Source: Hydrogenophaga sp. (GTDB lineage: Bacteria; Pseudomonadota; Gammaproteobacteria; Burkholderiales; Burkholderiaceae_C). From it: 64,000 bases of DNA. This document shows, piece by piece, positions 1 through 64,000 of this stretch. The position numbers and the translations under genes were made by a program. Position 1 is the first letter of the stretch; each line of letters opens with the position of its first letter. A model generated the notes under the pieces. The model did no database searches, was not told the DNA's origin, and saw only the letters and a program-made list of their open reading frames with translations. The DNA is taken from NCBI RefSeq assembly GCF_030373225.1, contig NZ_JAUCZG010000014.1:1-64000 (forward strand), written 5' to 3'.

Positions 1-51
1 CTCAGACTCAATCCGGGTGAACACCCGATACAACCTATTGAAGCTTCACAC

Positions 52-786
52 CTAGGCTTCATCAAGGGTGCCGCAACGCAAGGACGCCAGATCGAGCACC
101 CGCAAACCACCGTACTCGACCCGGATCCAGCCCCTGGCCGCCAGCGTGGTCAGGGCCTCGTTGGTGCGCTGGCGCGACAGGCCCACCAGGTAGGCAAGTT
201 CCTGCTGCGTGATGCGCAGCACGTCGCCCACGTTGGGCGAGAGCAGCGGGTGGAACAGCGATGCGAGGTTGCGTGCCACGCGAAGGTCCGGGCTGTTCAG
301 ACGGTCGATCTCGCGCGCGGCGATGAACTGGCCCAGGCGCTCGTTGAGCTGGTGCATCACGAAGCGGTTGAAGCCGAGCGAGTGATCGAGCAGCCAGTCA
401 AAGGTCTTCACCGGCAGGCCTGCCACGCAGCTCTTGCGCAGCGCCTGGATGTTGTAGCGGTACTGCTCGTGCTTGAGCAGGGTGCCCTCGCCAAACCAGC
501 CACCGGGCGCCACCCCGGTGAAGGTGACCACCGGTCCCTGCGACTCGTCGTTGCCCATCTTGAGCAGGCCTTCCACCAGACCGAACCAGTAGGTCACCGG
601 TCGGCCAAAGCGGCAGATGTAGTCCCCCGCGTCGGCCTCGCCCACCACCAGCGCGTCCACCGCGCGCGCGCGCTCCACCGGCGTCAGGCGTTCCAGCCAG
701 GGAATTTCGGCCAGCTCTGCAGCCGTTGGCGCGCGGGCACGGTCGCGCAGGCCGCTGCCCGATCGGTGGGGTGTGAAGGGGTTCAT
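52..786 (-). CDS. Crp/Fnr family transcriptional regulator
   Basis: A 244-residue activator/repressor of the Crp/Fnr family. An N-terminal cNMP-binding-type beta roll (about residues 30-130) leads into a long dimer helix and a C-terminal winged helix-turn-helix with recognition helix SRQRTNEAL (CRP has SRETVGRIL). There is no N-terminal cysteine cluster, so it is not an Fe-S Fnr; the effector is unknown. The ATG at 786 is chosen because translation upstream of it is low-complexity and would run into the divergent promoter region. It is transcribed away from the acyl-CoA synthetase/liv operon and is the obvious candidate regulator of it. Family assignment is firm; ligand and target are inference. 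Confidence 0.88.
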   Translation of the reverse strand: MNPFTPHRSGSGLRDRARAPTAAELAEIPWLERLTPVERARAVDALVVGEADAGDYICRFGRPVTYWFGLVEGLLKMGNDESQGPVVTFTGVAPGGWFGEGTLLKHEQYRYNIQALRKSCVAGLPVKTFDWLLDHSLGFNRFVMHQLNERLGQFIAAREIDRLNSPDLRVARNLASLFHPLLSPNVGDVLRITQQELAYLVGLSRQRTNEALTTLAARGWIRVEYGGLRVLDLASLRCGTLDEA

Positions 787-844
787 GGGAGGCGTGGCCA
801 GGCCTTGGGTCGTAGGGGAAAGTCCTAGGAGGGATGACCCGCAA

Positions 845-862
845 TTGTCGTCGTACCGACAA
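845..862. promoter_or_regulatory. Inverted repeat TTGTCG-N6-CGACAA, candidate Crp/Fnr operator
   Basis: A perfect 6+6 bp dyad with a 6 bp spacer lies in the divergent gap between the Crp/Fnr gene and the acyl-CoA synthetase gene. Spacing and symmetry match Crp/Fnr-family sites, and the TGTCG/CGACA arms resemble sites bound by CooA-type members. That it is bound by the adjacent regulator is inference. Confidence 0.5.
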
Positions 863-959
863 CATGACGTCAAACGAAGTCATACGATCGCTTTCATCGA
901 AGGGTGTCCTGTGACGGACATCCGGATGCCGGCGCCACCGACCGGCCCAGGAGACACAC

Positions 960-2906
960 ATGCAAACAACGTTCCCCCGGCTGCTGCTGGACCACGCCCA
1001 GCGCCGCCCCGACGCGCCGGCGATGCGCGAGAAGGAATACGGCATCTGGCAGACCACCCGCTGGAGCGACATGGCGCGACTGGTCGAAGCCCTGGCCTGC
1101 GGCTTGCACCAGGCCGGCCTCAAGCGTGGCGAACACATGGTGGTGATCGGCGCCAACCGGCCACGGCTCTACGCCACCATGCTGGCGGCCCAGTCGCTGG
1201 GCGCCATCCCGATCCCGCTCTACCAGGACGCGGTGGGCGGCGAATGCATCTTCCCGATCAACAACGCGGAGGTGCGTTTTTGTGTGGTGGAAGACCAGGA
1301 ACAGGTCGACAAGATGCTCGAGATCCGCGAGCAGTGCCCCCAGCTCTCGAACATCTACTACGACGATCCGCGCGGCCTGCGCAACTACGACCAACCCGGG
1401 TTGGGCGGTGTGGAAGAACTGGTGGCCGCCGGCCAGGCACACGCCAAGGTCCACCCGCAGCTGTTTCAGGACCAGGTCGCGGCCTGCCAGCCCGACGACG
1501 TGGCCGCCATGTTCTTCACCAGCGGCACCACCGGCAACCCCAAGGGCGTCGTGCACACGCACAACACGCTGATCAACCGCGCCGACGTGGGCGCCCGTTT
1601 CGACAAGCTCACACCCGCCGACGAGGTGCTGGCCTACATGCCGCCGGCCTGGATCGGGCAGAACATCTTTTCCTATGCGCAGTGGCTGGTGGCCGGCTAC
1701 GTGGTGAACTGCCCCGAATCGGGCGCCACGGTGACCATCGACCTGAAGGAGGTCGGCCCGACCTACTACTTCGCGCCACCGCGCGTGTTTGAAGGCCTGC
1801 TCACCAGCGTGATGATCCGCATGGAAGACGCCGGTGCGATCAAGCGCGGCATGTTCCATTACTTCATGGACGTGGCGCGCCGCGTCGGTCCCACCCGCAT
1901 GGACGGCAAGTCCATCGGTCTGGTGGACGCCATCAAATACCGACTGGGCGACTGGCTGGTCTACGGCCCGCTGCGCAACAACCTCGGCATGAGCCGCGTG
2001 CGCGTGGCCTACACCGCCGGCGAGGCCATCGGCCCCGACCTCTTCAGCTTCTACCGCTCCATCGGCATCAACCTGAAACAGCTCTACGGCTCCACCGAAA
2101 CCGCCGTGTTCGTCTGCCTGCAGCCCGACCACGAAGCGCGCGCCGACACCGTGGGCGTGCCTTGCGAGGGGGTCGAGATCAAGCTCAGCGAGAGCGGCGA
2201 GATCCTGGTGAAGTCGCCCGGCCTGCTCAAGGGCTACTACAAGAACCCGACGGCGACGGCCGAGGTGCTCACCGCCGACGGCTGGTACCACACCAGCGAC
2301 GCCGGCTTCATCGACGCCTCGGGCCACCTCAAGATCATCGACCGGGTGAAGGACGTGGGCCGCATCCAGGGCGGCGAACACGACGGTGCCATGTTCGCGC
2401 CCAAGTACGTGGAGAACAAGCTGAAGTTCTTCAGCTACATCAAGGAAGCGGTGGCCCTGGGCGACAAGCGCGACCGGGTCTGCGTGATGCTCAACATCGA
2501 CTTCGAGGCCGTGGGCAACTGGGCCGAGCGGCGCAACCTCTCCTACGCCGGCTACACCGACCTGGCGCAGAAGCCCGAGGTGTACGAACTCATCCGCGAT
2601 TGCGTGGAAAAGGTCAACGCCGACCTGTCGCGCGACGAGTTGCTCGCCGGCAGCCAGATCAGCCGTTTCCTGGTGCTGCACAAGGAGCTCGACGCCGACG
2701 ACGGTGAGCTCACCCGCACGAACAAGGTGCGCCGCGGTTTCATCAGCGAGCGTTATGCCGCGCTGGTGGATGCCCTCTACAGCGGCAAGACCGAGCAGTA
2801 CATCGAAACCCAGGTGAAGTTCGAGGACGGGCGCAGCGGCTCGGTCAGCGCCACGCTCAAGCTCGGTGACGCCAAGACCTTTGCCCCGGTGAAAGCCGCA
2901 GCCTGA
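960..2906 (+). CDS. AMP-dependent acyl-CoA synthetase (long-chain type)
   Basis: A 648-residue member of the ANL adenylate-forming superfamily that activates a carboxylic acid to its acyl-CoA through an acyl-AMP. The sequence shows the phosphate loop FFTSGTTGNPKGVVHTH (about residues 185-201), the A5 motif YGSTETA and the A7 motif GWYHTSDAG. The C-terminal lid begins near DRVKDVGRIQGG. The ATG at 960 follows AGGAG. It is the first gene of an operon with livGHMKF and a PaaK-like gene, so the substrate is probably what that importer brings in. Length and C-terminal sequence fit the long-chain/FadD15-like group found in such clusters. The real substrate (aromatic or aliphatic acid) cannot be read from sequence. 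Confidence 0.88.
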   Translation: MQTTFPRLLLDHAQRRPDAPAMREKEYGIWQTTRWSDMARLVEALACGLHQAGLKRGEHMVVIGANRPRLYATMLAAQSLGAIPIPLYQDAVGGECIFPINNAEVRFCVVEDQEQVDKMLEIREQCPQLSNIYYDDPRGLRNYDQPGLGGVEELVAAGQAHAKVHPQLFQDQVAACQPDDVAAMFFTSGTTGNPKGVVHTHNTLINRADVGARFDKLTPADEVLAYMPPAWIGQNIFSYAQWLVAGYVVNCPESGATVTIDLKEVGPTYYFAPPRVFEGLLTSVMIRMEDAGAIKRGMFHYFMDVARRVGPTRMDGKSIGLVDAIKYRLGDWLVYGPLRNNLGMSRVRVAYTAGEAIGPDLFSFYRSIGINLKQLYGSTETAVFVCLQPDHEARADTVGVPCEGVEIKLSESGEILVKSPGLLKGYYKNPTATAEVLTADGWYHTSDAGFIDASGHLKIIDRVKDVGRIQGGEHDGAMFAPKYVENKLKFFSYIKEAVALGDKRDRVCVMLNIDFEAVGNWAERRNLSYAGYTDLAQKPEVYELIRDCVEKVNADLSRDELLAGSQISRFLVLHKELDADDGELTRTNKVRRGFISERYAALVDALYSGKTEQYIETQVKFEDGRSGSVSATLKLGDAKTFAPVKAAA

Positions 2907-2916
2907 AGACCATCCC

Positions 2917-3711
2917 ATGAGCAAAAAAATCGGCGACGTCATCCTCGACGTGCACAACATCAGCCTTCGCTTCGGTGGCGTCAAGGCGCTCACCGACATC
3001 AGCTTCAACGTGCGCGAGCACGAGGTGCGCGCCATCATCGGGCCCAACGGCGCCGGCAAGAGCTCGATGCTCAACTGCATCAACGGCGTGTACCAGCCGC
3101 AAGAAGGCTCGATCAGCTTCCGGGGCCAGACCTTCAAGCACATGAACAGTCGCCAGGTGGCCGAGATGGGCATCGCGCGCACCTTCCAGAACCTCGCGCT
3201 CTTCAAGGGCATGAGCGTGATCGACAACATCATGACCGGGCGCAACCTGCGCATCAAAAGCAACATCTTCGCGCAGGCGTTCCGCAACCCTTTCGGCATC
3301 GGTGGGGCGCAGAAGGAAGAAGAGGCCAACCGCGAATTCGTCGAACACATCATCGACTTCCTGGAGATCCAGGCCTTTCGCAAGACCCCCGTGGGCACCC
3401 TGCCCTACGGTCTGCAAAAGCGCGTCGACCTCGGCCGCGCGCTGGCGATGGAGCCCCAGGTGTTGCTGCTGGACGAACCCATGGCCGGCATGAACCTCGA
3501 GGAGAAGCAGGACATGAGCCGCTTCATCCTGGATGTGAACGACGAGTTCGGCACCACCATCGTGCTGATCGAGCACGACATGGGCGTGGTGATGGACATC
3601 TCCGACCGCGTGGTGGTGCTCGACTACGGCAAGAAGATCGGCGACGGCACGCCCGAAGAAGTCCGCAACAACGAGGAGGTGATCAGCGCCTACCTCGGCA
3701 CCTCCCATTGA
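2917..3711 (+). CDS. livG: Branched-chain amino acid-type ABC transporter ATP-binding protein (LivG)
   Basis: A 264-residue cytoplasmic ATPase of the hydrophobic amino acid transporter class. It has Walker A GPNGAGKSS near residue 47, a signature region LPYGLQKRVDLGRAL that lacks a textbook LSGGQ as is common in LivG, Walker B VLLLDEPMAGM, and switch His in LIEHDMGVVMD. The start lies 10 bp after the acyl-CoA synthetase stop. It pairs with LivF at 7546 and the permeases LivH and LivM. These clusters in Burkholderiales often import carboxylates or aromatic acids rather than amino acids; the substrate here is unknown. Confidence 0.93.
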   Translation: MSKKIGDVILDVHNISLRFGGVKALTDISFNVREHEVRAIIGPNGAGKSSMLNCINGVYQPQEGSISFRGQTFKHMNSRQVAEMGIARTFQNLALFKGMSVIDNIMTGRNLRIKSNIFAQAFRNPFGIGGAQKEEEANREFVEHIIDFLEIQAFRKTPVGTLPYGLQKRVDLGRALAMEPQVLLLDEPMAGMNLEEKQDMSRFILDVNDEFGTTIVLIEHDMGVVMDISDRVVVLDYGKKIGDGTPEEVRNNEEVISAYLGTSH

Positions 3712-3763
3712 TGGACCTGACAACCATGCAGCAGAACACCACAAACCATTGCATGAAGAAGCC

Positions 3764-3862
3764 TCGCCCAGGGATGTCGTGGAACCGGCTTTGCCGGGCC
3801 ACAGACATCGCCCCCTGGAGGGGGGATGCGGCTACACGCAGTGAGCAAGCAACGGGGGGGAG
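3764..3862 (-). repeat. GC-rich dyad repeat, intergenic copy (livG-livH), minus orientation
   Basis: A copy of the repeat family seen throughout the window. It carries the hairpin CCGGCTTTGCCGG and a CCCCCTGGAGGGGGG hairpin, in the orientation opposite to the livK-livF and livF-paaK copies. It fills almost the whole gap between livG and livH. Confidence 0.75.
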
Positions 3863-3869
3863 ATAAGTC

Positions 3870-4799
3870 ATGGCATTTTTCCTTGAAGCTCTTCTCGGCG
3901 GCCTGATGGCCGGCATGCTCTATTCGCTGGTGGCGCTGGGCTTCGTGCTCATCTACAAGGCCTCGGGCGTCTTCAACTTCGCGCAGGGCGCCATGGTGCT
4001 GTTCGCCGCGCTCGCCATGGCCCGCTTCTCCGGCTGGATCCCCGGCTGGCTGGGCATCGAAGACAAGTTCCTGGGCAACCTGATCGCTTTCGTGATGGCC
4101 GGCGCCCTCATGTTCGTGCTGGCCTGGCTGATCGAGCGCCTGGTGTTGCGCCACCTGGTCAACCAGGAAGGTGTGACCTTGCTCATGGCCACGCTGGGCA
4201 TCACCTACTTCCTCGATGGCCTGGGCCAGACCATCTTCGGCTCCGACATCTACCAGATCGATGTCGGCATGCCCAAGGACCCGATCTTCCTGTTCGAGGG
4301 GGTGTTCGAAGGTGGCGTGCTGGTCAACCTCGAAGACGTCTATGCCGCCTGCGTGGCCGCGTTGCTGGTGATGGTGCTGTCGCTGTTCTTCCAGAAGACA
4401 TCCACCGGGCGCGCCCTGCGCGCCGTGGCCGACGACCACCAGGCCGCACAGAGCATCGGCATTCCGCTCAACCGCATCTGGGTCATCGTCTGGTTCGTGG
4501 CCGGCATCACCGCGCTGGTGGCCGGCATCATCTGGGGCTCCAAGCTCGGCGTGCAGTTCTCGCTGACCACCGTGGCCCTGCGCGCCCTGCCCGTGATCAT
4601 CCTGGGCGGCCTCACCTCGGTGCCCGGCGCCATCATCGGCGGCCTGATCATCGGCGTGGGCGAGAAGCTCTCCGAGGTTTACCTCGGCCCCTATGTGGGC
4701 GGGGGCATCGAGATCTGGTTTGCGTATGTGCTGGCCCTTGTGTTCCTGCTCTTCCGGCCTCAGGGCTTGTTCGGCGAAAAGATCATCGACCGCGTCTGA
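3870..4799 (+). CDS. livH: Branched-chain-type ABC transporter permease (LivH)
   Basis: A 309-residue inner-membrane permease with about eight hydrophobic helices. It has the family start EALLGGLMAGMLYSLVALG, the ASGVFNFAQGAM loop, and the LRALPVIILGGLTSVPGAIIG segment near the C-terminus that contacts the ATPases. The ATG follows GGGGGGAGATAAGTC, in which GGAG is a usable ribosome binding site just downstream of the repeat. It forms the channel heterodimer with LivM. Confidence 0.93.
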   Translation: MAFFLEALLGGLMAGMLYSLVALGFVLIYKASGVFNFAQGAMVLFAALAMARFSGWIPGWLGIEDKFLGNLIAFVMAGALMFVLAWLIERLVLRHLVNQEGVTLLMATLGITYFLDGLGQTIFGSDIYQIDVGMPKDPIFLFEGVFEGGVLVNLEDVYAACVAALLVMVLSLFFQKTSTGRALRAVADDHQAAQSIGIPLNRIWVIVWFVAGITALVAGIIWGSKLGVQFSLTTVALRALPVIILGGLTSVPGAIIGGLIIGVGEKLSEVYLGPYVGGGIEIWFAYVLALVFLLFRPQGLFGEKIIDRV

Positions 4800-4835
4800 C
4801 CCCACCACAAGAACAACACAGAAAGGGCACGCACC

Positions 4836-5912
4836 ATGTTCTACCGAGAAAACGGTCAATTCAAGACCTCCTACCGCACCGACCAGCAGATCTTCCCGAT
4901 CGCGCAGGACCGCTGGGTCATCCTCGCCTTCATCGCGTTTGCCTTCATCGGCGTGCCGCTGCTGGTTGACGAATACATGTTCCGCGCCATCCTGATCCCC
5001 TTCCTGATCCTGGCGCTGGCTGCGCTGGGCGTGAACATCCTGGTGGGCTACTGCGGACAGATCAGCCTGGGCTCGGGCGCCTTCATGGCGGTCGGCGCCT
5101 ACATGGCCTACAACACCTATGTGCGCATCGACGGCATGCCGCTGATCATCGCCCTGCTCTCGGGCGGCTTCTTCGCCACTTTGGTGGGCATGTTCTTCGG
5201 CATTCCCAGCCTGCGCGTCAAGGGGCTGTACCTGGCGGTGGCCACGCTGGCCGCCCAGTTCTTCTGCGACTGGGCGTTCCTGCGCATCGGCTGGTTCACC
5301 AACAACACCGCTTCGGGTTCGGTCTCGGTGTCCAACCTCAGCGTGCTGGGCTGGACCATCAACACCCCGGCCGAAAAGTACCTCTTCTGCCTGGGCTTTC
5401 TGGTGGTCTTTGCCCTGCTGGCCAAGAACCTCGTGCGATCGGGGATCGGCCGCGAGTGGATGGCCATTCGCGACATGGACGTGGCCGCTGCGGTCATCGG
5501 CATCCGCCCCATGTACGCCAAGCTCAGCGCCTTTGCGGTCAGCAGCTTCATCATCGGCGTGGCCGGTGGCCTGTGGGGCTTCGTGCACCTGGGCTCGTGG
5601 GAGCCGGCGGCCTTCTCCATCGACCGCAGCTTTCAGTTGCTGTTCATGGTGATCATCGGGGGCATGGGCTCGATCATGGGGAGTTTCTTCGGTGCCGCGT
5701 TCATCGTCGTGCTGCCCATCTTCCTCAACCAGTTCCTGCCCGCCGTGGGCGCGCTGGTCGGCGTGGAGATCTCCACCGCGGCCATCTCCCACACCGAGTT
5801 CATGATTTTCGGCGCGCTCATCGTCTGGTTCCTCATCGTCGAGCCGCACGGCCTGGCCAAGCTGTGGAGCATCGCCAAACAGAAGTTGCGGCTCTGGCCC
5901 TTTCCGCACTGA
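4836..5912 (+). CDS. livM: Branched-chain-type ABC transporter permease (LivM)
   Basis: A 358-residue inner-membrane permease. It has a soluble N-terminal stretch of about 25 residues and then roughly ten hydrophobic segments. Family landmarks are LVGYCGQISLGSGAFMAVGAY (first half), the GLYLAVATLAAQ stretch and FMVIIGGMGSIMGSFFGA near the C-terminus. The start follows GAAAGG. It lies 36 bp after livH and belongs to the same operon, partnering LivH. Confidence 0.93.
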   Translation: MFYRENGQFKTSYRTDQQIFPIAQDRWVILAFIAFAFIGVPLLVDEYMFRAILIPFLILALAALGVNILVGYCGQISLGSGAFMAVGAYMAYNTYVRIDGMPLIIALLSGGFFATLVGMFFGIPSLRVKGLYLAVATLAAQFFCDWAFLRIGWFTNNTASGSVSVSNLSVLGWTINTPAEKYLFCLGFLVVFALLAKNLVRSGIGREWMAIRDMDVAAAVIGIRPMYAKLSAFAVSSFIIGVAGGLWGFVHLGSWEPAAFSIDRSFQLLFMVIIGGMGSIMGSFFGAAFIVVLPIFLNQFLPAVGALVGVEISTAAISHTEFMIFGALIVWFLIVEPHGLAKLWSIAKQKLRLWPFPH

Positions 5913-5999
5913 GTCCGGAACGGCGCTGGCCGTCCGGCATCCAAGGGTCATCGTGAGTGTTGTGTTGGTCTGTGTTTGATTTTTACTAGGAGACAAGAG

Positions 6000-7337
6000 A
6001 TGAAACTGCGAAATCTGGTTCTGTCCGCGTCCATCGCATGCGCGGGTGTGTCCGCTGCGCTGGTGGCACCGAGCGCCATGGCGCAAGCCAAGGAACAATT
6101 CTTCCCCTCGCTCGTGTACCGCACAGGCGCCTATGCGCCCAATGGCGTGCCCTTTGCGAACGGCTATGCCGACTACCTCAAGCTCACCAATGCGCGCGGC
6201 GGCATCAACGGCGTGCAGGTGTCCTTTGAAGAATGCGAGACCGGCTACGCAACCGACCGGGGCGTGGAGTGCTATGAGCGCCTGAAGGGCAAGAACGGCG
6301 GCGCCACGGTGTTCCAGCCGCTGTCCACCGGCATCACCTTCGCGCTCACCGAGAAGGCGCCCGTCGACAAGATCCCGCTGATCACCGCCGGTTATGGCCG
6401 CAGCGAATCGGCCGACGGCGGCGTGTTCAAGTGGAACTTCCCGATTGCCGGCACCTACTGGGTGGCGGCCGACGTGCTGATCCAGCACATCGCCAAGAAG
6501 GAAGGCGGCTACGACAAGCTCAAGGGCAAGAAGATCGCGCTGGTCTACCACGACAGCCCGTTCGGCAAGGAACCCATTCCGCTGCTGCAGGAACGCGCGG
6601 CCATGCACGGTTTCCAGCTGAGCCTGCTGCCGGTCACCCACCCGGGCGTGGAGCAGAAAGCCACCTGGTTGCAGATCCGTCGCGACCGCCCCGATTTCGT
6701 CATCAACTGGGGCTGGGGCGTGATGAACTCCACCCTGCTCAAGGAAGCACAGGCCACCGGTTACCCGCGCGAGAAGATCTACGGCGTGTGGTGGGCCGGT
6801 GCCGAGCCTGACGTGAAAGACGTGGGCATGGGCGCCAAGGGCTACAACGCCATCACGATGCAGCACGGCACCGAAAAAGGCGCCGCCGTCGTGAAGGAAA
6901 TCCTGGCCAAGTTGCACGACAAGAACCAGGGCACCGGCCCCAGGGACGAAGTGGGCGAGGTGCTCTACATGCGCGGGCTGATCAGCGCCATGTTCGCCGT
7001 CGAGGGCGTGCGCCAGGCGCAGGAAAAGTACGGCAAGGGCAAGGTTGTGACCGGCGAGCAGGCGCGTTGGGGCTTCGAGAACCTGAACCTGACGCAAGCC
7101 AAGCTCGACGCGCTGGGCTTCAAGGGCGTGATGCGCCCCATCTCCACCAGCTGCCAGGACCACATGGGCGCCGCCTGGGCCCGCATCCACACGTGGAGCG
7201 GCACCAAGTGGGAGTTCAGCAGCGACTGGTACCAGGGTGACGAGCAGATCATCAAGCCCATGGTCAAGGCAGCTGCCGACAAGTACGCCGCCGAGAAGAA
7301 GCTGACGCGTCGCGCACCGTCCGACTGCCAGTCTTGA
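6000..7337 (+). CDS. Branched-chain-type ABC transporter substrate-binding protein (LivK-like)
   Basis: A 445-residue periplasmic receptor (Peripla_BP_6 type). The signal peptide is MKLRNLVLSASIACAGVSAA followed by a cleavage site near PSAMAQA. The ATG at 6000 is preceded by AGGAGACAAGAG; an in-frame TTG at 5976 is rejected because the Shine-Dalgarno sequence lies inside it. It delivers ligand to LivHM. It is longer than amino-acid LivK (about 370 residues) and typical of receptors beside CoA ligases. Ligand unknown. Confidence 0.92.
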   Translation: MKLRNLVLSASIACAGVSAALVAPSAMAQAKEQFFPSLVYRTGAYAPNGVPFANGYADYLKLTNARGGINGVQVSFEECETGYATDRGVECYERLKGKNGGATVFQPLSTGITFALTEKAPVDKIPLITAGYGRSESADGGVFKWNFPIAGTYWVAADVLIQHIAKKEGGYDKLKGKKIALVYHDSPFGKEPIPLLQERAAMHGFQLSLLPVTHPGVEQKATWLQIRRDRPDFVINWGWGVMNSTLLKEAQATGYPREKIYGVWWAGAEPDVKDVGMGAKGYNAITMQHGTEKGAAVVKEILAKLHDKNQGTGPRDEVGEVLYMRGLISAMFAVEGVRQAQEKYGKGKVVTGEQARWGFENLNLTQAKLDALGFKGVMRPISTSCQDHMGAAWARIHTWSGTKWEFSSDWYQGDEQIIKPMVKAAADKYAAEKKLTRRAPSDCQS

Positions 7338-7363
7338 GGTAACACCCCCCGCCGCAAGGCTTG

Positions 7364-7445
7364 ACCCACCCCCGCCGCGCTTCGCGCGACCCCCTCCAGG
7401 GGGCGACACTTGCGGCCCGGCAAAGCCGGTTCCGCGGTGTCCCTT
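7364..7445 (+). repeat. GC-rich dyad repeat, intergenic copy (livK-livF)
   Basis: Three consecutive hairpins, CGCGC/GCGCG, CCCCCTCCAGGGGG and CCGGCAAAGCCGG, followed by the TTCCGCGGTGTC tail shared with copies at 8361 and 10879. It lies between the receptor and livF genes of the operon. Confidence 0.75.
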
Positions 7446-7545
7446 GATGGGTCACCTCGTTCGCGGCGGGTCTCGGCGGCTGACTTCAGCCGCCATCCAC
7501 AAGACCGGCGCGCCGTGTCTTGTGAATGGTTCACGAGGAAACACC

Positions 7546-8358
7546 ATGAGCACCACTCCCAACATCGTTCTCAACGTCAACGGCATCGAGGTCATCTACA
7601 ACCACGTGATCCTGGTGCTCAAGGGCGTCTCGCTCAACGTGCCCGAGGGCAAGATCGCCGCGGTGCTCGGCGGCAACGGCGCCGGCAAGACCACCACGCT
7701 GCGCGCCATCTCCAACCTCCTGAAGGCCGAGCGGGGCGAGGTCACCAAGGGCAGCATCGAGCTGCGCGGCGAACGCATCGAGAACCTCAGCACCTCCGAC
7801 CTGGTGCACCGCGGCGTGGTGCAGGTGATGGAAGGTCGGCACTGCTTCGCCCACCTGACCATCGAGGAAAACCTCATGACCGGCTCCTACACCCGCAAGG
7901 ACAAGGCCGAGATCGCGCGCAACCTGGAGAAGGTCTACAACTACTTTCCGCGCCTGAAGACGCGGCGCACCAGCCAGGCCGCCTACACCTCGGGCGGCGA
8001 GCAGCAGATGTGCGCCATCGGCCGGGCGCTGATGACCAATCCCAGCGTGATGCTGCTCGACGAGCCCTCCATGGGCCTGGCGCCGCAGATCGTCGAAGAG
8101 GTGTTCGAGATCGTGAAAGACCTGAACCAGAAGGAAAAGGTCACCTTCCTGCTGGCCGAGCAGAACACCAACATGGCGCTGAAATATGCCGACTACGGCT
8201 ACATCATGGAGTCGGGCCGCATCGTGATGGATGGCCTGGCCAGCGACCTGCGCAACAACGAGGACGTCAAGGAGTTCTACCTCGGCATGGGCGGCGGGGA
8301 GCGCAAGAGTTTCAAGGACGTGAAAAGCTACAAGCGGAGAAAAAGGTGGCTTGCCTGA
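7546..8358 (+). CDS. livF: Branched-chain-type ABC transporter ATP-binding protein (LivF)
   Basis: A 270-residue ATPase, the second nucleotide-binding subunit of the importer. It has Walker A GGNGAGKTT, the Q-loop region followed by the typical EENLMTGSYTRKD, signature TSGGEQQMCAIGRAL, Walker B VMLLDEPSMGLAP and switch segment LAEQNTNMAL, where LivF proteins characteristically carry Q-N instead of His. The ATG at 7546 has ACGAGGAAACACC in front; upstream in-frame codons run through the repeat and are not used. The C-terminus SYKRRKRWL is typical of liv clusters beside PaaK genes. Confidence 0.92.
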   Translation: MSTTPNIVLNVNGIEVIYNHVILVLKGVSLNVPEGKIAAVLGGNGAGKTTTLRAISNLLKAERGEVTKGSIELRGERIENLSTSDLVHRGVVQVMEGRHCFAHLTIEENLMTGSYTRKDKAEIARNLEKVYNYFPRLKTRRTSQAAYTSGGEQQMCAIGRALMTNPSVMLLDEPSMGLAPQIVEEVFEIVKDLNQKEKVTFLLAEQNTNMALKYADYGYIMESGRIVMDGLASDLRNNEDVKEFYLGMGGGERKSFKDVKSYKRRKRWLA

Positions 8359-8360
8359 CT

Positions 8361-8437
8361 CCCCCCCGCGCCTTCGGCGCGTCACCCCCTCGAGGGGGCA
8401 ACACCTGCGGACCGGCAAAGCCGGATCTGCGGTGTTT
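8361..8437 (+). repeat. GC-rich dyad repeat, intergenic copy (livF-paaK-like)
   Basis: Same family: GCGCCTTCGGCGC, CCCCCTCGAGGGGG and CCGGCAAAGCCGG hairpins. The frame of the next gene is open through the whole repeat back into livF, so no stop codon separates them. Confidence 0.75.
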
Positions 8438-8464
8438 CTCAAACAGACACTTCTCTCAACTGGA

Positions 8465-9724
8465 ATGGCGATGAACGAGTTTTTCGACGCTCTTGAAACC
8501 CGGACTTGCGATCAGCGCGAGACCGAGCAGATGGCGGCGTTGCCCGCGCAGATTGCCCATGCACAACGCCACAGCGCTGCGTTTGCCGAGATCCTGAAAG
8601 GCGTGGACGCCGCCAGCATCAAGAGCCGCGCGGCGCTGGCCCGCTTGCCGGTGACACGCAAGGGCGAGCTGCTGGAGCGCCAGAAGGCGTCGCGGGCGCA
8701 GGGCGGTGATGCTTTTGGTGGCTTCGCCGCGCTGGTGCGTGGCCCGGCCATGTCGCGCGTGTTTGCCAGCCCAGGGCCGATCTACGAACCCGAAGGCGCG
8801 GCGCGCGATTACTGGCGCACCGGCCGGGCACTCTTCGCTGCGGGCTTTCGAGCCGGCGAGCTGGTGCACAACAGCTTCAGCTACCACATGACGCCCGGCG
8901 CGTTCATCCTGGAGTCGGGCGCCCACGCCGTGGGTTGTACCGTCTTCCCGGCCGGCACGGGGCAGACCGAACAACAGCTCGAAGCCATCGTCGACCTCAA
9001 GCCGACCGCCTACACCGGCACGCCGAGCTTCCTGCGCATCCTGCTGGAAAAGGCACGCGAAGCGGGCACCGACATCGGCAGCATCACCAAGGCATCGGTG
9101 GGAGGCGAAGCCTGCCCGCCCAGCCTCACCGCCTGGTTCAAGACACAGGGCCTGGACGTGTACCAGACCTACGCCACGGCCGATCTGGGCCTGGTGGCCT
9201 ACGAGACCCCGGCGCGCGAAGGCCTGGTGCTCGATGAAGGGGTGATCGTGGAGATCGTGCGCCCCGGCACCGGCGACCCGGTGCCCGAGGGCGAGGTCGG
9301 AGAACTCGTGGTGACCACGCTCAACGCGGCCTACCCGCTGATCCGCTTCGGCACCGGTGACCTGTCGGCGGTGCTCGGCGGCACCTGCCCCACTGGCCGC
9401 ACCGCCCAGCGCATCAAGGGGTGGATGGGTCGCGCCGACCAGACCACCAAGGTGCGCGGCATGTTTGTGCACGCCTCGCAGGTGGCCGACATCGCACGGC
9501 GCTTTCCGCAGGTGCACAAGGCGCGCTTGGTGATCAGCGGCGAAATGGCCAACGACCAGATGTGCCTGCACGTCGAAGCCAGCGACGCCGACGACAGCCT
9601 GCGGGGCCAGATCGAAACCGCGGTGCGGGACATCACCAAGCTGCGCAGCGCCGTGCAGCTGGTGCAACCCGGCAGCCTGCCCAACGACGGCAAGGTGATC
9701 GAGGACGCGCGCAGCTACCAGTGA
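8465..9724 (+). CDS. Phenylacetate-CoA ligase-like (PaaK-type) adenylate-forming protein
   Basis: About 419 residues, colinear with PaaK-type AMP ligases. It has an N-terminal helical region, TPSFLRILLEKA, SVGGEACPPSL, the YATADLGLVAYE stretch corresponding to the A5 region, GELVVTTLN, and a C-terminal lid with KVRGMFVH. The usual SSGTTGKP phosphate loop is absent; the equivalent place reads FASPGPIYEPEG. ATP-dependent ligation is therefore uncertain. Two start codons are possible, 8465 and 8471; both lack a strong ribosome binding site. Last gene of the liv operon, and it may act on the same imported acid. Confidence 0.8.
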   Translation: MAMNEFFDALETRTCDQRETEQMAALPAQIAHAQRHSAAFAEILKGVDAASIKSRAALARLPVTRKGELLERQKASRAQGGDAFGGFAALVRGPAMSRVFASPGPIYEPEGAARDYWRTGRALFAAGFRAGELVHNSFSYHMTPGAFILESGAHAVGCTVFPAGTGQTEQQLEAIVDLKPTAYTGTPSFLRILLEKAREAGTDIGSITKASVGGEACPPSLTAWFKTQGLDVYQTYATADLGLVAYETPAREGLVLDEGVIVEIVRPGTGDPVPEGEVGELVVTTLNAAYPLIRFGTGDLSAVLGGTCPTGRTAQRIKGWMGRADQTTKVRGMFVHASQVADIARRFPQVHKARLVISGEMANDQMCLHVEASDADDSLRGQIETAVRDITKLRSAVQLVQPGSLPNDGKVIEDARSYQ

Positions 9725-9763
9725 CGCTGGCCGGCGGAGACGGTTCGGGCCGGTCGGGCGGGG

Positions 9764-9792
9764 CCTCTGGCTGCACTGCAGCAGAGGGTTTT
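9764..9792 (+). terminator. Possible weak terminator after the PaaK-like gene
   Basis: An imperfect hairpin (arms CCTCTG..CTGCA and CTGCAG..CAGAGG) is followed by GTTTT about 40 bp after the stop. It would end the liv operon before the Bug genes. The U-tract is short, so this is tentative. Confidence 0.35.
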
Positions 9793-9884
9793 CCCCCGCC
9801 GCCCGCTAAGTAATTTCCGCGATTTCCCGTTGCTGCGCCGGGGATACCATCCGGGGGTTCCCTTAAACCTGCTGGAGATCCTTG

Positions 9885-10868
9885 ATGAAAAAACTGCTTG
9901 TTCTCGCCCTGGCGGCCACGGTTTCGGCCGGCGCTTCGGCGCAGGCCTTCCCCGCCAAACCCGTCACCCTGGTGGTGCCTTTCGCCGCCGGCGGCCCCAC
10001 CGACCTGGTGGCGCGCCGACTGGCCGAAGCCATGCGCGGGCCCCTGGGTGGCGCCAACATCGTGGTGGAGAACGCAGCCGGCGCCGGCGGCACCATTGCA
10101 GGCACCAAGGTGGCCCGCGCCACACCCGACGGCTACACCCTGCTGGTCTGGCACATCGGCATGGCCGCCACCACCAGCCTGTACCGCAAGCAGCAGTTCA
10201 AGCCGCTGGAAGATTTCGAGTACCTGGGCATGATCAACGACGTGCCCATGACCTTGCTGGGCTCGCCCAAGCTGCCCGCCAACACCTACCGCGACTTCGA
10301 GGCCTACATCCGCGCCAACGGCGGCAAGCTCAACCTGGCCCACGCCGGTCTGGGTTCCGCTTCGCACATCTGCGGCCTGATGTGGCAGTCGGCGGTCAAG
10401 CTCGACAAATCCATGACCACGATCGCCTACCGCGGCACCGGCCCGGCCATGAACGACCTGATCGGCGGCCAGGTGGACGTGATGTGCGACCAGACCACCA
10501 ACACCACTTCGCAGATCGAAGCCGGCCGTGTGAAGGCCTTTGCCGTGACCACGGCCAAGCCCCTGTCGAACCACAAGCTGCTCAAGGACTACCCGTCCCT
10601 GCAGGAAATGGGTCTCAAGGACTTCAACCTGACCATCTGGCACGGCCTGTACGCCCCCAAGGGCACGCCCCCCGAAGTCACCAAGCGCCTGAACGAGGCG
10701 CTGCAGGCGGCCCTGAAGGACCCCGCCTTCATCAAGAGCCAGGAAGACCTGGGCGCCATCGTCGTCAAGGATGCCCGCGTGACGCCGGCTGGCCACAAGG
10801 CCTTCGTGGCCGGCGAGATCACCAAGCTCAAGACCGCCATCGACGCTGCCGGCCAGTTCGCAGACTGA
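9885..10868 (+). CDS. Bug-family tripartite tricarboxylate transporter receptor
   Basis: A 327-residue periplasmic solute receptor of the Bug/TctC family. Signal peptide MKKLLVLALAATVSAGASAQA; family motifs FPAKPVTLVVPFAAGGPTDL, VVENAAGAGG, TPDGYTLLVWH and the PYRG-like IAYRGTGPAMNDLIGGQVD. GGAG lies 7 bp before the ATG at 9885; a TTG one codon earlier is possible. No TctA/TctB membrane genes are adjacent, which is common for Bug receptors in Burkholderiales. Ligands are usually carboxylates; specific ligand unknown. Confidence 0.93.
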   Translation: MKKLLVLALAATVSAGASAQAFPAKPVTLVVPFAAGGPTDLVARRLAEAMRGPLGGANIVVENAAGAGGTIAGTKVARATPDGYTLLVWHIGMAATTSLYRKQQFKPLEDFEYLGMINDVPMTLLGSPKLPANTYRDFEAYIRANGGKLNLAHAGLGSASHICGLMWQSAVKLDKSMTTIAYRGTGPAMNDLIGGQVDVMCDQTTNTTSQIEAGRVKAFAVTTAKPLSNHKLLKDYPSLQEMGLKDFNLTIWHGLYAPKGTPPEVTKRLNEALQAALKDPAFIKSQEDLGAIVVKDARVTPAGHKAFVAGEITKLKTAIDAAGQFAD

Positions 10869-10878
10869 ACGGCCGAAC

Positions 10879-10953
10879 ACCCCTGCGGCGCTCTGCGCCG
10901 TCCCCTCGAGGGGACGATGCCTGTGGCCCGGCAAAGCCGGTTCCACGGCATCC
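10879..10953 (+). repeat. GC-rich dyad repeat, intergenic copy
   Basis: GGCGCTCTGCGCC, CCCCTCGAGGGG and CCGGCAAAGCCGG hairpins with the TTCCACGGCATCC tail. It lies between the first Bug gene and the small conserved gene. Confidence 0.75.
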
Positions 10954-10994
10954 GCCGGGTTGAGACGCGCGCGCCGACCAGACAACGGGACCCC

Positions 10995-11366
10995 ATGATC
11001 TCGATCCGGGTGGTGGACTCCATCACCGAACTGCAGCCCGCCGACGCGGGCTGCATTGCGTTGAGCGGCTCGCACGGGGGCTTGAGTTCGGCGCGCTACG
11101 CACTGGCGGCGCGTCCGCTGCTCTCGGTCTTCAACGATGCGGGCGTGGGCCTGGACGACGCAGGCATCGCCGGCCTGGCGTTTCTGCAATCGCATGGCCT
11201 TGCTGCATGCGCGGTGTCGCACACGAGTGCGCGCATCGGGCAGGCAGCCAGTACATTGAGCCACGGCGTGGTCAGCCACGCCAACACCGCGGCGCAGGCG
11301 CTGGGCATTCGCACCCACGAAGCCCTGCAACCGCAAGTCGACAACCTGAGCCGGAGACAACCATGA
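10995..11366 (+). CDS. Small conserved protein coupled to a Bug receptor, function unknown
   Basis: A 123-residue soluble protein without signal peptide or membrane segment. Recognisable blocks are [32 protein letters not shown] and [14 protein letters not shown], rich in Gly, Ser, His and Asp and suggestive of a ligand-binding alpha/beta fold. The start at 10995 gives the natural N-terminus [12 protein letters not shown]; upstream in-frame sequence comes from the repeat. Its TGA overlaps the ATG of the next Bug receptor (ATGA), so the two are translationally coupled. I cannot name the family; from memory, similar small proteins occur beside Bug genes in other Burkholderiales. Confidence 0.75.
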
Positions 11367-12355
11367 ACCTTTACCGTCGCACCCTCATTGCCGTGGCCGT
11401 TGCTGCCACCGCCCTCCCCGGTCTGGTCGCCGCGCAAGCCGCCTGGCCGAGCAAACCGATCCGCATCGTGGTGCCGTTCGCGCCCGGCGGCACCACCGAC
11501 ATCCTGGCCCGCACGCTCGCCCCCGAACTGACCAAGGCCCTGGGCCAACCCGTGGTGGTGGAAAACCGCGCCGGCGCCGGCGGCAACATCGGCGCCGATG
11601 TGGTCGCCAAGGCTCCCAATGACGGCTACACGCTGCTCATGGGCACCGTGGGCACGCACGGCATCAACAAGTCGCTGTATTCGAAACTGCCCTACGACCC
11701 GCAAAAGGACTTCGCACCCATCACCCTGGTTGCAGGCGTGCCCAACGTGATGGTGATGAACACCAAGCGCGCGCAGGAGCTGGGCATCAACAGCGTGGCC
11801 GACTTCGTTCGCCACGCCAAGGCCAACCCGGGCAAGCTCAACATGGCGTCCAGTGGCAACGGCACCTCGATCCACCTCGCGGGCGAACTGTTCAAGTCGC
11901 GCACCGGAATCTTCATGACGCACATTCCCTACCGCGGCTCCGGCCCGGCCATGACCGACATGCTCGGCGGCGCCATGGACGTGATGTTCGACAACCTGCC
12001 TTCGGCGATGCCGCACATCCAGTCGGGTGGCTTGAAGGCCTTTGCCGTGACCAGCGCCGTGCGCTCGAGCGCGCTGCCCGACACGCCCACGGTCGCCGAG
12101 GCCGGCGCTCTCGCGGGCTTTGAAGCCAGCTCCTGGTTTGGCCTGCTCGCTCCGGCCGGTACTCCCGCCGAGATCGTGAACCGCCTGCAGCAGGAGACCG
12201 CCAGGGCACTGAGCCTGCCGGCTGTCAAAGAACGGCTGGTGGCGCAAGGCGCCATTCCCAGCGGCAACACGCCGCAGGAGTTCGGCAAGTTGATCGAGGC
12301 CGAAATCGCGAAGTGGGCGCCCGTGGTGAAGGCATCCGGCGCGAGAGTCGATTGA
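11363..12355 (+). CDS. Bug-family tripartite tricarboxylate transporter receptor
   Basis: A 330-residue periplasmic receptor with signal peptide [20 protein letters not shown] ending near VAAQA. Bug hallmarks are [42 protein letters not shown] and [15 protein letters not shown]. The ATG overlaps the stop of the preceding gene by 4 bp, and CCGGAGACAACC serves as ribosome binding site. It is a paralogue of the receptor at 9885; ligand unknown. Confidence 0.93.
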
Positions 12356-12364
12356 AGGGACTGG

Positions 12365-12583
12365 CCCCCACGCTCCGCCGCGCTTCGCGCGACCCCCTGA
12401 AAGGGGGCGATGCCTGCGGCCCGGCGGAGCCGGTTCCGTGGCATCTCTTGGTGAAGGCATCGCGCCCCGGCGCGCGTGTCCCAAGCCAGGGACACCGCGG
12501 GTCCGGCTCCGCCGGCCCCAGGTGTCGCCCCCCTCTCGCCGCAGGCGAGAGAGGGGGGTGGCGCCGCAGGCGACGCGGGGGGT
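12365..12583. repeat. Inverted pair of GC-rich dyad repeats between convergent genes
   Basis: Two copies face each other. 12365-12447 (plus) begins CCCCCACGCTCC and holds CGCGCTTCGCGCG, CCCCCTGAAAGGGGG and CCGGCGGAGCCGG. 12486-12583 (minus) holds the mirror set with an extended CCCCCCTCTCGCC..GGCGAGAGAGGGGGG stem. They fill the gap between the Bug gene and the DUF1840 gene and may terminate both transcripts. Confidence 0.75.
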
Positions 12584-12590
12584 GCTTCCT

Positions 12591-12917
12591 CTAGACCCCC
12601 CAGGTGATCTCCACGCCCGCCTGTTCGCAGCGCTGGAGCATCTCGATGAAGGGGGCGCTGCGCATGCGCAGGCTCACCTGATCGAACGCCGGCGGCACGT
12701 CGCCGCGCGCGGCGGCCTCTTCGATCTGTCTCTTCTGATCGGCCTCTTCGAGCACGATCGCATCGCGGATCGCCTGAATGGCAGCAGGCATCTGCTGGTG
12801 CATCACCACGCCCGGACCCGATGGGTCCTTGCTCAGGATTTCCAGCAGGCGTTTGCCGTGCTGTTCCAGCATCACCAGATCGCCAGTTTCGCGGGATTTG
12901 AATCGGTACAGGGACAT
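12591..12917 (-). CDS. DUF1840 domain-containing protein
   Basis: A 108-residue soluble protein of the DUF1840 family, recognised by the start LYRFKSRETGDLVMLEQHGKR, the central DPSGPGVVMHQQMPAAI and the C-terminal RMRSAPFIEML. The ribosome binding site is excellent (AAGGAGG, 6 bp before the ATG at 12917). No enzymatic motif is visible and the function of the family is unknown. It stands alone, divergent from the anthraniloyl-CoA-type operon at 13039. Confidence 0.88.
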   Translation of the reverse strand: MSLYRFKSRETGDLVMLEQHGKRLLEILSKDPSGPGVVMHQQMPAAIQAIRDAIVLEEADQKRQIEEAAARGDVPPAFDQVSLRMRSAPFIEMLQRCEQAGVEITWGV

Positions 12918-13002
12918 GTTGGCCTCCTTCGCCTATGGTTCATTGTTGCACCAAAAGTACTCCATACGGGCATGGGTACAAAGACCATGCGGGTAAACCC
13001 GA

Positions 13003-13035
13003 TTGAAGCTGAATAATTCAAGTATAAACTAATTA
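13003..13035 (+). promoter_or_regulatory. Candidate promoter and MarR operator of the aryl-CoA operon
   Basis: TTGAAG (13003-13008), 16 bp, then TAAACT (13025-13030) resembles a sigma-70 promoter. The -10 region lies inside an imperfect 22 bp palindrome, TAATT-N12-AATTA (13014-13035), typical in size and AT content of MarR operators. The downstream start codon at 13039 has no Shine-Dalgarno sequence, so the transcript may be nearly leaderless. Binding by the MarR encoded at 15654 is inference. Confidence 0.45.
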
Positions 13036-13038
13036 GAC

Positions 13039-15657
13039 ATGAACACTCCAGACTCGCCTCTCCAACGGATCCTGTGCATTGGTGGCGGCCCGGCGGGGCT
13101 GTATTTCGCGCTGCTGATGAAGCGCCGCGATCCGTCTCTCACGGTCACCGTGGTCGAGCGCAACCGCCCGTTCGACACCTTCGGCTGGGGCGTGGTGTTC
13201 TCCGACCAGACCCTGGGCAATCTGCAGGCCGCCGACCCCGAGAGCGCGCAGCTGATCGGCGACGCCTTCAACCACTGGGACGACATCGAGGTCTTCTACA
13301 AGGGCGGCCGCGTGCGCTCGGGCGGACATGGTTTTTGCGGCATCGGACGCAAGAAGCTGCTCAACATCCTGCAGGAACGCTGCCTGGCGCTGGGCGTCAA
13401 CCTGGTCTTCGAGACCGATGTGGCAGACGACCAGGCGCTGGCTGCGCAGTACGACGCAGACCTGGTGATCGCCAGTGACGGCCTCAACAGCCGCATTCGC
13501 ACCCGCTACGCCGACACCTTCCAGCCCGACATCGACACCCGCGAATGCCGCTTTGTCTGGCTCGGCACAAAAAAGACCTTCGACGCCTTCACCTTCGACT
13601 TCGTGCAGACCGAACACGGCTGGTTCCAGGCGCACGCCTACAAGTTCGACAGCGACACATCGACCTTCATCGTGGAGACGCCCGAAGCGGTGTGGAAGGC
13701 CCACGGCATCGACCGGATGGATCAGGCCGAAGGCGTGGCGTTCTGCGAAAGGCTTTTTGCCGACCGGCTGGAAGGCCACGCCCTCATCAGCAATGCGCAG
13801 CATCTGCGGGGCTCGGCCAACTGGATCCGCTTTCCGCGCGTGATCTGCAAGACATGGGTGCACCGGGTTGACATTCCTGACCCCCACGCTCCACCGCTGC
13901 GCGGGTCGCTGCCCCCCGAGGGGGCTGATCCGGCTTGGGGCGGCCCGGCGCCGGATCGCGCGGCAAAGCGCATACCAGTGGTGCTCATGGGAGACGCCGC
14001 CCACACCGCGCACTTCTCCATCGGCAGCGGCACCAAGCTCGCACTGGAAGACGCGATCGACCTGGCCAACGAATTCACGCGCCACGCGAATGCCGATGTG
14101 GACGAAGTGCTGCGTGGCTACGAAGCACGCCGAAGTGTCGAGGTGCTCAAGATCCAGAATGCCGCGCGCAACTCGACCGAGTGGTTCGAGAACGTGGAGC
14201 GCTACAGCGGCATGGAGGTGGAGCAGTTCGCCTACTCGCTGCTCACGCGCAGCCAGCGCATCAGCCATGAAAACCTGCGCCTGCGCGATGCGGGTTGGCT
14301 CGAAGGCTACGAGTCGTGGCTGGCGCGTTTCAGCCCTGGCGCAGCGGCGCAGCGTGGGGGCGAGAACGATCCGGCGCCGGGCCGCCCCAAGCCGGATCAG
14401 CCCCCCCGGGGGGCAGCGACCCGCGCAGCGGCGCAGCGTGGGGGCGAGAACGATCCGGCGCCGGGCCGCCCCAAGCCGGATCAGCCCCCCCGGGGGGCAG
14501 CGACCCGCGCAGCGGCGGAGCGTGGGGGCCAACACCCCACACCGCCGATGCTGCTGCCGCTCACGGTGCGCGGACTGACGCTGAAAAACCGCATCGTGGT
14601 CTCGCCCATGGCGCAGTACAGCGCGGTGGACGGGGTGGTGGGCGACTACCACCTGGTGCACCTGGGCGCGCGCGCGCTCGGTGGTGCGGCGCTGGTGATG
14701 GTGGAGATGACCAGCCCCACGCCGGAGGGTCGCATCACACCCGGCTGCCCCGGCTTGTGGAACGACGCGCAGCAAGCCGGCTTCCAGCGCATCGTGGACT
14801 TCAGCCACAGCCAGCAGGCGCACATCGGCATCCAGCTCGGCCACAGCGGGCCCAAGGGTTCCACACAGCTCGGCTGGGAACGCATCGACGAGCCGCTGGC
14901 GACCGGCAACTGGCCCGTGATCTCGGCCAGCGCCGTGCCGTATGGCGAGCAGAACCAGGTGCCCCGCGCCATGACCCGCGCCGACATGGACGCGCTCACC
15001 GCCGCCTTCGTCGAGTCGACGAAGCGTGCCGCTGCCGCCGGCTTCGACTGGCTTGAATTGCACGCGGCCCACGGCTACCTGCTCTCGGCCTTCATCTGCC
15101 CGCTGACCAACCAACGCACCGACGAATACGGCGGCACGCTGGCCAACCGCTGCCGCTATCCGCTGGAGGTGTTCACCGCGGTGCGCGCCGCGTGGCCGGC
15201 GGATCGGCCCATGAGCGTGCGCATCTCGGCGCACGACTGGGCGCCCGGCGGCAACACCCCGGACGACGCAGTGGCGATGGCGCGGCTGTTCAAGGCCGCC
15301 GGCTGCGACGTGATCGACGTGTCCTCTGGCCAGACCACGCGCGCGGCCAAGCCGGTGTACGGCCGCATGTACCAGACACCGTTCGCCGACCGGGTGCGCA
15401 ACGAGGCCGGCATCCTCACCATGGCGGTGGGTGCGATCAGCGAAGCCGACCACGCCAACAGCATCATCGCCGCCGGCCGCGCCGACCTCTGCGCCGTGGC
15501 CCGCCCCCACCTGGCCAACCCGGCCTGGACACTGCACGAGGCCGCCAGGCTGCAGACACGCGCCCTGCAATGGCCACGCCCCTACGAAAGCGGGCGGGAC
15601 CAGCTCTACCGCGAAACGGCCCGATTGAACGCCCTCAACATCAGCGACAAGCCATGA
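13039..15657 (+). CDS. Fused flavin monooxygenase/OYE-type reductase acting on an aryl-CoA (2-aminobenzoyl-CoA monooxygenase/reductase or salicylyl-CoA 5-hydroxylase type)
   Basis: An 872-residue cytoplasmic fusion. The N-terminal half (about 1-430) is a class A FAD monooxygenase with [16 protein letters not shown], the FAD/NADPH DG-type region and [22 protein letters not shown]. The C-terminal half (about 510-872) is an Old Yellow Enzyme-type reductase with [40 protein letters not shown] and the [11 protein letters not shown] end. The known fusion is anthraniloyl-CoA monooxygenase/reductase of Azoarcus, which hydroxylates and reduces the ring; public annotation often says salicylyl-CoA 5-hydroxylase. 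The RidA and aryl-CoA ligase genes favour an amino-substituted substrate. Roughly 85 residues come from in-frame GC-rich repeats (about 281-307 and 434-497); without them the length would be about 787, close to what I recall for the family. Confidence 0.87.
13881..13958 (-). repeat. GC-rich dyad repeat inserted in frame in the monooxygenase domain (reverse orientation)
   Basis: This begins CCCCCACGCTCC, like the intergenic copy at 12365, and matches the reverse complement of the units at 14339 almost base for base. It is read as a Pro/Gly/Ala-rich stretch ([20 protein letters not shown]) just before the conserved [13 protein letters not shown] motif, probably a surface loop. Confidence 0.85.
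14339..14529 (+). repeat. Tandem GC-rich dyad repeats forming the interdomain linker of the fusion enzyme
   Basis: Two complete 84 bp units (14339-14422 and 14423-14506) plus a 23 bp partial third. 84 bp is exactly 28 codons, so the frame is kept. Each unit encodes [20 protein letters not shown] followed by PPRGAATR, lying between the monooxygenase and the OYE domain. Confidence 0.9.
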
Positions 15658-16334
15658 ACATCAACGGAGCAAGCAAGAGCCCGAGCCAGCCGCCGGGCCG
15701 CCCCAAGGCAGGCTCAGCCCCCTCGGGGGGCAGCGGACCTCGCGAAGCGGGGGAGCGTGGGGGCTCCGAGGCCCAGCCGCCGGGCCGCCCCAAGGCAGGC
15801 TCAGCCCCCCCGGGGGGCAGCGGACCTCGCGAAGCGGGGGAGCGTGGGGGCCTGCTGGATCTGGAAGCAAGGGCCCACAGCGAACACGCACAGGAACTGC
15901 GTTTGTGGCTGCGCCTGCTCACCTGCTCGCAGCTGATCGAAAAACGCGTGCGCACCGGCCTGCGCGAGCAGTTCGACACCACGCTGCCGCGCTTCGACCT
16001 CATGGCCCAGCTGGAGCGCCACCCCGAGGGGTTGAAGATGAAGGAGCTGTCGCACCGGCTCATGGTCACCGGTGGCAACGTCACCGGCATCACCGACCAG
16101 CTGGTCAACGAAGGCCTGGTGGAGCGGCTCGATGTGGACGGCGACCGCCGTGCATTTCGCGTGGCGCTGACCGAGCACGGCCGCGCCACCTTTGTCGAGA
16201 TGGCGCGCCAGCACGAACAGTGGATCGTGGACGCCTTCGAAGGTCTGAGTCCGCGCGATCTGGAGAGCCTGCACAAACTGCTGGGCAAGGTGAAGGCCCA
16301 TCAACTCGACATCAATCAGCGCATCGAAGAATGA
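15654..16334 (+). CDS. MarR family transcriptional regulator with repeat-derived N-terminal extension
   Basis: A 226-residue regulator whose last 160 residues are a MarR winged-helix protein: [20 protein letters not shown] dimer helix, [35 protein letters not shown] recognition region and the [15 protein letters not shown] wing. The ATG overlaps the preceding stop (ATGA). Residues 12-66 are two 29-codon repeat units, absent from the MarR fold, so the ancestral N-terminus was probably about ten residues followed by [12 protein letters not shown]. It presumably represses the operon and is released by an aryl-CoA, as in other aryl-CoA MarR systems; that is inference. Confidence 0.88.
15687..15851 (+). 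repeat. Two in-frame GC-rich repeats in the MarR N-terminus
   Basis: Two copies of about 78 bp start at 15687 and 15774 with a period of 87 bp, exactly 29 codons. They share CCGGGCCGCCCCAAG and the CCCCC/GGGGGGCAGCG hairpin with the copies at 14339, but diverge elsewhere. Each encodes [12 protein letters not shown](S/P)GGSGP followed by REAGERGG. Confidence 0.9.
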
Positions 16335-17185
16335 AACACCCCATCCCCGACCACAACCCCATGCGCGGCCAATACACCGCCATGGCCAACGCCCGCCCCG
16401 GCCATTTCGCGCTCAGCGTGAACGAAGGCGTGGCCACCGTCACGCTCAACCGGCCCGAGCGCAAGAACCCGCTGACGTTCGACTCCTACGCCGAGTTGCG
16501 CGACTGGTTTGTGGCGCTGCAAAAAAGCACCGACATCCGCGCGGTGGTGCTCACCGGCGCGGGTGACAACTTCTGCTCGGGCGGCGATGTGCACGAAATC
16601 ATCGGACCGCTCACGAAGATGAGCATGCCCGAGCTGCTGGCCTTCACCCGAATGACCGGCGCACTGGTGAGCGCGATGCGCGCCTGCCCGCAGCCCATCG
16701 TGGCGGCGCTCGACGGCGTTTGCGCCGGCGCCGGCGCGATGATGGCCCTGGCCGCTGACCTGCGCCTGGGCACACCGCAGGCGACCGTGGCTTTTCTCTT
16801 CACCCGCGTGGGCCTGGCCGGTGCCGACATGGGTGCCTGCGCCTTGCTGCCGCGCATGATCGGCCAGGGCCGCGCCAGCGAACTGCTGTTCACCGGGCGC
16901 GCCATGACGGCGCAAGAAGGCCACGCCTGGGGCTTCTTCAACACGCTGCACGAGAACGCCGCGCTGCTGCCCGCCGCGCACAAGCTCGCCGCTCAACTCG
17001 CGCAAGGACCAACCTTCGCGCACGGCATGACCAAGACCATGCTGCACCAGGAATGGGCCATGACGCTGGACCAGGCCATCGAAGCCGAAGCGCAGGCTCA
17101 GGCCATCTGCATGCAGACGCAGGATTTCAAACGCGCCTACGAGGCGTTCGCCGCGAAGCAGCGTCCTGTGTTCGAGGGAGATTGA
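16331..17185 (+). CDS. Enoyl-CoA hydratase/isomerase family protein
   Basis: A 284-residue crotonase-fold enzyme. It shows the family segments [17 protein letters not shown], the oxyanion-hole residues in [13 protein letters not shown] and the second oxyanion/hydration region [21 protein letters not shown], then [24 protein letters not shown]. The ATG overlaps the MarR stop (ATGA). In the operon it would hydrate or isomerise the non-aromatic CoA ester made after ring hydroxylation/reduction, in a beta-oxidation-like sequence. Exact reaction not determinable. Confidence 0.9.
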
Positions 17186-17195
17186 AATGAAGCAA

Positions 17196-17244
17196 CATCC
17201 GTTCGGGCTGAGCCTGTCGAAGCCCTTCCCGCGCACTTCGACAG
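17196..17244. repeat. CTTCGACAG-type dispersed repeat/hairpin
   Basis: The sequence GTTCGGGCTGAGCCTGTCGAAG is the reverse complement of the CTTCGACAGGCTCAGCCCGAAC repeat that is widely dispersed in proteobacterial genomes. With CTTCGACAG at 17236 it makes a 9 bp inverted repeat (17214-17222 and 17236-17244). It lies between the hydratase and dehydrogenase genes. Confidence 0.75.
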
Positions 17245-17274
17245 CGCCCCTTGACCAGCCGGCAGAAAACGGCC

Positions 17275-18486
17275 ATGGGCCGGCCTGAGATGGTTGCCTT
17301 CGAACACCCCCACGGCATGCACCCACCGCAGTCGCAGTGGGAACTGCCCTTCTTCGACGCGCACCACCGCGCCATGGCACCGCGCCTGGCCGACTGGACA
17401 GCGCTGCAACACGTGAACGAAGCCGACGACCGCGCTGCCTGCCGCGACTGGGTGGCGCGGCTGGGCGAAGCGGGCTGGCTGCGCTACTGCGTGCCCGAGG
17501 CGCATGGCGGCGCCCTGCCCGCCCTCGATTCGCGTTCGCTGGTGATCCTGCGCGAGACGCTGGCCTTCCATTCCCCGCTGGCCGACTTCGCCTTTGCCAT
17601 GCAGGGGCTGGGAAGCGGCGTGATCACGCTCGCCGGCACGCCCGCGCAACAGGCGAACCACCTGCGCGACGTGGCGAGCGGCCAGCAGATCGCGGCCTTT
17701 GCGCTGAGCGAACCCGACGCCGGCTCCGACGTCGCCGCCATGACCACACAAGCCGTTCAGACCGCCGACGGCTGGACCTTGAACGGCACCAAGACCTGGA
17801 TCAGCAACGGCGATCTGGCCGACTTCTACCTGGTGTTCGCCAAGACCGACCCACAGGCCGGTGCGCGCGGCATCAGCGCCTTCATCGTGAAGGCCCGACA
17901 CCCGGGTCTGGACAGCAGCGAACACATCCACGTCATGGCGCCGCACCCGCTGGCCACGCTGCGTTTCACCGACTGCACGATCGCACCGGACGCGATGGTG
18001 GGTCCGCTGCACGGTGGCTTCAAGCTGGCCATGCAGACACTGGACATCTTCCGCGCGTCGGTCGCCGCGGCCGCGCTCGGCATGGCGCGCCGCGCGTTCG
18101 CTGAAAGCGTCGCGCAGGCCAGACGCCGCCAGATGTTCGGCCAGCGGCTGGCCGACTTCCAGCTCACACAGGCGCGCCTGGGCGAGATGAGCGCCCTGAT
18201 CGACGCTGCCGCCCTGCTCACCTACCGCGCAGCCTGGCAGCGCGACTGCAGCGCCACCCAGGGCATGGGCACGGCGGCCTACACCACGGCGGCGGCCGCC
18301 GCCAAGCTCACCGCCACCGAGAACGCGCAGCGCGTGATCGACATGGCCGTGCAGCTGTTTGGCGGACGCGGCGTGCAGGTGGGCCAGAAGGTCGAGAGCC
18401 TGTACCGCGACATCCGCTCGCTGCGCATCTACGAAGGTGCCAGCGAGGTGCAACTGCTGATCCTCGGGAAGGCCGCACTGAAATGA
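17275..18486 (+). CDS. Acyl-CoA dehydrogenase family protein
   Basis: An FAD-dependent acyl-CoA dehydrogenase of about 403 residues. Motifs: [15 protein letters not shown] (FAD and substrate contacts), [13 protein letters not shown], the [16 protein letters not shown] helix and the C-terminal [12 protein letters not shown], where the YEG glutamate region is conserved. The start is uncertain: ATGs at 17275, 17290 and 17317 all lack a clear Shine-Dalgarno sequence and the dispersed repeat lies just upstream. In the operon it probably oxidises a cyclic or ring-derived CoA ester. Its stop overlaps the ligase start (ATGA). Confidence 0.88.
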
Positions 18487-20132
18487 ACCACACGGCCTTT
18501 CCTTCCGCCCAGGCAGACCACTTCGTGCACGATCACCTGCCGCCGCCCGGGCAATGGCCCGAGTTGCGCTTCGACCGGCCCGAATTGCAGTTCCCGGCGC
18601 AGGTCAATGCGGTGCAGGCGTTGTTCGAGCGCGCGCGCCGTGCCGGTCATGCCGGGCGTCCCCTGTTCCGAAGTGAAGAGCACAGCCTGAGCTACGCGCA
18701 GGCGCAGACCGAGGTCAACCGCATCGCCAACGCCCTCACCGTGGATCTCGGCCTGGTGCCCGGCAACCGCGTGCTGCTGCGCGGTGGCAATTCGGTGGCC
18801 ATGGCACTGGCCTGGCTGGCCACGGTGCAGGCCGGTCTGGTGGCGGTGGCGACCATGCCGCTGCTGCGTGCCAAAGAGCTCGGCGCCATCATCGCCAAGG
18901 CAAAGCCCTCGGTTGCGCTGTGCGACGCAAAACTGCAGGACGAACTCAAGGCCGCACTGGCCGCCGATCCGGACACCTCGGGCATGTCGCTGCTGGTGTT
19001 CAACACCGGCGGCGCCGACGTGCCCCATTCGCTGGAGACCCTGGCTGCCCGCCAGAGCGAGCACAGCATCCCCTGCACCACCGCGGCCACCGACATCGCG
19101 CTGCTGGCCTTCACCTCTGGCACCACCGGCACGCCCAAGGCCGCCGTGCACAGCCACCGCGACCTGCTCGCCGCCTGTGAAACCTGGCCGCGCCATGTGT
19201 TGCGCGCCACGCCCGACGACATCGTGGTGGGCTCGCCGCCGCTGGCCTTCACCTTCGGCCTGGGCGGTCTGCTGGTGTTTCCCATGTGGGCCGGCGCCAG
19301 CGTGTATTTCCCCTCCATCGCCTACACGCCCGAGGCCATGGTGCAGCTCATCGCCCGCGTGGGCGCCACCATCTGCTACACCGCACCGACCTTCTACCGG
19401 CAGATGGCTGCGTTCGCAAAACTGCACGGCATCGGCCAGCTGCGCATCAGTGTGAGCGCCGGCGAGGGCCTGCCCGACGCCACGCGACAGCTCTGGAAAA
19501 AGGCCACCGGGCTGGAGATGATCGACGGCATCGGTGCCACCGAGATGTTCCACATCTTCATCTCCTCAGCCCCGGAATCGGTGCGCCGCGGTGCCATCGG
19601 CCAGGTGGTGCCGGGCTACACGGCGCGCGTGGTGAATGACGCCGGCGAACCCTTGCCTGCCGGTGAAGTGGGCAGGCTTGCCGTGATCGGACCCACCGGC
19701 TGCCGCTACCTCGACGACGCGCGCCAGACGCAGTACGTGGCGGCCGGCTGGAACTTCCCTGGCGATGCCTTCCGCATGGACGCCGACGGCTATTTTTTCT
19801 ACCAGGCCCGCACCGACGACATGATCATCACCGCCGGCTACAACGTGGCCGGACCGGAGGTGGAAGCCGCGCTGATGCAGCACCCGGCCGTGGCCGAATG
19901 CGGCGTGGTGGGCAAGCCCGACGACGAGCGCGGCCAGATCGTGCTGGCCTTCGTGGTGCTCAAGCCCGGCGAAACCGCCGACGCCCTGCAGGTCAAGGCG
20001 CTGCAAGACCATGTGAAACACAGCCTCGCTCCCTACAAGTACCCGCGCGAGGTGGTCTTCGTGGACCAGCTGCCGCGCACCGAAACCGGCAAGTTGCAGC
20101 GTTTTGCCTTGCGCCAGCGCGCGGGTACCTGA
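18483..20132 (+). CDS. Aryl-CoA ligase (2-aminobenzoate/benzoate-CoA ligase type)
   Basis: A 549-residue ANL-superfamily ligase of the benzoate-CoA ligase group. Motifs: phosphate loop [19 protein letters not shown], hinge and substrate region [21 protein letters not shown]5 [12 protein letters not shown]8 [21 protein letters not shown] and the catalytic-lysine region [12 protein letters not shown]. Start overlaps the dehydrogenase stop by 4 bp. It would activate the substrate acid (anthranilate or a similar benzoate) to the CoA ester used by the fusion monooxygenase. Substrate choice is inferred from the operon. Confidence 0.9.
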
Positions 20133-20196
20133 CACCCCTCGCCTGGTCTGGCGGCCCCATCCACCACCTCTGTTTTCCTGAAACGACGGCTCTCAC

Positions 20197-20589
20197 ATGA
20201 AACACCTCCAACCGCCCGGCTGGGCTGCCCCCAGGGGATACGCCAACGGCATCGCTGCGCGCGGCACCCACGTCTTCGTCGGCGGCCAGATCGGCTGGAA
20301 TGCCAGCCAGACGTTCGAGAGCGACGACTTCATCCAGCAGACCCGCCAGGCGCTGCTGAACATCCGCGAGGTGCTGGCCTGCGCCGACGCCGAGCCGCAG
20401 CACATGGTGCGCATGACCTGGTACATCACCGACCGCGTGGAATACAACGCCCGCCTGCGCGAACTCGGCGAGGTGTACCGCGAGGTCATGGGCAAGAACT
20501 TTCCGGCCATGACCTGTGTGGAAGTGAGCGCGCTGGTGGAGGCGCGGGCCCGGGTGGAGATCGAGGTGACGGCGGTCGTGCCGGACTGA
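20197..20589 (+). CDS. RidA/YjgF family protein
   Basis: A 130-residue member of the RidA (YjgF/YER057c/UK114) family. It has RGTHVFVGGQIGWN near the N-terminus, the DDFIQQTRQALLNIREVL helix, MTWYITDRVEYN and the C-terminal PAMTCVEVSALVEARARVEIE, whose Arg-Val-Glu-Ile-Glu segment contains the residues that bind imino acids in RidA. RidA hydrolyses enamines/imines to ketones plus ammonia. It follows the ligase by 64 bp and is probably in the same operon, where an enamine CoA ester could be its substrate (inference). Confidence 0.88.
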   Translation: MKHLQPPGWAAPRGYANGIAARGTHVFVGGQIGWNASQTFESDDFIQQTRQALLNIREVLACADAEPQHMVRMTWYITDRVEYNARLRELGEVYREVMGKNFPAMTCVEVSALVEARARVEIEVTAVVPD

Positions 20590-20657
20590 CGGGGAGACCA
20601 GCGGCCAGGTCGTCCAACCGCCCCGGGGCGTGGCAGCCGCGGCATTCAAGCGCTGCA

Positions 20658-21863
20658 TCAGCCCGGCAGACGGCCGAACTCACTTTCGGGGTCGATCACC
20701 TGCGCCGGCAGGCTGATGGCGAACACACAGCCCGCGTCGGACGCCGATTCGCACCAGATGCGCCCGCCGTGCCGCTCGACGATGCGCTGCGCCAGCGCCA
20801 GGCCGGTCCCGATGCCCTCGTAGTCCATGGAATGGTGCTGGCGCTGGAACAGCGCAAACAGGTTGGGCGCATGTTCCAGATCAAAGCCCACGCCGTTGTC
20901 GCGCACAAAAACCACCCGCTCGCCGGAGCTGTCGGCCCACTGACCCACCTCGATGCGGGCCAGGGGGCGGGTGCGGGTGAAGCTCACCGCGTTCTGCAGC
21001 AGGTTGCGCAATACCTCGGCCAGCAGGATCGCGTCGCCACGCACCTGGGGCAGATCGTCATCGATCACCCACTCGATCGCGCGCGCCGGGTGCTCCGCCT
21101 GAAGGTGCCGCACCACGCCATGCACCAGCGGGCTCAAGGGAACCTGCTGCCGGGCCAGCGACACCCGCCCCATGCGGGCGTACTCCAGCAGTCCTTCGAT
21201 CATCAGGCCCATGCGTTTGCTGGCCTTGGCGATGGAAGCCTGGTACTGCAACAGCTGGCTGTCGCCGTTCGGTCCGATCCGCTCCTGGGCGAGCGCAACG
21301 AAACTGGAGATGTGGCGCAGCGGCGCGCGCAGGTCGTGCGAGACGCTGTGCGAGAAGACGTCGATGTCCCGGTTCGCCGCCACCAGCTGGTTGGTGCGCC
21401 GGGCCACCCGCTCCTCGAGTGTCCGCTTGAGCTCGGCCAACTGGTGCTCGGCGCGGCTGCGCTCGGTGGCGTCCACCACCACCGCACTGGCGCACAGAAA
21501 CTGCCCCTGGGCACCGAGCACCGGCTCCACGCCGAACTCGGCCCGAAACACCCTGCCTTGCGGCCCCGCCAGGTCCAGCTCCAGGGGAGCGACCGCGCGA
21601 CCACGGGCCAGCAAGGCGAGATGCGCGCCGAGCAACGCGCGCGAATGCGCGTCGTCCAGGCCCACGAGCGTGAGGAAGTCGGTGGCCTGCGTCGGCCGAC
21701 CCGACTCGATCGCGGTGGCATCCAGTGCCAGCCATCGGACCAGGGTGCGGTTGATGTGGACCACGCTCAGCCCGGCGTCAACGCAGACCAGCCCGCAGGC
21801 GGCATGGTCGTAGAGCGCGTCAGGGCCCGTGGAGCGTTCAGGAAAGGCCGACGTGTTGTCCAT
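20658..21863 (-). CDS. PAS-domain sensor histidine kinase (orphan)
   Basis: A 401-residue cytoplasmic kinase without membrane segments. A PAS domain (about 15-130) starts LYDHAACGLVCVDAGLSVVHINRTL. A coiled linker leads to HisKA with the phospho-acceptor in FSHSVSHDLRAPLRHISSF (about 190) and an HATPase with N box LLQNAVSFTR, G1 VRDNGVGFD and G2 GIGTGLALAQRIVERHGG. The DLRAPLRHI box is typical of phytochrome-like kinases. The ATG at 21863 is followed directly by the natural PAS N-terminus. No response regulator gene is adjacent. Confidence 0.9.
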   Translation of the reverse strand: MDNTSAFPERSTGPDALYDHAACGLVCVDAGLSVVHINRTLVRWLALDATAIESGRPTQATDFLTLVGLDDAHSRALLGAHLALLARGRAVAPLELDLAGPQGRVFRAEFGVEPVLGAQGQFLCASAVVVDATERSRAEHQLAELKRTLEERVARRTNQLVAANRDIDVFSHSVSHDLRAPLRHISSFVALAQERIGPNGDSQLLQYQASIAKASKRMGLMIEGLLEYARMGRVSLARQQVPLSPLVHGVVRHLQAEHPARAIEWVIDDDLPQVRGDAILLAEVLRNLLQNAVSFTRTRPLARIEVGQWADSSGERVVFVRDNGVGFDLEHAPNLFALFQRQHHSMDYEGIGTGLALAQRIVERHGGRIWCESASDAGCVFAISLPAQVIDPESEFGRLPG

Positions 21864-22122
21864 GGCGTCTCGCTCGTGTGGGGTGCAGGAAGGGCGATCG
21901 GCAGACCCGGCCCGGGCCCCTTGATGGGCGCGCCGGCGGTTCCGGATTTCAGTATCGGCCAAAAGGTCGGGAAAAGTGTCCCCTTTTTGACCAGGAAAGC
22001 CGGTGCCATCCCGCTGCGCCCATGTGGGGCCCGGCCCCTGATGGTTCATTAGCTGTTCTGATGAATCAGCTGGTTCAGCTGAGGATCGCTTAAAATGCGG
22101 GTTAACCCTAGTGAGCTCCCTG

Positions 22123-22317
22123 ATGTTGAAGTACCTCCAAACCCTTTTCCAGACGCCCCGTTTCCCGGTCGGCGTTCGTGTCAACCGCCTCCACCAGGGC
22201 AGCCTGGACCGCACAGACGGCCGCGTCGTGGCCCAGACCGCCGACGGCGTCCTGGTCGAATGGCCCCGCAACGGCAGCGGCTGGGAGCGCCCGCACGCGC
22301 TGTGCCAGCAGGGCTGA
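22123..22317 (+). CDS. Small hypothetical protein
   Basis: A 64-residue protein starting MLKYLQTLFQ, with basic and Trp-containing central part and VLVEWPRNGSGWERPHAL near the end. A GTG at 22111 in frame is an alternative start. It looks like a small SH3-like beta protein (alternating Val/Gly/Trp), but I do not recognise a family. It stands alone, ends 20 bp before a strong bidirectional terminator, and keeps the GC-rich third-position bias of real genes here; this supports it being expressed. Confidence 0.6.
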   Translation: MLKYLQTLFQTPRFPVGVRVNRLHQGSLDRTDGRVVAQTADGVLVEWPRNGSGWERPHALCQQG

Positions 22318-22336
22318 TCACCGACGCCGCGCCGCA

Positions 22337-22380
22337 GGCCCATGAAAAACGCCAGCTTTCGCTGGCGTTTTTCATGGGCC
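22337..22380. terminator. Bidirectional rho-independent terminator with a perfect 20 bp stem
   Basis: Arms 22337-22356 and 22361-22380 pair perfectly around a TTTC loop. Runs of five A and five T in the stem let it act on both strands. It separates the small gene at 22123 (plus) from the convergent receptor gene ending at 22393 (minus). Confidence 0.88.
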
Positions 22381-22392
22381 CGATGCGGGCAT

Positions 22393-23544
22393 TCAGGTGC
22401 GCACGCGTCCGTCGCCCGTCAGCATGGACAACTCGGCGTAGCGCGAGGCCACGTGGTTGGTCGGGCTCAGCGAAATCGAGTACCCCCCCATGGACGTGTT
22501 GCCGATCGACTCCAGGCCGCTGATGAGGCTGTCGCGCGAGATGCGCGAGCCGGCCCGGCGCAGGCCTTCGGCGAACAGCTTGGCGGCCAGGAAACCCTCC
22601 ATGCTGGAGAAGTTGGCCTGAACCTTGTTGCCACCTTTGGCGATGGCCTCCTGAAACTCACGCGAGATCGGTTTGGACGCCGTGTACGGCGTGGGCATCA
22701 CCTGGGACACGACCACCCCGGCGCCGTCCTTGCCCAGTTCGTCGGCCAGCGCCTGCGTGCCCACGAAGGACACGTTGTAGAAAGTACCGCCGTATCCTGC
22801 GGCCTTGGCCGCGCGGATGTAGGCCGCACACGACTTGTAGGCACTGATCTGCACCACCGCATCGGGCTTGGCCGCATTGATCTTCTCGACCGCCTGCGCC
22901 ACTTCCACCGAGTTGCGCTCCACCGTGGCCGTGGCCACCGGCTCCAGGTTGCGGGCCTTCAGCGCGAGCACCGTGCCGTCGAGTCCGGCCTTGCCGTAGG
23001 CGTCGTTCTGGTGGAACACCGCGATCTTCTTCAGACCGAGGTTGGTGAGCTGGCGCACGATCAGCTCGGTCTCGTCGTTGTACGAAGCGCGCAGGTGAAA
23101 GGCGAGCCGGTTGAACGGCTGGCGCAGGCCCATGGCGCCGGTGAAGGGCGCGAAGAAGGGGAGTTCGGCCTTGAAGGCCAGCGGCAACGCGGCCACGCTG
23201 GTGGGTGTGCCGATGTAGCCAAACAGCGCGAACACATCGGCTGCAATCAGCTTGTTGGTGTTTTCGGCACAGCGGTCGGGCTCGTAGCCGTCGTCGAGTT
23301 GCAGGATCTCGATGCGCTGCTGGTTCACCCCGCCCTGGCCGTTGATCTGGTCGAAATACAGCTTGGCACCCGCGTGGAACTGGATGCCCAGCTGCGCTGC
23401 GGCACCGGTGAAGGCCGCCGACTGGCCCAGCACGATGCGGTTGCCCGATTGCGCACGCAAGCCCGGTGCGCCGAGTGCGGCAACACCAGCGACGAATCCC
23501 GTGAAATGGCGGCGGGTGAGACCCGAAGCGGAGGAAGGTGTCAT
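22393..23544 (-). CDS. Orphan branched-chain-type ABC transporter substrate-binding protein
   Basis: A 383-residue Peripla_BP_6 receptor. N-terminal signal with TRRHFTGFVAGVAALGAPG (twin-arginine-like) and cleavage near LRAQS; then IVLGQSAAFTGAAAQLG, YFDQINGQGGVNQQRIEI, LFGYIGTPTSVAA and IAVFHQNDAYGKAGLDG. The ATG at 23544 gives the natural signal peptide; in-frame codons upstream do not. No permease or ATPase genes are nearby, so it either feeds another Liv system or is a sensor accessory. Ligand unknown. Confidence 0.9.
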   Translation of the reverse strand: MTPSSASGLTRRHFTGFVAGVAALGAPGLRAQSGNRIVLGQSAAFTGAAAQLGIQFHAGAKLYFDQINGQGGVNQQRIEILQLDDGYEPDRCAENTNKLIAADVFALFGYIGTPTSVAALPLAFKAELPFFAPFTGAMGLRQPFNRLAFHLRASYNDETELIVRQLTNLGLKKIAVFHQNDAYGKAGLDGTVLALKARNLEPVATATVERNSVEVAQAVEKINAAKPDAVVQISAYKSCAAYIRAAKAAGYGGTFYNVSFVGTQALADELGKDGAGVVVSQVMPTPYTASKPISREFQEAIAKGGNKVQANFSSMEGFLAAKLFAEGLRRAGSRISRDSLISGLESIGNTSMGGYSISLSPTNHVASRYAELSMLTGDGRVRT

Positions 23545-23888
23545 GGGGTGGATGGCTCCAGAAAAGGCATCGGAGGCCGCGTCGGGAGGCACTCCCCGCC
23601 GACGCGCACATTGCAAACATTTGTATCACTCGATGCTACCCACCCCCGTACCGTGTGCCGAGGCACTTGGTCCACCCATTCAACCGCTCATCGGGCTGTG
23701 CGCCGCTCGTGCGCGCCGACAAGGCCCGGGTGGAGTTGGTGGGCGGGGGTGGTGGGACCTTGCAAGGCGGGCCCGCCTGCGGGCTCCGCAGGATGGGTCC
23801 TTACCTTGCACTGCAACATCCCCCACATGTGGTGGGCCCGGCGTGGGCCGCGTGATAGTTTGCACGCTTCGCCGCAGCAGAGCCCGCC
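23545..23888. other. Intergenic region without a gene (promoters of two divergent genes)
   Basis: A 344 bp gap between the receptor (minus) and the DUF1810 gene (plus). No convincing ORF. It contains a G-rich run on the plus strand (23728-23756: G3, G3, G5 and G3 tracts) that could fold as a G-quadruplex, and the palindrome CCACATGTGG at 23823-23832. No clear sigma-70 boxes. Confidence 0.5.
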
Positions 23889-24383
23889 ATGAACCTCCAA
23901 CGATTTCTCGACGCCCAGGAACCGGTGTACGCACAGGCGCTGGAAGAACTCAGGGCGGGTCGCAAGCACAGCCACTGGATCTGGTTCGTCTTTCCCCAGC
24001 ACCGCGGCCTGGGCAGCAGCCAGAAGGCGCAGTTTTACGGCATCGAATGTCTCGACGAAGCCCGCGCCTACCAGAAACACCCGGTGCTGGGCCGCCGCCT
24101 GCACGAGTGCACGACCGCCGTGTTGCGCCACACCCAGCAGGCGGCCAGCCAGATCCTGGGCGTTCCTGACGATCTCAAGTTTTTCTCCTGCATGACCCTG
24201 TTCAGCGAAGCCGCCCCGCAGGAACTGGTCTTCCGTCTGGCACTGCAGGCCTTCTTCAACGGTTCGAAAGACCCGGAAACCCTGCGCCTGTGCGGCCTCG
24301 CCAGCAGCTCCGCGCCCGGCGCGCGACCCGACGGCCCACCCCAGCAAAACCTGTCGGCTGCATCGCTCTGGCCGATGCGCTGA
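23889..24383 (+). CDS. DUF1810 domain-containing protein
   Basis: A 164-residue protein of the DUF1810 family. It has LQRFLDAQEPVYAQALEEL, the invariant KHSHWIWFVFPQHRGLGSS, ARAYQKHPVLGRRLHEC and DDLKFFSCMTLF. Function of the family is unknown and no catalytic triad is obvious; the His/Trp-rich SHWIWF block is the conserved core. The last 25 residues are low-complexity and extend beyond the usual family end (about 140). Monocistronic. Confidence 0.9.
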   Translation: MNLQRFLDAQEPVYAQALEELRAGRKHSHWIWFVFPQHRGLGSSQKAQFYGIECLDEARAYQKHPVLGRRLHECTTAVLRHTQQAASQILGVPDDLKFFSCMTLFSEAAPQELVFRLALQAFFNGSKDPETLRLCGLASSSAPGARPDGPPQQNLSAASLWPMR

Positions 24384-24441
24384 CCGGCCGCCCTGGCCGG
24401 CGGCAGGACCGCCTCACCCGGCCCGGCGCCACCGCAGCGGG

Positions 24442-27400
24442 TCACACCGCGCTGTTGTGCGGGATCAGGCCGGCGGCTTCCTCGAAATCGAGTGTGTCGA
24501 GCAAATCCGACAGGCGCTGCACCGGTGCCGGCCCCAGCCGCGCGGCCAGTGCGCCGCGCTGCCCGGCAAAAAACGACAGGGCTTCCAGGTTCTGGTCGAG
24601 CAGCAGCTGGCGGAACTGCGCCAGCGCTGGATCACCGATCGCACTGGCGCCCTGAACGACGGTTCCGGAGGCAGGCTGCGGGCTGCACAGCTCGCCGGTG
24701 GCTTCTTCGAGTTCGGCCAGCGCAGCGCACAGCGGTGGCCACTGCTGCAGCACCGCGTTCCAGGGAGACTGGGCACGCAGCAGGTCCTCCAGCACCCGCG
24801 CCGCAGCGGCCAGCGGGCGCGCTTCCACCATGCCGGCACCGCCCTTGAGCTTGTGCATGCGGGCGGCCATCGATGCGCGCGCAACCGCGTCGGCGCTGGC
24901 CGGCAGCGGCTCGCGCTGCAACGGCCCGAACTCGTCGAGCAGTCGTCGCAGCGAGCGGCGCAACAGCGCTTCATCGCCCCCCATGCGATCGAGCGCGGCG
25001 CGGTGGTCCATGCACCGGACCGCGCCCCACGGGCCCGGATCGGAGGGCGCGGCTGCCGGTGCCGGTGCCGGCGGCAAGGCACTGACCGCCTCGCCGCTGC
25101 TGCGGGCGCGCTCGATGTGTTCGCGCAGAACCTGCTGCAGTTGCAACAGGTTGAGCTCCTTGCTCAAGAAGTCGTTCATGCCGGCGGCCAGCGCGTCATG
25201 CCGGTCATCCGGCCGGGTGCCCGCGCTCAGGGCAATCACCGGCAGCGTGATCAGGGCCAGTTCGCCCCGGATGCGGCGGGTGGTCTCCAGCCCGTCCATG
25301 TCGGGCATCTGCACGTCCATCAGCACCGCATCGAAGCGCCGGGGCCAGCTGGCCAGGTGCGTCAGTGCCTGGGCGCCTGAACGGGCGCAGGTGGCCACCG
25401 CCCCCAGGCGCTGCAACTGGTGGCGGGTGATATCGAGGTTGATGTCGCTGTCGTCCACCAGCAGGATCTGCAGGCCCTGCAACGCGGGCGCCGCGGTTGG
25501 CACCGGCGGTGCCGACGGCTTCCCTGCGCTGGCGTCGTCGGTCGGCGGCGCCAGCGCATCATGCAGCGCGCGCAAGGGTGCCGGATCGAAGCCCCTCAGC
25601 AGGCGCAAGGCTTCTTCCCCGTGCGATGCCTGGCGGGCCGAAGCCAGCGCTTTTTCAGCTCGGGAGCCAAGGTCCACCAGCGGGGTGATGCCCAGCGTTG
25701 CGGCCAGGCCCTTGAGGGTGTGTGCCACGCGCGCACCAGACTTGAAGTCACCGGCCTGCAAACCCGTTTCCAGATCGCTCATCTGGCGCGCATGGTCGTC
25801 GATGAAGCGCCCGAGAAACCGCGCATAGGCCCGGGTGCTGCCGCCCATGCGGTGCAATGCGGCACCCAGGTCGATGCCCTGCGCGTCCGCCAACGCCAGC
25901 GCCTGCGCCGGCAGCACCGACCCCTCGATGGCGGCACCGCGTTCGCCAGCAGCGTCTGCGTGCCGGGCAGGTGCGGTGTGGCGCTGGATCGTGCGCACCA
26001 GTTGCGCCAGATCGAAGGGTTTTCCCACGTGGTCGCTCATGCCCGCCTGCAGGCTCGCTTCGCGGTCGCTGGCCATGGCGTTGGCGGTCATGGCGATCAC
26101 CGGCAAGGCGCCCAGGCCGAGTTCGCCGCGAATGCAGCGGGTCGCGGTGTAGCCGTCCATCACCGGCATCTGCACGTCCATGAGCACCAGGTCGAACGCC
26201 GCGCCGTCCGCGCCCAGCATGTCCACCGCGATCTGTCCATTGCCCGCCACGGTGACGCGTGCACCCTCGCCGGCCAGCAGCTCGCAGGCCACCTGCTGGT
26301 TGGTCTCGTTGTCTTCCACCAGCAGGATGTGCAGGCCCTGCAGTGCCTCCTGGCGCCGGGTCTGTGCGGTGGCAGCCGGGCCGCCGGCACGGTCTTCGCG
26401 GGCCAGCGTCAGCGCATCGGCCAGCATGGAGCCGGTGACGGGCTTGATCAGGTAACCGTCGAGCAGGTTCTTTTCCGTGCGGTCCTTGCTCTCCAGCCAT
26501 TCGCGGCCATGCGCCGTGACCATGATCAGCAGGTCCAGCGCCTCGCACAGCGGCGCCGACTTGAGCCGGCGCGCCGATTCCCAGCCATCAAGACCGGGCA
26601 TGTGCCAGTCCATGAACACGGCATCGAAGCGCCGTCCACGCTGGCGTGCCTGCGTCAGGCGCTCGATGGCCTCTTCTCCGCTGGCCACCACCTCCACCCG
26701 CCAGCCATTGGCCCGGGCCATGGACGACAGGGTGTCGCGGGCGATGTCGCTGTCGTCCACGATCAACACGTCCAGTGCACGCCCGGCAGGCTCGGTCTGC
26801 AGGCCCTGCCCCGCCGCCGGCAACTGCAGCGCGATGGAAAAGCGGAACACGGTTCCGCGTCCGACCTCGCTGTGCAGCGAGAGCTCGCCACCCATCATGG
26901 CCACCAGGCGCTGGCAGATCACCAGCCCCAGGCCGGTGCCACCGAAGCGGCGAGTCGTCGTGGCCTCGGCCTGCGTGAAGCCCTCGAAAATGCGGGCCTG
27001 GTTTTCCGGCGCAATGCCGATGCCGGTGTCGCGCACGGCCACATCGAGCATCACCTGCGCCTCGCCCACGCGCCGCGCGCGCAACGACACCACCACCTCG
27101 CCAAAGTCGGTGAACTTGATGGCATTGCCGGCCAGGTTCATCAGGATCTGGCGCAGGCGCAGGGCGTCGCCGACGAGCACCGGAGGCACATCGGCGCCGA
27201 TGTCGAACAGCACCTCGATCTCCTTCTCGCCAACGCTGGCCGACAGCACGGTGGCCAGTTCGCGCAACACGTGGTCCAGGTTGAAAGGGTAGGGATCGAG
27301 CGTGAGCTTGCCCGCCTCGACCTTGGAGAAATCGAGGATGTCGTTGAGCAGGCCGAGCAGCGATCGCGCCGCGTTTTCGGTCTTCGCGGCGTAGTCGAGC

Positions 27401-30132
27401 TGGCGCGGCGACAGACCCGTGCGCTGCAGCAGCGACAGCATGCCCAGGATGGCGTTCATCGGGGTGCGTATCTCGTGGCTCATGTTGGCGAGGAACTGGC
27501 TCTTGGCGTGCGAGGCCGCCTCGGCCGCCACCGCCGCCTGCACGACCTCGGTGATGTCGAAGCGAAAGCTCACCACATGGCCGTCGGGCATGGCGCGCTC
27601 CACCACCCGCAGGGTTCGCCCACCGGGGATGTTGCGCTGCCAGTCACCGCCCTGCCGGTGATCGCGCACCCGCTCGGCCACCCATTCCTCGGTGCGCCCG
27701 CGCGCGGCAGGCGGCTCGTGCAGCGCCAGGCTGGCGCGCACCACGGTCTCGAATTTCACGCCGGGGCGCAGCACTTCGTCGATTTCGCGGTACAGCTCGC
27801 GGTAGCGTTCGTTGATGAACACCAGCTCGTCCGCGGCATCGAAGATCACCACGCCGGCTCCGGTGACCTCCAGTGCGCTGGACATGAGTTCGTTGGAGCG
27901 CCGGGCCTGGTTTTCGGCTTCGCGCCGGGCCGAGATGTCGACATAGGTGGTGACGAAGCCTCCCTTGTCCATCCGGCCCCGGCGCAACTCGATCACCTCC
28001 CCGCCGGGCAGGATGCGTTCGAACTGCTGCTTGCTCCCGGCCGTGACCGCCGCGTGGATGAGCTCACGCACCTGTTGCTCCACGTCGCCCGGACCAAAAT
28101 CGCCCCGCTCGGCATTGAAGCGCACCATGTCCTCGAACCGGCTCACGCCCGGCTGGCACAGGTGGGCCGGCAGGCCGAACAGGCGGCCGAACTCGGTGTT
28201 GGCCACCAGCAGGCGGCCATCGGCGCCGATCATGCTGAGCGCACACGGCAGGCTTTCGATCACGTTGGTGAGCAGTTCGTGGCTGCGCTCCATGGCTTCG
28301 GAGAGCTGTCGGGCGGCGGTCACGTCCTGCATCGCCCCGACCAGGCCGCGTGGCACACCGCCCCGCACATCGAGCTCTCCCACGGCGCGCACCCGGATGG
28401 AGCGGCCAGAGGCCGTGACCAGCGGCAGTTCGACATCAAAGCCCTGCCCGGTTTCCAGCACCTCCCGAAAACCGGCCTCCACCACACTCCGTGCCTCGGG
28501 CGGGAAGTAGGACATGGCCTCCTTCAGGGTCGGCCGGTGTCCGGGCTCGAGGTCGTGGATGCGGCAGGTCTGGTCGGTCCAGAGAATCTCCCGGGTGGCG
28601 AGGTCCATCGCCCAGCCACCGACGCCGCCGATGCGCCCGGTGCGGTCCAGGAACGCCTGGCTGGCCTGCAGTTGTGCCTCGCTCTGGCGACGTTCGGTGA
28701 CATCGCTCTGGATCGCCATGAAGCCCATGAAGTCGCCGGCGTCGGAGATCAGCGGCTGTATCTCGAGTTCGATCCAGTACTCGCGCCCGGACTTGCTGCG
28801 GTTGAGCAATTCACCGTGGTAGGGCTGACCGGCATCCAGCGAGGTCCGGATGCGGGCAAGCTCCTGCACGTCGGTGCCCTCGAACTGCACGAGTTCTCCG
28901 GGGCGCCGACCCATCACCTCGGCCATGGTGTAGCCGGTGATGCGCTCGAAGCCGTCATTGACCCAGGTGATGCGCCGCGCCGTGTCGGTGATGACCACCG
29001 CGTTGGACGTGCGGCGGGCAACCACTGCGAGCCGCTCGAGGTTGATCGTCATCGAGCGCGCCAGCGCCTCGGCCCGCAGGCGGGCGCGAACCGCATGCGA
29101 CGCCATCCAGGCCAGCGCCAGCGTGAGCAGCACGCCCACGCCGAGCACAACGTATGCCGGCGTCTGTGTCACCGATCGTTCGAAGGCGCGCGTGCTGCTG
29201 GTCTGCAGCACGAAAGTGCGCCCGTACAGTTCGAAGTGCAGGCGCTGGCTGTAGGCGGCGGATGGCGCCAGCCGGGGCTCGGTGGTGCGGGTGATGCCCT
29301 CTCCGCTCTCGATCACGTGATAGCCGGCCACCCAGTTTTCGGGCTGGGGCGGCGCCTGCCCGGCGTACAGCTGGAAGGTGACGAGGTCGTCCGTGATGCC
29401 GGTGATGCCGCGCAGCATGTCGCGCGCGATCAGGGGGGCATACAGCACGCCCGTGAGTCTGGCCTGGCGCTCCTCCACCGTCGCCGGCACCACCCCGCCC
29501 GCGTACACCGGCATCAGCAGCAGAAAGCCGGGCGAGGGCGAACCGTCCCGGACCAGGGGCACCGGCGGGGTGAGTGTGGTCTCGCCGCTGTTGATGGCGT
29601 GTTCGATGGCGGCGCGACCGCGCGGGTCGCTGCCGATGTCGGCGCCCATGGCGCCGGGGTTGAGTTCTTCCGGCTCGACATACCGGATGACATAGAGGGT
29701 GTCGTGCTGCTTCTCGCCGAACTGGCGCAGCGCCATGCCGGGCGCATCACCCGCGCGCATCGCACGTTGGTAGGCCGGCCAGTCGGCTCGCTGAACACGG
29801 TCGACCCAGCCAAGGCCACGGCTGCCCGGCAGTTCACGGCGCAGGTCCATCGAATCGACCAGGGCCCGGAATTCGTCGCGATCGACCCGTTCGCTCGCGG
29901 CATGGGCGCCCCGCGCACCGCGCAGACCATAGGCCGCCGACGCCAGCCGCTGGGAGACTTCGGTCGCCAGCAGATCGCTCTTGCGCCAAAAATCCGTCTG
30001 GGCATCGGCGCGCACGCGCGCGGCCAGGCTGTATGCGCCGAGCGCACTGACGATCAGACCCAGGCAGAGGATCACCGCCGTCAGGCTGAAGCTGGCGAAC
30101 GTCTTCCCGCGGCTGGGCAGTTCGGATTTCAT
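24442..30132 (-). CDS. Giant hybrid sensor histidine kinase: CHASE-PAS4-HisKA-HATPase-REC-REC-HPt-REC-HPt
   Basis: A 1896-residue membrane kinase. TM1 (about 12-37), periplasmic CHASE domain (about 60-280), TM2 (about 320-345), then four PAS domains near 375, 505, 625 and 750. HisKA with NMSHEIRTPMN (His near 885) and an HATPase (GIGIAPENQ, GGTGLGLVICQRL). REC1 (VFMDWHMPG, Asp near 1173), REC2 (VLMDVQMPVMDG, near 1318), HPt1 (AHTLKGLAATLG, His near 1470), REC3 (VLMDVQMPDMDG, near 1605) and HPt2 (MHKLKGGAGM, His near 1760). All three receivers keep the Asp and both HPt domains the His, allowing a branched internal relay. ATG 30132 has GGAG 9 bp upstream. Divergent from the response regulator at 30358. 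Confidence 0.93.
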   Translation of the reverse strand: MKSELPSRGKTFASFSLTAVILCLGLIVSALGAYSLAARVRADAQTDFWRKSDLLATEVSQRLASAAYGLRGARGAHAASERVDRDEFRALVDSMDLRRELPGSRGLGWVDRVQRADWPAYQRAMRAGDAPGMALRQFGEKQHDTLYVIRYVEPEELNPGAMGADIGSDPRGRAAIEHAINSGETTLTPPVPLVRDGSPSPGFLLLMPVYAGGVVPATVEERQARLTGVLYAPLIARDMLRGITGITDDLVTFQLYAGQAPPQPENWVAGYHVIESGEGITRTTEPRLAPSAAYSQRLHFELYGRTFVLQTSSTRAFERSVTQTPAYVVLGVGVLLTLALAWMASHAVRARLRAEALARSMTINLERLAVVARRTSNAVVITDTARRITWVNDGFERITGYTMAEVMGRRPGELVQFEGTDVQELARIRTSLDAGQPYHGELLNRSKSGREYWIELEIQPLISDAGDFMGFMAIQSDVTERRQSEAQLQASQAFLDRTGRIGGVGGWAMDLATREILWTDQTCRIHDLEPGHRPTLKEAMSYFPPEARSVVEAGFREVLETGQGFDVELPLVTASGRSIRVRAVGELDVRGGVPRGLVGAMQDVTAARQLSEAMERSHELLTNVIESLPCALSMIGADGRLLVANTEFGRLFGLPAHLCQPGVSRFEDMVRFNAERGDFGPGDVEQQVRELIHAAVTAGSKQQFERILPGGEVIELRRGRMDKGGFVTTYVDISARREAENQARRSNELMSSALEVTGAGVVIFDAADELVFINERYRELYREIDEVLRPGVKFETVVRASLALHEPPAARGRTEEWVAERVRDHRQGGDWQRNIPGGRTLRVVERAMPDGHVVSFRFDITEVVQAAVAAEAASHAKSQFLANMSHEIRTPMNAILGMLSLLQRTGLSPRQLDYAAKTENAARSLLGLLNDILDFSKVEAGKLTLDPYPFNLDHVLRELATVLSASVGEKEIEVLFDIGADVPPVLVGDALRLRQILMNLAGNAIKFTDFGEVVVSLRARRVGEAQVMLDVAVRDTGIGIAPENQARIFEGFTQAEATTTRRFGGTGLGLVICQRLVAMMGGELSLHSEVGRGTVFRFSIALQLPAAGQGLQTEPAGRALDVLIVDDSDIARDTLSSMARANGWRVEVVASGEEAIERLTQARQRGRRFDAVFMDWHMPGLDGWESARRLKSAPLCEALDLLIMVTAHGREWLESKDRTEKNLLDGYLIKPVTGSMLADALTLAREDRAGGPAATAQTRRQEALQGLHILLVEDNETNQQVACELLAGEGARVTVAGNGQIAVDMLGADGAAFDLVLMDVQMPVMDGYTATRCIRGELGLGALPVIAMTANAMASDREASLQAGMSDHVGKPFDLAQLVRTIQRHTAPARHADAAGERGAAIEGSVLPAQALALADAQGIDLGAALHRMGGSTRAYARFLGRFIDDHARQMSDLETGLQAGDFKSGARVAHTLKGLAATLGITPLVDLGSRAEKALASARQASHGEEALRLLRGFDPAPLRALHDALAPPTDDASAGKPSAPPVPTAAPALQGLQILLVDDSDINLDITRHQLQRLGAVATCARSGAQALTHLASWPRRFDAVLMDVQMPDMDGLETTRRIRGELALITLPVIALSAGTRPDDRHDALAAGMNDFLSKELNLLQLQQVLREHIERARSSGEAVSALPPAPAPAAAPSDPGPWGAVRCMDHRAALDRMGGDEALLRRSLRRLLDEFGPLQREPLPASADAVARASMAARMHKLKGGAGMVEARPLAAAARVLEDLLRAQSPWNAVLQQWPPLCAALAELEEATGELCSPQPASGTVVQGASAIGDPALAQFRQLLLDQNLEALSFFAGQRGALAARLGPAPVQRLSDLLDTLDFEEAAGLIPHNSAV

Positions 30133-30357
30133 CGATGCAGGCTCCGGTGACGGCGGTGGCGATGGAGATCGGGGCGGCAAGGCATCCGCGATCCATCGCA
30201 CGGCCAGGCTCGCAGGGCCATCCCTGCGGCAGGAGGCTTCAGTGTCTTGTCGGCAGCGGCGGCGAAAACCTGAATCAAGCGGTGACTTGGGGCTCTTTTC
30301 CCGCCTTTGGGCGGCGCGGATCGGCCGAACATCGATCCCTCAACAACTGGAGCTGCC

Positions 30358-31164
30358 GTGGCCCTCCCAACGCACGACCCCACGATCGAACGCCGCCGCG
30401 TGCTGATCGTCGACGACGACCCGTCCATGGTGCACGTGCTCGCGCGCACCTTGATGGACTGCGCCCAGCTCTACTTTTCGGTCCGGGGCGAAGACGCCCT
30501 CAAGAAGCTCGAGGCACACGCGCCCGACCTGATGCTGATCGACGTGGACATGCCCGACCTGAGCGGCTACGAGGTGATGCAGCGCATGCAGCAGAGCCCG
30601 CGCACCCGCAACACCCAGGTGATCATGGTCACGTCGCACACCGAAGAGAGCTATCGCCGCCGCGCCATGGAGCTCGGGGCGGTGGATTTTTTCCTCAAAC
30701 CCGTGAACCGGGTGGAGATCCGCGAACGCGTGGACCAGCTGATCAACCAGCAGGTCGAGGCCATCGAACTGAGCTTCTCGGACCACGGCGATTTCACCAG
30801 CAAGACCGCACTGGCCGCCGACGCCAGGCCACAGACCGCGCGCGCCCGGCAGACGGAACACACGCCCGACTTCGCACCGACCGACATCCTCGAGCAGTTC
30901 ACCACGCCCCTGCCCTTGCTCGACCTGCCCCGGGCTGCGTCCCCACGCCCAGCCCCGCCGCCCAGCCAGCCAGCACCACACGGCGCCGACCAGATCACCT
31001 CCGAGCTGTTCGAACGAATGTCGGCCATCCTGGAGCAGACCGAGTCGATCCGGCAAACCGACCACAAAAGCCTGTCCCCCGCGGTGTCGCACCGCATCGC
31101 CCGCATCGAGGAAGAATGCGCCGAGGTGATCCAGTTGCTGGTGACGTTGAGCGACGGCGGGTAG
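30358..31164 (+). CDS. Response regulator with receiver domain and unclassified C-terminal region
   Basis: A 268-residue protein. The receiver domain (about 12-135) has RVLIVDDDPSMV, the phospho-acceptor in LMLIDVDMPDLSG, VTSHTEE and FLKPVNR. The C-terminal 130 residues are Pro-rich and then helical (ITSELFERMSAILEQTESIR), with no DNA-binding or enzymatic domain I can recognise. It begins at a GTG with GGAG 5 bp upstream; an in-frame TTG at 30307 lies before this site and is rejected. Likely partner of the divergent hybrid kinase through its HPt domains. Confidence 0.87.
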   Translation: MALPTHDPTIERRRVLIVDDDPSMVHVLARTLMDCAQLYFSVRGEDALKKLEAHAPDLMLIDVDMPDLSGYEVMQRMQQSPRTRNTQVIMVTSHTEESYRRRAMELGAVDFFLKPVNRVEIRERVDQLINQQVEAIELSFSDHGDFTSKTALAADARPQTARARQTEHTPDFAPTDILEQFTTPLPLLDLPRAASPRPAPPPSQPAPHGADQITSELFERMSAILEQTESIRQTDHKSLSPAVSHRIARIEEECAEVIQLLVTLSDGG

Positions 31165-31166
31165 GC

Positions 31167-31757
31167 CTACGGTGCCGCGCGTGCGAGGAAATGCGCCAGT
31201 GCTTTCAGGTCGGCGTCGGCGATGCCGTAGAGCGAGGCGGCCATGATGGTGTCTCGACCGGTGGCCTGGTTGTTCTTGAACTGCAGCATCGAATACAGCA
31301 GGTAGTCCTCACGCTGGCCTGCCAGCCGGGGCATCTGTTCGCGTCCGCGGTAGTCGGGCAGGTGGCAGGTGCCGCATCGCATGGACTCGGCCAGTGCCTT
31401 GCCCTGCGCCATGAGTGCCGGGTCGCCCGCAGGCGGCGTGTTGCGCGCGGGCAGCCGGGCGAAGTGCACCGCCATGGCGGTGATCTCCGCATCGCTCACG
31501 CCATCGAGCTGGCCCTTCATGGCCGGTATCTCGCGCAGACCCTCGCGGATGATGACGAGCTGGTTTTCGATGAAGACCCTGGGCTGACCCGCCAGCGACG
31601 GGATGCCGGGCAACTGCGAGTTGCCGTCCGCCCCGTGGCAGGCCGCACAGGCCATCAGGCGCACCGACACGTCTTGCGCCCAAACCGGGGCACCGACCCA
31701 CAGCAGCAGCGCGAGGAGTGCAGGCACTCCCCGTGCGCGAGACGGCTGACGCCTCAC
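31167..31757 (-). CDS. Dihaem cytochrome c (c4-like)
   Basis: A 196-residue periplasmic electron carrier. The signal peptide ends at APVWAQ, and two haem-binding motifs, CAACH and CGTCH, lie about 95 residues apart, each followed by a distal Met region (IPSLAGQ, MPRLAGQ), the arrangement of class I c4-type proteins. The start is GTG at 31757, whose GTGA overlaps the stop of the PQQ-type dehydrogenase upstream, so the two are coupled. It probably accepts electrons from that dehydrogenase and passes them to the respiratory chain. Confidence 0.9.
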   Translation of the reverse strand: MRRQPSRARGVPALLALLLWVGAPVWAQDVSVRLMACAACHGADGNSQLPGIPSLAGQPRVFIENQLVIIREGLREIPAMKGQLDGVSDAEITAMAVHFARLPARNTPPAGDPALMAQGKALAESMRCGTCHLPDYRGREQMPRLAGQREDYLLYSMLQFKNNQATGRDTIMAASLYGIADADLKALAHFLARAAP

Positions 31758-32983
31758 TTCGCGTAGGTCACGCGGTAGATCGCGCCGAGCTGTTCATCGG
31801 AGACCAGCATCGAGCCGTCCTTCATTTGCAGCATGTAGGCCGGACGGCCCCAGAACGACTGGTCGGCCTCGTTCATGAAGCCGGTCATGAAGGGCACCAC
31901 CTGGCTGTTCTTGCCATCGGCACCGGCCTTGACCATCACGATGTCGTAGCCGATCTTCTTCGTGCGGTTCCACGAACCCTTGCGCGCATTGAACAGCACG
32001 CCCTTGTACTCGGCCGGGAACATGTTGCCGGTGTAGAAGGTCACGCCCATGCTGGCGGCGTGCGGGCCCATGAGGGCCACGGGCTGCTCCACGCCGGCAC
32101 AGGCGTTGTCCTTCTTCACGTCGGGGTCGGGCAGGTTGCCCTGGTGGCAATGCGGAAAGCCGAAGTTCAACCCCACCTTGTGCAGGCGGTTGACGGTGTC
32201 GTTGGGGGTGTCCTCGCCCATCCAGTCGCGGCCGTGGTTGCTGAACCAGAGCTCTTTGGTGGTCGGGTGCCAGTCGAAGCCCACGCTGTTGCGCACACCG
32301 GTGGCCACCACCTCCATGCCCGAGCCGTCGGGGTTGTAGCGGCGGATCTGGGCGTACTCGGGCGTGGGCAGCGCGCAGATGTTGCACGGCGCACCGAAGG
32401 GCACGTAGAGCTTGCCGTCCGGGCCGAAGGCGATGTACTTCCAGTTGTGGTGCTGCTCCGTCGGCAGCTTGAAAGCCGCGGTCATGTCCACCGGCGCCAC
32501 CGCCGGGTTTTTCTCGATGCCGTCGAAACGCAGCACCTTGTTGATGGCCATCACGTAGAGCGCACCATCCTTGAAGGCCACGCCGGCGGGCTGCACCAGC
32601 TTGTCGACCACGGTGCGCACCGTGCGCTCGCTGCCATTGTTGGTGACCTCGTACACACGACCCAGGCCGCGCGTGCCCACATAGATCCTGCCTTCGTCGC
32701 CCATGGCCATGGCACGTCCGCCCGGCAGGCCGGTGGCCCAGACCTCGACCTTGAAACCCGGCGGCAGTTTGATCTTGTCGATCGGGATGTCGGCCGCGGG
32801 CGTGACGGTGTTCTTGCCGGCCAGGGGTGCCAGCGTCGAGGTGGCCATGCTCTCGGGCATGCCTTGTTTCCAAGCCGGCGCGGGGGGCGCGGCTGGTGCG
32901 GCGGTCTGGGCCAGCAGGGTGGTCGCGCCCAGGGCCAGGGCCAGGCCCACGCCCACCGAGCTCATGCGGTGAAGGGATGTCAT
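31754..32983 (-). CDS. PQQ-dependent sugar/sorbosone dehydrogenase-type protein
   Basis: A 409-residue periplasmic beta-propeller of the glucose/sorbosone dehydrogenase (GSDH) family. Signal peptide LALALGATTLLAQ; propeller motifs KLPPGFKVEVWATGLPGGR, YVGTRGLGRVYEV, HHNWKYIAFGPDGKLYV, NSVGFDWHPTTKELWFSNHG and PEYKGVLFNARKGSWNR. Soluble enzymes of this family use PQQ and oxidise aldoses or sorbosone, but many members have no assigned substrate. AGGAGACAAACCG precedes the ATG. The cytochrome c gene overlaps its stop. Confidence 0.88.
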   Translation of the reverse strand: MTSLHRMSSVGVGLALALGATTLLAQTAAPAAPPAPAWKQGMPESMATSTLAPLAGKNTVTPAADIPIDKIKLPPGFKVEVWATGLPGGRAMAMGDEGRIYVGTRGLGRVYEVTNNGSERTVRTVVDKLVQPAGVAFKDGALYVMAINKVLRFDGIEKNPAVAPVDMTAAFKLPTEQHHNWKYIAFGPDGKLYVPFGAPCNICALPTPEYAQIRRYNPDGSGMEVVATGVRNSVGFDWHPTTKELWFSNHGRDWMGEDTPNDTVNRLHKVGLNFGFPHCHQGNLPDPDVKKDNACAGVEQPVALMGPHAASMGVTFYTGNMFPAEYKGVLFNARKGSWNRTKKIGYDIVMVKAGADGKNSQVVPFMTGFMNEADQSFWGRPAYMLQMKDGSMLVSDEQLGAIYRVTYAK

Positions 32984-33169
32984 CGGTTTGTCTCCTGAAG
33001 ATTTTTTGAGGGCACTTGTGTTGCATCGTCACGGGTGAAGGGCCACACCCGACCGCGCGATGTTGCGCGATCGTGAGCATGGTAACGGTCGCGAAGAAGA
33101 CTGGGAAGCGGCCTCGATGCTGCACTGCGGCTACAGTGCAGCGGCCCGTTCACCACCTGCAGGAATCCC

Positions 33170-33847
33170 ATGTCCGATGTCGCACGCTTCGATCTCTACG
33201 CCTTCTGGCGCACCTCGGCCACCTACCGTGTGCGCGTGGCCTTTCACCACAAGGGCGTGCAGCCCAACGAGATCAAGGTCGATCTCGAGGCGGGCGAACA
33301 GCGCGGCGCGGCCTGGCTCCAGATCAATCCCATGGGTGCGATTCCGGCGCTGATCGACCACGCACCCGACCAGCCCCGCACGCCCATCACGCAGTCGCTG
33401 GCCATTCTCGAATTCATCGAAGAGACACACCCCACGCCCGCCTTGCTGCCGCCCGATGCGCACGGCCGCGCCCGCGTGCGCTCGCTCGCCGCGATGCTGG
33501 CGGCCGACACGCATCCGCTGATCACGCCGCGGGTGAAAAAGCACCTCACGGACGTCGGTGGTTTCGACGAAGCGGCCTGGCGCGCCTGGCAGATCCATTG
33601 GTTCACCACCGGACTGCAGGCGTTCGAGCAGCGCCTGGCCAGCGAGCCGGAGACCGGCACCTTCTGCCATGGCCATACGCCCACCTTCGCCGACATCTGT
33701 CTGGCCAGCATCGTGGTCATGACGCGCATCTTCAAGATCGACGTGCCCGACATTCCCAACGTGCAACGCATCATGGCCGCCTGCGAACAACTCGACGCGT
33801 TCGCGCGTGCCGCACCCGGCCTGCAGGCCGGCGCACCCCGGTCCTGA
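33170..33847 (+). CDS. Zeta-class glutathione S-transferase/maleylacetoacetate isomerase-like protein
   Basis: A 225-residue GST. Thioredoxin-fold domain with FDLYAFWRTSATYRVRVAF (zeta enzymes have SSCSxRVRIAL), INPMGAIPALID, ITQSLAILEFIEETHP; helical domain with GHTPTFADICLASIV. The cysteine of the SSC motif is replaced (TSAT), while the catalytic Ser is present. It could isomerise maleylacetoacetate or maleylpyruvate, a step of aromatic breakdown, or be a general GST. No homogentisate genes are nearby. Confidence 0.85.
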   Translation: MSDVARFDLYAFWRTSATYRVRVAFHHKGVQPNEIKVDLEAGEQRGAAWLQINPMGAIPALIDHAPDQPRTPITQSLAILEFIEETHPTPALLPPDAHGRARVRSLAAMLAADTHPLITPRVKKHLTDVGGFDEAAWRAWQIHWFTTGLQAFEQRLASEPETGTFCHGHTPTFADICLASIVVMTRIFKIDVPDIPNVQRIMAACEQLDAFARAAPGLQAGAPRS

Positions 33848-33880
33848 GCGCCGGCCTGCCCGCCCCGGGTTTTGCAATTT

Positions 33881-33899
33881 CTGAAAATTTGATTTTCAG
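33881..33899. promoter_or_regulatory. Inverted repeat CTGAAAAT-TTG-ATTTTCAG
   Basis: A perfect 8+8 bp AT-rich dyad flanked on both sides by CCCGGG, in the gap before the SnoaL-type gene. Without a following T-run it is more like an operator than a terminator. Binding protein unknown. Confidence 0.4.
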
Positions 33900-34012
33900 C
33901 CCGGGGGTTCTCTGTCTGTTGTGCTCGACATAGAGTGCCCGCTCGGCCCGGCACGGGCCCGATCCTGCGCGAGCGGCGCAGCGACCCCGCACAACAACCC
34001 AGGAGACATGAC

Positions 34013-34645
34013 ATGAACGAAGACCTGACCGACCAGCTGCTGATCCGTCAGATGGTGGAGCGCTGGGCGGTGTGGCGCGACGCGGGCGACTGGCACCGAT
34101 TCGCTTCGGTGTGGCACCCCCAGGGCGTGATGATGGCCACCTGGTTCCAGGGCCCGTTCGCCGACTTCATCCGCGTGACGCAGGAGGGCTGGGCCAAGGG
34201 CGTGAGCATCCTGCACTTTCTGGGTGGCTCGGCGATCGAGGTGGCGGGTGAACGCGCCATCGCGCAGACCAAGATGACCATCTCCCAGCGCGGCATGGTC
34301 GAAGGCGAACACGGTCCGGTGCTGTGCGACGTGGTGTGTACCGGTCGCTTCTACGACTTCGTGGAGAAGGTCGATGGGCAGTGGAAGCTGCTGCACCGCC
34401 AGCCGATCTATGAGAAGGACCGCATCGACGCGGTCGACCCTGCGGCCCGGCTCTCGCTCGACCAGCAAGCCCTGGCCGGGTTTCCCGAGGGCTACCGCCA
34501 TCTGGCCTACATCCAGACGCGCATCGGCTACACGGTCAAGCTCGACATGCCCATGCTCAAGGGTGCGCAGGTCGAGGCCTTGTACCGGCGCGGTGCCGCC
34601 TGGCTGGCGGGCGGGGCGCTGGAGCGCGAGGTCCATCCCGCCTGA
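34013..34645 (+). CDS. SnoaL-like/nuclear transport factor 2-fold protein
   Basis: A 210-residue protein with the NTF2-like cone fold: LTDQLLIRQMVERWAVWRDA and GDWHRFASVWHPQGVM at the start, then FVEKVDGQWKLLHRQPIYEKD. Proteins of this type include polyketide cyclases, dehydratases and ring-hydroxylase beta subunits. No alpha subunit is present, so a stand-alone cyclase/isomerase/dehydratase is more likely. AGGAGACATGAC precedes the ATG. It begins a three-gene unit with a Bug receptor and an FMN reductase. Confidence 0.8.
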   Translation: MNEDLTDQLLIRQMVERWAVWRDAGDWHRFASVWHPQGVMMATWFQGPFADFIRVTQEGWAKGVSILHFLGGSAIEVAGERAIAQTKMTISQRGMVEGEHGPVLCDVVCTGRFYDFVEKVDGQWKLLHRQPIYEKDRIDAVDPAARLSLDQQALAGFPEGYRHLAYIQTRIGYTVKLDMPMLKGAQVEALYRRGAAWLAGGALEREVHPA

Positions 34646-34693
34646 GGCCGCACGCACCCGATTCACCGCTCGACAACAACACCGGAGACCGAC

Positions 34694-35698
34694 ATGACCG
34701 ACCGCAGCCCCCTCTCGACCTCTCGCCGCCATCTCGTCGCCGCACTGCCTGCGGCCTGCCTGCTGAGCGCGGTCGCACCCGCAGCCTGGGCGCAGGCCGA
34801 CTTTCCTTCACGCGCGCTGCGCGTGATCGTGCCGCAGCCACCCGGCGGGGGTTTCGACTTCGTGGCGCGCGCGCTTGCTGAGCGCCTGGCGAAGCGGCTG
34901 GGCCAGCCGGTGGTGGTGGAGAACCGCACCGGTTCGGGCACGCTGATCGGTACCGACGCGGCGGCCAAGGCCGCCGCCGACGGTTACACGCTGCTCACGG
35001 GTTCGGTGTCGAACATGGTCCTGAACATGGGCCTGTACAAGAACCTCTCGTACGACAGCCTGCGCGACTTCGAGCCGGTGGGCCTGGCCGTGAGCTACAG
35101 CTACACGCTGATCGCGCGCGCTGACCTGCCCTTCAAGTCGCTGGCCGAGGTGGTGGCCCATGCCAAGGCCAATCCGGGCAAGCTGACCTACGCCTCGGCC
35201 GGCAACGGCTCGGGCCAGCACGTGCTGGCGGCCGCGCTCTGGCAACTCGCCGGCGTGGAGATCACCCATGTGCCGTACCGGGGTGCGCAGGCCGCCTACA
35301 CCGACCTGCTCGGCGGTCGCGTCGACATGTTCTTCGACCTCACCCCCACCACCCGTTCGCACATCGAGTCGGGCAAGGTGTTCCCGCTCGCGGTCTCCGG
35401 CGCAGAGCGCAACGCCCTGCAACCCACCGTGCCCACGCTCATCGAGACCGGCGTGGCCAGGCTCGACCTGGAATCGTGGTTCGGCTACTTCGCACCCCGC
35501 GGCACACCGCCACAAGCCCTGCAGCGCCTGCGCACCGAGCTGGCCGCCGTGATCGCCGAACCCGAGCTGCGCGAGGTCTTCACCAAGGCCGGCGGCAAGC
35601 CCCTGACGATCAGCGTGGAGCAGACTTCGGCGATGCTCAAGCGCGATGTGGAGCGCTGGAGCGCCCTGATCCGTGCCGCCAACATCTCGCTCGACTGA
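34694..35698 (+). CDS. Bug-family tripartite tricarboxylate transporter receptor
   Basis: A 334-residue periplasmic receptor. Its signal peptide includes SRRHLVAALPAACLLSAVAP and ends near AWAQA. Bug motifs are FPSRALRVIVPQPPGGGFDF, VVENRTGSGTLIG, ADGYTLLTG and VPYRGAQAAYTDLLGGRVDM. The usual PGG motif is PPGGGFD. CCGGAGACCGAC precedes the ATG. Third Bug receptor in the window; it lies between the SnoaL-type and FMN-reductase genes and may bind their substrate. Confidence 0.93.
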   Translation: MTDRSPLSTSRRHLVAALPAACLLSAVAPAAWAQADFPSRALRVIVPQPPGGGFDFVARALAERLAKRLGQPVVVENRTGSGTLIGTDAAAKAAADGYTLLTGSVSNMVLNMGLYKNLSYDSLRDFEPVGLAVSYSYTLIARADLPFKSLAEVVAHAKANPGKLTYASAGNGSGQHVLAAALWQLAGVEITHVPYRGAQAAYTDLLGGRVDMFFDLTPTTRSHIESGKVFPLAVSGAERNALQPTVPTLIETGVARLDLESWFGYFAPRGTPPQALQRLRTELAAVIAEPELREVFTKAGGKPLTISVEQTSAMLKRDVERWSALIRAANISLD

Positions 35699-35724
35699 TC
35701 CCTTCCTTCATTTCAGGACACCCC

Positions 35725-36279
35725 ATGACATTCCAGGTCGTTGCCATTTCAGGCAGCCTTCGCAAGAACTCCACCAACACCATGGCGCTGCGCGCCGCAC
35801 AGCGGCTCGCACCCGAAGGCATGCAGATCGAGATTGCCGACATTGCCGATATCCCGTTCTACAACGACGATGTGCGCGCCGCCGGTGAGCCCGCCGCCGT
35901 GACGGCGCTGAAGGCGAAGATCGCCTCCGCCGACGCGGTGCTGATCGCAACGCCCGAGTACAACTTCTCGATTCCCGGTGTGCTCAAGAACACGCTGGAC
36001 TGGATGTCGCGTCCGCCCGCACCACCGTTCGACGGCAAGCCGGTGGCCATCCTGGGTGCGAGCCCGGGCCCGGTGGGCACGGCCCGTGTGCAGTACCACC
36101 TGCGCCAGGTGCTGGTGTTCCTCAATGCCTTCACACTGAACAAGCCCGAGGTGTTCATCAACCTGTCGGGAACGAAGTTCAATGCCGACGGCGAACTGAC
36201 CGACGAGACCACCGCCCGGTTCATCGGTGAGCAGCTGGTGGCCCTGCGCACGCTGGCTGAGCGCGTCGCGCCCCGCTGA
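35725..36279 (+). CDS. NADPH-dependent FMN reductase (ChrR/YieF type)
   Basis: A 184-residue flavodoxin-like oxidoreductase. VVAISGSLRKNSTNTMAL binds the FMN phosphate, ATPEYNFSIPGVLKNTLDW is the family signature, and GASPGPVGTARVQYHLRQVL lines the flavin. Members reduce quinones, chromate, azo compounds or supply reduced flavin. CAGGACACC precedes the ATG at 35725. It is 26 bp after the Bug gene and likely co-transcribed. Confidence 0.9.
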   Translation: MTFQVVAISGSLRKNSTNTMALRAAQRLAPEGMQIEIADIADIPFYNDDVRAAGEPAAVTALKAKIASADAVLIATPEYNFSIPGVLKNTLDWMSRPPAPPFDGKPVAILGASPGPVGTARVQYHLRQVLVFLNAFTLNKPEVFINLSGTKFNADGELTDETTARFIGEQLVALRTLAERVAPR

Positions 36280-36362
36280 GGCCCACCCAAACCCCCGTGA
36301 CAGCGCAGCCGGCAGCGGCTGACTAAGATGCCCGGGTCCATTTGAAAACACCGGGAGACACC

Positions 36363-37385
36363 ATGTTCGACACCGCGATCGCGGGCAGCCTGCCCAAACC
36401 GGCCTGGTTGGCCGAAACCGAAAAACTATGGCCGCAATGGAAGGCGCAAGGGCCGGAGCTGCAGCAAGCCAAGGCAGATGCCACCCTGCTGTGGATCAAG
36501 GCACAGGAAGATGCGGGCCTGGACGTGATCGGCGACGGCGAGCAGGCGCGCCAGCACTTCGTGCACGGCTTTGTCGAGCAGGTCGAGGGCATCGACTTCG
36601 AGCACAAGGTGACCATGGGCATCCGCAACAACCGCTACGACGCCCAGGTGCCGCAGGTGGTGGCACCGCTGCGCCTGAAGGGCCGCGTGCACGCGTTCGA
36701 GGCACAGCTCGCGCGCAAGCACACGAAGAAAAAACTGAAGTTCACGCTGCCCGGCCCCATGACCATCGTCGACACCGTGGCCGACCGTTACTACGGTGAC
36801 AAGGTGAAGATGGCGATGGCGTTTGCCGAGCTGCTCAACCAGGAAGCACTGGCGCTGCAGGCCGACGGGGTGGACATCATCCAGTTCGACGAACCGGCCT
36901 TCAACGTCTACATGCAGGACGCGGCCGACTGGGGCGTGGCCGCGCTCGAGGTGGCGGCGCGCGGCCTCACCTGCACCACGGCGGTCCATATCTGCTACGG
37001 CTACGGCATCAAGGCGAACGTCGACTGGAAGCAGACGCTCGGGGAGGAATGGCGCCAGTACGAGCAGGTGTTTCCGGCGCTCGCAAAAAGCAGCATCGAC
37101 CAGGTGAGCCTGGAGTGTTTCCACTCGCACGTGCCGCCCGAGCTGATGCAACTGCTCGAAGGCAAGGACGTGATGGTGGGCGTGATCGACGTGGCCAGCG
37201 ACGTGATCGAGACGCCTGAGCAGGTGGCCGACACCATTGGTCTGGCCCTGAAGTACGTGCCCAGGCAGCACCTGATTGCCTGCACCAATTGCGGCCTGGC
37301 GCCCATGAGTCGCGAAGTCGCCATGGCCAAGCTCGAAGCGCTGGCCCAGGGCGCCGCACTGGCGCGTCAGCGCTACGGAGCCTGA
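36363..37385 (+). CDS. Cobalamin-independent methionine synthase-like protein (MetE C-terminal family)
   Basis: A 340-residue zinc methyltransferase-like protein containing only the catalytic half of MetE. The start IAGSLPKPAWL, the TLPGPMTIVDTVADRYYG substrate region, DIIQFDEPAFNVY, the Zn ligands His and Cys in TAVHICYGYG, the SLECFHSHVPPEL region (Glu ligand) and the last Cys ligand in CTNCGLAPM are all present. It lacks the N-terminal folate-binding half of full MetE, like core-MetE/YxjG proteins, and may transfer methyl groups from another donor. GGGAGACACC precedes ATG 36363. Followed without a gap by the serine hydrolase. Confidence 0.87.
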   Translation: MFDTAIAGSLPKPAWLAETEKLWPQWKAQGPELQQAKADATLLWIKAQEDAGLDVIGDGEQARQHFVHGFVEQVEGIDFEHKVTMGIRNNRYDAQVPQVVAPLRLKGRVHAFEAQLARKHTKKKLKFTLPGPMTIVDTVADRYYGDKVKMAMAFAELLNQEALALQADGVDIIQFDEPAFNVYMQDAADWGVAALEVAARGLTCTTAVHICYGYGIKANVDWKQTLGEEWRQYEQVFPALAKSSIDQVSLECFHSHVPPELMQLLEGKDVMVGVIDVASDVIETPEQVADTIGLALKYVPRQHLIACTNCGLAPMSREVAMAKLEALAQGAALARQRYGA

Positions 37386-38573
37386 ATGCGCGCACCCCTG
37401 CCCCCCGCCGATCTGGCCGACCTGGGCCTGTGTCCCGACCGCATGCGCCGGCTGGTGGACGTGCTGCAGGCCGATGTTGAACGCGGCCGCCTGCCCGGCG
37501 CGGTGGTGGTGCTCGCGCGCCACGGCCGCATCGCCCTGATGCAGGGCATCGGGCGGCTCGATCCGGCGCGCGACACTCCCATGCCGCTCGACGCCGTGTT
37601 CCGCATCTACTCCATGACCAAGCCCATCGTGTCGGTGGCGGTGATGATGCTGATCGAACAAGGCCGCCTGAAGCTGGCCGACCCGGTGCACCAGCACCTG
37701 GGCGAGTACGCCGGGCAGCAAGTGGCGGTGCCCACACCCGGCGGCGTGACGCTGCGGGCGGTGCAGCGGGCCGCCACGGTGCAGGACCTGCTGCGCCACA
37801 CGGCCGGCCTCACCTACGAATTCCTCGGTGACTCCCCGGTTCAGCAGATGTACCGGCAGTGCACCTTGGGCTCGCGCGCTCGCAGCAACGCCGAGTTCAG
37901 CCAGGCACTGGCCGCGTTGCCGCTCATGGCCGAACCCGGCAGCGAATGGGCCTACAGCCGCGCCACCGACGTGCTGGGCCGCTTGATCGAGGTGATCACC
38001 GGACAGACCCTGGCGCAGCACCTGCACCAGGCCATCCTGGCGCCACTGGGCATGACGGACACCGGCTTCGTGGTGCCCGAGGCCGATCACGCCCGCATCG
38101 CCGAGCCGTTTGCGCACGACCCCGACGGCGGCGTGCCGATGCGGCTGATCGACCCGCGCGAAAACCCGGTGCTGCAAAGCGGCGGAGGGGGCCTGATGTC
38201 CACCGCCGCCGACTACGCACGCTTCCTGCAGTTCATGCTCAACAAGGGTGAACTCGGTGGCGTGCGGCTGCTGGGCCCGCGCACGGTGGACTTCATGACG
38301 GCCGACCACCTGGGCACGATTCCCGGCAGCGATCCGTCGCTGCTGCCGCCGGGCCATGGCTTCGGCCTGGGCTTTGCCGTGCGCACCGCCTCTGGTGTGG
38401 CGCCCATGCCGGGCTCGGTGGGCACCTACCACTGGAGCGGCATCGGCGGCACCAGCTTTTTCGTCGATCCGGCGGAACAGCTGTTCGGTATCTTTCTCGC
38501 GCAGGCGCCCAACCAGCGGGAGCACTACCGCGCGTTGTTCCGCACGCTGGCCTGTTCGGCACTGATCGACTGA
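37386..38573 (+). CDS. Serine hydrolase, class C beta-lactamase/esterase family
   Basis: A 395-residue hydrolase of the beta-lactamase-related family. The nucleophile motif is SMTK (IYSMTKPIVSVAVMM, about residue 78), the Tyr motif YSR in WAYSRATDVLGRLIEVITG, and HWSGIGGTSFF near the C-terminus replaces KTG. No signal peptide, so a cytoplasmic esterase is more likely than an antibiotic-resistance enzyme. It starts immediately after the MetE-like stop. Its 3' end overlaps the convergent DUF2889 gene by 49 bp. Confidence 0.88.
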   Translation: MRAPLPPADLADLGLCPDRMRRLVDVLQADVERGRLPGAVVVLARHGRIALMQGIGRLDPARDTPMPLDAVFRIYSMTKPIVSVAVMMLIEQGRLKLADPVHQHLGEYAGQQVAVPTPGGVTLRAVQRAATVQDLLRHTAGLTYEFLGDSPVQQMYRQCTLGSRARSNAEFSQALAALPLMAEPGSEWAYSRATDVLGRLIEVITGQTLAQHLHQAILAPLGMTDTGFVVPEADHARIAEPFAHDPDGGVPMRLIDPRENPVLQSGGGGLMSTAADYARFLQFMLNKGELGGVRLLGPRTVDFMTADHLGTIPGSDPSLLPPGHGFGLGFAVRTASGVAPMPGSVGTYHWSGIGGTSFFVDPAEQLFGIFLAQAPNQREHYRALFRTLACSALID

Positions 38574-39124
38574 GCGGCCTTCGCTGGCGGCTGCCAGCGA
38601 AAGAACATCGGGTAGACCTTCTCCACCACCGGGCCGTTGAAGTCCCAGGCCAGGCACTGGCCCAGGTGCATCGGCGGGCTGCCATCGGCCGGTGGCGCAA
38701 AAGAGGCCGAGCGGGCCTGGAATGCGGCAGTCGCGAGGTTGAACAACAACTCGCGCAGGTGCGTGCAGCCCTGGATGCCACCGAGGTGGCGCTGGATCGT
38801 GTGGCGCCAGCCCTTGCCCAGCACCTCGCCGACCATGCCCTGCATGGGGAGCATCGCCTCGGGGCACGGCCCGTGCGGATGTGCGTCCATGGCCACCGCG
38901 ATGTCGCGGATCACCATCGTCTCATCCACCGTCACGCGGATGTGCATGTGGTGCACCGGCTCGCCGGCTTCCCAGCGGCGTTCCCCTTCGATCTCGAAGG
39001 CGTGCGGCTTGCTGTCGTGCAGCGTGCCCTCGATGTCCCACAGGCCATCGGCGCGATGGAAGCCGCGGTACTCGACGCGGCGGGTGTGCATGGGGGTGCG
39101 GGGCTGGGGTGCGGGCAGGGGCAA
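38525..39124 (-). CDS. DUF2889 domain-containing protein
   Basis: A 199-residue protein with the DUF2889 features HTRRVEYRGFHRADGLWDIE, HHMHIRVTVDETMVIRDI, GCTHLRELLFNLATAAFQ and CLAWDFNGPVV. A TTG at 39124 is chosen because GGAG sits 8 bp upstream and the N-terminus PLPAPQPRTP fits this family; an ATG at 39091 is the alternative. Family function unknown; the His and Cys pattern hints at metal binding. Last 49 bp overlap the convergent serine hydrolase gene. Confidence 0.82.
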   Translation of the reverse strand: MPLPAPQPRTPMHTRRVEYRGFHRADGLWDIEGTLHDSKPHAFEIEGERRWEAGEPVHHMHIRVTVDETMVIRDIAVAMDAHPHGPCPEAMLPMQGMVGEVLGKGWRHTIQRHLGGIQGCTHLRELLFNLATAAFQARSASFAPPADGSPPMHLGQCLAWDFNGPVVEKVYPMFFRWQPPAKAAQSISAEQASVRNNAR

Positions 39125-39217
39125 AACGGTTTCTCCAACAGGGGCGATGCAAGGTGCAGATTTTCGGGCATGGGAGGCGATGGCACACTGGTTGCCCAAT
39201 CGCCCTGGAGACACGCC

Positions 39218-39733
39218 ATGTCACACGATCACGACACTGCCCACCCGCACCCGCACCCGCACCCGCACGATGTTCCGGCCTGGAAGCACGACGGCGTGCG
39301 CGTGGTGCCTTGCAACCAGCTCGACGGCAACGTGCCGTCGACGCCCGGCATGGACCGCAAGGCGGCGATCAACTTCGCACGCGTGGGCGCGAGCAAGCTC
39401 TGGGCGGGCACGGTGACCATCCATCCCGATGCGAAGACCGGCGCCCACCACCATGGGCCGCTGGAGAGCGTGATCTACGTGGTCAAGGGCCGCGCGCGCA
39501 TGCGCTGGGGCGACCATCTGGAATTCACCGCCGAGGCCGGCCCGGGCGATTTCATCTACGTGCCGCCCTTCGTGCCGCACCAGGAGATCAACGCCAGCCC
39601 GACCGAGGTGCTGGAGTGCGTGCTGTGCCGCAGCGACGGGCAGGCGGTGGCGGTCAACCTGGACATCGAGCCGGTGGAAAAACCCGAACAGGTGCTGTGG
39701 GTGGACCCGACACACCCCACCGGCGCGGTCTGA
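39218..39733 (+). CDS. Cupin-domain protein with His-rich N-terminus
   Basis: A 171-residue single-domain cupin. The metal motif is present as GAHHHGPLESVIYVVKGRAR with the second motif GDFIYVPPFVPHQEIN. Residues 3-17 are an alternating His-Pro/Asp stretch (HDHDTAHPHPHPHPHD) that could bind metal. CCTGGAGACACGCC precedes the ATG. It could be a dioxygenase, isomerase or storage-type cupin; no substrate clue from neighbours (DUF2889 divergent, amidase convergent). Confidence 0.85.
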   Translation: MSHDHDTAHPHPHPHPHDVPAWKHDGVRVVPCNQLDGNVPSTPGMDRKAAINFARVGASKLWAGTVTIHPDAKTGAHHHGPLESVIYVVKGRARMRWGDHLEFTAEAGPGDFIYVPPFVPHQEINASPTEVLECVLCRSDGQAVAVNLDIEPVEKPEQVLWVDPTHPTGAV

Positions 39734-39760
39734 GCCGCACCATCTCCCCGCCCGGTCTGC

Positions 39761-41044
39761 TCAGCCTCGAACCGCCGCTTCGAGCTGCAGCGCTGCGCTC
39801 AGGGCCCTGGCATCGCGCCAGCGCGGCCCGATCACCGTCACACCCACCGGCATGCCGTGGCTGCCCACGCCCGTGGGCACGTGCACGCAGGGCACGCCCA
39901 GCAGGCTCCACATCCGGCTGAAGACCGGGTTGCCGGTGGCGTCCAGCCCGGGTGGCGCCTCGCCGGTGGCGCTCGGCGCGATCAACACGTCCACCTGCGC
40001 GAGCAGGTTCTCGATCTCGCCACGCGCATGGATCGCCAGCGCGTGGGCCGCGGCCAGGCGCTCGCCGTCCACCGCGGCACCGCTGACCAGCAGATCGGCA
40101 AACGCCGGACTGAACAGGCTGGCGTGGCGGCGGCGCTCGGGGGCAAAGGCCGCCCAGGCCTCGAAACCCATGATGTCCATCTGCGCCTGCGCCAGCCCTG
40201 CCCAGGCGCCGGGCACGACCGCCTCGACAACACGCGCGCCGAGCCGGTCGAAATGGCGTGCGGCCACCTGCAGCGCGCGGCGCGCGTCTTCCGAGGCCAG
40301 ATCCCAGTGCGGTGTGTGGCAGATGCCGACACGCCAGCCTTTGACGTCCCCCGTGGGCAAGGCGATGCGCGACAGGGTGCTGACAAAAAACGCCGCGTCG
40401 TCCACGGTGCGGGCAAACACCCCGGCGGTGTCCAGCGTGGGCGAAAGCGACTTGATGCCAGCCATGGGCAGCAGACCGAACGTGGGCTTGTAGCCGACCA
40501 CGCCGCAGTAGGCTGCGGGCCGGACGATGGAGGCAGCGGTCTGCGTGCCGAAGGCCAGCGGCACCATGCCGGCGGCCACCGCTGCGGCCGAGCCGCTGGA
40601 CGAGCCGCCGGGCGTGCGCGGTGCGTCGGCTGCGGCGCGCGGGTTGCGCGTGACGCCGGGCTTGAAGGTAGCGAACTCGGTGGTCACGGTCTTGCCCATG
40701 ACCACGCCCCCGGCCTCGCGCACGCTGGCCACCACGGCAGCGTCCACCGTTGGACGGTGCCCGGCGTAGATCGGCGATCCGTAGGTGGTGGGCATGTCGG
40801 CGGTGTCGATCAGGTCCTTCACGGCCACCGGCACACCGGCCAGCGCTCCCTGAACACCGGCCTGGTCCAGCGCTCTTGCCTGGGCGATCACCTGGGCGCC
40901 ATCAAAGTGCTGCCAGGCCATGATGCCGGGCTCCAGTGCTTCCACGCGTTCCACCAGGGCCTGCGCCACCGACTCGGCGCTGAGGTCGCGCCGCGCCACC
41001 AACGCGGCGATCTCGCGCGCCGTCATGTCATCGATCTTCTGCAT
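39761..41044 (-). CDS. Amidase signature enzyme
   Basis: A 427-residue amidase. The Ser-cisSer-Lys triad is visible: Lys in VPVAVKDLID, the Gly/Ser-rich GGSSSGSAAAVAAG and the nucleophile segment GTQTAASIVRPAAYCG, where the more common GGS or AGS is AAS. C-terminus has GVPCVHVPTGVGSHGMPVG. It hydrolyses amides; substrate cannot be told. Not part of GatCAB because GatB/C are absent. ATG 41044 preceded by GAAGG. Confidence 0.88.
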   Translation of the reverse strand: MQKIDDMTAREIAALVARRDLSAESVAQALVERVEALEPGIMAWQHFDGAQVIAQARALDQAGVQGALAGVPVAVKDLIDTADMPTTYGSPIYAGHRPTVDAAVVASVREAGGVVMGKTVTTEFATFKPGVTRNPRAAADAPRTPGGSSSGSAAAVAAGMVPLAFGTQTAASIVRPAAYCGVVGYKPTFGLLPMAGIKSLSPTLDTAGVFARTVDDAAFFVSTLSRIALPTGDVKGWRVGICHTPHWDLASEDARRALQVAARHFDRLGARVVEAVVPGAWAGLAQAQMDIMGFEAWAAFAPERRRHASLFSPAFADLLVSGAAVDGERLAAAHALAIHARGEIENLLAQVDVLIAPSATGEAPPGLDATGNPVFSRMWSLLGVPCVHVPTGVGSHGMPVGVTVIGPRWRDARALSAALQLEAAVRG

Positions 41045-41236
41045 GCCATGCCTTCATCAAGCGGGCCGGACATCCGACCCGTCAGCCCCGCATTCTGGCG
41101 GCGCAACCGGCCGGATGCGAGCCACTGAGGCGACAAGCTGCGCGGGGGTCTGGTCTTGACGACGGACCGTCGTCACCCTGCCCTCGCCAGGGCGCAGGAT
41201 GCACGGCCTGAAGGCGCAGCTGGCGGGTGAACCGGC

Positions 41237-41575
41237 TCAGCGCGGCTGGCGCTGGATGCGGATCGACTGCACGCTGCCCGATCGGATGCGCACCGTGGCC
41301 ATGAGCTTGCCGGGGCCCCGGTCGTAGATCCAGTCGTCGATCTGCTGGCAGGGCACGGCGGTGCCGGCCAGGGTCCCGGGCACCAGTTCCTTGTTCTGAA
41401 AAACCGGTGCACAGAAGCTGTCCTGCAACTGGGGGCGGCCGCATTTCTGCAGCAGGGATGCACGCGAATCGCCCTCTTCGACCGTGCCACCGCTGCAGCG
41501 CAGTGCATCGGCATGGACCGGCAGCGACAGCCAGACCAGCATGGTCAACAGACCCAGACGACCCCGCAAACCCAT
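41237..41575 (-). CDS. DUF2845 domain-containing exported protein
   Basis: A 112-residue secreted protein. Signal peptide from ATG 41575 to about VHADA, with GGGAGG 5 bp upstream. The mature part has LRCSGGTVEEGDSRASLLQKC, the DUF2845 start pattern, with four cysteines (RC, KC, FC and PC) likely forming disulphides. Function unknown. Confidence 0.8.
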   Translation of the reverse strand: MGLRGRLGLLTMLVWLSLPVHADALRCSGGTVEEGDSRASLLQKCGRPQLQDSFCAPVFQNKELVPGTLAGTAVPCQQIDDWIYDRGPGKLMATVRIRSGSVQSIRIQRQPR

Positions 41576-41659
41576 GCAGACCTCCCTCATGAAAGGGGTG
41601 AAGTGTGCGCCGTGCGTGTGTCTGGATTGTGTGGACGGTTCACATCCTGTCACCCGGCC

Positions 41660-41884
41660 TCACCACAGGGCGGAATCGCGCATGTCCTGGACCTTGCGGC
41701 GGTTGCGGGTGCGCCAGACACTCAGACCGTACGCCAGCGCCACCAACAGCAGCAAGGTGGCGCCCGCCAGTTCTCCCAGGCTCAGGTGGCGACCCAGCCA
41801 GACCGACGTCAGCCACGAGAAGCCGAGCAGGCACGCCGCGATGGCGGCGGCAGCGAGGGCTATGTATGGAAGTGAACGCAACAT
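41660..41884 (-). CDS. Small two-helix membrane protein, hypothetical
   Basis: A 74-residue protein with two hydrophobic helices (IALAAAAIAACLLGFSW and LAGATLLLLVALAYGLSVW) and a basic C-terminus (RTRNRRK). An ATG at 41884 lacks a strong ribosome binding site, but the hydropathy pattern and codon bias support a real inner-membrane protein. No family recognised. Confidence 0.5.
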   Translation of the reverse strand: MLRSLPYIALAAAAIAACLLGFSWLTSVWLGRHLSLGELAGATLLLLVALAYGLSVWRTRNRRKVQDMRDSALW

Positions 41885-42097
41885 GGTCAGGGGGAGCTTG
41901 GGTGTTCTCTGGGGAAATGTGCTGGTGGGGGCCAGCGCGCAACGGGCCGCCGGGCTGCGCGGGATCCAGGGCATTGCATTCTCGCACCAAGGCATCGGCT
42001 TGCGTCACTACACTCTGACCTCCCCGGGTGAGCCGCCGGCCACCTCCACTTCGCCAGAAATGGCTACCAAAGTACGACAAAGGGCGACGAACTCGCT

Positions 42098-42703
42098 ATG
42101 GAAATCCTGATTCTGGTGATGCTGGGGGTCTCGGGTGTGTGGCTGCTGCGCTCGAGCGAACAGAAGCACCGCATCGCACTGCTGGGCAGTTTTCTGGGCA
42201 AGTACCAGATCGAGACCCTGATGGAGAACCTCACACAGGGGTATCTGCGGGCCTTGGGCGAGGACGATCCGGCCCGGCGTGAGCAGATCCTGAACATGCT
42301 GGTGGCCGCAGAGCAGTCGGTGGCGCAGCAGTTCGGCAGTTTTGCCGCCGAGTTCTCCCGCCTTGACGAAGCGCGCACGCGTGTCAGCACGCTGGGCGTG
42401 GCGCTGCCGAAGGCCGCCAGCCTGTTTCCCAAGGCCACGTTCGACGCGCGCGAGGCTTTTCGCATCCACGCCCGCGGGCTGGCCGAAGTGGCGGGCAACG
42501 GGTTGCAGCGCTCGCCCCGCGACAAGGCCTTCACGATGTCGGCCGAGCTGCTGCTGATGCAGCACACCTGTCATTGGTTCTGCCGCTCCCGGGCCACGGC
42601 ATCTGCACGCATGCTGATGCGCCACCAGACGACACACGAACAACTGGTGGCTGGCGTGACACCGGCCACGCGGCGGGACTACCTGGCCCTGACGCAGGCC
42701 TGA
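42098..42703 (+). CDS. Hypothetical membrane-anchored helical protein
   Basis: A 201-residue protein with one N-terminal hydrophobic segment (MEILILVMLGVSGVWLL), followed by long amphipathic helices rich in Ala, Glu, Arg and Gln (LVAAEQSVAQQFGSFAAEFS). It resembles an anchored helical-bundle protein. I do not recognise a family. Convergent with the BLUF gene, 6 bp apart. The start is chosen for the membrane anchor. Confidence 0.65.
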   Translation: MEILILVMLGVSGVWLLRSSEQKHRIALLGSFLGKYQIETLMENLTQGYLRALGEDDPARREQILNMLVAAEQSVAQQFGSFAAEFSRLDEARTRVSTLGVALPKAASLFPKATFDAREAFRIHARGLAEVAGNGLQRSPRDKAFTMSAELLLMQHTCHWFCRSRATASARMLMRHQTTHEQLVAGVTPATRRDYLALTQA

Positions 42704-42709
42704 GGCGGC

Positions 42710-43186
42710 TCAGCCGCGGGCGGCGTCGCCGAGCAGGCCGGCGTCGAGCCTCTGCAGCAACGCGCGCAGGGCGTCGGCGTTCCGGGGGTCTTGGGCGCTG
42801 TCGAGCGCGTCGACCAGCACATCGCGCACGGCCTCGGCCGTGACCAGTTCCATGTCCCAGTCGGGAAACAGGCGCTCGCGCACTTCTTCGCCCGAGGTCA
42901 GCAGAACCACGTTGTGGTGCCGGGGATCCTTCTTGAGGTGCGACATGAGCGCAAGCACGCTGTCTCGCGGGCCTTCGAGCCACTGGAAGAAGATGCCGCT
43001 GCCGAACACCAGCAGGCCGGTGATGCCGCGCGGGGGGTTGCCGCGCCGCGAGGCCGCGATGATGTGGTCCACCGCCGCGGCGCCCACGCCGTCGGAGGCC
43101 TGGCTGCAGTACACGAGGTTGTAGAGCAGCGGCATGCCCTGACCGGACAAGGGTTCGTCGCCATGGTGAAGTGGGTGAGCGCTCAT
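42710..43186 (-). CDS. BLUF-domain blue-light photoreceptor
   Basis: A 158-residue protein with a single BLUF domain (about 18-115) binding FAD. The photocycle residues are present: Tyr26 in LVYCSQAS, Asn50 in RRGNPPRGITG and Gln68 in FFQWLEG (identical to AppA there), plus the Trp/Met of FPDWDMEL. A 40-residue C-terminal helical tail has no output domain, so it must act by protein-protein contact. Only 3 bp separate it from the YebC stop upstream on the same strand, and AGGCTGAGGA precedes its ATG. Confidence 0.93.
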   Translation of the reverse strand: MSAHPLHHGDEPLSGQGMPLLYNLVYCSQASDGVGAAAVDHIIAASRRGNPPRGITGLLVFGSGIFFQWLEGPRDSVLALMSHLKKDPRHHNVVLLTSGEEVRERLFPDWDMELVTAEAVRDVLVDALDSAQDPRNADALRALLQRLDAGLLGDAARG

Positions 43187-43189
43187 TCC

Positions 43190-43903
43190 TCAGCCTCCCA
43201 GCCCGGCGAAGACGTTCTGCACGTCTTCGTTGGCATCCAGTGCGGCCAGAAACGCCTCCACCTCTTCAAGGTGTTCGGCGCTCAGGCTCGCGGGGTCGAT
43301 CGGATTCTTCGGCTTGTAGCCCAGCTTGGCCGACAACACGGTGAAGCCCTGCGCCGGCAGCGCGCGGCTGACCAGATCGAGGTCGGTGGGATCGGTGAGA
43401 AACACGACCACGCCGTCGTCGTCGGCGGAATGGAAGTCCTGCGCCCCGGCCTCGATGGCCGCCAGTTCCGGGTCGGCGCCCGGGGTGGCGGCTTCGGCCT
43501 CGATGATGCCGAGGTGATCGAAGTCCCATGACACGGAGCCCGAGGTACCGAGCTGCCCCTTGCGGAACAGCACACGCATGTCGGACGCGGCGCGGTTCAC
43601 GTTGTCGGTCAGGCACTCGACCATGACCGGCACGCGGTGCGGGGCAAAGCCTTCATAGACGACGTGTTCGAAGTGAACGGTCTCGCCGGTGAGGCCTGCG
43701 CCCTTCTTGATCGCGCGGTCCAGCGTTTCCTTGGGCATGGACACCTTGCGTGCCTGCTCCACCACCAGGCGAAGGCGAGAGTTGGCGGCTGGATCGGCGC
43801 CGTGGCGTGCAGCGATCATGATGTCCTTGGCCAGCTTGCCAAAGAGCCTGCCTTTGGCATTGGCCGCCAGATCCTTGTGCTTTGCTTTCCACTGCGCGCC
43901 CAT
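43190..43903 (-). CDS. YebC/PmpR family DNA-binding regulator/translation factor
   Basis: A 237-residue YebC family protein: start [62 protein letters not shown] and the C-terminal LYKP-like GYKPKNPID. Members act as transcription regulators and/or help ribosomes through difficult sequences. AAGGAATTCCGT precedes the ATG at 43903. The BLUF gene follows 3 bp later and may be co-transcribed. Confidence 0.92.
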
Positions 43904-44017
43904 ACGGAATTCCTTTGTGTAACGCGCGAGTTTACGCGTCAGCTCAGGGGCGCCATGGCCAGACCCCCCACAAACGCGAGCTGCCCGGCCATGCGCACCT
44001 GGCGGCGCGCATCGCAC

Positions 44018-45100
44018 TCAGATCCTGGCCGCGGCGATGTAGCTGTCGTAACGCCATTCAGAGAAGCGGCTCCACAGGATCTGGTCACGCTGGAAAGCAC
44101 GCATGTCCTGGTGGATCTTCTTGAATTCGGGCGACTTGGCTTCGTGCTCGGCAAACACTTCCATCGACGCCTTGAAGCCCGCATCCATCAGGGCCTTCGA
44201 GAACGGCAGCAGTTTGGTGCCGGCCGCGACAAGGCGCTTCAAGGCCGCCGGGTTCTGCGCGTCGTACTTGGAGGTCATGTCGCGTGCAGCCACGGCACCG
44301 GCAGCCCGCACGATCGCCTTGTTTTCAGGCGACAGGGCGTCGAAGGCCTTTTTGTTGATGAAGAACTCCAGCTCTGCACCACCCTCCCACCAGCCCGGGT
44401 AGTAATAGAACGGAGCTACCTTGTTGAAGCCGAGCTTCTCGTCGTCGAAGGGACCCACGAACTCGGTGGCGTCCAACGTGCCCTTTTCGAGCGCCTGGTA
44501 CACCTCGCCTGCGGGCATGTTCTGCGCAATCACGCCGAGTTTGGCCATGGCCTGACCGAACAGACCGCCACCCAGGCGCATCTTCAGACCCTTGAGGTCT
44601 GACACGTTCTTGATCTCCTTGCGATACCAGCCGCCCATCTGGGTGCCGGTGTTGCCGGAGCTCATGGAAACGATGTTGTACTTGCCGTAGAACTCATCCA
44701 TCAGCTTGCGGCCATTGCCGTGCTCCATCCAGGCGTCCATGTGGCGCGCGGTCAGACCAAAAGGCACCGCGCAGCCGAACGCGAAGATCGCATCCTTGCC
44801 GGTGAAGTAGTACGGCGCGGTTTGCGCCATTTCGATGGTGCTGTCCTGGATGGCATCGACCACTCCAAAGGCGGGCACGATGTCACCGGCGGGATGCACC
44901 GACACCTCGAACCTGCCACCCGAGAGTGCCTTCACCGTTTCGGAGAATTTTTCGGCCGAACCAAAGATGGTCGGCAAGGATTTCGGGAAACTGGACGCCA
45001 GGCGCCAGCGCACGGCGGCCTGAGCGTGAACGGCGGGGGCAATACCGGTTGTCAACACGCCGGCGATGCCGGCGTTCTTGATCAAGGAACGACGATCCAT
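44018..45100 (-). CDS. TRAP transporter substrate-binding protein (DctP family), orphan
   Basis: A 360-residue periplasmic receptor. DRRSLIKNAG is a twin-arginine-type signal, cleaved near PAVHAQA. The DctP fold is shown by WRLASSFPKSLPTIFGSAEKF, FEVSVHPAGDIVPAFGVVDA, the LKMRLGGGLFGQAMAKLG segment with the conserved Arg for the substrate carboxylate, and GTLDATEFVGPFDDEKLG. The sequence resembles TakP-like 2-oxo-acid receptors. AGGAGAATTG precedes the ATG. No DctQ or DctM gene lies beside it, so its membrane partners are elsewhere. Confidence 0.92.
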   Translation of the reverse strand: MDRRSLIKNAGIAGVLTTGIAPAVHAQAAVRWRLASSFPKSLPTIFGSAEKFSETVKALSGGRFEVSVHPAGDIVPAFGVVDAIQDSTIEMAQTAPYYFTGKDAIFAFGCAVPFGLTARHMDAWMEHGNGRKLMDEFYGKYNIVSMSSGNTGTQMGGWYRKEIKNVSDLKGLKMRLGGGLFGQAMAKLGVIAQNMPAGEVYQALEKGTLDATEFVGPFDDEKLGFNKVAPFYYYPGWWEGGAELEFFINKKAFDALSPENKAIVRAAGAVAARDMTSKYDAQNPAALKRLVAAGTKLLPFSKALMDAGFKASMEVFAEHEAKSPEFKKIHQDMRAFQRDQILWSRFSEWRYDSYIAAARI

Positions 45101-45230
45101 GGGGACAATTCTCCTGAGAAGTGGGTGATTTGAAGAGAGGGCGTGTGCCATGACAAACGAGGCCTGCCCATCACGGGTCGAACAGGTCGTTTCTGTGAGG
45201 TCAGATACCGCCACAGAAGTCGGCAGAAAC

Positions 45231-45254
45231 AAAAAAGCCCTCGTTTCCGAGGGC
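45231..45254 (-). terminator. Rho-independent terminator after the rplQ-tRNA-fMet transcript
   Basis: Stem GCCCTCG/CGAGGGC (45237-45243 with 45248-45254), 4 nt loop, and six U residues on the minus strand at 45236-45231. It lies 29 bp after the tRNA end and closes the ribosomal transcript. Confidence 0.9.
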
Positions 45255-45283
45255 TTCAGTGACAAGCAAGTGCTTGATTTGGT

Positions 45284-45360
<77 letters not shown>

Positions 45361-45377
45361 TCAAGCCTATGATTCTA

Positions 45378-45773
45378 TCACGCTTTGTCAGCGTCTGCGG
45401 CCGGCGCAGCATCTTCTGCACGATCGACCAGTTCGACCAGCGCCATGGGTGCGTTGTCACCAACGCGGTAACCCATCTTCAGGATGCGGGTGTAGCCACC
45501 GGGGCGCGCAGCGAAGCGAGGGCCCAGTTCATTGAACAGCTTCACAACCACATCGCGGTCACGCAAGCGGTCGAAAGCCAGGCGGCGGTTGGCCACGGTG
45601 GCCACCTTGGCCAACGTGATCATGGGTTCCACCACGCGGCGCAATTCCTTGGCCTTGGGCACCGTGGTCTTGATGACTTCGTGCGTGAGCAACGAGTTCA
45701 TCATGTTGCGAAGCATCGCAAGGCGGTGTTCGCTGGTGCGGTTGAGTTTTCTTAGTCCGTGTCCGTGACGCAT
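45378..45773 (-). CDS. rplQ: 50S ribosomal protein L17
   Basis: A 131-residue L17, a large-subunit protein near the exit tunnel. Start [20 protein letters not shown], core [13 protein letters not shown] and [20 protein letters not shown], then the Asp/Ala-rich bacterial tail. Last protein gene of the alpha-type operon, 86 bp after rpoA; the initiator tRNA follows. Confidence 0.97.
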
Positions 45774-45859
45774 TTTTCAGTCCTTTCAGTGTTTTGCCCG
45801 CAGCCGTGTCAGGTACTGCAGGTTCGTCCGTCACCGGCCTCGCGCCGGGTTGCGGAATT

Positions 45860-46843
45860 TCAGTGCTTGTCCAGACCCGCTGGTGGCCAGTTTTCAAGCT
45901 TCATGCCCAAGGTCAGGCCGCGCGAAGCGAGCACTTCCTTGATTTCGTTGAGCGACTTGCGACCCAGGTTGGGGGTCTTGAGCAACTCGTTCTCGGTGCG
46001 CTGAATCAGGTCACCGATGTAATAGATGTTTTCCGCCTTGAGACAGTTGGCCGAACGCACAGTGAGTTCGAGCTCGTCGACGGGGCGCAAGAGAATCGGA
46101 TCGAACTGTTGCGAGCTGCGCTGCGCCGGGGCTTCAAAGTTGAGCTCTGCACCTTCCAGTTGCGCGAAGACGGCGAGCTGTTCCACCAGGATCTTGGCGG
46201 AAGCGCGGACGGCTTCTTCCGGGCCAATGGAGCCGTTGGTCTCGATCTCCAGCACCAGCTTGTCGAGGTCTGTGCGCTGTTCAACACGGGCACTCTCCAC
46301 GATGTAGCTGACGCGCTTGACCGGCGAGAAGGAGGCATCCAGAACGATGCGTCCGATCGAACGGGCCTGATCGTCGTTGCGGCGCAGGCTGCCTGGCACA
46401 TAGCCGCGGCCTTTTTCAACCTTGATCTGCATGTCCAGCTTGGCGCCGGCGGACAGCGTCGCAATCACATGACCGGGATTCACGATCTCGACATCGTGGG
46501 GCGTCTGGATGTCGGCAGCCGTGACCAGGCCTTCGCCGTCCTTGCGCAGGCTCAAGGTCACCTCGTCGCGGTTGTGGAGCTTGAAGACCACGCCCTTGAG
46601 GTTCAGGAGCATGTTGACCACGTCCTCCTGGACACCATCGATCGATGAATATTCGTGAACGACACCAGCAATGGTGACTTCGGTCGGTGCGTGGCCAGTC
46701 ATGGACGACAACAAAACCCGCCGCAGGGCATTGCCCAGCGTGTGGCCATAGCCGCGTTCGAACGGTTCAAGCGTGACCTTGGCTTTGTTGGCCGAGACTT
46801 GCTCGACGTTGATGGTTTTGGGCTTCAGCAGATTGTTCAGCAT
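45860..46843 (-). CDS. rpoA: DNA-directed RNA polymerase subunit alpha
   Basis: A 327-residue alpha subunit. N-terminal dimerisation domain with [21 protein letters not shown]; linker; C-terminal domain with [16 protein letters not shown] and [17 protein letters not shown], including residues that contact UP elements and activators. Located between rpsD and rplQ as in most proteobacteria. Confidence 0.98.
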
Positions 46844-46937
46844 TCAAACTTCCTTCAGTACCCTCGGCTCGTTACACCGATAAGGCAGATGGAGCATGGC
46901 CCGGCCGCGCCCAGAAGGGCGAGCGCCGGGAACGAAA

Positions 46938-47561
46938 TTAACGGGAATACAGTTCGACGATCAACGACTCGTTGACGTCGGAGGCGAATTCGTCGCGGTC
47001 GGGAGACTTCTTGAAGACGCCTTCAACTTTCTCGACCGACACATCCACCCAGGCGGGGAAGCCGATCTGCTTGGCCAGCTCCATGGCTTCGAGCACGCGA
47101 CCCTGCTTCTTCGACTTTTCACGCACAGCGATCACGTCGCCGGCCTTCACAGAGTACGAAGGGATGTTGACCGATTTGCCATTGACCAGGATCGCCTTGT
47201 GCGAAACGATCTGACGGGCTTCGGCGCGCGTGGAGGCAAAGCCCATGCGGAACACGACGTTGTCCAGGCGAGCTTCCAGCAGGAACAGCAGGTTCGCACC
47301 GGTGTTGCCGCGACGGCGGTCGGCTTCCGCGAAATAGCGACGGAACTGGCGCTCCAGCACACCATAGGTGCGCTTGACCTTCTGCTTCTCGCGCAGCTGA
47401 ACACCGAAGTCCGAAGTGCGCTGACCCGAGGTGCGACCATGCTGGCCGGGCTTCGAATCGAACTTGGCCTTGTCGCTGATCGAGCGGCGCGCGCTCTTGA
47501 GCAGCAGATCAGAGCCTTCACGGCGGGAAAGTTTGGCCTTGGGGCCGAGGTAACGTGCCAC
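46938..47561 (-). CDS. rpsD: 30S ribosomal protein S4
   Basis: A 207-residue S4, a primary 16S rRNA-binding protein. GTG start at 47561 with AAGGA 7 bp upstream gives the family N-terminus [15 protein letters not shown]; the S4 RNA-binding domain is [21 protein letters not shown]. In-frame codons upstream are not used. It is separated from rpsK by a strong terminator-like hairpin at 47650. S4 is the known translational repressor of the alpha operon in E. coli. Confidence 0.97.
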
Positions 47562-47649
47562 GTTGATGTCCTTGTGTTTCTGCCGCAACCGGCATCAATC
47601 GACGCCATTGCGGGAGCCACTCCTCGCAGGAAGTGGCGGTGGGCTTAGC

Positions 47650-47680
47650 AAAAAATGCCACCGCAGGCAACTGCGGTGGC
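47650..47680 (-). terminator. Terminator/attenuator hairpin between rpsK and rpsD
   Basis: A perfect 10 bp stem GCCACCGCAG/CTGCGGTGGC (47657-47666 with 47671-47680), 4 nt loop, and U6 on the minus strand (47655-47650). A second small hairpin (GTACCGC/GCGGTAC, 47703-47720) lies just after the rpsK stop. It is oriented to stop transcription entering rpsD-rpoA-rplQ, so readthrough or another promoter is needed. Confidence 0.85.
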
Positions 47681-47724
47681 GCTCGAAAAAAAGCTTTCCA
47701 TTGTACCGCGAAAGCGGTACCGCC

Positions 47725-48129
47725 TCAAATGCGGCGGCGCTTCTGGGGACGGCAGCCGTTGTGGGGCACGGGCGTCACGTCAGAAATGGAGTTGATGCGG
47801 ATGCCCAGGGCACCCAGGGCACGCACCGACGACTCGCGACCAGGGCCCGGACCCTTGATCTCGACGTCGAGGTTCTTGATGCCTTGCTCAATGGCAGCAC
47901 GGCCAGCCACTTCCGAAGCCACCTGGGCCGCAAAAGGAGTGGACTTGCGCGAGCCCTTGAAGCCCTGCCCACCGGACGAGGCCCACGACAAGGCGTTGCC
48001 CTGGCGATCGGTGATCGTGATGATGGTGTTGTTGAACGAAGCGTGCACGTGGGCAATGCCGTCGGCAATGTTCTTGCGGACTTTTTTGCGAACGCGTGCG
48101 GATGCGCTGGTGGAGGGTGACTTGGCCAT
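47725..48129 (-). CDS. rpsK: 30S ribosomal protein S11
   Basis: A 134-residue S11, part of the 30S platform. Core [39 protein letters not shown] and the invariant basic end [18 protein letters not shown]. 18 bp after rpsM. A terminator-like hairpin follows. Confidence 0.98.
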
Positions 48130-48147
48130 GGGAATCCTTCGAACCGA

Positions 48148-48513
48148 TTACTTCTTCAGCGACTGGGCCGCCTTGCGGGGACCTTTGCGCGTGCGCGCAT
48201 TGGTCTTCGTGCGCTGACCACGCAGCGGCAGACCACGACGATGACGGAAGCCGCGGTAGCAACCGATGTCCATCAATCGCTTGATGTTCATCGTGGTTTC
48301 ACGGCGCAGATCGCCCTCGATCGTGAACGTGCCGACCTGATCGCGAACTTTTTCGAGTTCTGCGTCGCTCAGATCCTTGATCTTCTTCGTGTAGTCGATG
48401 CCACACGCTTCGCAGATCTTGCGAGCGCGCGTGCGACCGATGCCGAAGATTGCCGTCAAGCCGATTTCAGCGTGCTTGTGCGGCGGAATGTTGATGCCTG
48501 CAATACGAGCCAT
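48148..48513 (-). CDS. rpsM: 30S ribosomal protein S13
   Basis: A 121-residue S13 in the 30S head. [20 protein letters not shown] start, [13 protein letters not shown] helix-hairpin-helix and the C-terminal [20 protein letters not shown]. First gene after rpmJ, the classical head of the alpha operon. Confidence 0.98.
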
Positions 48514-48533
48514 GGTGGTCCTCTAAACTTCAA

Positions 48534-48647
48534 TCAGCCTTGACGCTGTTTATGACGCGGATCGGTGCAAATGACTCGCACAACACCGTGCCGCTTGATG
48601 ATCTTGCAGTTGCGGCACATTTTTTTGACCGAAGCCGAAACTCTCAT
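48534..48647 (-). CDS. rpmJ: 50S ribosomal protein L36
   Basis: A 37-residue L36 of the zinc-ribbon (C+) type. Start [20 protein letters not shown]; zinc ligands are the Cys-x2-Cys of MCRNC, the later Cys of VICTDPRH and the following His. Preceded by CTAGGAGAAGACT. It lies between infA and rpsM. Confidence 0.95.
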
Positions 48648-48691
48648 AGTCTTCTCCTAGATATTCCAAAAAATATTCAACAACCAACCAC

Positions 48692-48910
48692 TCACTTGGA
48701 ACGGAACACAATCCGTGCCCGAGTGAGGTCGTAGGGCGTGAGCTCTACTTTGACCTTGTCGCCTGGCAGGATGCGGATGTAGTGCATCCTCATCTTGCCG
48801 CTGATGTGCCCGAGAACCACGTGACCGTTTTCGAGCTTGACCCTGAAGGTCGCATTGGGGAGGTTTTCAACCACCTCGCCCTGCATCTCGATCACGTCGT
48901 CCTTGGACAT
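48692..48910 (-). CDS. infA: Translation initiation factor IF-1
   Basis: A 72-residue OB-fold factor that binds the 30S A site. [39 protein letters not shown] and the C-terminal [16 protein letters not shown] identify it. The ATG at 48910 gives the standard length; it starts 9 bp after the secY stop. Confidence 0.97.
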
Positions 48911-48919
48911 ACAAACCAC

Positions 48920-50239
48920 TCAACTGCCTGGTGAGGTCTTGAAGTTGGCCTTTTTCAGCAGCGAGTCGTACTGCTGCGACATCATGTAATTCTGTACCTG
49001 TGCCATGAAATCCATGGTCACGACAACGATGATCAGCAACGAGGTGCCACCGAAGTAAAACGGAACGTTGTACTTCAAGATCAGGAACTCGGGCAGCAGA
49101 CACACCGCGGTGATGTAGATGGCGCCTGCCAGCGTGAGGCGCAGCAGGATCTTGTCGATGTAGCGTGCCGTCTGGTCTCCCGGACGAATGCCCGGAATGA
49201 ACGCGCCGCTCTTCTTCAAGTTGTCGGCCGTCTCACGGCTGTTGAACACCAGCGCCGTGTAGAAGAAGCAGAAAAAGATGATCGCCGCGGCGTACAAGGC
49301 CACATAGATCGGCTGCCCGGGCGACAGGGCCGAAGCCATGTCGCGCAACCACCGCGTGGAGTCACCGGTGCTCACCCAACTCACCACGGTGGTCGGCAAC
49401 AAGATGATGGACGAGGCGAAGATCGGGGGAATCACGCCAGCCATGTTGAGCTTCAAGGGCAAATGCGATGACTGGCCGCCATAGACCTTGTTGCCCACCT
49501 GGCGACGTGCGTAGTTCACCAGGATCTTGCGCTGTCCACGCTCGACAAACACCACGAAGTAGGTCACCAGGACCACGAGCGCAATGATGAAGATGGCCAC
49601 CAGGATGTTCATGGCACCGGTGCGAACCAGTTCCAGCAAACCACCCACGGCACTCGGCAAGCCCGCTGCAATGCCGGCGAAGATCAGGATCGAAATGCCG
49701 TTGCCCAAGCCACGCTCGGTGATCTGCTCGCCCAGCCACATCAGGAACATGGTGCCAGCGACCAGGCTCACAACCGCGGTCAGGCGAAAGCCCATGCCGG
49801 GGTCGATCACGAGGCCGGCCTGACCTTCCAGGGCCAGCGCGATGCCCATCGACTGGAAGATCGCGAGGCCGAGCGTGCCGTACCGGGTGTACTGGGTGAT
49901 CTTGCGTCGACCGGCTTCGCCCTCTTTCTTCAACTGCTCGAACGTGGGCACCACGTAGGTCATCAGCTGCATGATGATCGACGCCGAGATGTACGGCATG
50001 ATCCCCAGCGCGAAGACAGCGAAGCGCGACAGTGATCCGCCCGAGAACATGTTGAAGAGGCTCAGAATGCCGCCCGCTTGCCCCTTGAACAGCTGTTCAA
50101 GTTGCGCGGGGTCGATGCCGGGCACCGGGATGTGCGCACCAATGCGGTACACCACCAAGGCGAGCAGCAGAAAAACCAGCCGGCGACGCAGGTCGCCGAA
50201 CTTGCCGGTTTTGGCCAGGGACGTGGATCCAGTTGCCAC
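48920..50239 (-). CDS. secY: Preprotein translocase subunit SecY
   Basis: A 439-residue inner-membrane channel protein with ten helices. GTG start at 50239 followed by [20 protein letters not shown]. The plug follows the first helix ([20 protein letters not shown]); the lateral gate and cytoplasmic loop regions ([20 protein letters not shown]) and the conserved C-terminal loop ([10 protein letters not shown] in other SecY, here [18 protein letters not shown]) are present. In the spc operon between rplO and infA. Confidence 0.98.
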
Positions 50240-50262
50240 AGGTCGGTTCCGTCGGATTCCGG

Positions 50263-50694
50263 TCAGACGATCGAGCCGCCAGCGGCTTCGATCACGGCTT
50301 TGGCACCGGCGGTCACGGACACGTCCTTGAAGGACACGGCACGCGTGAGTTCACCGGTCTTGATCACTTTGACGCGCTTGGCGAGGTGAGGGACGAGGCC
50401 CGCCTGCTTCAGCACGAGCATGTCGACTTCGGCCACGTTGAGCGCACTGATGTCGGTCAGCGTGACTTCGGCATTGAACTGAAGCTGGGTCGACTTGAAA
50501 CCGCGCTTGGGCAGGCGGCGCTGCAAAGGCATCTGACCGCCTTCAAAGCCCACCTTGTGGTAGCCGCCCGAACGGGACTTCTGGCCCTTGTGGCCGCGAC
50601 CTGCGGTCTTGCCCAGGCCTGAGCCGATGCCTCGACCGACGCGACGCTTGGCGTGCTTGGAGCCTTCAGAAGGCTTGATGGTGTTGAGTTGCAT
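50263..50694 (-). CDS. rplO: 50S ribosomal protein L15
   Basis: A 143-residue L15. [20 protein letters not shown] start, the Gly-rich [23 protein letters not shown]-binding segment and [18 protein letters not shown]. Between rpmD and secY. Confidence 0.98.
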
Positions 50695-50708
50695 GTGCGT
50701 GACTCCGA

Positions 50709-50891
50709 TCAGAGTACTTTGACCAGGTAGCTGATCTTGTTGATCATGCCGCGCACGGCAGGGGTGTCCTGCAGCTCGCTGGTGCTGTTGAGTTTGCGCA
50801 AACCCAGACCACGAACGGTGTCACGGTGGGATTGCTTGGTTCCAATGGGGCTTCGCACCAACTGGACCTTGACGGTGTTTTGAGTGGTCAT
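50709..50891 (-). CDS. rpmD: 50S ribosomal protein L30
   Basis: A 60-residue L30 with [20 protein letters not shown] and [23 protein letters not shown] at 50891 gives the normal length. Between rpsE and rplO. Confidence 0.97.
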
Positions 50892-50902
50892 GATCGCTCC
50901 AA

Positions 50903-51421
50903 TCAACCCAGGATGTCTTCAACGGACTTGCCACGCTTGGCAGCCACGTCGGACGGGGTGGTTGAATTCTTCAGCGCGTCCAGCGTGGCACGCACCAGGT
51001 TGTAGGGATTGCTCGAGCCGTGGCTCTTGGCCACGACGTCGGTGATGCCGAGCACTTCGAACACTGCGCGCATCGGGCCGCCGGCAATGATGCCGGTACC
51101 CTTGGAGGCGGGCAGCATCATCACATTGGAAGCGCCGTGTTCGCCATGCACGCTGTGGTGCAACGAACCGTTCTTGAGCGACACCTTGATCATGTTGCGA
51201 CGAGCGGCTTCCATGGCCTTCTGCACAGCCACCGGCACTTCACGCGCCTTGCCCTTGCCCATGCCCACGCGGCCATCGCCATCGCCGACCACGGTCAGTG
51301 CAGCGAAACCGAGAATGCGACCGCCCTTGACCACCTTGGTCACGCGGTTGATCGCGATCATCTTTTCGCGCAAACCGTCTTCGTTCGCTTCGTTCTTGAT
51401 GTTTGCCGTAAATTTAGCCAT
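50903..51421 (-). CDS. rpsE: 30S ribosomal protein S5
   Basis: A 172-residue S5. The double-stranded RNA-binding N-terminal domain reads [20 protein letters not shown], with [20 protein letters not shown] and the C-terminal domain [18 protein letters not shown]. Lines the mRNA entry. Between rplR and rpmD. Confidence 0.98.
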
Positions 51422-51439
51422 TTTGTGGTTTCCGTTTGA

Positions 51440-51805
51440 TCAGAACTGCAGGCCGGCTTCGCGGGCGGCGTCTGCCAGGGCTTTCACCCGACCGTGGTAG
51501 GCAAAACCGGAACGGTCGAACGCCACCTTTTCGATGCCGGCGGCCTTGGCCTTCTCGGCGATTCGCTTGCCGATCAGGGCAGCCGCGGAGGTGTTGCCAC
51601 CCTTGCCTGCACCACCGATCTGAGCGCGCACCTCGGCTTCGGCCGTGGAGGCCGTGGCCAGCACCTTGGCGCCGTCGTCGGAGATGACGCTGGCGTAGAT
51701 GTGCAGGTTCGTGCGGTTCACGGTCAGGCGAACGGCACCCTGTTGCGCAATGCGGATGCGCGTTTGGCGGGCGCGGCGCAGACGTTGCTGTTTTTTGGTC
51801 AACAT
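51440..51805 (-). CDS. rplR: 50S ribosomal protein L18
   Basis: A 121-residue 5S rRNA-binding L18: [20 protein letters not shown] start, [20 protein letters not shown] and the end [20 protein letters not shown]. Between rplF and rpsE. Confidence 0.98.
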
Positions 51806-51816
51806 GATCCTGATCC

Positions 51817-52350
51817 TTATTTCTTCTTGGTTTCCTTGATCACGACCTTTTCATCCGCGTAACGGATGCCCTTGCCTTTGTAGGGCTCGGGGGGGCGCAC
51901 GGCCCGCACTTCGGAAGCGATCTGACCAACCCGCTGACGGTCCGAACCCTTGATCAGGATTTCGGTGGGCGTCGGCGTTTCCACCTTGATACCGGCCGGC
52001 ATGTCCATCACCACCGGATGGGAGTAACCCACCGTGAGGTTGAGCTTGGTGCCCTGGGCCTGGGCCTTGTAGCCCACACCCAGCAGCGTGAGCTTCTTCT
52101 CGAAACCCTTGCTGACGCCGTTGACCATGTTGTTCACCAGTTGACGCATGGTGCCCGACATGGCGTTGGCTTCGCGGGACTCGTTCACAGGAACGAAAGT
52201 CAGCGCGCCGTTGTTGCTTTCAACCTTGACCAGCGCGTTTTGCGCCAGCGCCAGCGCACCCAGGGTGCCCTTGACGTTGATCAGGTCGTCTTTGACGGCG
52301 ATCTCGACCCCGGCAGGGATGGAGACCGGCAGTTTTCCAATACGTGACAT
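51817..52350 (-). CDS. rplF: 50S ribosomal protein L6
   Basis: A 177-residue L6. [19 protein letters not shown] start, [20 protein letters not shown], and the 23S-binding end [23 protein letters not shown] at 52350 selected; upstream in-frame codons extend into the rpsH gap and are ignored. Confidence 0.98.
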
Positions 52351-52372
52351 TAATTGCTCCTCAATGCCCGCA

Positions 52373-52768
52373 TCAGGCGACGTAACACAGGACTTCGCCA
52401 CCAACACCGTTGGCGCGAGCCTTGCGATCGGTCATCACGCCCTGGGGCGTGGTGACGATGGCCACACCCAGACCGTTCTGGACCTGGGGAATGGCGTTGC
52501 GGCCACGGTAAACGCGCAGGCCGGGACGGCTCACACGCTCGATGCGTTCGATCACGGGACGGCCAGCGTAGTACTTCAAGGCGATTTCAAGTTCGCTCTT
52601 GCCGTCGTTGCTCTTGACCTGGAATCCGTCGATGTAGCCTTCGTCCTTCAGGACTTGGGCAATCGCGGCTTTGACCTTGGAGGCCGGCATCGACACGCTG
52701 GCTTTTTCCACCATCTGCGCGTTGCGGATGCGGGTCAACATGTCGGCGATAGGATCACTCATGCTCAT
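52373..52768 (-). CDS. rpsH: 30S ribosomal protein S8
   Basis: A 131-residue S8, a primary 16S-binding protein and, in E. coli, the translational repressor of the spc operon. [18 protein letters not shown] start, [20 protein letters not shown] and the end [21 protein letters not shown] second ATG two codons in is possible. Confidence 0.98.
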
Positions 52769-52786
52769 TTGTGGTTCTCCTAGGGC

Positions 52787-53092
52787 TTACCAGCTGGCTT
52801 TGGTGATGCCGGGGATTTCTCCGGCAAAGGCCATTTCGCGAACCTTGGCGCGAGCCAGGCCGAAGTGGGCAAAGGTGCCACGCGGACGACCGGTGATCTC
52901 GCAGCGGTTGCGCTGACGAGTCGGGTTCGAATTGCGGGGCAGCTTCTGAAGACCCAGACGGGCCGCGTCTCGCTCTTCGTCGGTCTTCTTGACGTCGTTG
53001 GCGACGGCTTTGAATTCGTTGTATTTCTTGGCGAACTTGGCTGCGAGTTTTTCGCGCTTGAGTTCACGTTGCAGTAGTGCTTGTTTAGCCAC
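52787..53092 (-). CDS. rpsN: 30S ribosomal protein S14
   Basis: A 101-residue S14 of the zinc-independent type: [61 protein letters not shown] start at 53092 (GAGGTG upstream) gives the standard length. Only one Cys in the region where C+ S14 has four. Confidence 0.96.
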
Positions 53093-53100
53093 GCGCCACC

Positions 53101-53640
53101 TCAGTTCTTGAACGGGAAACGGAAACCAGCCAGAAGAGCCTTGCACTCTTCGTCGTTCTTGGCGGTCGTCGTGATGCTGATGTTGAGACCGCGCAAGGCG
53201 TCAACCTTGTCGTACTCGATCTCAGGGAAGATGATCTGTTCCTTGACGCCGACGTTGTAGTTGCCGCGGCCGTCAAACGAGCGACCGGAGATGCCACGGA
53301 AGTCGCGCACCCGGGGCAGGGCCACGGTGACGAAGCGGTCGAGGAATTCGTACATCTTGGCGCCGCGCAGGGTCACCATGCAGCCGATGGCCTGCTGTTC
53401 GCGGATCTTGAAGCCCGCGATGGCCTTGCGGGCCTTGGTGACGACTGGCTTCTGGCCGGCGATCTTGGTCAGGTCGCCAACGGCGTTGTCCATGACTTTC
53501 TTGTCGGCAACGGCTTCGCTCACGCCCATGTTCAAGGTGATCTTGGTGATGCGGGGCACCTCCATGATCGACTTGTAGCCGAACTTCTCGACCAGGCTGG
53601 GCGCGATCGTGTCGCGGAATGTGTCTTGCAAACGTGCCAT
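53101..53640 (-). CDS. rplE: 50S ribosomal protein L5
   Basis: A 179-residue 5S rRNA-binding L5. [40 protein letters not shown] and the signature [20 protein letters not shown]. An ATG at 53646, two codons earlier, overlaps the rplX stop as ATGA and may be the coupled start; 53640 gives the usual MARLQ N-terminus. Confidence 0.96.
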
Positions 53641-53642
53641 GG

Positions 53643-53963
53643 TCATGCCGCCTTGATTTCTTCGCCGCTGGACTTGAAGACGCGCACTTTCTTGCCGTCA
53701 GCCAGGAGCTTGATGCCCACGCGATCTGCCTTGCCCGTGGCGCCATTGAAGATGGCGATGTTGGACTGGTGGATGGGCATGGTTTTTTCGATGATGCCGC
53801 CGGTCACACCCTTCATGGGGTTCGGCTTGGCATGCTTCTTGACGATGTTCACGCCCTCGACGACCAGCTTGCTGTCGTCGGCACGGAGCACGACCTTGCC
53901 GCGCTTGCCTTTGTCGCGGCCTGCGATCACGATGACTTCGTCACCACTGCGAATCTTGTTCAT
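53643..53963 (-). CDS. rplX: 50S ribosomal protein L24
   Basis: A 106-residue L24, an assembly initiator: [23 protein letters not shown] motif, [20 protein letters not shown] and a short C-terminal tail. Stop overlaps a possible rplE start. Confidence 0.97.
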
Positions 53964-53972
53964 GATGATTCC

Positions 53973-54341
53973 TCAGAGAACCTCGGGCGCCAGCGACACG
54001 ATCTTCATGAACTTTTCGGTGCGCAGCTCGCGCGTCACCGGTCCGAAGATGCGGGTGCCGATGGGCTCCAGCTTGGCGTTGAGCAACACCGCAGCGTTGC
54101 CGTCGAATTTGATGAGTGCACCGTCCTGGCGGCGGATGCCCTTGGCGGTGCGAACCACCACAGCGTTGTAAACCTCGCCTTTTTTGACGCGGCCACGGGG
54201 CGCTGCTTCTTTGATGGTGACCTTGATGACGTCGCCCACGCTGGCATAACGCCGCTTGGAGCCGCCGAGCACCTTGATGCACATCACGGACTTGGCACCC
54301 GTGTTGTCGGCAACATCGAGTCGAGATTGCGTTTGGATCAT
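53973..54341 (-). CDS. rplN: 50S ribosomal protein L14
   Basis: A 122-residue L14. [20 protein letters not shown] start, [20 protein letters not shown] and [13 protein letters not shown]. It is the first gene of the ribosomal block here; rpsQ, rpmC and rplP, usual upstream neighbours, are absent, and glpD lies upstream instead. Confidence 0.98.
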
Positions 54342-54490
54342 TTGATTTAAGTCCCAACTTGAATCCTCCCTGCCACCGCGGCGGGGAGTGATCAGTCTTG
54401 GGCCCGTCGTCGAGTGCTGGAGCGACTGCTGTCGATTCCAACCCTGTCCGAGTGGGCAGATTGCCTCGCTTTTTTGGAGCGAAGCCGCGC

Positions 54491-54519
54491 AGTATCACAT
54501 GGTTTTCACCGGCTGTCAA
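54491..54519 (-). promoter_or_regulatory. Sigma-70 promoter of the rplN-rplQ operon
   Basis: On the minus strand TTGACA (54519-54514), 17 bp, GATACT (54496-54491), with a TGT before the -10. Spacing and boxes are near consensus. Transcription would start near 54484, giving a leader of about 140 nt before rplN. The -35 lies 22 bp outside the glpD stop. Confidence 0.85.
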
Positions 54520-54540
54520 CGCAGTTCCCTGCGAAATTCG

Positions 54541-56124
54541 TCAATCCAGGTGATGGACCGGCCGGTACCGGGCGCACAGGGCCAGAAAACCGGCCAGGTC
54601 AGGGTCGGATCCCAGCTCCTCGATCAGGATCTCAGCCACGGCAGGCGCAAGGCGGGCTGCCTCGGCGGCGTCCAGGAACAGGATGCGGGAGCGCCGCGCC
54701 AGCACGTCCTCCACGGTGTGCGCGTACTCAAAACGCACGGCGTAACGCACCATGGCCTCGGTCAGACCCGCGCCCAGGATCCTGCCGCCGCCGGGGCAGT
54801 CGTTCACCCGGGCCGATTCACTCCCATACAGATGCAGGCCAGGCGGCGCATGAAGCGGCGTCGCCGGGCTCGCCAGGCCCGCCCCCTTGAGCCGGTGCAT
54901 CGCACTGCGACCCCCCGGGCGCCGGGGCAGAAGATGGCTGTCGAAGCACCGCTCGAGTACGTCTTCGGCCATGGCACGGTAGGTGGTCCATTTGCCCCCG
55001 GTCACCGTGACCAGGCCGTTGGCATCGACCACGATGGTGTGCTCGCGCGACAGCACCTTGGTGCCGCCATCGACGGCTGCGGGTGCCGCCACCAAGGGGC
55101 GCAAGCCCACCCACAGACTGCGGATGTCCTCCCGGCGCACCGGCCGGCTCAGCGCCTGGCTCGCCTCGGTGAGGATGAAGTCGAGCTCCTCGGCGAAGGC
55201 ATCGGGCTCGCGCGCGAGGTCCTGGCGCGGGGTATCGGTGGTGCCCAGCACCAGCTTGCCCAGCCACGGCACCGCAAACAGGACCCGCCCGTCGCGCGTC
55301 TTGGGCACCAGCAGTGCGTGGCCGCCGGGCATGAAGTCGCGATCGACCACCACATGCACGCCCTGGCTGGGACTGACCATGCGCGAGGGGGTGCCGGGGT
55401 TGGCCGCCGGCTGGGTGTGGTCGCGCAGCGCATCGACCCAGACGCCGGTGGCATTGACCACGCAGCGGGCTTGCACGCGAAAGGTGTTTCCGGTGAGGCG
55501 GTCGCTCACCTCGACCGACGAAAGCGGACCTTCGCCACCGCTCAACTGGCTCACCGCCTTCACTTCGGCGTAGTTCAGCACATGGGCGCCCGCGTCTTCC
55601 GCGCTGCGGGCCAGCGCCAGGGCCAGGCGGGCGTCGTCGAACTGACCGTCCCAGTACTTGACGCCACCGCGCAGTCCGACAGGGTTCACGCCCGGCAGGG
55701 CCTGCAGCGTCTGCGCACGGTTGAGGAATTCGGTGGGTCCGAGCCCGGCACTGCCGGCCAGCATGTCGTAGAGCTTCAGGCCAATGCCGTAGAACGGCGT
55801 CTGCCACCAGTGGTAGGACGGCATGACGAAAGGCAGGGGTTGGGCCAGGTGGGGCGCGATGCGCAGCACCGTGGCGCGTTCGGCCAGCGCTTCGCGAACC
55901 AGGGCCAGGTTGCCCTGGGCCAGGTAACGCACGCCGCCATGCAGCAGCTTGGTGGAGCGGGAAGAGGTGCCACCGGCGAAGTCGTGCGACTCCAGCAGCA
56001 CCACGGAAAAACCGCGCAGGGCTGCGTCCAGCGCGACCCCGAGGCCGGTGGCGCCCCCACCGACGACCACCAGGTCGTGGATGCCCTGGCGGGGCAGCGA
56101 ATCAAGCAGTTCTGCGCGTGTCAT
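54541..56124 (-). CDS. glpD: Glycerol-3-phosphate dehydrogenase (FAD, aerobic)
   Basis: A 527-residue membrane-associated flavoenzyme that oxidises glycerol-3-phosphate to dihydroxyacetone phosphate and reduces quinone. FAD-binding DLVVVGGGATGLGVALDAAL at the N-terminus, GGTSSRSTKLLHGGVRYLA, the substrate region VPWLGKLVLGTTDTP and VTVTGGKWTTYRAMAEDVLE. ATG 56124 gives the standard start; a GTG at 56148 lies in the intergenic hairpin. It is the last gene of the glycerol operon, downstream of glpV. Confidence 0.95.
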   Translation of the reverse strand: MTRAELLDSLPRQGIHDLVVVGGGATGLGVALDAALRGFSVVLLESHDFAGGTSSRSTKLLHGGVRYLAQGNLALVREALAERATVLRIAPHLAQPLPFVMPSYHWWQTPFYGIGLKLYDMLAGSAGLGPTEFLNRAQTLQALPGVNPVGLRGGVKYWDGQFDDARLALALARSAEDAGAHVLNYAEVKAVSQLSGGEGPLSSVEVSDRLTGNTFRVQARCVVNATGVWVDALRDHTQPAANPGTPSRMVSPSQGVHVVVDRDFMPGGHALLVPKTRDGRVLFAVPWLGKLVLGTTDTPRQDLAREPDAFAEELDFILTEASQALSRPVRREDIRSLWVGLRPLVAAPAAVDGGTKVLSREHTIVVDANGLVTVTGGKWTTYRAMAEDVLERCFDSHLLPRRPGGRSAMHRLKGAGLASPATPLHAPPGLHLYGSESARVNDCPGGGRILGAGLTEAMVRYAVRFEYAHTVEDVLARRSRILFLDAAEAARLAPAVAEILIEELGSDPDLAGFLALCARYRPVHHLD

Positions 56125-56138
56125 GAAAGGGGAGTTGA

Positions 56139-56165
56139 CCCTCCGCACAAGAGCAGTGCGGAGGG
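56139..56165 (-). other. Intergenic hairpin between glpV and glpD
   Basis: A 10 bp stem, CCCTCCGCAC with GTGCGGAGGG (56139-56148 and 56156-56165), 7 nt loop. The minus-strand 3' arm holds GGAGGG, 15 nt before the glpD ATG, so folding could limit glpD ribosome access. No T-run follows, so it is not a terminator. Confidence 0.6.
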
Positions 56166-56194
56166 CGGGTTGCTACAAAAACCGGTGCATCAGA

Positions 56195-57928
<1,734 letters not shown>

Positions 57929-57947
57929 GTTGTCTCCTCGATCGGTG

Positions 57948-57988
57948 TGCTTCCCCGGTGGGTGACAGGTCTCGGCCCCGGGGAAGCA
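57948..57988 (-). other. Strong intergenic hairpin between glpU and glpV
   Basis: An 11 bp perfect stem (57948-57958 with 57978-57988) around a 19 nt loop, located after the glpU stop and before the glpV ribosome binding site. No U-tract. Such hairpins often stabilise the receptor mRNA in ABC operons; that role is inference. Confidence 0.6.
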
Positions 57989-58016
57989 ACGGGCCGAATA
58001 CCGAAGACGACGGCGT

Positions 58017-58325
58017 TCAGCCTTTTCGCAGAGCCAGCACCAGCCAGGCCATGGACGCGATGAAGGAAATCCAGATGCTGGGCTCCTGCTCGAGCGACAG
58101 CCACTGGGCGAACCAACCGGCCATGCCGATGAATGCCAGATTGATGTAGGCCGCGCCGAGCAGACCGATGAAAAGGCGGTCACCGCGTGTGGTGACCATG
58201 GGCAGGAAGCCTTTGCGCTCCACCGTGGGCAACTTGATTTCCCACACCGTCATGCCGATCAGCAGCAGCGCGATGCAGGTGAAGAACACCGCCACGGGTG
58301 TCGTCCAGACCATCCACTGGAACAT
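58017..58325 (-). CDS. glpU: GlpU, DUF2160 membrane protein of the glycerol transporter
   Basis: A 102-residue DUF2160 protein with three hydrophobic helices (TTPVAVFFTCIALLLIGMTV, LFIGLLGAAYINLAFIGMAG and a C-terminal SFIASMAWLVLAL). Always found between glpQ and glpV in this transporter type; exact role unknown. One base separates its ATG (58325) from the glpQ stop. Confidence 0.92.
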   Translation of the reverse strand: MFQWMVWTTPVAVFFTCIALLLIGMTVWEIKLPTVERKGFLPMVTTRGDRLFIGLLGAAYINLAFIGMAGWFAQWLSLEQEPSIWISFIASMAWLVLALRKG

Positions 58326-58326
58326 G

Positions 58327-59139
58327 TCAGACCCTCCCCATTGCAAAGCCCTTGGCGATGTAGTGCCGCACGAACCAGATCACGATCGCGCCGGGCACGA
58401 TGGTCAGCACGCCGGCGGCGGCCAGCGTGGCCCAGTCCATGCCGCTGGCGCTCACGGTGCGCGTCATGGTGGCCACGATGGGCTTGGCATTCACGCTGGT
58501 GAGCGTGCGTGCCAGCAGCAGCTCGACCCAGCTGAACATGAAACAGAAGAAGGCCGCCACGCCCACCCCGGCCTTGATCAGCGGCAGGAAGATGGTGAAG
58601 AAGAAGCGCGGAAAGCTGTATCCGTCGATGTAGGCCGTCTCGTCGATCTCGCGCGGGATGCCGCTCATGAAGCCCTCCAGAATCCAGACCGCCAGCGGCA
58701 CGTTGAACAGCAGGTGAGCCATGGCCACGGCGATGTGCGTGTCCATCAGGCCGAGCGTCGTGTAGAGCTGGAAGAACGGCAGCAGGAACACCGCAGGCGG
58801 CGTCATGCGGTTGGTGAGCAACCAGAAGAACACATGCTTGTCACCCAGGAAGCGGTAGCGCGAAAACGCGTAGGCCGCAGGCAGCGCCACCGTGAGCGAG
58901 ATCACCATGTTGATGCCCACGTAGATCAGGCTGTTGATGTAGCCGGAGTACCACGACGGGTCGGTGAAGATGGTCCTGTAGTTGGCCCAGGTGAATTCGG
59001 TCGGCCACAGCGTGAACGAGGAGAGGATTTCCTCGTTGGTCTTGAAGCTCATGTTGACCATCCAGTAGATGGGCAACAGAGCGAACACGAGGTAGGCGAT
59101 GAGGAACAGCGTCCTCTTCCTGAAACGTCTGTTATCCAT
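58327..59139 (-). CDS. glpQ: Glycerol ABC transporter permease
   Basis: A 270-residue MalG-type permease with six helices. The EAA loop is visible in EIDETAYIDGYSFPRFFFTIFL. AAGGGGATCCC precedes ATG 59139. It forms the channel with GlpP. The start overlaps by 8 bp with a repeat-derived mini-ORF that also overlaps the end of glpP. Confidence 0.94.
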   Translation of the reverse strand: MDNRRFRKRTLFLIAYLVFALLPIYWMVNMSFKTNEEILSSFTLWPTEFTWANYRTIFTDPSWYSGYINSLIYVGINMVISLTVALPAAYAFSRYRFLGDKHVFFWLLTNRMTPPAVFLLPFFQLYTTLGLMDTHIAVAMAHLLFNVPLAVWILEGFMSGIPREIDETAYIDGYSFPRFFFTIFLPLIKAGVGVAAFFCFMFSWVELLLARTLTSVNAKPIVATMTRTVSASGMDWATLAAAGVLTIVPGAIVIWFVRHYIAKGFAMGRV

Positions 59140-59210
59140 GGGATCCCCTTCGCGCTGCGCGCTGCCCCCCCGATGGGGAGCGGTATTCCTTGAGGCGGCC
59201 CGGCGGAAAG

Positions 59211-59218
<8 letters not shown>
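59132..59218 (-). other. Repeat-derived 28-codon mini-ORF bridging glpP and glpQ
   Basis: ATG at 59218 lies in the last 8 bp of glpP and the TAA at 59132-59134 lies 8 bp into glpQ. It encodes MDDFPPGRLKEY followed by a Gly/Arg/Ser-rich stretch made by the GC-rich repeat. The octamers at both junctions (ATGGATGA, ATGGATAA) share CATGGAT, consistent with an insertion that duplicated the junction. Whether it is translated is unknown. Confidence 0.55.
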
Positions 59219-60100
<882 letters not shown>

Positions 60101-60104
<4 letters not shown>

Positions 60105-60230
60105 TCGAAAACCTCCGTGCTGCGCACTGCGGTGCGAGCTTGCTTGGGGCGGCCCGGCGTGGCGCTCATTCAAATACCTCCGTGCTTCGCACTGCGGTGC
60201 GAGCTTGCTTGGGGCGGCCCGGCGCGGCGC

Positions 60231-60234
<4 letters not shown>
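60101..60234 (-). repeat. Tandem 65 bp repeat carrying two coupled 22-codon mini-ORFs between glpT and glpP
   Basis: Two nearly identical 65 bp units. Mini-ORF 1 (60234-60166) starts in the ATGA of the glpT stop and encodes MSAAPGRPKQARTAVRSTEV plus FE. Mini-ORF 2 (60169-60101) starts in the ATGA of the first stop and encodes the same peptide with Thr at position 4. Its stop overlaps the glpP ATG. Mini-ORF 2 and glpP each have GGAGG 6-7 bp upstream. Confidence 0.8.
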
Positions 60235-62383
<2,149 letters not shown>

Positions 62384-62428
62384 TCGACTCCCGGCGTGAA
62401 AAAACGCACAACCATGATCGGTTGGCAT

Positions 62429-62473
62429 TTCGCTTGGGCAATTTTATGTTTCGTTTTTGTTCGTTTTTATTCG
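62429..62473. promoter_or_regulatory. Phased TTCG half-sites, candidate GlpR operators between glpS and glpR
   Basis: TTCG occurs at 62429, 62450, 62460 and 62470, spaced 21, 10 and 10 bp, the last three as TTCGTTTTTG, TTCGTTTTTA, TTCGGTATTT. The run is the most AT-rich part of the region, and DeoR-type GlpR proteins use TCG-containing AT-flanked half-sites. It would control both glpS and glpR-glpK. Binding is inference. Confidence 0.6.
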
Positions 62474-62543
62474 GTATTTACCCTGACGGGGGCCAAAAAG
62501 AATTCCGTTATGTTTGGACGAACCCCGCCTCAGCCCACGACCG

Positions 62544-63326
62544 ATGAACCTCAACCCGCGACACACCCAGCTGCTCGACGAAGTGCGTACCCACGGTCCG
62601 CAGACCATCGAAGCCATGGCCGAGCGCTTCGGCGTCACCCTGCAAACGGTGCGCCGCGACGTGCAGCGCCTGGCCGAGGCCGGCCTGCTTTCGCGCTTTC
62701 ATGGCGGCGTGCGTCTGCCGGGCTCGACCACCGAGAACATCGCCTACCGCCAGCGCCAGGCCATGCAGTCCGACGCCAAGACGCGCATCGCGCGCACCGT
62801 GGCCCGGCGCGTACCCAACGGCTGTTCGCTGATCATGAACATCGGCACCACCATCGAGGCGGTGGCGCGCGAGTTGCAGCACCACCGTGGCCTGCGCGTG
62901 ATCACCAACAACCTGCACATCGCCTCGCTCATGAGCACCCACCCCGACTGCGAGGTGATCGTGGCCGGTGGCGTGGTCCGCGGCGCCGACCAGGGCATCG
63001 TGGGCGAGGCCACGGTGGACTTCATGCGCCAGTTCAAGGTCGACATTGCCCTGATCGGCATCAGCGGCATCGAGGCCGACGGCACGCTGCGCGACTTCGA
63101 CTTCCGTGAAGTCAAGGTGGCGCGCGCCATCGTCGAACAATCGCGCGAGGTCTGGCTCGCCGCCGACCACAGCAAGTTCAACCGGCCGGCCATGGTCGAG
63201 CTCGCGCGGCTCGACGACATCGACGTGGTGTTCACCGACCTGCCCCCGCCCGCGCCCTTTGAAGACCTGCTGGCACAGGCCAACGTCGAATGCGTGGTGG
63301 CACGCATCGAGACCGACAACACCTGA
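62544..63326 (+). CDS. glpR: DeoR-family glycerol-3-phosphate regulon repressor
   Basis: A 260-residue DeoR-type repressor. N-terminal winged helix [22 protein letters not shown] and SRFHGGV; effector domain with [46 protein letters not shown] and [17 protein letters not shown]. Glycerol-3-phosphate is the expected inducer. The ATG at 62544 is preferred; a TTG at 62514 in frame is possible, and neither has a strong ribosome binding site. Followed 13 bp later by glpK. Confidence 0.94.
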
Positions 63327-63339
63327 CCCGGACACTCCC

Positions 63340-64000
63340 ATGACCTACCTGCTGGCCCTCGACCAGGGCACCTCCAGTTCGCGCAGCATCGTGTTCGACC
63401 GCTCCGGCCACGTGGTGACCATGGCGCAGCGCGAGTTCCGCCAGATCTACCCCCAGCCCGGCTGGGTCGAACACGATCCGCGTGACCTCTGGCAGACGCA
63501 ACTCGACACCGCGCGCGAGGCGCTCCAGCAGGCCAGCCTGCGCGCCGACCAGATCTCGGCGGTGGGCATCACCAACCAGCGCGAGACCACCGTGGTCTGG
63601 AACCGCCAGACCGGCGAGCCGGTGTACAACGCCATCGTCTGGCAGGACCGCCGTGCCGAGGGCACCTGCGCCGAACTGCGCGAACAGGGCAAGAGCGAGA
63701 CCGTGCTGCAGAAAACCGGCCTGCGCATCGACGCCTACTTCTCCGGCACCAAGCTCAAGTGGATCCTGGACAACGTGCCCGGTGTGCGTGCGCAGGCCGA
63801 GCGCGGCGAACTCGCCTTCGGCACGGTCGACAGCTGGCTGATCTGGCAGCTCACCGGCGGTGCGCGCCACGTCACCGATGTCAGCAACGCCTCGCGCACC
63901 ATGCTGTTCAACGTGCACACCCGCGCCTGGGACGACGAACTGCTCGCCCTGCTCGACGTGCCGGCGAGCCTGATGCCCGAGGCCCTGCCGTCGAGCGCGC
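63340..64000 (+). CDS. glpK: Glycerol kinase, 3' end cut by the window
   Basis: The first 220 codons of glycerol kinase (normally about 500). [20 protein letters not shown] phosphate-binding loop, [42 protein letters not shown] and the [15 protein letters not shown] signature are intact. Phosphorylates glycerol entering through GlpSTPQUV to glycerol-3-phosphate for GlpD. Starts 13 bp after glpR in the same transcript; no frameshift up to the window end. Confidence 0.96.

Follow-up and report, generated by a model that had tools for sequence, protein, structure and literature searches.

Apparent recurrent in-frame insertion of a GC-rich palindromic repeat, in both orientations, into enzyme loops of Hydrogenophaga

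The operon and its in-frame repeats

Within the 64,000 nucleotides of Hydrogenophaga sp. contig NZ_JAUCZG010000014.1 analysed here (the window), a forward-strand gene at 13039..15657 encodes a bifunctional salicylyl-CoA 5-hydroxylase/oxidoreductase (PRK08255) of 872 residues with two insertions. Identified with NCBIfam and Pfam, this fusion protein scores 1336 bits against NF006101 (cut-off 1078), its residues 10-866 aligning with positions 2-762 of the 768 in the model, and contains the Pfam domains FAD_binding_3 and Oxidored_FMN. A MarR-family regulator (15654..16334, forward strand; Pfam MarR_2/MarR) follows, and its ATG at 15654 overlaps the fusion-gene stop codon. Both ORFs are open through the repeats that they carry. 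At site 1 of the fusion gene, one unit lies in reverse orientation (13881..13958, minus strand) and corresponds to the 27 residues 281-307, the stretch 13878-13958 matching the complement of the linker unit at 96% over 81 nt. Site 2, located in the interdomain linker, holds 2.3 tandem units in forward orientation (14339..14529, plus strand; residues 434-497), for which TRF gives a unit of 84 bp, or 28 codons, with 99% matches. The N-terminus of the MarR protein contains an array of two units (15686..15851, plus strand), for which TRF gives 1.9 copies at a unit length of 87 bp (29 codons) and 98% matches. TRF, the ORFs and the complementarity thus confirm what a sequence-only reading of this DNA had described, namely in-frame repeats, in both orientations, in two proteins of one operon.

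The same reading had estimated that about 85 residues were added to the fusion protein, which is borne out by the closest congeners in which neither site is filled (786 residues in G031, 785 in G016); across the 16 aligned rows empty at both sites, the length ranges from 772 to 797 residues. Structure prediction of the loops, a check proposed at the outset, gave a model with a mean pLDDT of 73.8, in which the site 1 insert lies between β strands 274-280 and 309-316, at a β-hairpin turn, and linker residues 435-497 are disordered (pLDDT <50). In this model, the inserts occupy predicted solvent-exposed, tolerated regions.

Architecture of the repeat unit

The repeat unit is 72-82 bp long, GC-rich (82% G+C) and composed of three hairpins in succession. 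In the site 2 unit (plus strand), stem A (14452..14482) consists of the outer arms 14452-14459 and 14475-14482 and an inner stem formed by 14463-14465 and 14470-14472, stem B (14484..14498) pairs 14484-14489 with 14493-14498, and stem C (14505..14515) pairs 14505-14508 with 14512-14515 and is followed by the edge AGCGTGGGGG. In the stem C region, a longer alternative pairing is favoured when the unit is folded as single-stranded DNA. Stem B is nearly invariant between copies and gives no covariation signal. The outer arms of stem A covary: in an alignment of 35 of the 50 listed units (contig C51 lying outside the unit scan), 45 cells with two-sided change were counted, all of them in stem A, versus 12.4 ± 2.6 in shuffles (0/500 reaching 45) and 1-10 in a control with slid partners. 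The number of pairs with two-sided change is weakly above chance (5 versus 3.9 in shuffles; 41/500). An unusual folding energy is not supported, since the hairpins of four single units fold no more favourably than shuffles (z -1.2 to +0.3).

The sequence-only reading had also held that the repeat is open-frame in both directions. This stands for the host ORFs, which are open, but not as a special design: 16 of the 46 distinct units of this genome are stop-free in all six frames, versus 18.9 expected from composition-matched shuffles, and two of the reverse frames contain stops in 15/46 and 13/46 units. Selection for six open frames is not supported by this control, and that frames are open in either direction follows from the high G+C content. 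Among the same 46 units, none carries CGTC in its terminal 6 nt or GTAG on either strand, and none has terminal inverted repeats, the best case being four of eight terminal positions matching. An intergenic copy at 12365..12446 (minus strand) is a member of a related sister family of repeats, with the CCCCCACGCTCC edge and the hairpin order in common with the unit; the CCCCCACGCTCC start that had been noted for both the 12365 and the 13881 copy is real, but the likeness falls short of the whole sequence. Rfam, applied to the window at the gathering threshold, matched a tRNA alone.

Copies in this genome and in related bacteria

A genome-wide search, as proposed with the initial observation, returned 109 BLAST matches at E ≤1, grouped in 42 arrays, in the 4.02-Mb genome, and full-length copies of near-full identity are present on further contigs, so that the repeat is beyond chance. 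Leaving aside three arrays on contig C51 and another 11 that contig ends truncate, 28 arrays are assessable, six of which are intragenic and in frame. They are found in five unrelated genes: the fusion gene (two arrays) and those for MarR, FdhD, MetX (3 units) and acetoacetate-CoA ligase. MetX scores 636 bits, above its curated cut-off of 560, and its insert, falling where the alignment to PDB 2pl5 has just seven residues in that chain, appears to lie in a tolerated region. FdhD scores below the NCBIfam and far above the Pfam cut-offs. The peptides of the genic copies inspected are of the low-charge Pro/Gly/Ala type, unlike the Arg-rich or Cys-containing frames. Unit spacing is divisible by three in all four multi-unit genic arrays (84, 87, 84 and 84) versus 9 of 21 other arrays, a weak frame test (one-sided hypergeometric p ~0.06, by hand; an earlier by-eye set with 4/12 other arrays gave p 0.038), and the last, shortened unit of the MetX array gives a spacing of 76.

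When this and six other Hydrogenophaga genomes are considered together, 26 of 44 non-genic arrays lie between tandem, 17 between convergent and one between divergent genes, a 3'-end bias (tandem or convergent) in 43/44; this count is without two non-genic arrays (the second array of L034 and window positions 59145-59206), and L048 is unclassified. In the six other genomes, 2 of 27 distinct sampled arrays are genic, both in the same fusion gene, in a sample that comprises the best matches to that gene's own unit and omitted the genic copies at G024 site 1 and G001 FdhD. At a larger scale, the repeat was found in 34/35 congeners (own genome excluded), in 116/150 genomes and 109/141 genera of a family-wide sample (own genome included) and in 11/150 genomes of an order-wide draw, 8 of these 11 being outside the family. 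The congener survey scored 15 candidates per genome and the family and order surveys six, copy numbers thus being lower limits. Matches to the repeat comprised no phage and three plasmids (Acidovorax, Rhodoferax and Azoarcus), giving no sign of phage or plasmid carriage.

Unit counts in this assembly are insecure: the fusion-gene segment, from one array to the next, recurs on contig C51 with other unit numbers. All 16 differences between C51 and contig C14 fall inside arrays, the unique DNA in between being identical, and the right part of C51 is 99.98% identical to contig C49 (a duplicated 5.1-kb piece). C51 is thus more probably an assembly chimera than a real duplication of the operon segment.

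The same sites across species

Orthologous sites in sister species are variously empty, filled, reversed, expanded by extra units or reduced to remnants. Site 1 of the fusion gene is filled in 5/28 genus rows (one a remnant; G004 unreadable there), and a clean turn of 7-11 residues is seen in most congeners and in the Polaromonas and Cupriavidus rows shown. At site 2, the repeat is forward in five genus rows, reverse and in frame in one, and present as a diverged copy in another. Among the fusion proteins with a site 2 copy in reverse is that of H. taeniospiralis. The FdhD site is filled in 5/25 readable rows, of which one has 2 units and another is a remnant, the MetX site in 5/30, one of them in opposite orientation, and the MarR N-terminus in at least 4/29. 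Remnants are found at site 1 of G002, in FdhD of G011 and in MetX of G018. Where the fusion gene is filled, the reading frame continues through the insert, with conserved flanks, except for the N-filled site 2 of G002 and for G004, whose gene has a reverse site 2 copy and loses the frame both at this copy and at one repeat-free place; the G013 and G008 rows are cut by contig ends.

In the alignment of homologues, inserts replace a few codons. The sequence-only reading would have yielded to an ancestral linker, which is excluded because sister species have empty sites; elsewhere, the same sequence is mostly intergenic. On a tree built from core proteins, with 47 rows in all (27 G rows plus 20 of the 80 named loci), at least seven changes are counted at each fusion-protein site. 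This is a quick tree with 16 weak forks, from which G004, G037, G045, L143, L147, L149 and L150-L206 were omitted; the site 2 count is without G002 and G008 and scores as "other" both L137, which matches weakly, and the unrelated palindrome of L146.

Origin and maintenance of the inserts

These observations are most probably explained, in our view with good confidence, by a mobile non-autonomous palindromic repeat that persists at places where a protein can accommodate a Pro/Gly/Ala loop. The element would be small, hairpin-forming and dispersed (REP- or MITE-like), widespread in the family, and would insert as one unit of some 78-82 bp with three successive hairpins, after which local multiplication of units would generate head-to-tail arrays with common arm and spacer sequence. 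The majority of copies would settle between tandem or convergent genes and some inside genes, where purifying selection would act as a filter, the survivors being frame-keeping copies in exposed loops that are presumably translated as low-charge, flexible segments rich in Pro, Gly and Ala. Since survivors would need both the frame and an exposed loop, the few tolerant loops would be struck again in different species, in either orientation and with varied unit numbers, and the inserts would later decay to remnants. Judged from the sequence comparisons, the repeat thus appears to have entered enzyme loops on repeated occasions, in frame and in either orientation, and should add floppy protein stretches to them, and we infer independent insertions rather than exchange of filled alleles.

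It is less probable, though worth some weight, that each site received one old insertion, which was later reshaped through gene conversion, inversion, repeated loss and interspecies exchange of the filled allele. The three remnants fit this account, as does the similar RR(V/I)P that the site 1 inserts of several lineages precede, and the change counts on the weakly resolved tree are blind to gain, loss and transfer. However, loss would rarely restore the clean site 1 turn of most relatives, copies in opposite orientations are found at site 2 and likewise at the MetX site, and in other lineages the same sites are occupied by diverged relatives (Polaromonas), by another subfamily (L129 and L131) or by the unrelated palindrome of L146. 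Adaptive inserts, favoured in this operon as linkers whose variable unit number adjusts domain spacing or regulation, seem improbable. Three of the six genic arrays lie in the one operon, unit number in the linker and the MarR N-terminus varies between species, and the choice of low-charge frames would suit a function; yet frame choice is equally explained by tolerance, further genic sites lie in unrelated genes (MetX, FdhD and acetoacetate-CoA ligase), most congeners lack the inserts, and no insert peptide is conserved, because frames and orientations differ at one site.

Still less credible is that repeat-bearing genes are decaying pseudogenes or that the segments are untranslated: the fusion gene of G004 is broken and has a site 2 copy, a downstream start could bypass the MarR extension, and FdhD misses the NCBIfam cut-offs, whereas the other filled fusion rows, bar the N-filled one, are open with conserved flanking residues, and both the fusion protein and MetX exceed their curated cut-offs. 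That short-read misjoins at repeats placed the units in genes is highly implausible, despite the arrays cut by contig ends and the probable chimera C51, given that the same inserts occur in one- or three-contig assemblies (G024 for site 1; G001 and G023 for site 2) and that the left and right enzyme parts are in frame across each array.

Comparison with known palindromic elements

Rickettsia palindromic elements (RPE) were reportedly described by Ogata et al. in 2000 and 2002. According to later papers, RPE form several families of dispersed palindromic repeats, lie in frame in unrelated genes and in solvent-exposed regions, and are replaced at the same site in some orthologues by another family or by none (PMC10969869, PMC3767692, PMC3733652). 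The Hydrogenophaga repeat resembles them in being dispersed, palindromic and in frame in unrelated ORFs (here six open arrays in five genes), in its predicted exposed and tolerated locations, and in having several families, so that orthologues of some genes have another family, or no insert, at the same site. It differs from them in its 82% G+C, three hairpins and tandem arrays, in the lack of the CGTC end tag of the RPE-4 and RPE-6 type, and in its occurrence outside Rickettsiales, patchy between species and in both orientations at one site.

The Rickettsia parallel drawn in the sequence-only reading is therefore well supported, the repeat being dispersed, structured and in frame in five unrelated genes, but in-frame palindromes are not confined to Rickettsia: a 2013 report describes GTAG/CGTC REPs of 20-40 bp that lie within genes in Xanthomonas, Thauera, Opitutus and others, with recB of two Xanthomonas struck at about the same site (PMC3733652). 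Like those REPs, the present repeat is palindromic, mostly located between tandem or convergent genes and sometimes genic; in contrast, it has neither tag at either end of 46 units, comprises 72-82 bp and three hairpins, and has no RAYT beside it in 20 fetched loci. The suggestion that such elements had not been described in Comamonadaceae agrees with a search of titles and abstract openings, in which subscription journals were thinly covered and no description was found. With MITEs and enterobacterial small mobile sequences, the repeat shares a small size, a non-autonomous nature, intergenic as well as intragenic copies and the ability to supply coding sequence (PMC10969869, PMC2759123, PMC2229807). 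It differs from MITEs in lacking terminal inverted repeats and, as far as its diverged flanks allow this to be judged by eye, in showing no recognisable target-site duplication. Mycobacterial MIRU/VNTR loci are likewise dispersed head-to-tail arrays of variable unit number, the present repeat being distinguished by its several hairpins, covarying arms and location inside enzyme loops in both orientations. With the folded attC sites of integrons, the repeat has a likeness in arm covariation alone.

Possible mobility and significance

No mobilising enzyme was found for the repeat. Y1 (RAYT-like) transposases are encoded in 30/35 Hydrogenophaga genomes, and no repeat was detected around the genes at the 20 loci fetched out of 32 (flanks ≤1.5 kb, E 0.01); G033 has the transposase gene and lacks the repeat. 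RAYT as mobiliser is thus unsupported, although it might act in trans. By eye, no target-site duplication is recognisable at the fusion-gene, FdhD and MetX sites, the flanks of which have diverged. A more speculative proposal, which we regard as rather doubtful, would be a family-wide mobile element recognised by its structure, inserted as folded single-stranded DNA and amplified in place, acting as a recurrent natural linker mutagen that lengthens the same loops of MetX, FdhD and salicylyl-CoA hydroxylase in parallel across species; recognition as folded single-stranded DNA would then account for the covarying arms, the use of either orientation and the lack of inverted repeats.

So far, in-frame palindromic repeats have been known mainly as an oddity of Rickettsia and of a small number of REP-rich genomes. 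The same behaviour is met here in a GC-rich genus outside Rickettsiales with many sequenced species, in which empty, filled, reversed, amplified and decayed versions can be compared site by site in several genes, including one for a methionine-biosynthesis enzyme. Such comparisons allow a direct test of whether the inserts are tolerated or useful, and of how a repeat spreads without an obvious transposase. They also carry a warning for annotation and assembly, given that arrays lie at contig ends and that the Pro/Gly-rich segments they create can mimic domains.

In-frame copies and the loops that receive them

We regard the GC-rich three-hairpin repeat of this window as a non-autonomous mobile element, whose copies in genes would be filtered by selection on frame and on loop tolerance. 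The neighbourhood encodes a bifunctional salicylyl-CoA 5-hydroxylase/oxidoreductase (the fusion protein), a MarR regulator, an enoyl-CoA hydratase, an acyl-CoA dehydrogenase and a benzoate-CoA-ligase-like enzyme. The sequence-only reading had placed a reverse unit near residue 290 of the fusion protein, 2.3 forward units of 84 bp in its linker and two units with an 87-bp period in the MarR gene, and all are borne out: the first is one unit at 13881-13958 (site 1, reverse, residues 281-307), the second an array at 14339-14529 (site 2, forward, residues 434-497), and the third lies at 15686-15851 (forward). Named homologues that match the fusion protein best come mostly from Hydrogenophaga, the genus of the window genome, and the core proteins of two congeners match those of Hydrogenophaga sp. 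MAG_35 and H. taeniospiralis exactly.

Structure prediction of the loops, which that reading had suggested, was carried out with AlphaFold2 from 29 sequences (mean pLDDT 73.8, pTM 0.65). The site-1 insert falls between predicted strands 274-280 and 309-316 and is modelled without secondary structure and with low confidence (block means 52-63), and residues 435-497 at site 2 have pLDDT below 50. In MetX, the insert falls where seven residues of the aligned PDB 2pl5 chain remain. The predicted peptides of the inspected genic copies are, by reading, low in charge and rich in Pro, Gly and Ala; the same reading found no strongly basic or Cys-containing unit frame among them.

Structure of the unit

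The 46 distinct units of the genome measure 72-82 bp with a G+C content of 82%, and 35 aligned units share a layout of three consecutive hairpins followed by a AGCGTGGGGG edge. Covariation is seen in the outer arms of hairpin A: 45 cells are altered on both sides, versus 12.4 ± 2.6 in shuffles, none of 500 shuffles reaching 45, and slid-partner controls give 1-10 cells; the number of pairs with both-side changes (5 versus 3.9 in shuffles; 41 of 500) is unremarkable on its own. Hairpins B and C are nearly invariant and therefore yield no evidence of covariation, and the folding energy of four single units was no better than that of shuffles. Arms and spacer tend to be common to the units of one array and different between arrays, which suggests local tandem amplification after insertion. 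Among the 46 units, terminal inverted repeats are absent and neither the GTAG nor the CGTC tag occurs at the ends.

Copies of a related sister repeat family that shares this edge and the hairpin order lie, apparently between genes, in the window at 3772-3823 (minus strand), 7367-7442, 8362-8437, 10878-10953 and 12371-12446. The GGCGGCCCGGC core of the element also appears in a 65-bp tandem repeat of 2.1 copies at 60094-60234 and in a partial copy at 59145-59206.

Filled, empty and reversed sites

Alignment to sister-species homologues, likewise suggested beforehand, revealed both filled and empty sites, with clean empty sites in outgroups. Among 28 fusion-protein rows from the genus (G000 being the present genome, other G numbers congeners), a site-1 copy is present in G000, G024, G008 and G022 (two units), with a remnant in G002. 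Site 2 holds forward copies in G000, G013, G001, G023 and G032, a reverse copy in G034 and a diverged copy in G029, and is N-filled in G002; G004 (locus L091) also has a reverse copy there, its fusion gene being out of frame at that point and at one repeat-free place. One FdhD site is filled in G000, G001, G014 and G008 (two units), with a remnant in G011 (25 readable rows), and MetX carries a copy in G000, G017, G029, G018 (shortened) and G028, the last in opposite orientation (30 rows). At the MarR N-terminus, at least 4 of 29 rows are filled (G000, G032, G023, G011). Among homologues from other lineages, diverged relatives of the element occupy site 2 in Polaromonas loci L135 (82% identity) and L136 (76%) and site 1 in L140 (78%), and a subfamily is found at site 1 of L129 and L131. 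In another lineage (L146), the site-2 linker holds an unrelated CCCTCTCCC/GGGAGAGGG palindrome, present as an inverted pair.

Opposite orientations at one site in two genes, together with the clean empty outgroup sites, argue for repeated insertion at the same sites. A quick core-protein tree (47 rows, insert columns omitted, 16 weak forks) gives at least seven changes at site 1 and at least seven at site 2, gain, loss and exchange being counted alike.

Distribution, known relatives and possible mobilization

The element occurs in 34 of 35 congeners and in 116 of 150 genomes (109 of 141 genera) of the family; an order-wide draw found it in 11 of 150 genomes, 8 of these outside the family. Three plasmid records match the unit, and none of the phage records searched does. 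Of the 44 non-genic arrays classified in the present genome and six congeners, 26 lie between tandem genes, 17 between convergent and 1 between divergent genes.

A RAYT-like Y1 transposase is encoded in 30 of the 35 genus genomes, the present one included (single in 28, double in 2). No copy of the element flanks it at the 20 loci fetched (L107-L126), and G033 has the gene and lacks the element. The transposase may act in trans. The covarying arms, the lack of terminal inverted repeats and the occurrence in both orientations fit a putative recognition of the element as a folded strand.

Rickettsia palindromic elements are described as lying in frame within ORFs, with inserts in solvent-exposed areas (PMC10969869, PMC3767692), and GTAG and CGTC REPs have been reported within genes of various bacteria, among them recB, hit at nearly the same position in two Xanthomonas (PMC3733652). 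The present element works like both, but without either tag at its ends. Titles and abstract openings of the literature searched contain no description of in-frame palindromes in Comamonadaceae.

Genic copies across the genome

The genome-wide search for copies, a further check suggested by the sequence-only reading, yielded 109 BLAST matches forming 42 arrays; contig ends truncate 11 of these, and 3 are on a doubtful contig (C51). Genes were called at arrays from open frame and third-position G+C, with family assignment afterwards; 6 of 28 assessable arrays are genic and frame-keeping. Two sit in the fusion gene and one in MarR; FdhD has a single unit, MetX has three with a shortened final one, and acetoacetate-CoA ligase has between two and three. 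The distance from unit to unit is divisible by three in 4 of 4 multi-unit genic arrays versus 9 of 21 others (p ~0.06), which weakly supports a frame constraint. In six other genomes of the genus, 2 of 27 distinct arrays are genic, both in the same fusion gene; this sample, drawn from best matches, is biased to the unit of the fusion gene itself and leaves out two genic copies, at site 1 in G024 and in FdhD of G001.

The assembly does not give secure unit numbers, because C51 repeats the fusion-gene segment between arrays. All 16 differences from the segment on C14, the contig carrying the fusion gene, fall within arrays, and C51 then runs into a copy of C49; it is likely a chimera joining, via repeat arrays, a region that we take to be SDR-like, the C14 segment and 5.1 kb of C49. 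Inserts also occur in congeners assembled as one or three contigs, which shows that genic insertion is not an assembly artefact.

The acetoacetate-CoA ligase gene (L050:2-2308, on contig C12) apparently carries a second, unrelated repeat in frame at residues ~393-440; its TTCGACARGCTCAGG core has 50 sites in the genome, one at C12:44307-44321, and 0 for the reversed control. An ORF on C51 (L066:5260-7323), presumably RecJ-like, contains RTEPVEGL...STGSARTGE, a stretch that resembles a further in-frame repeat insertion.
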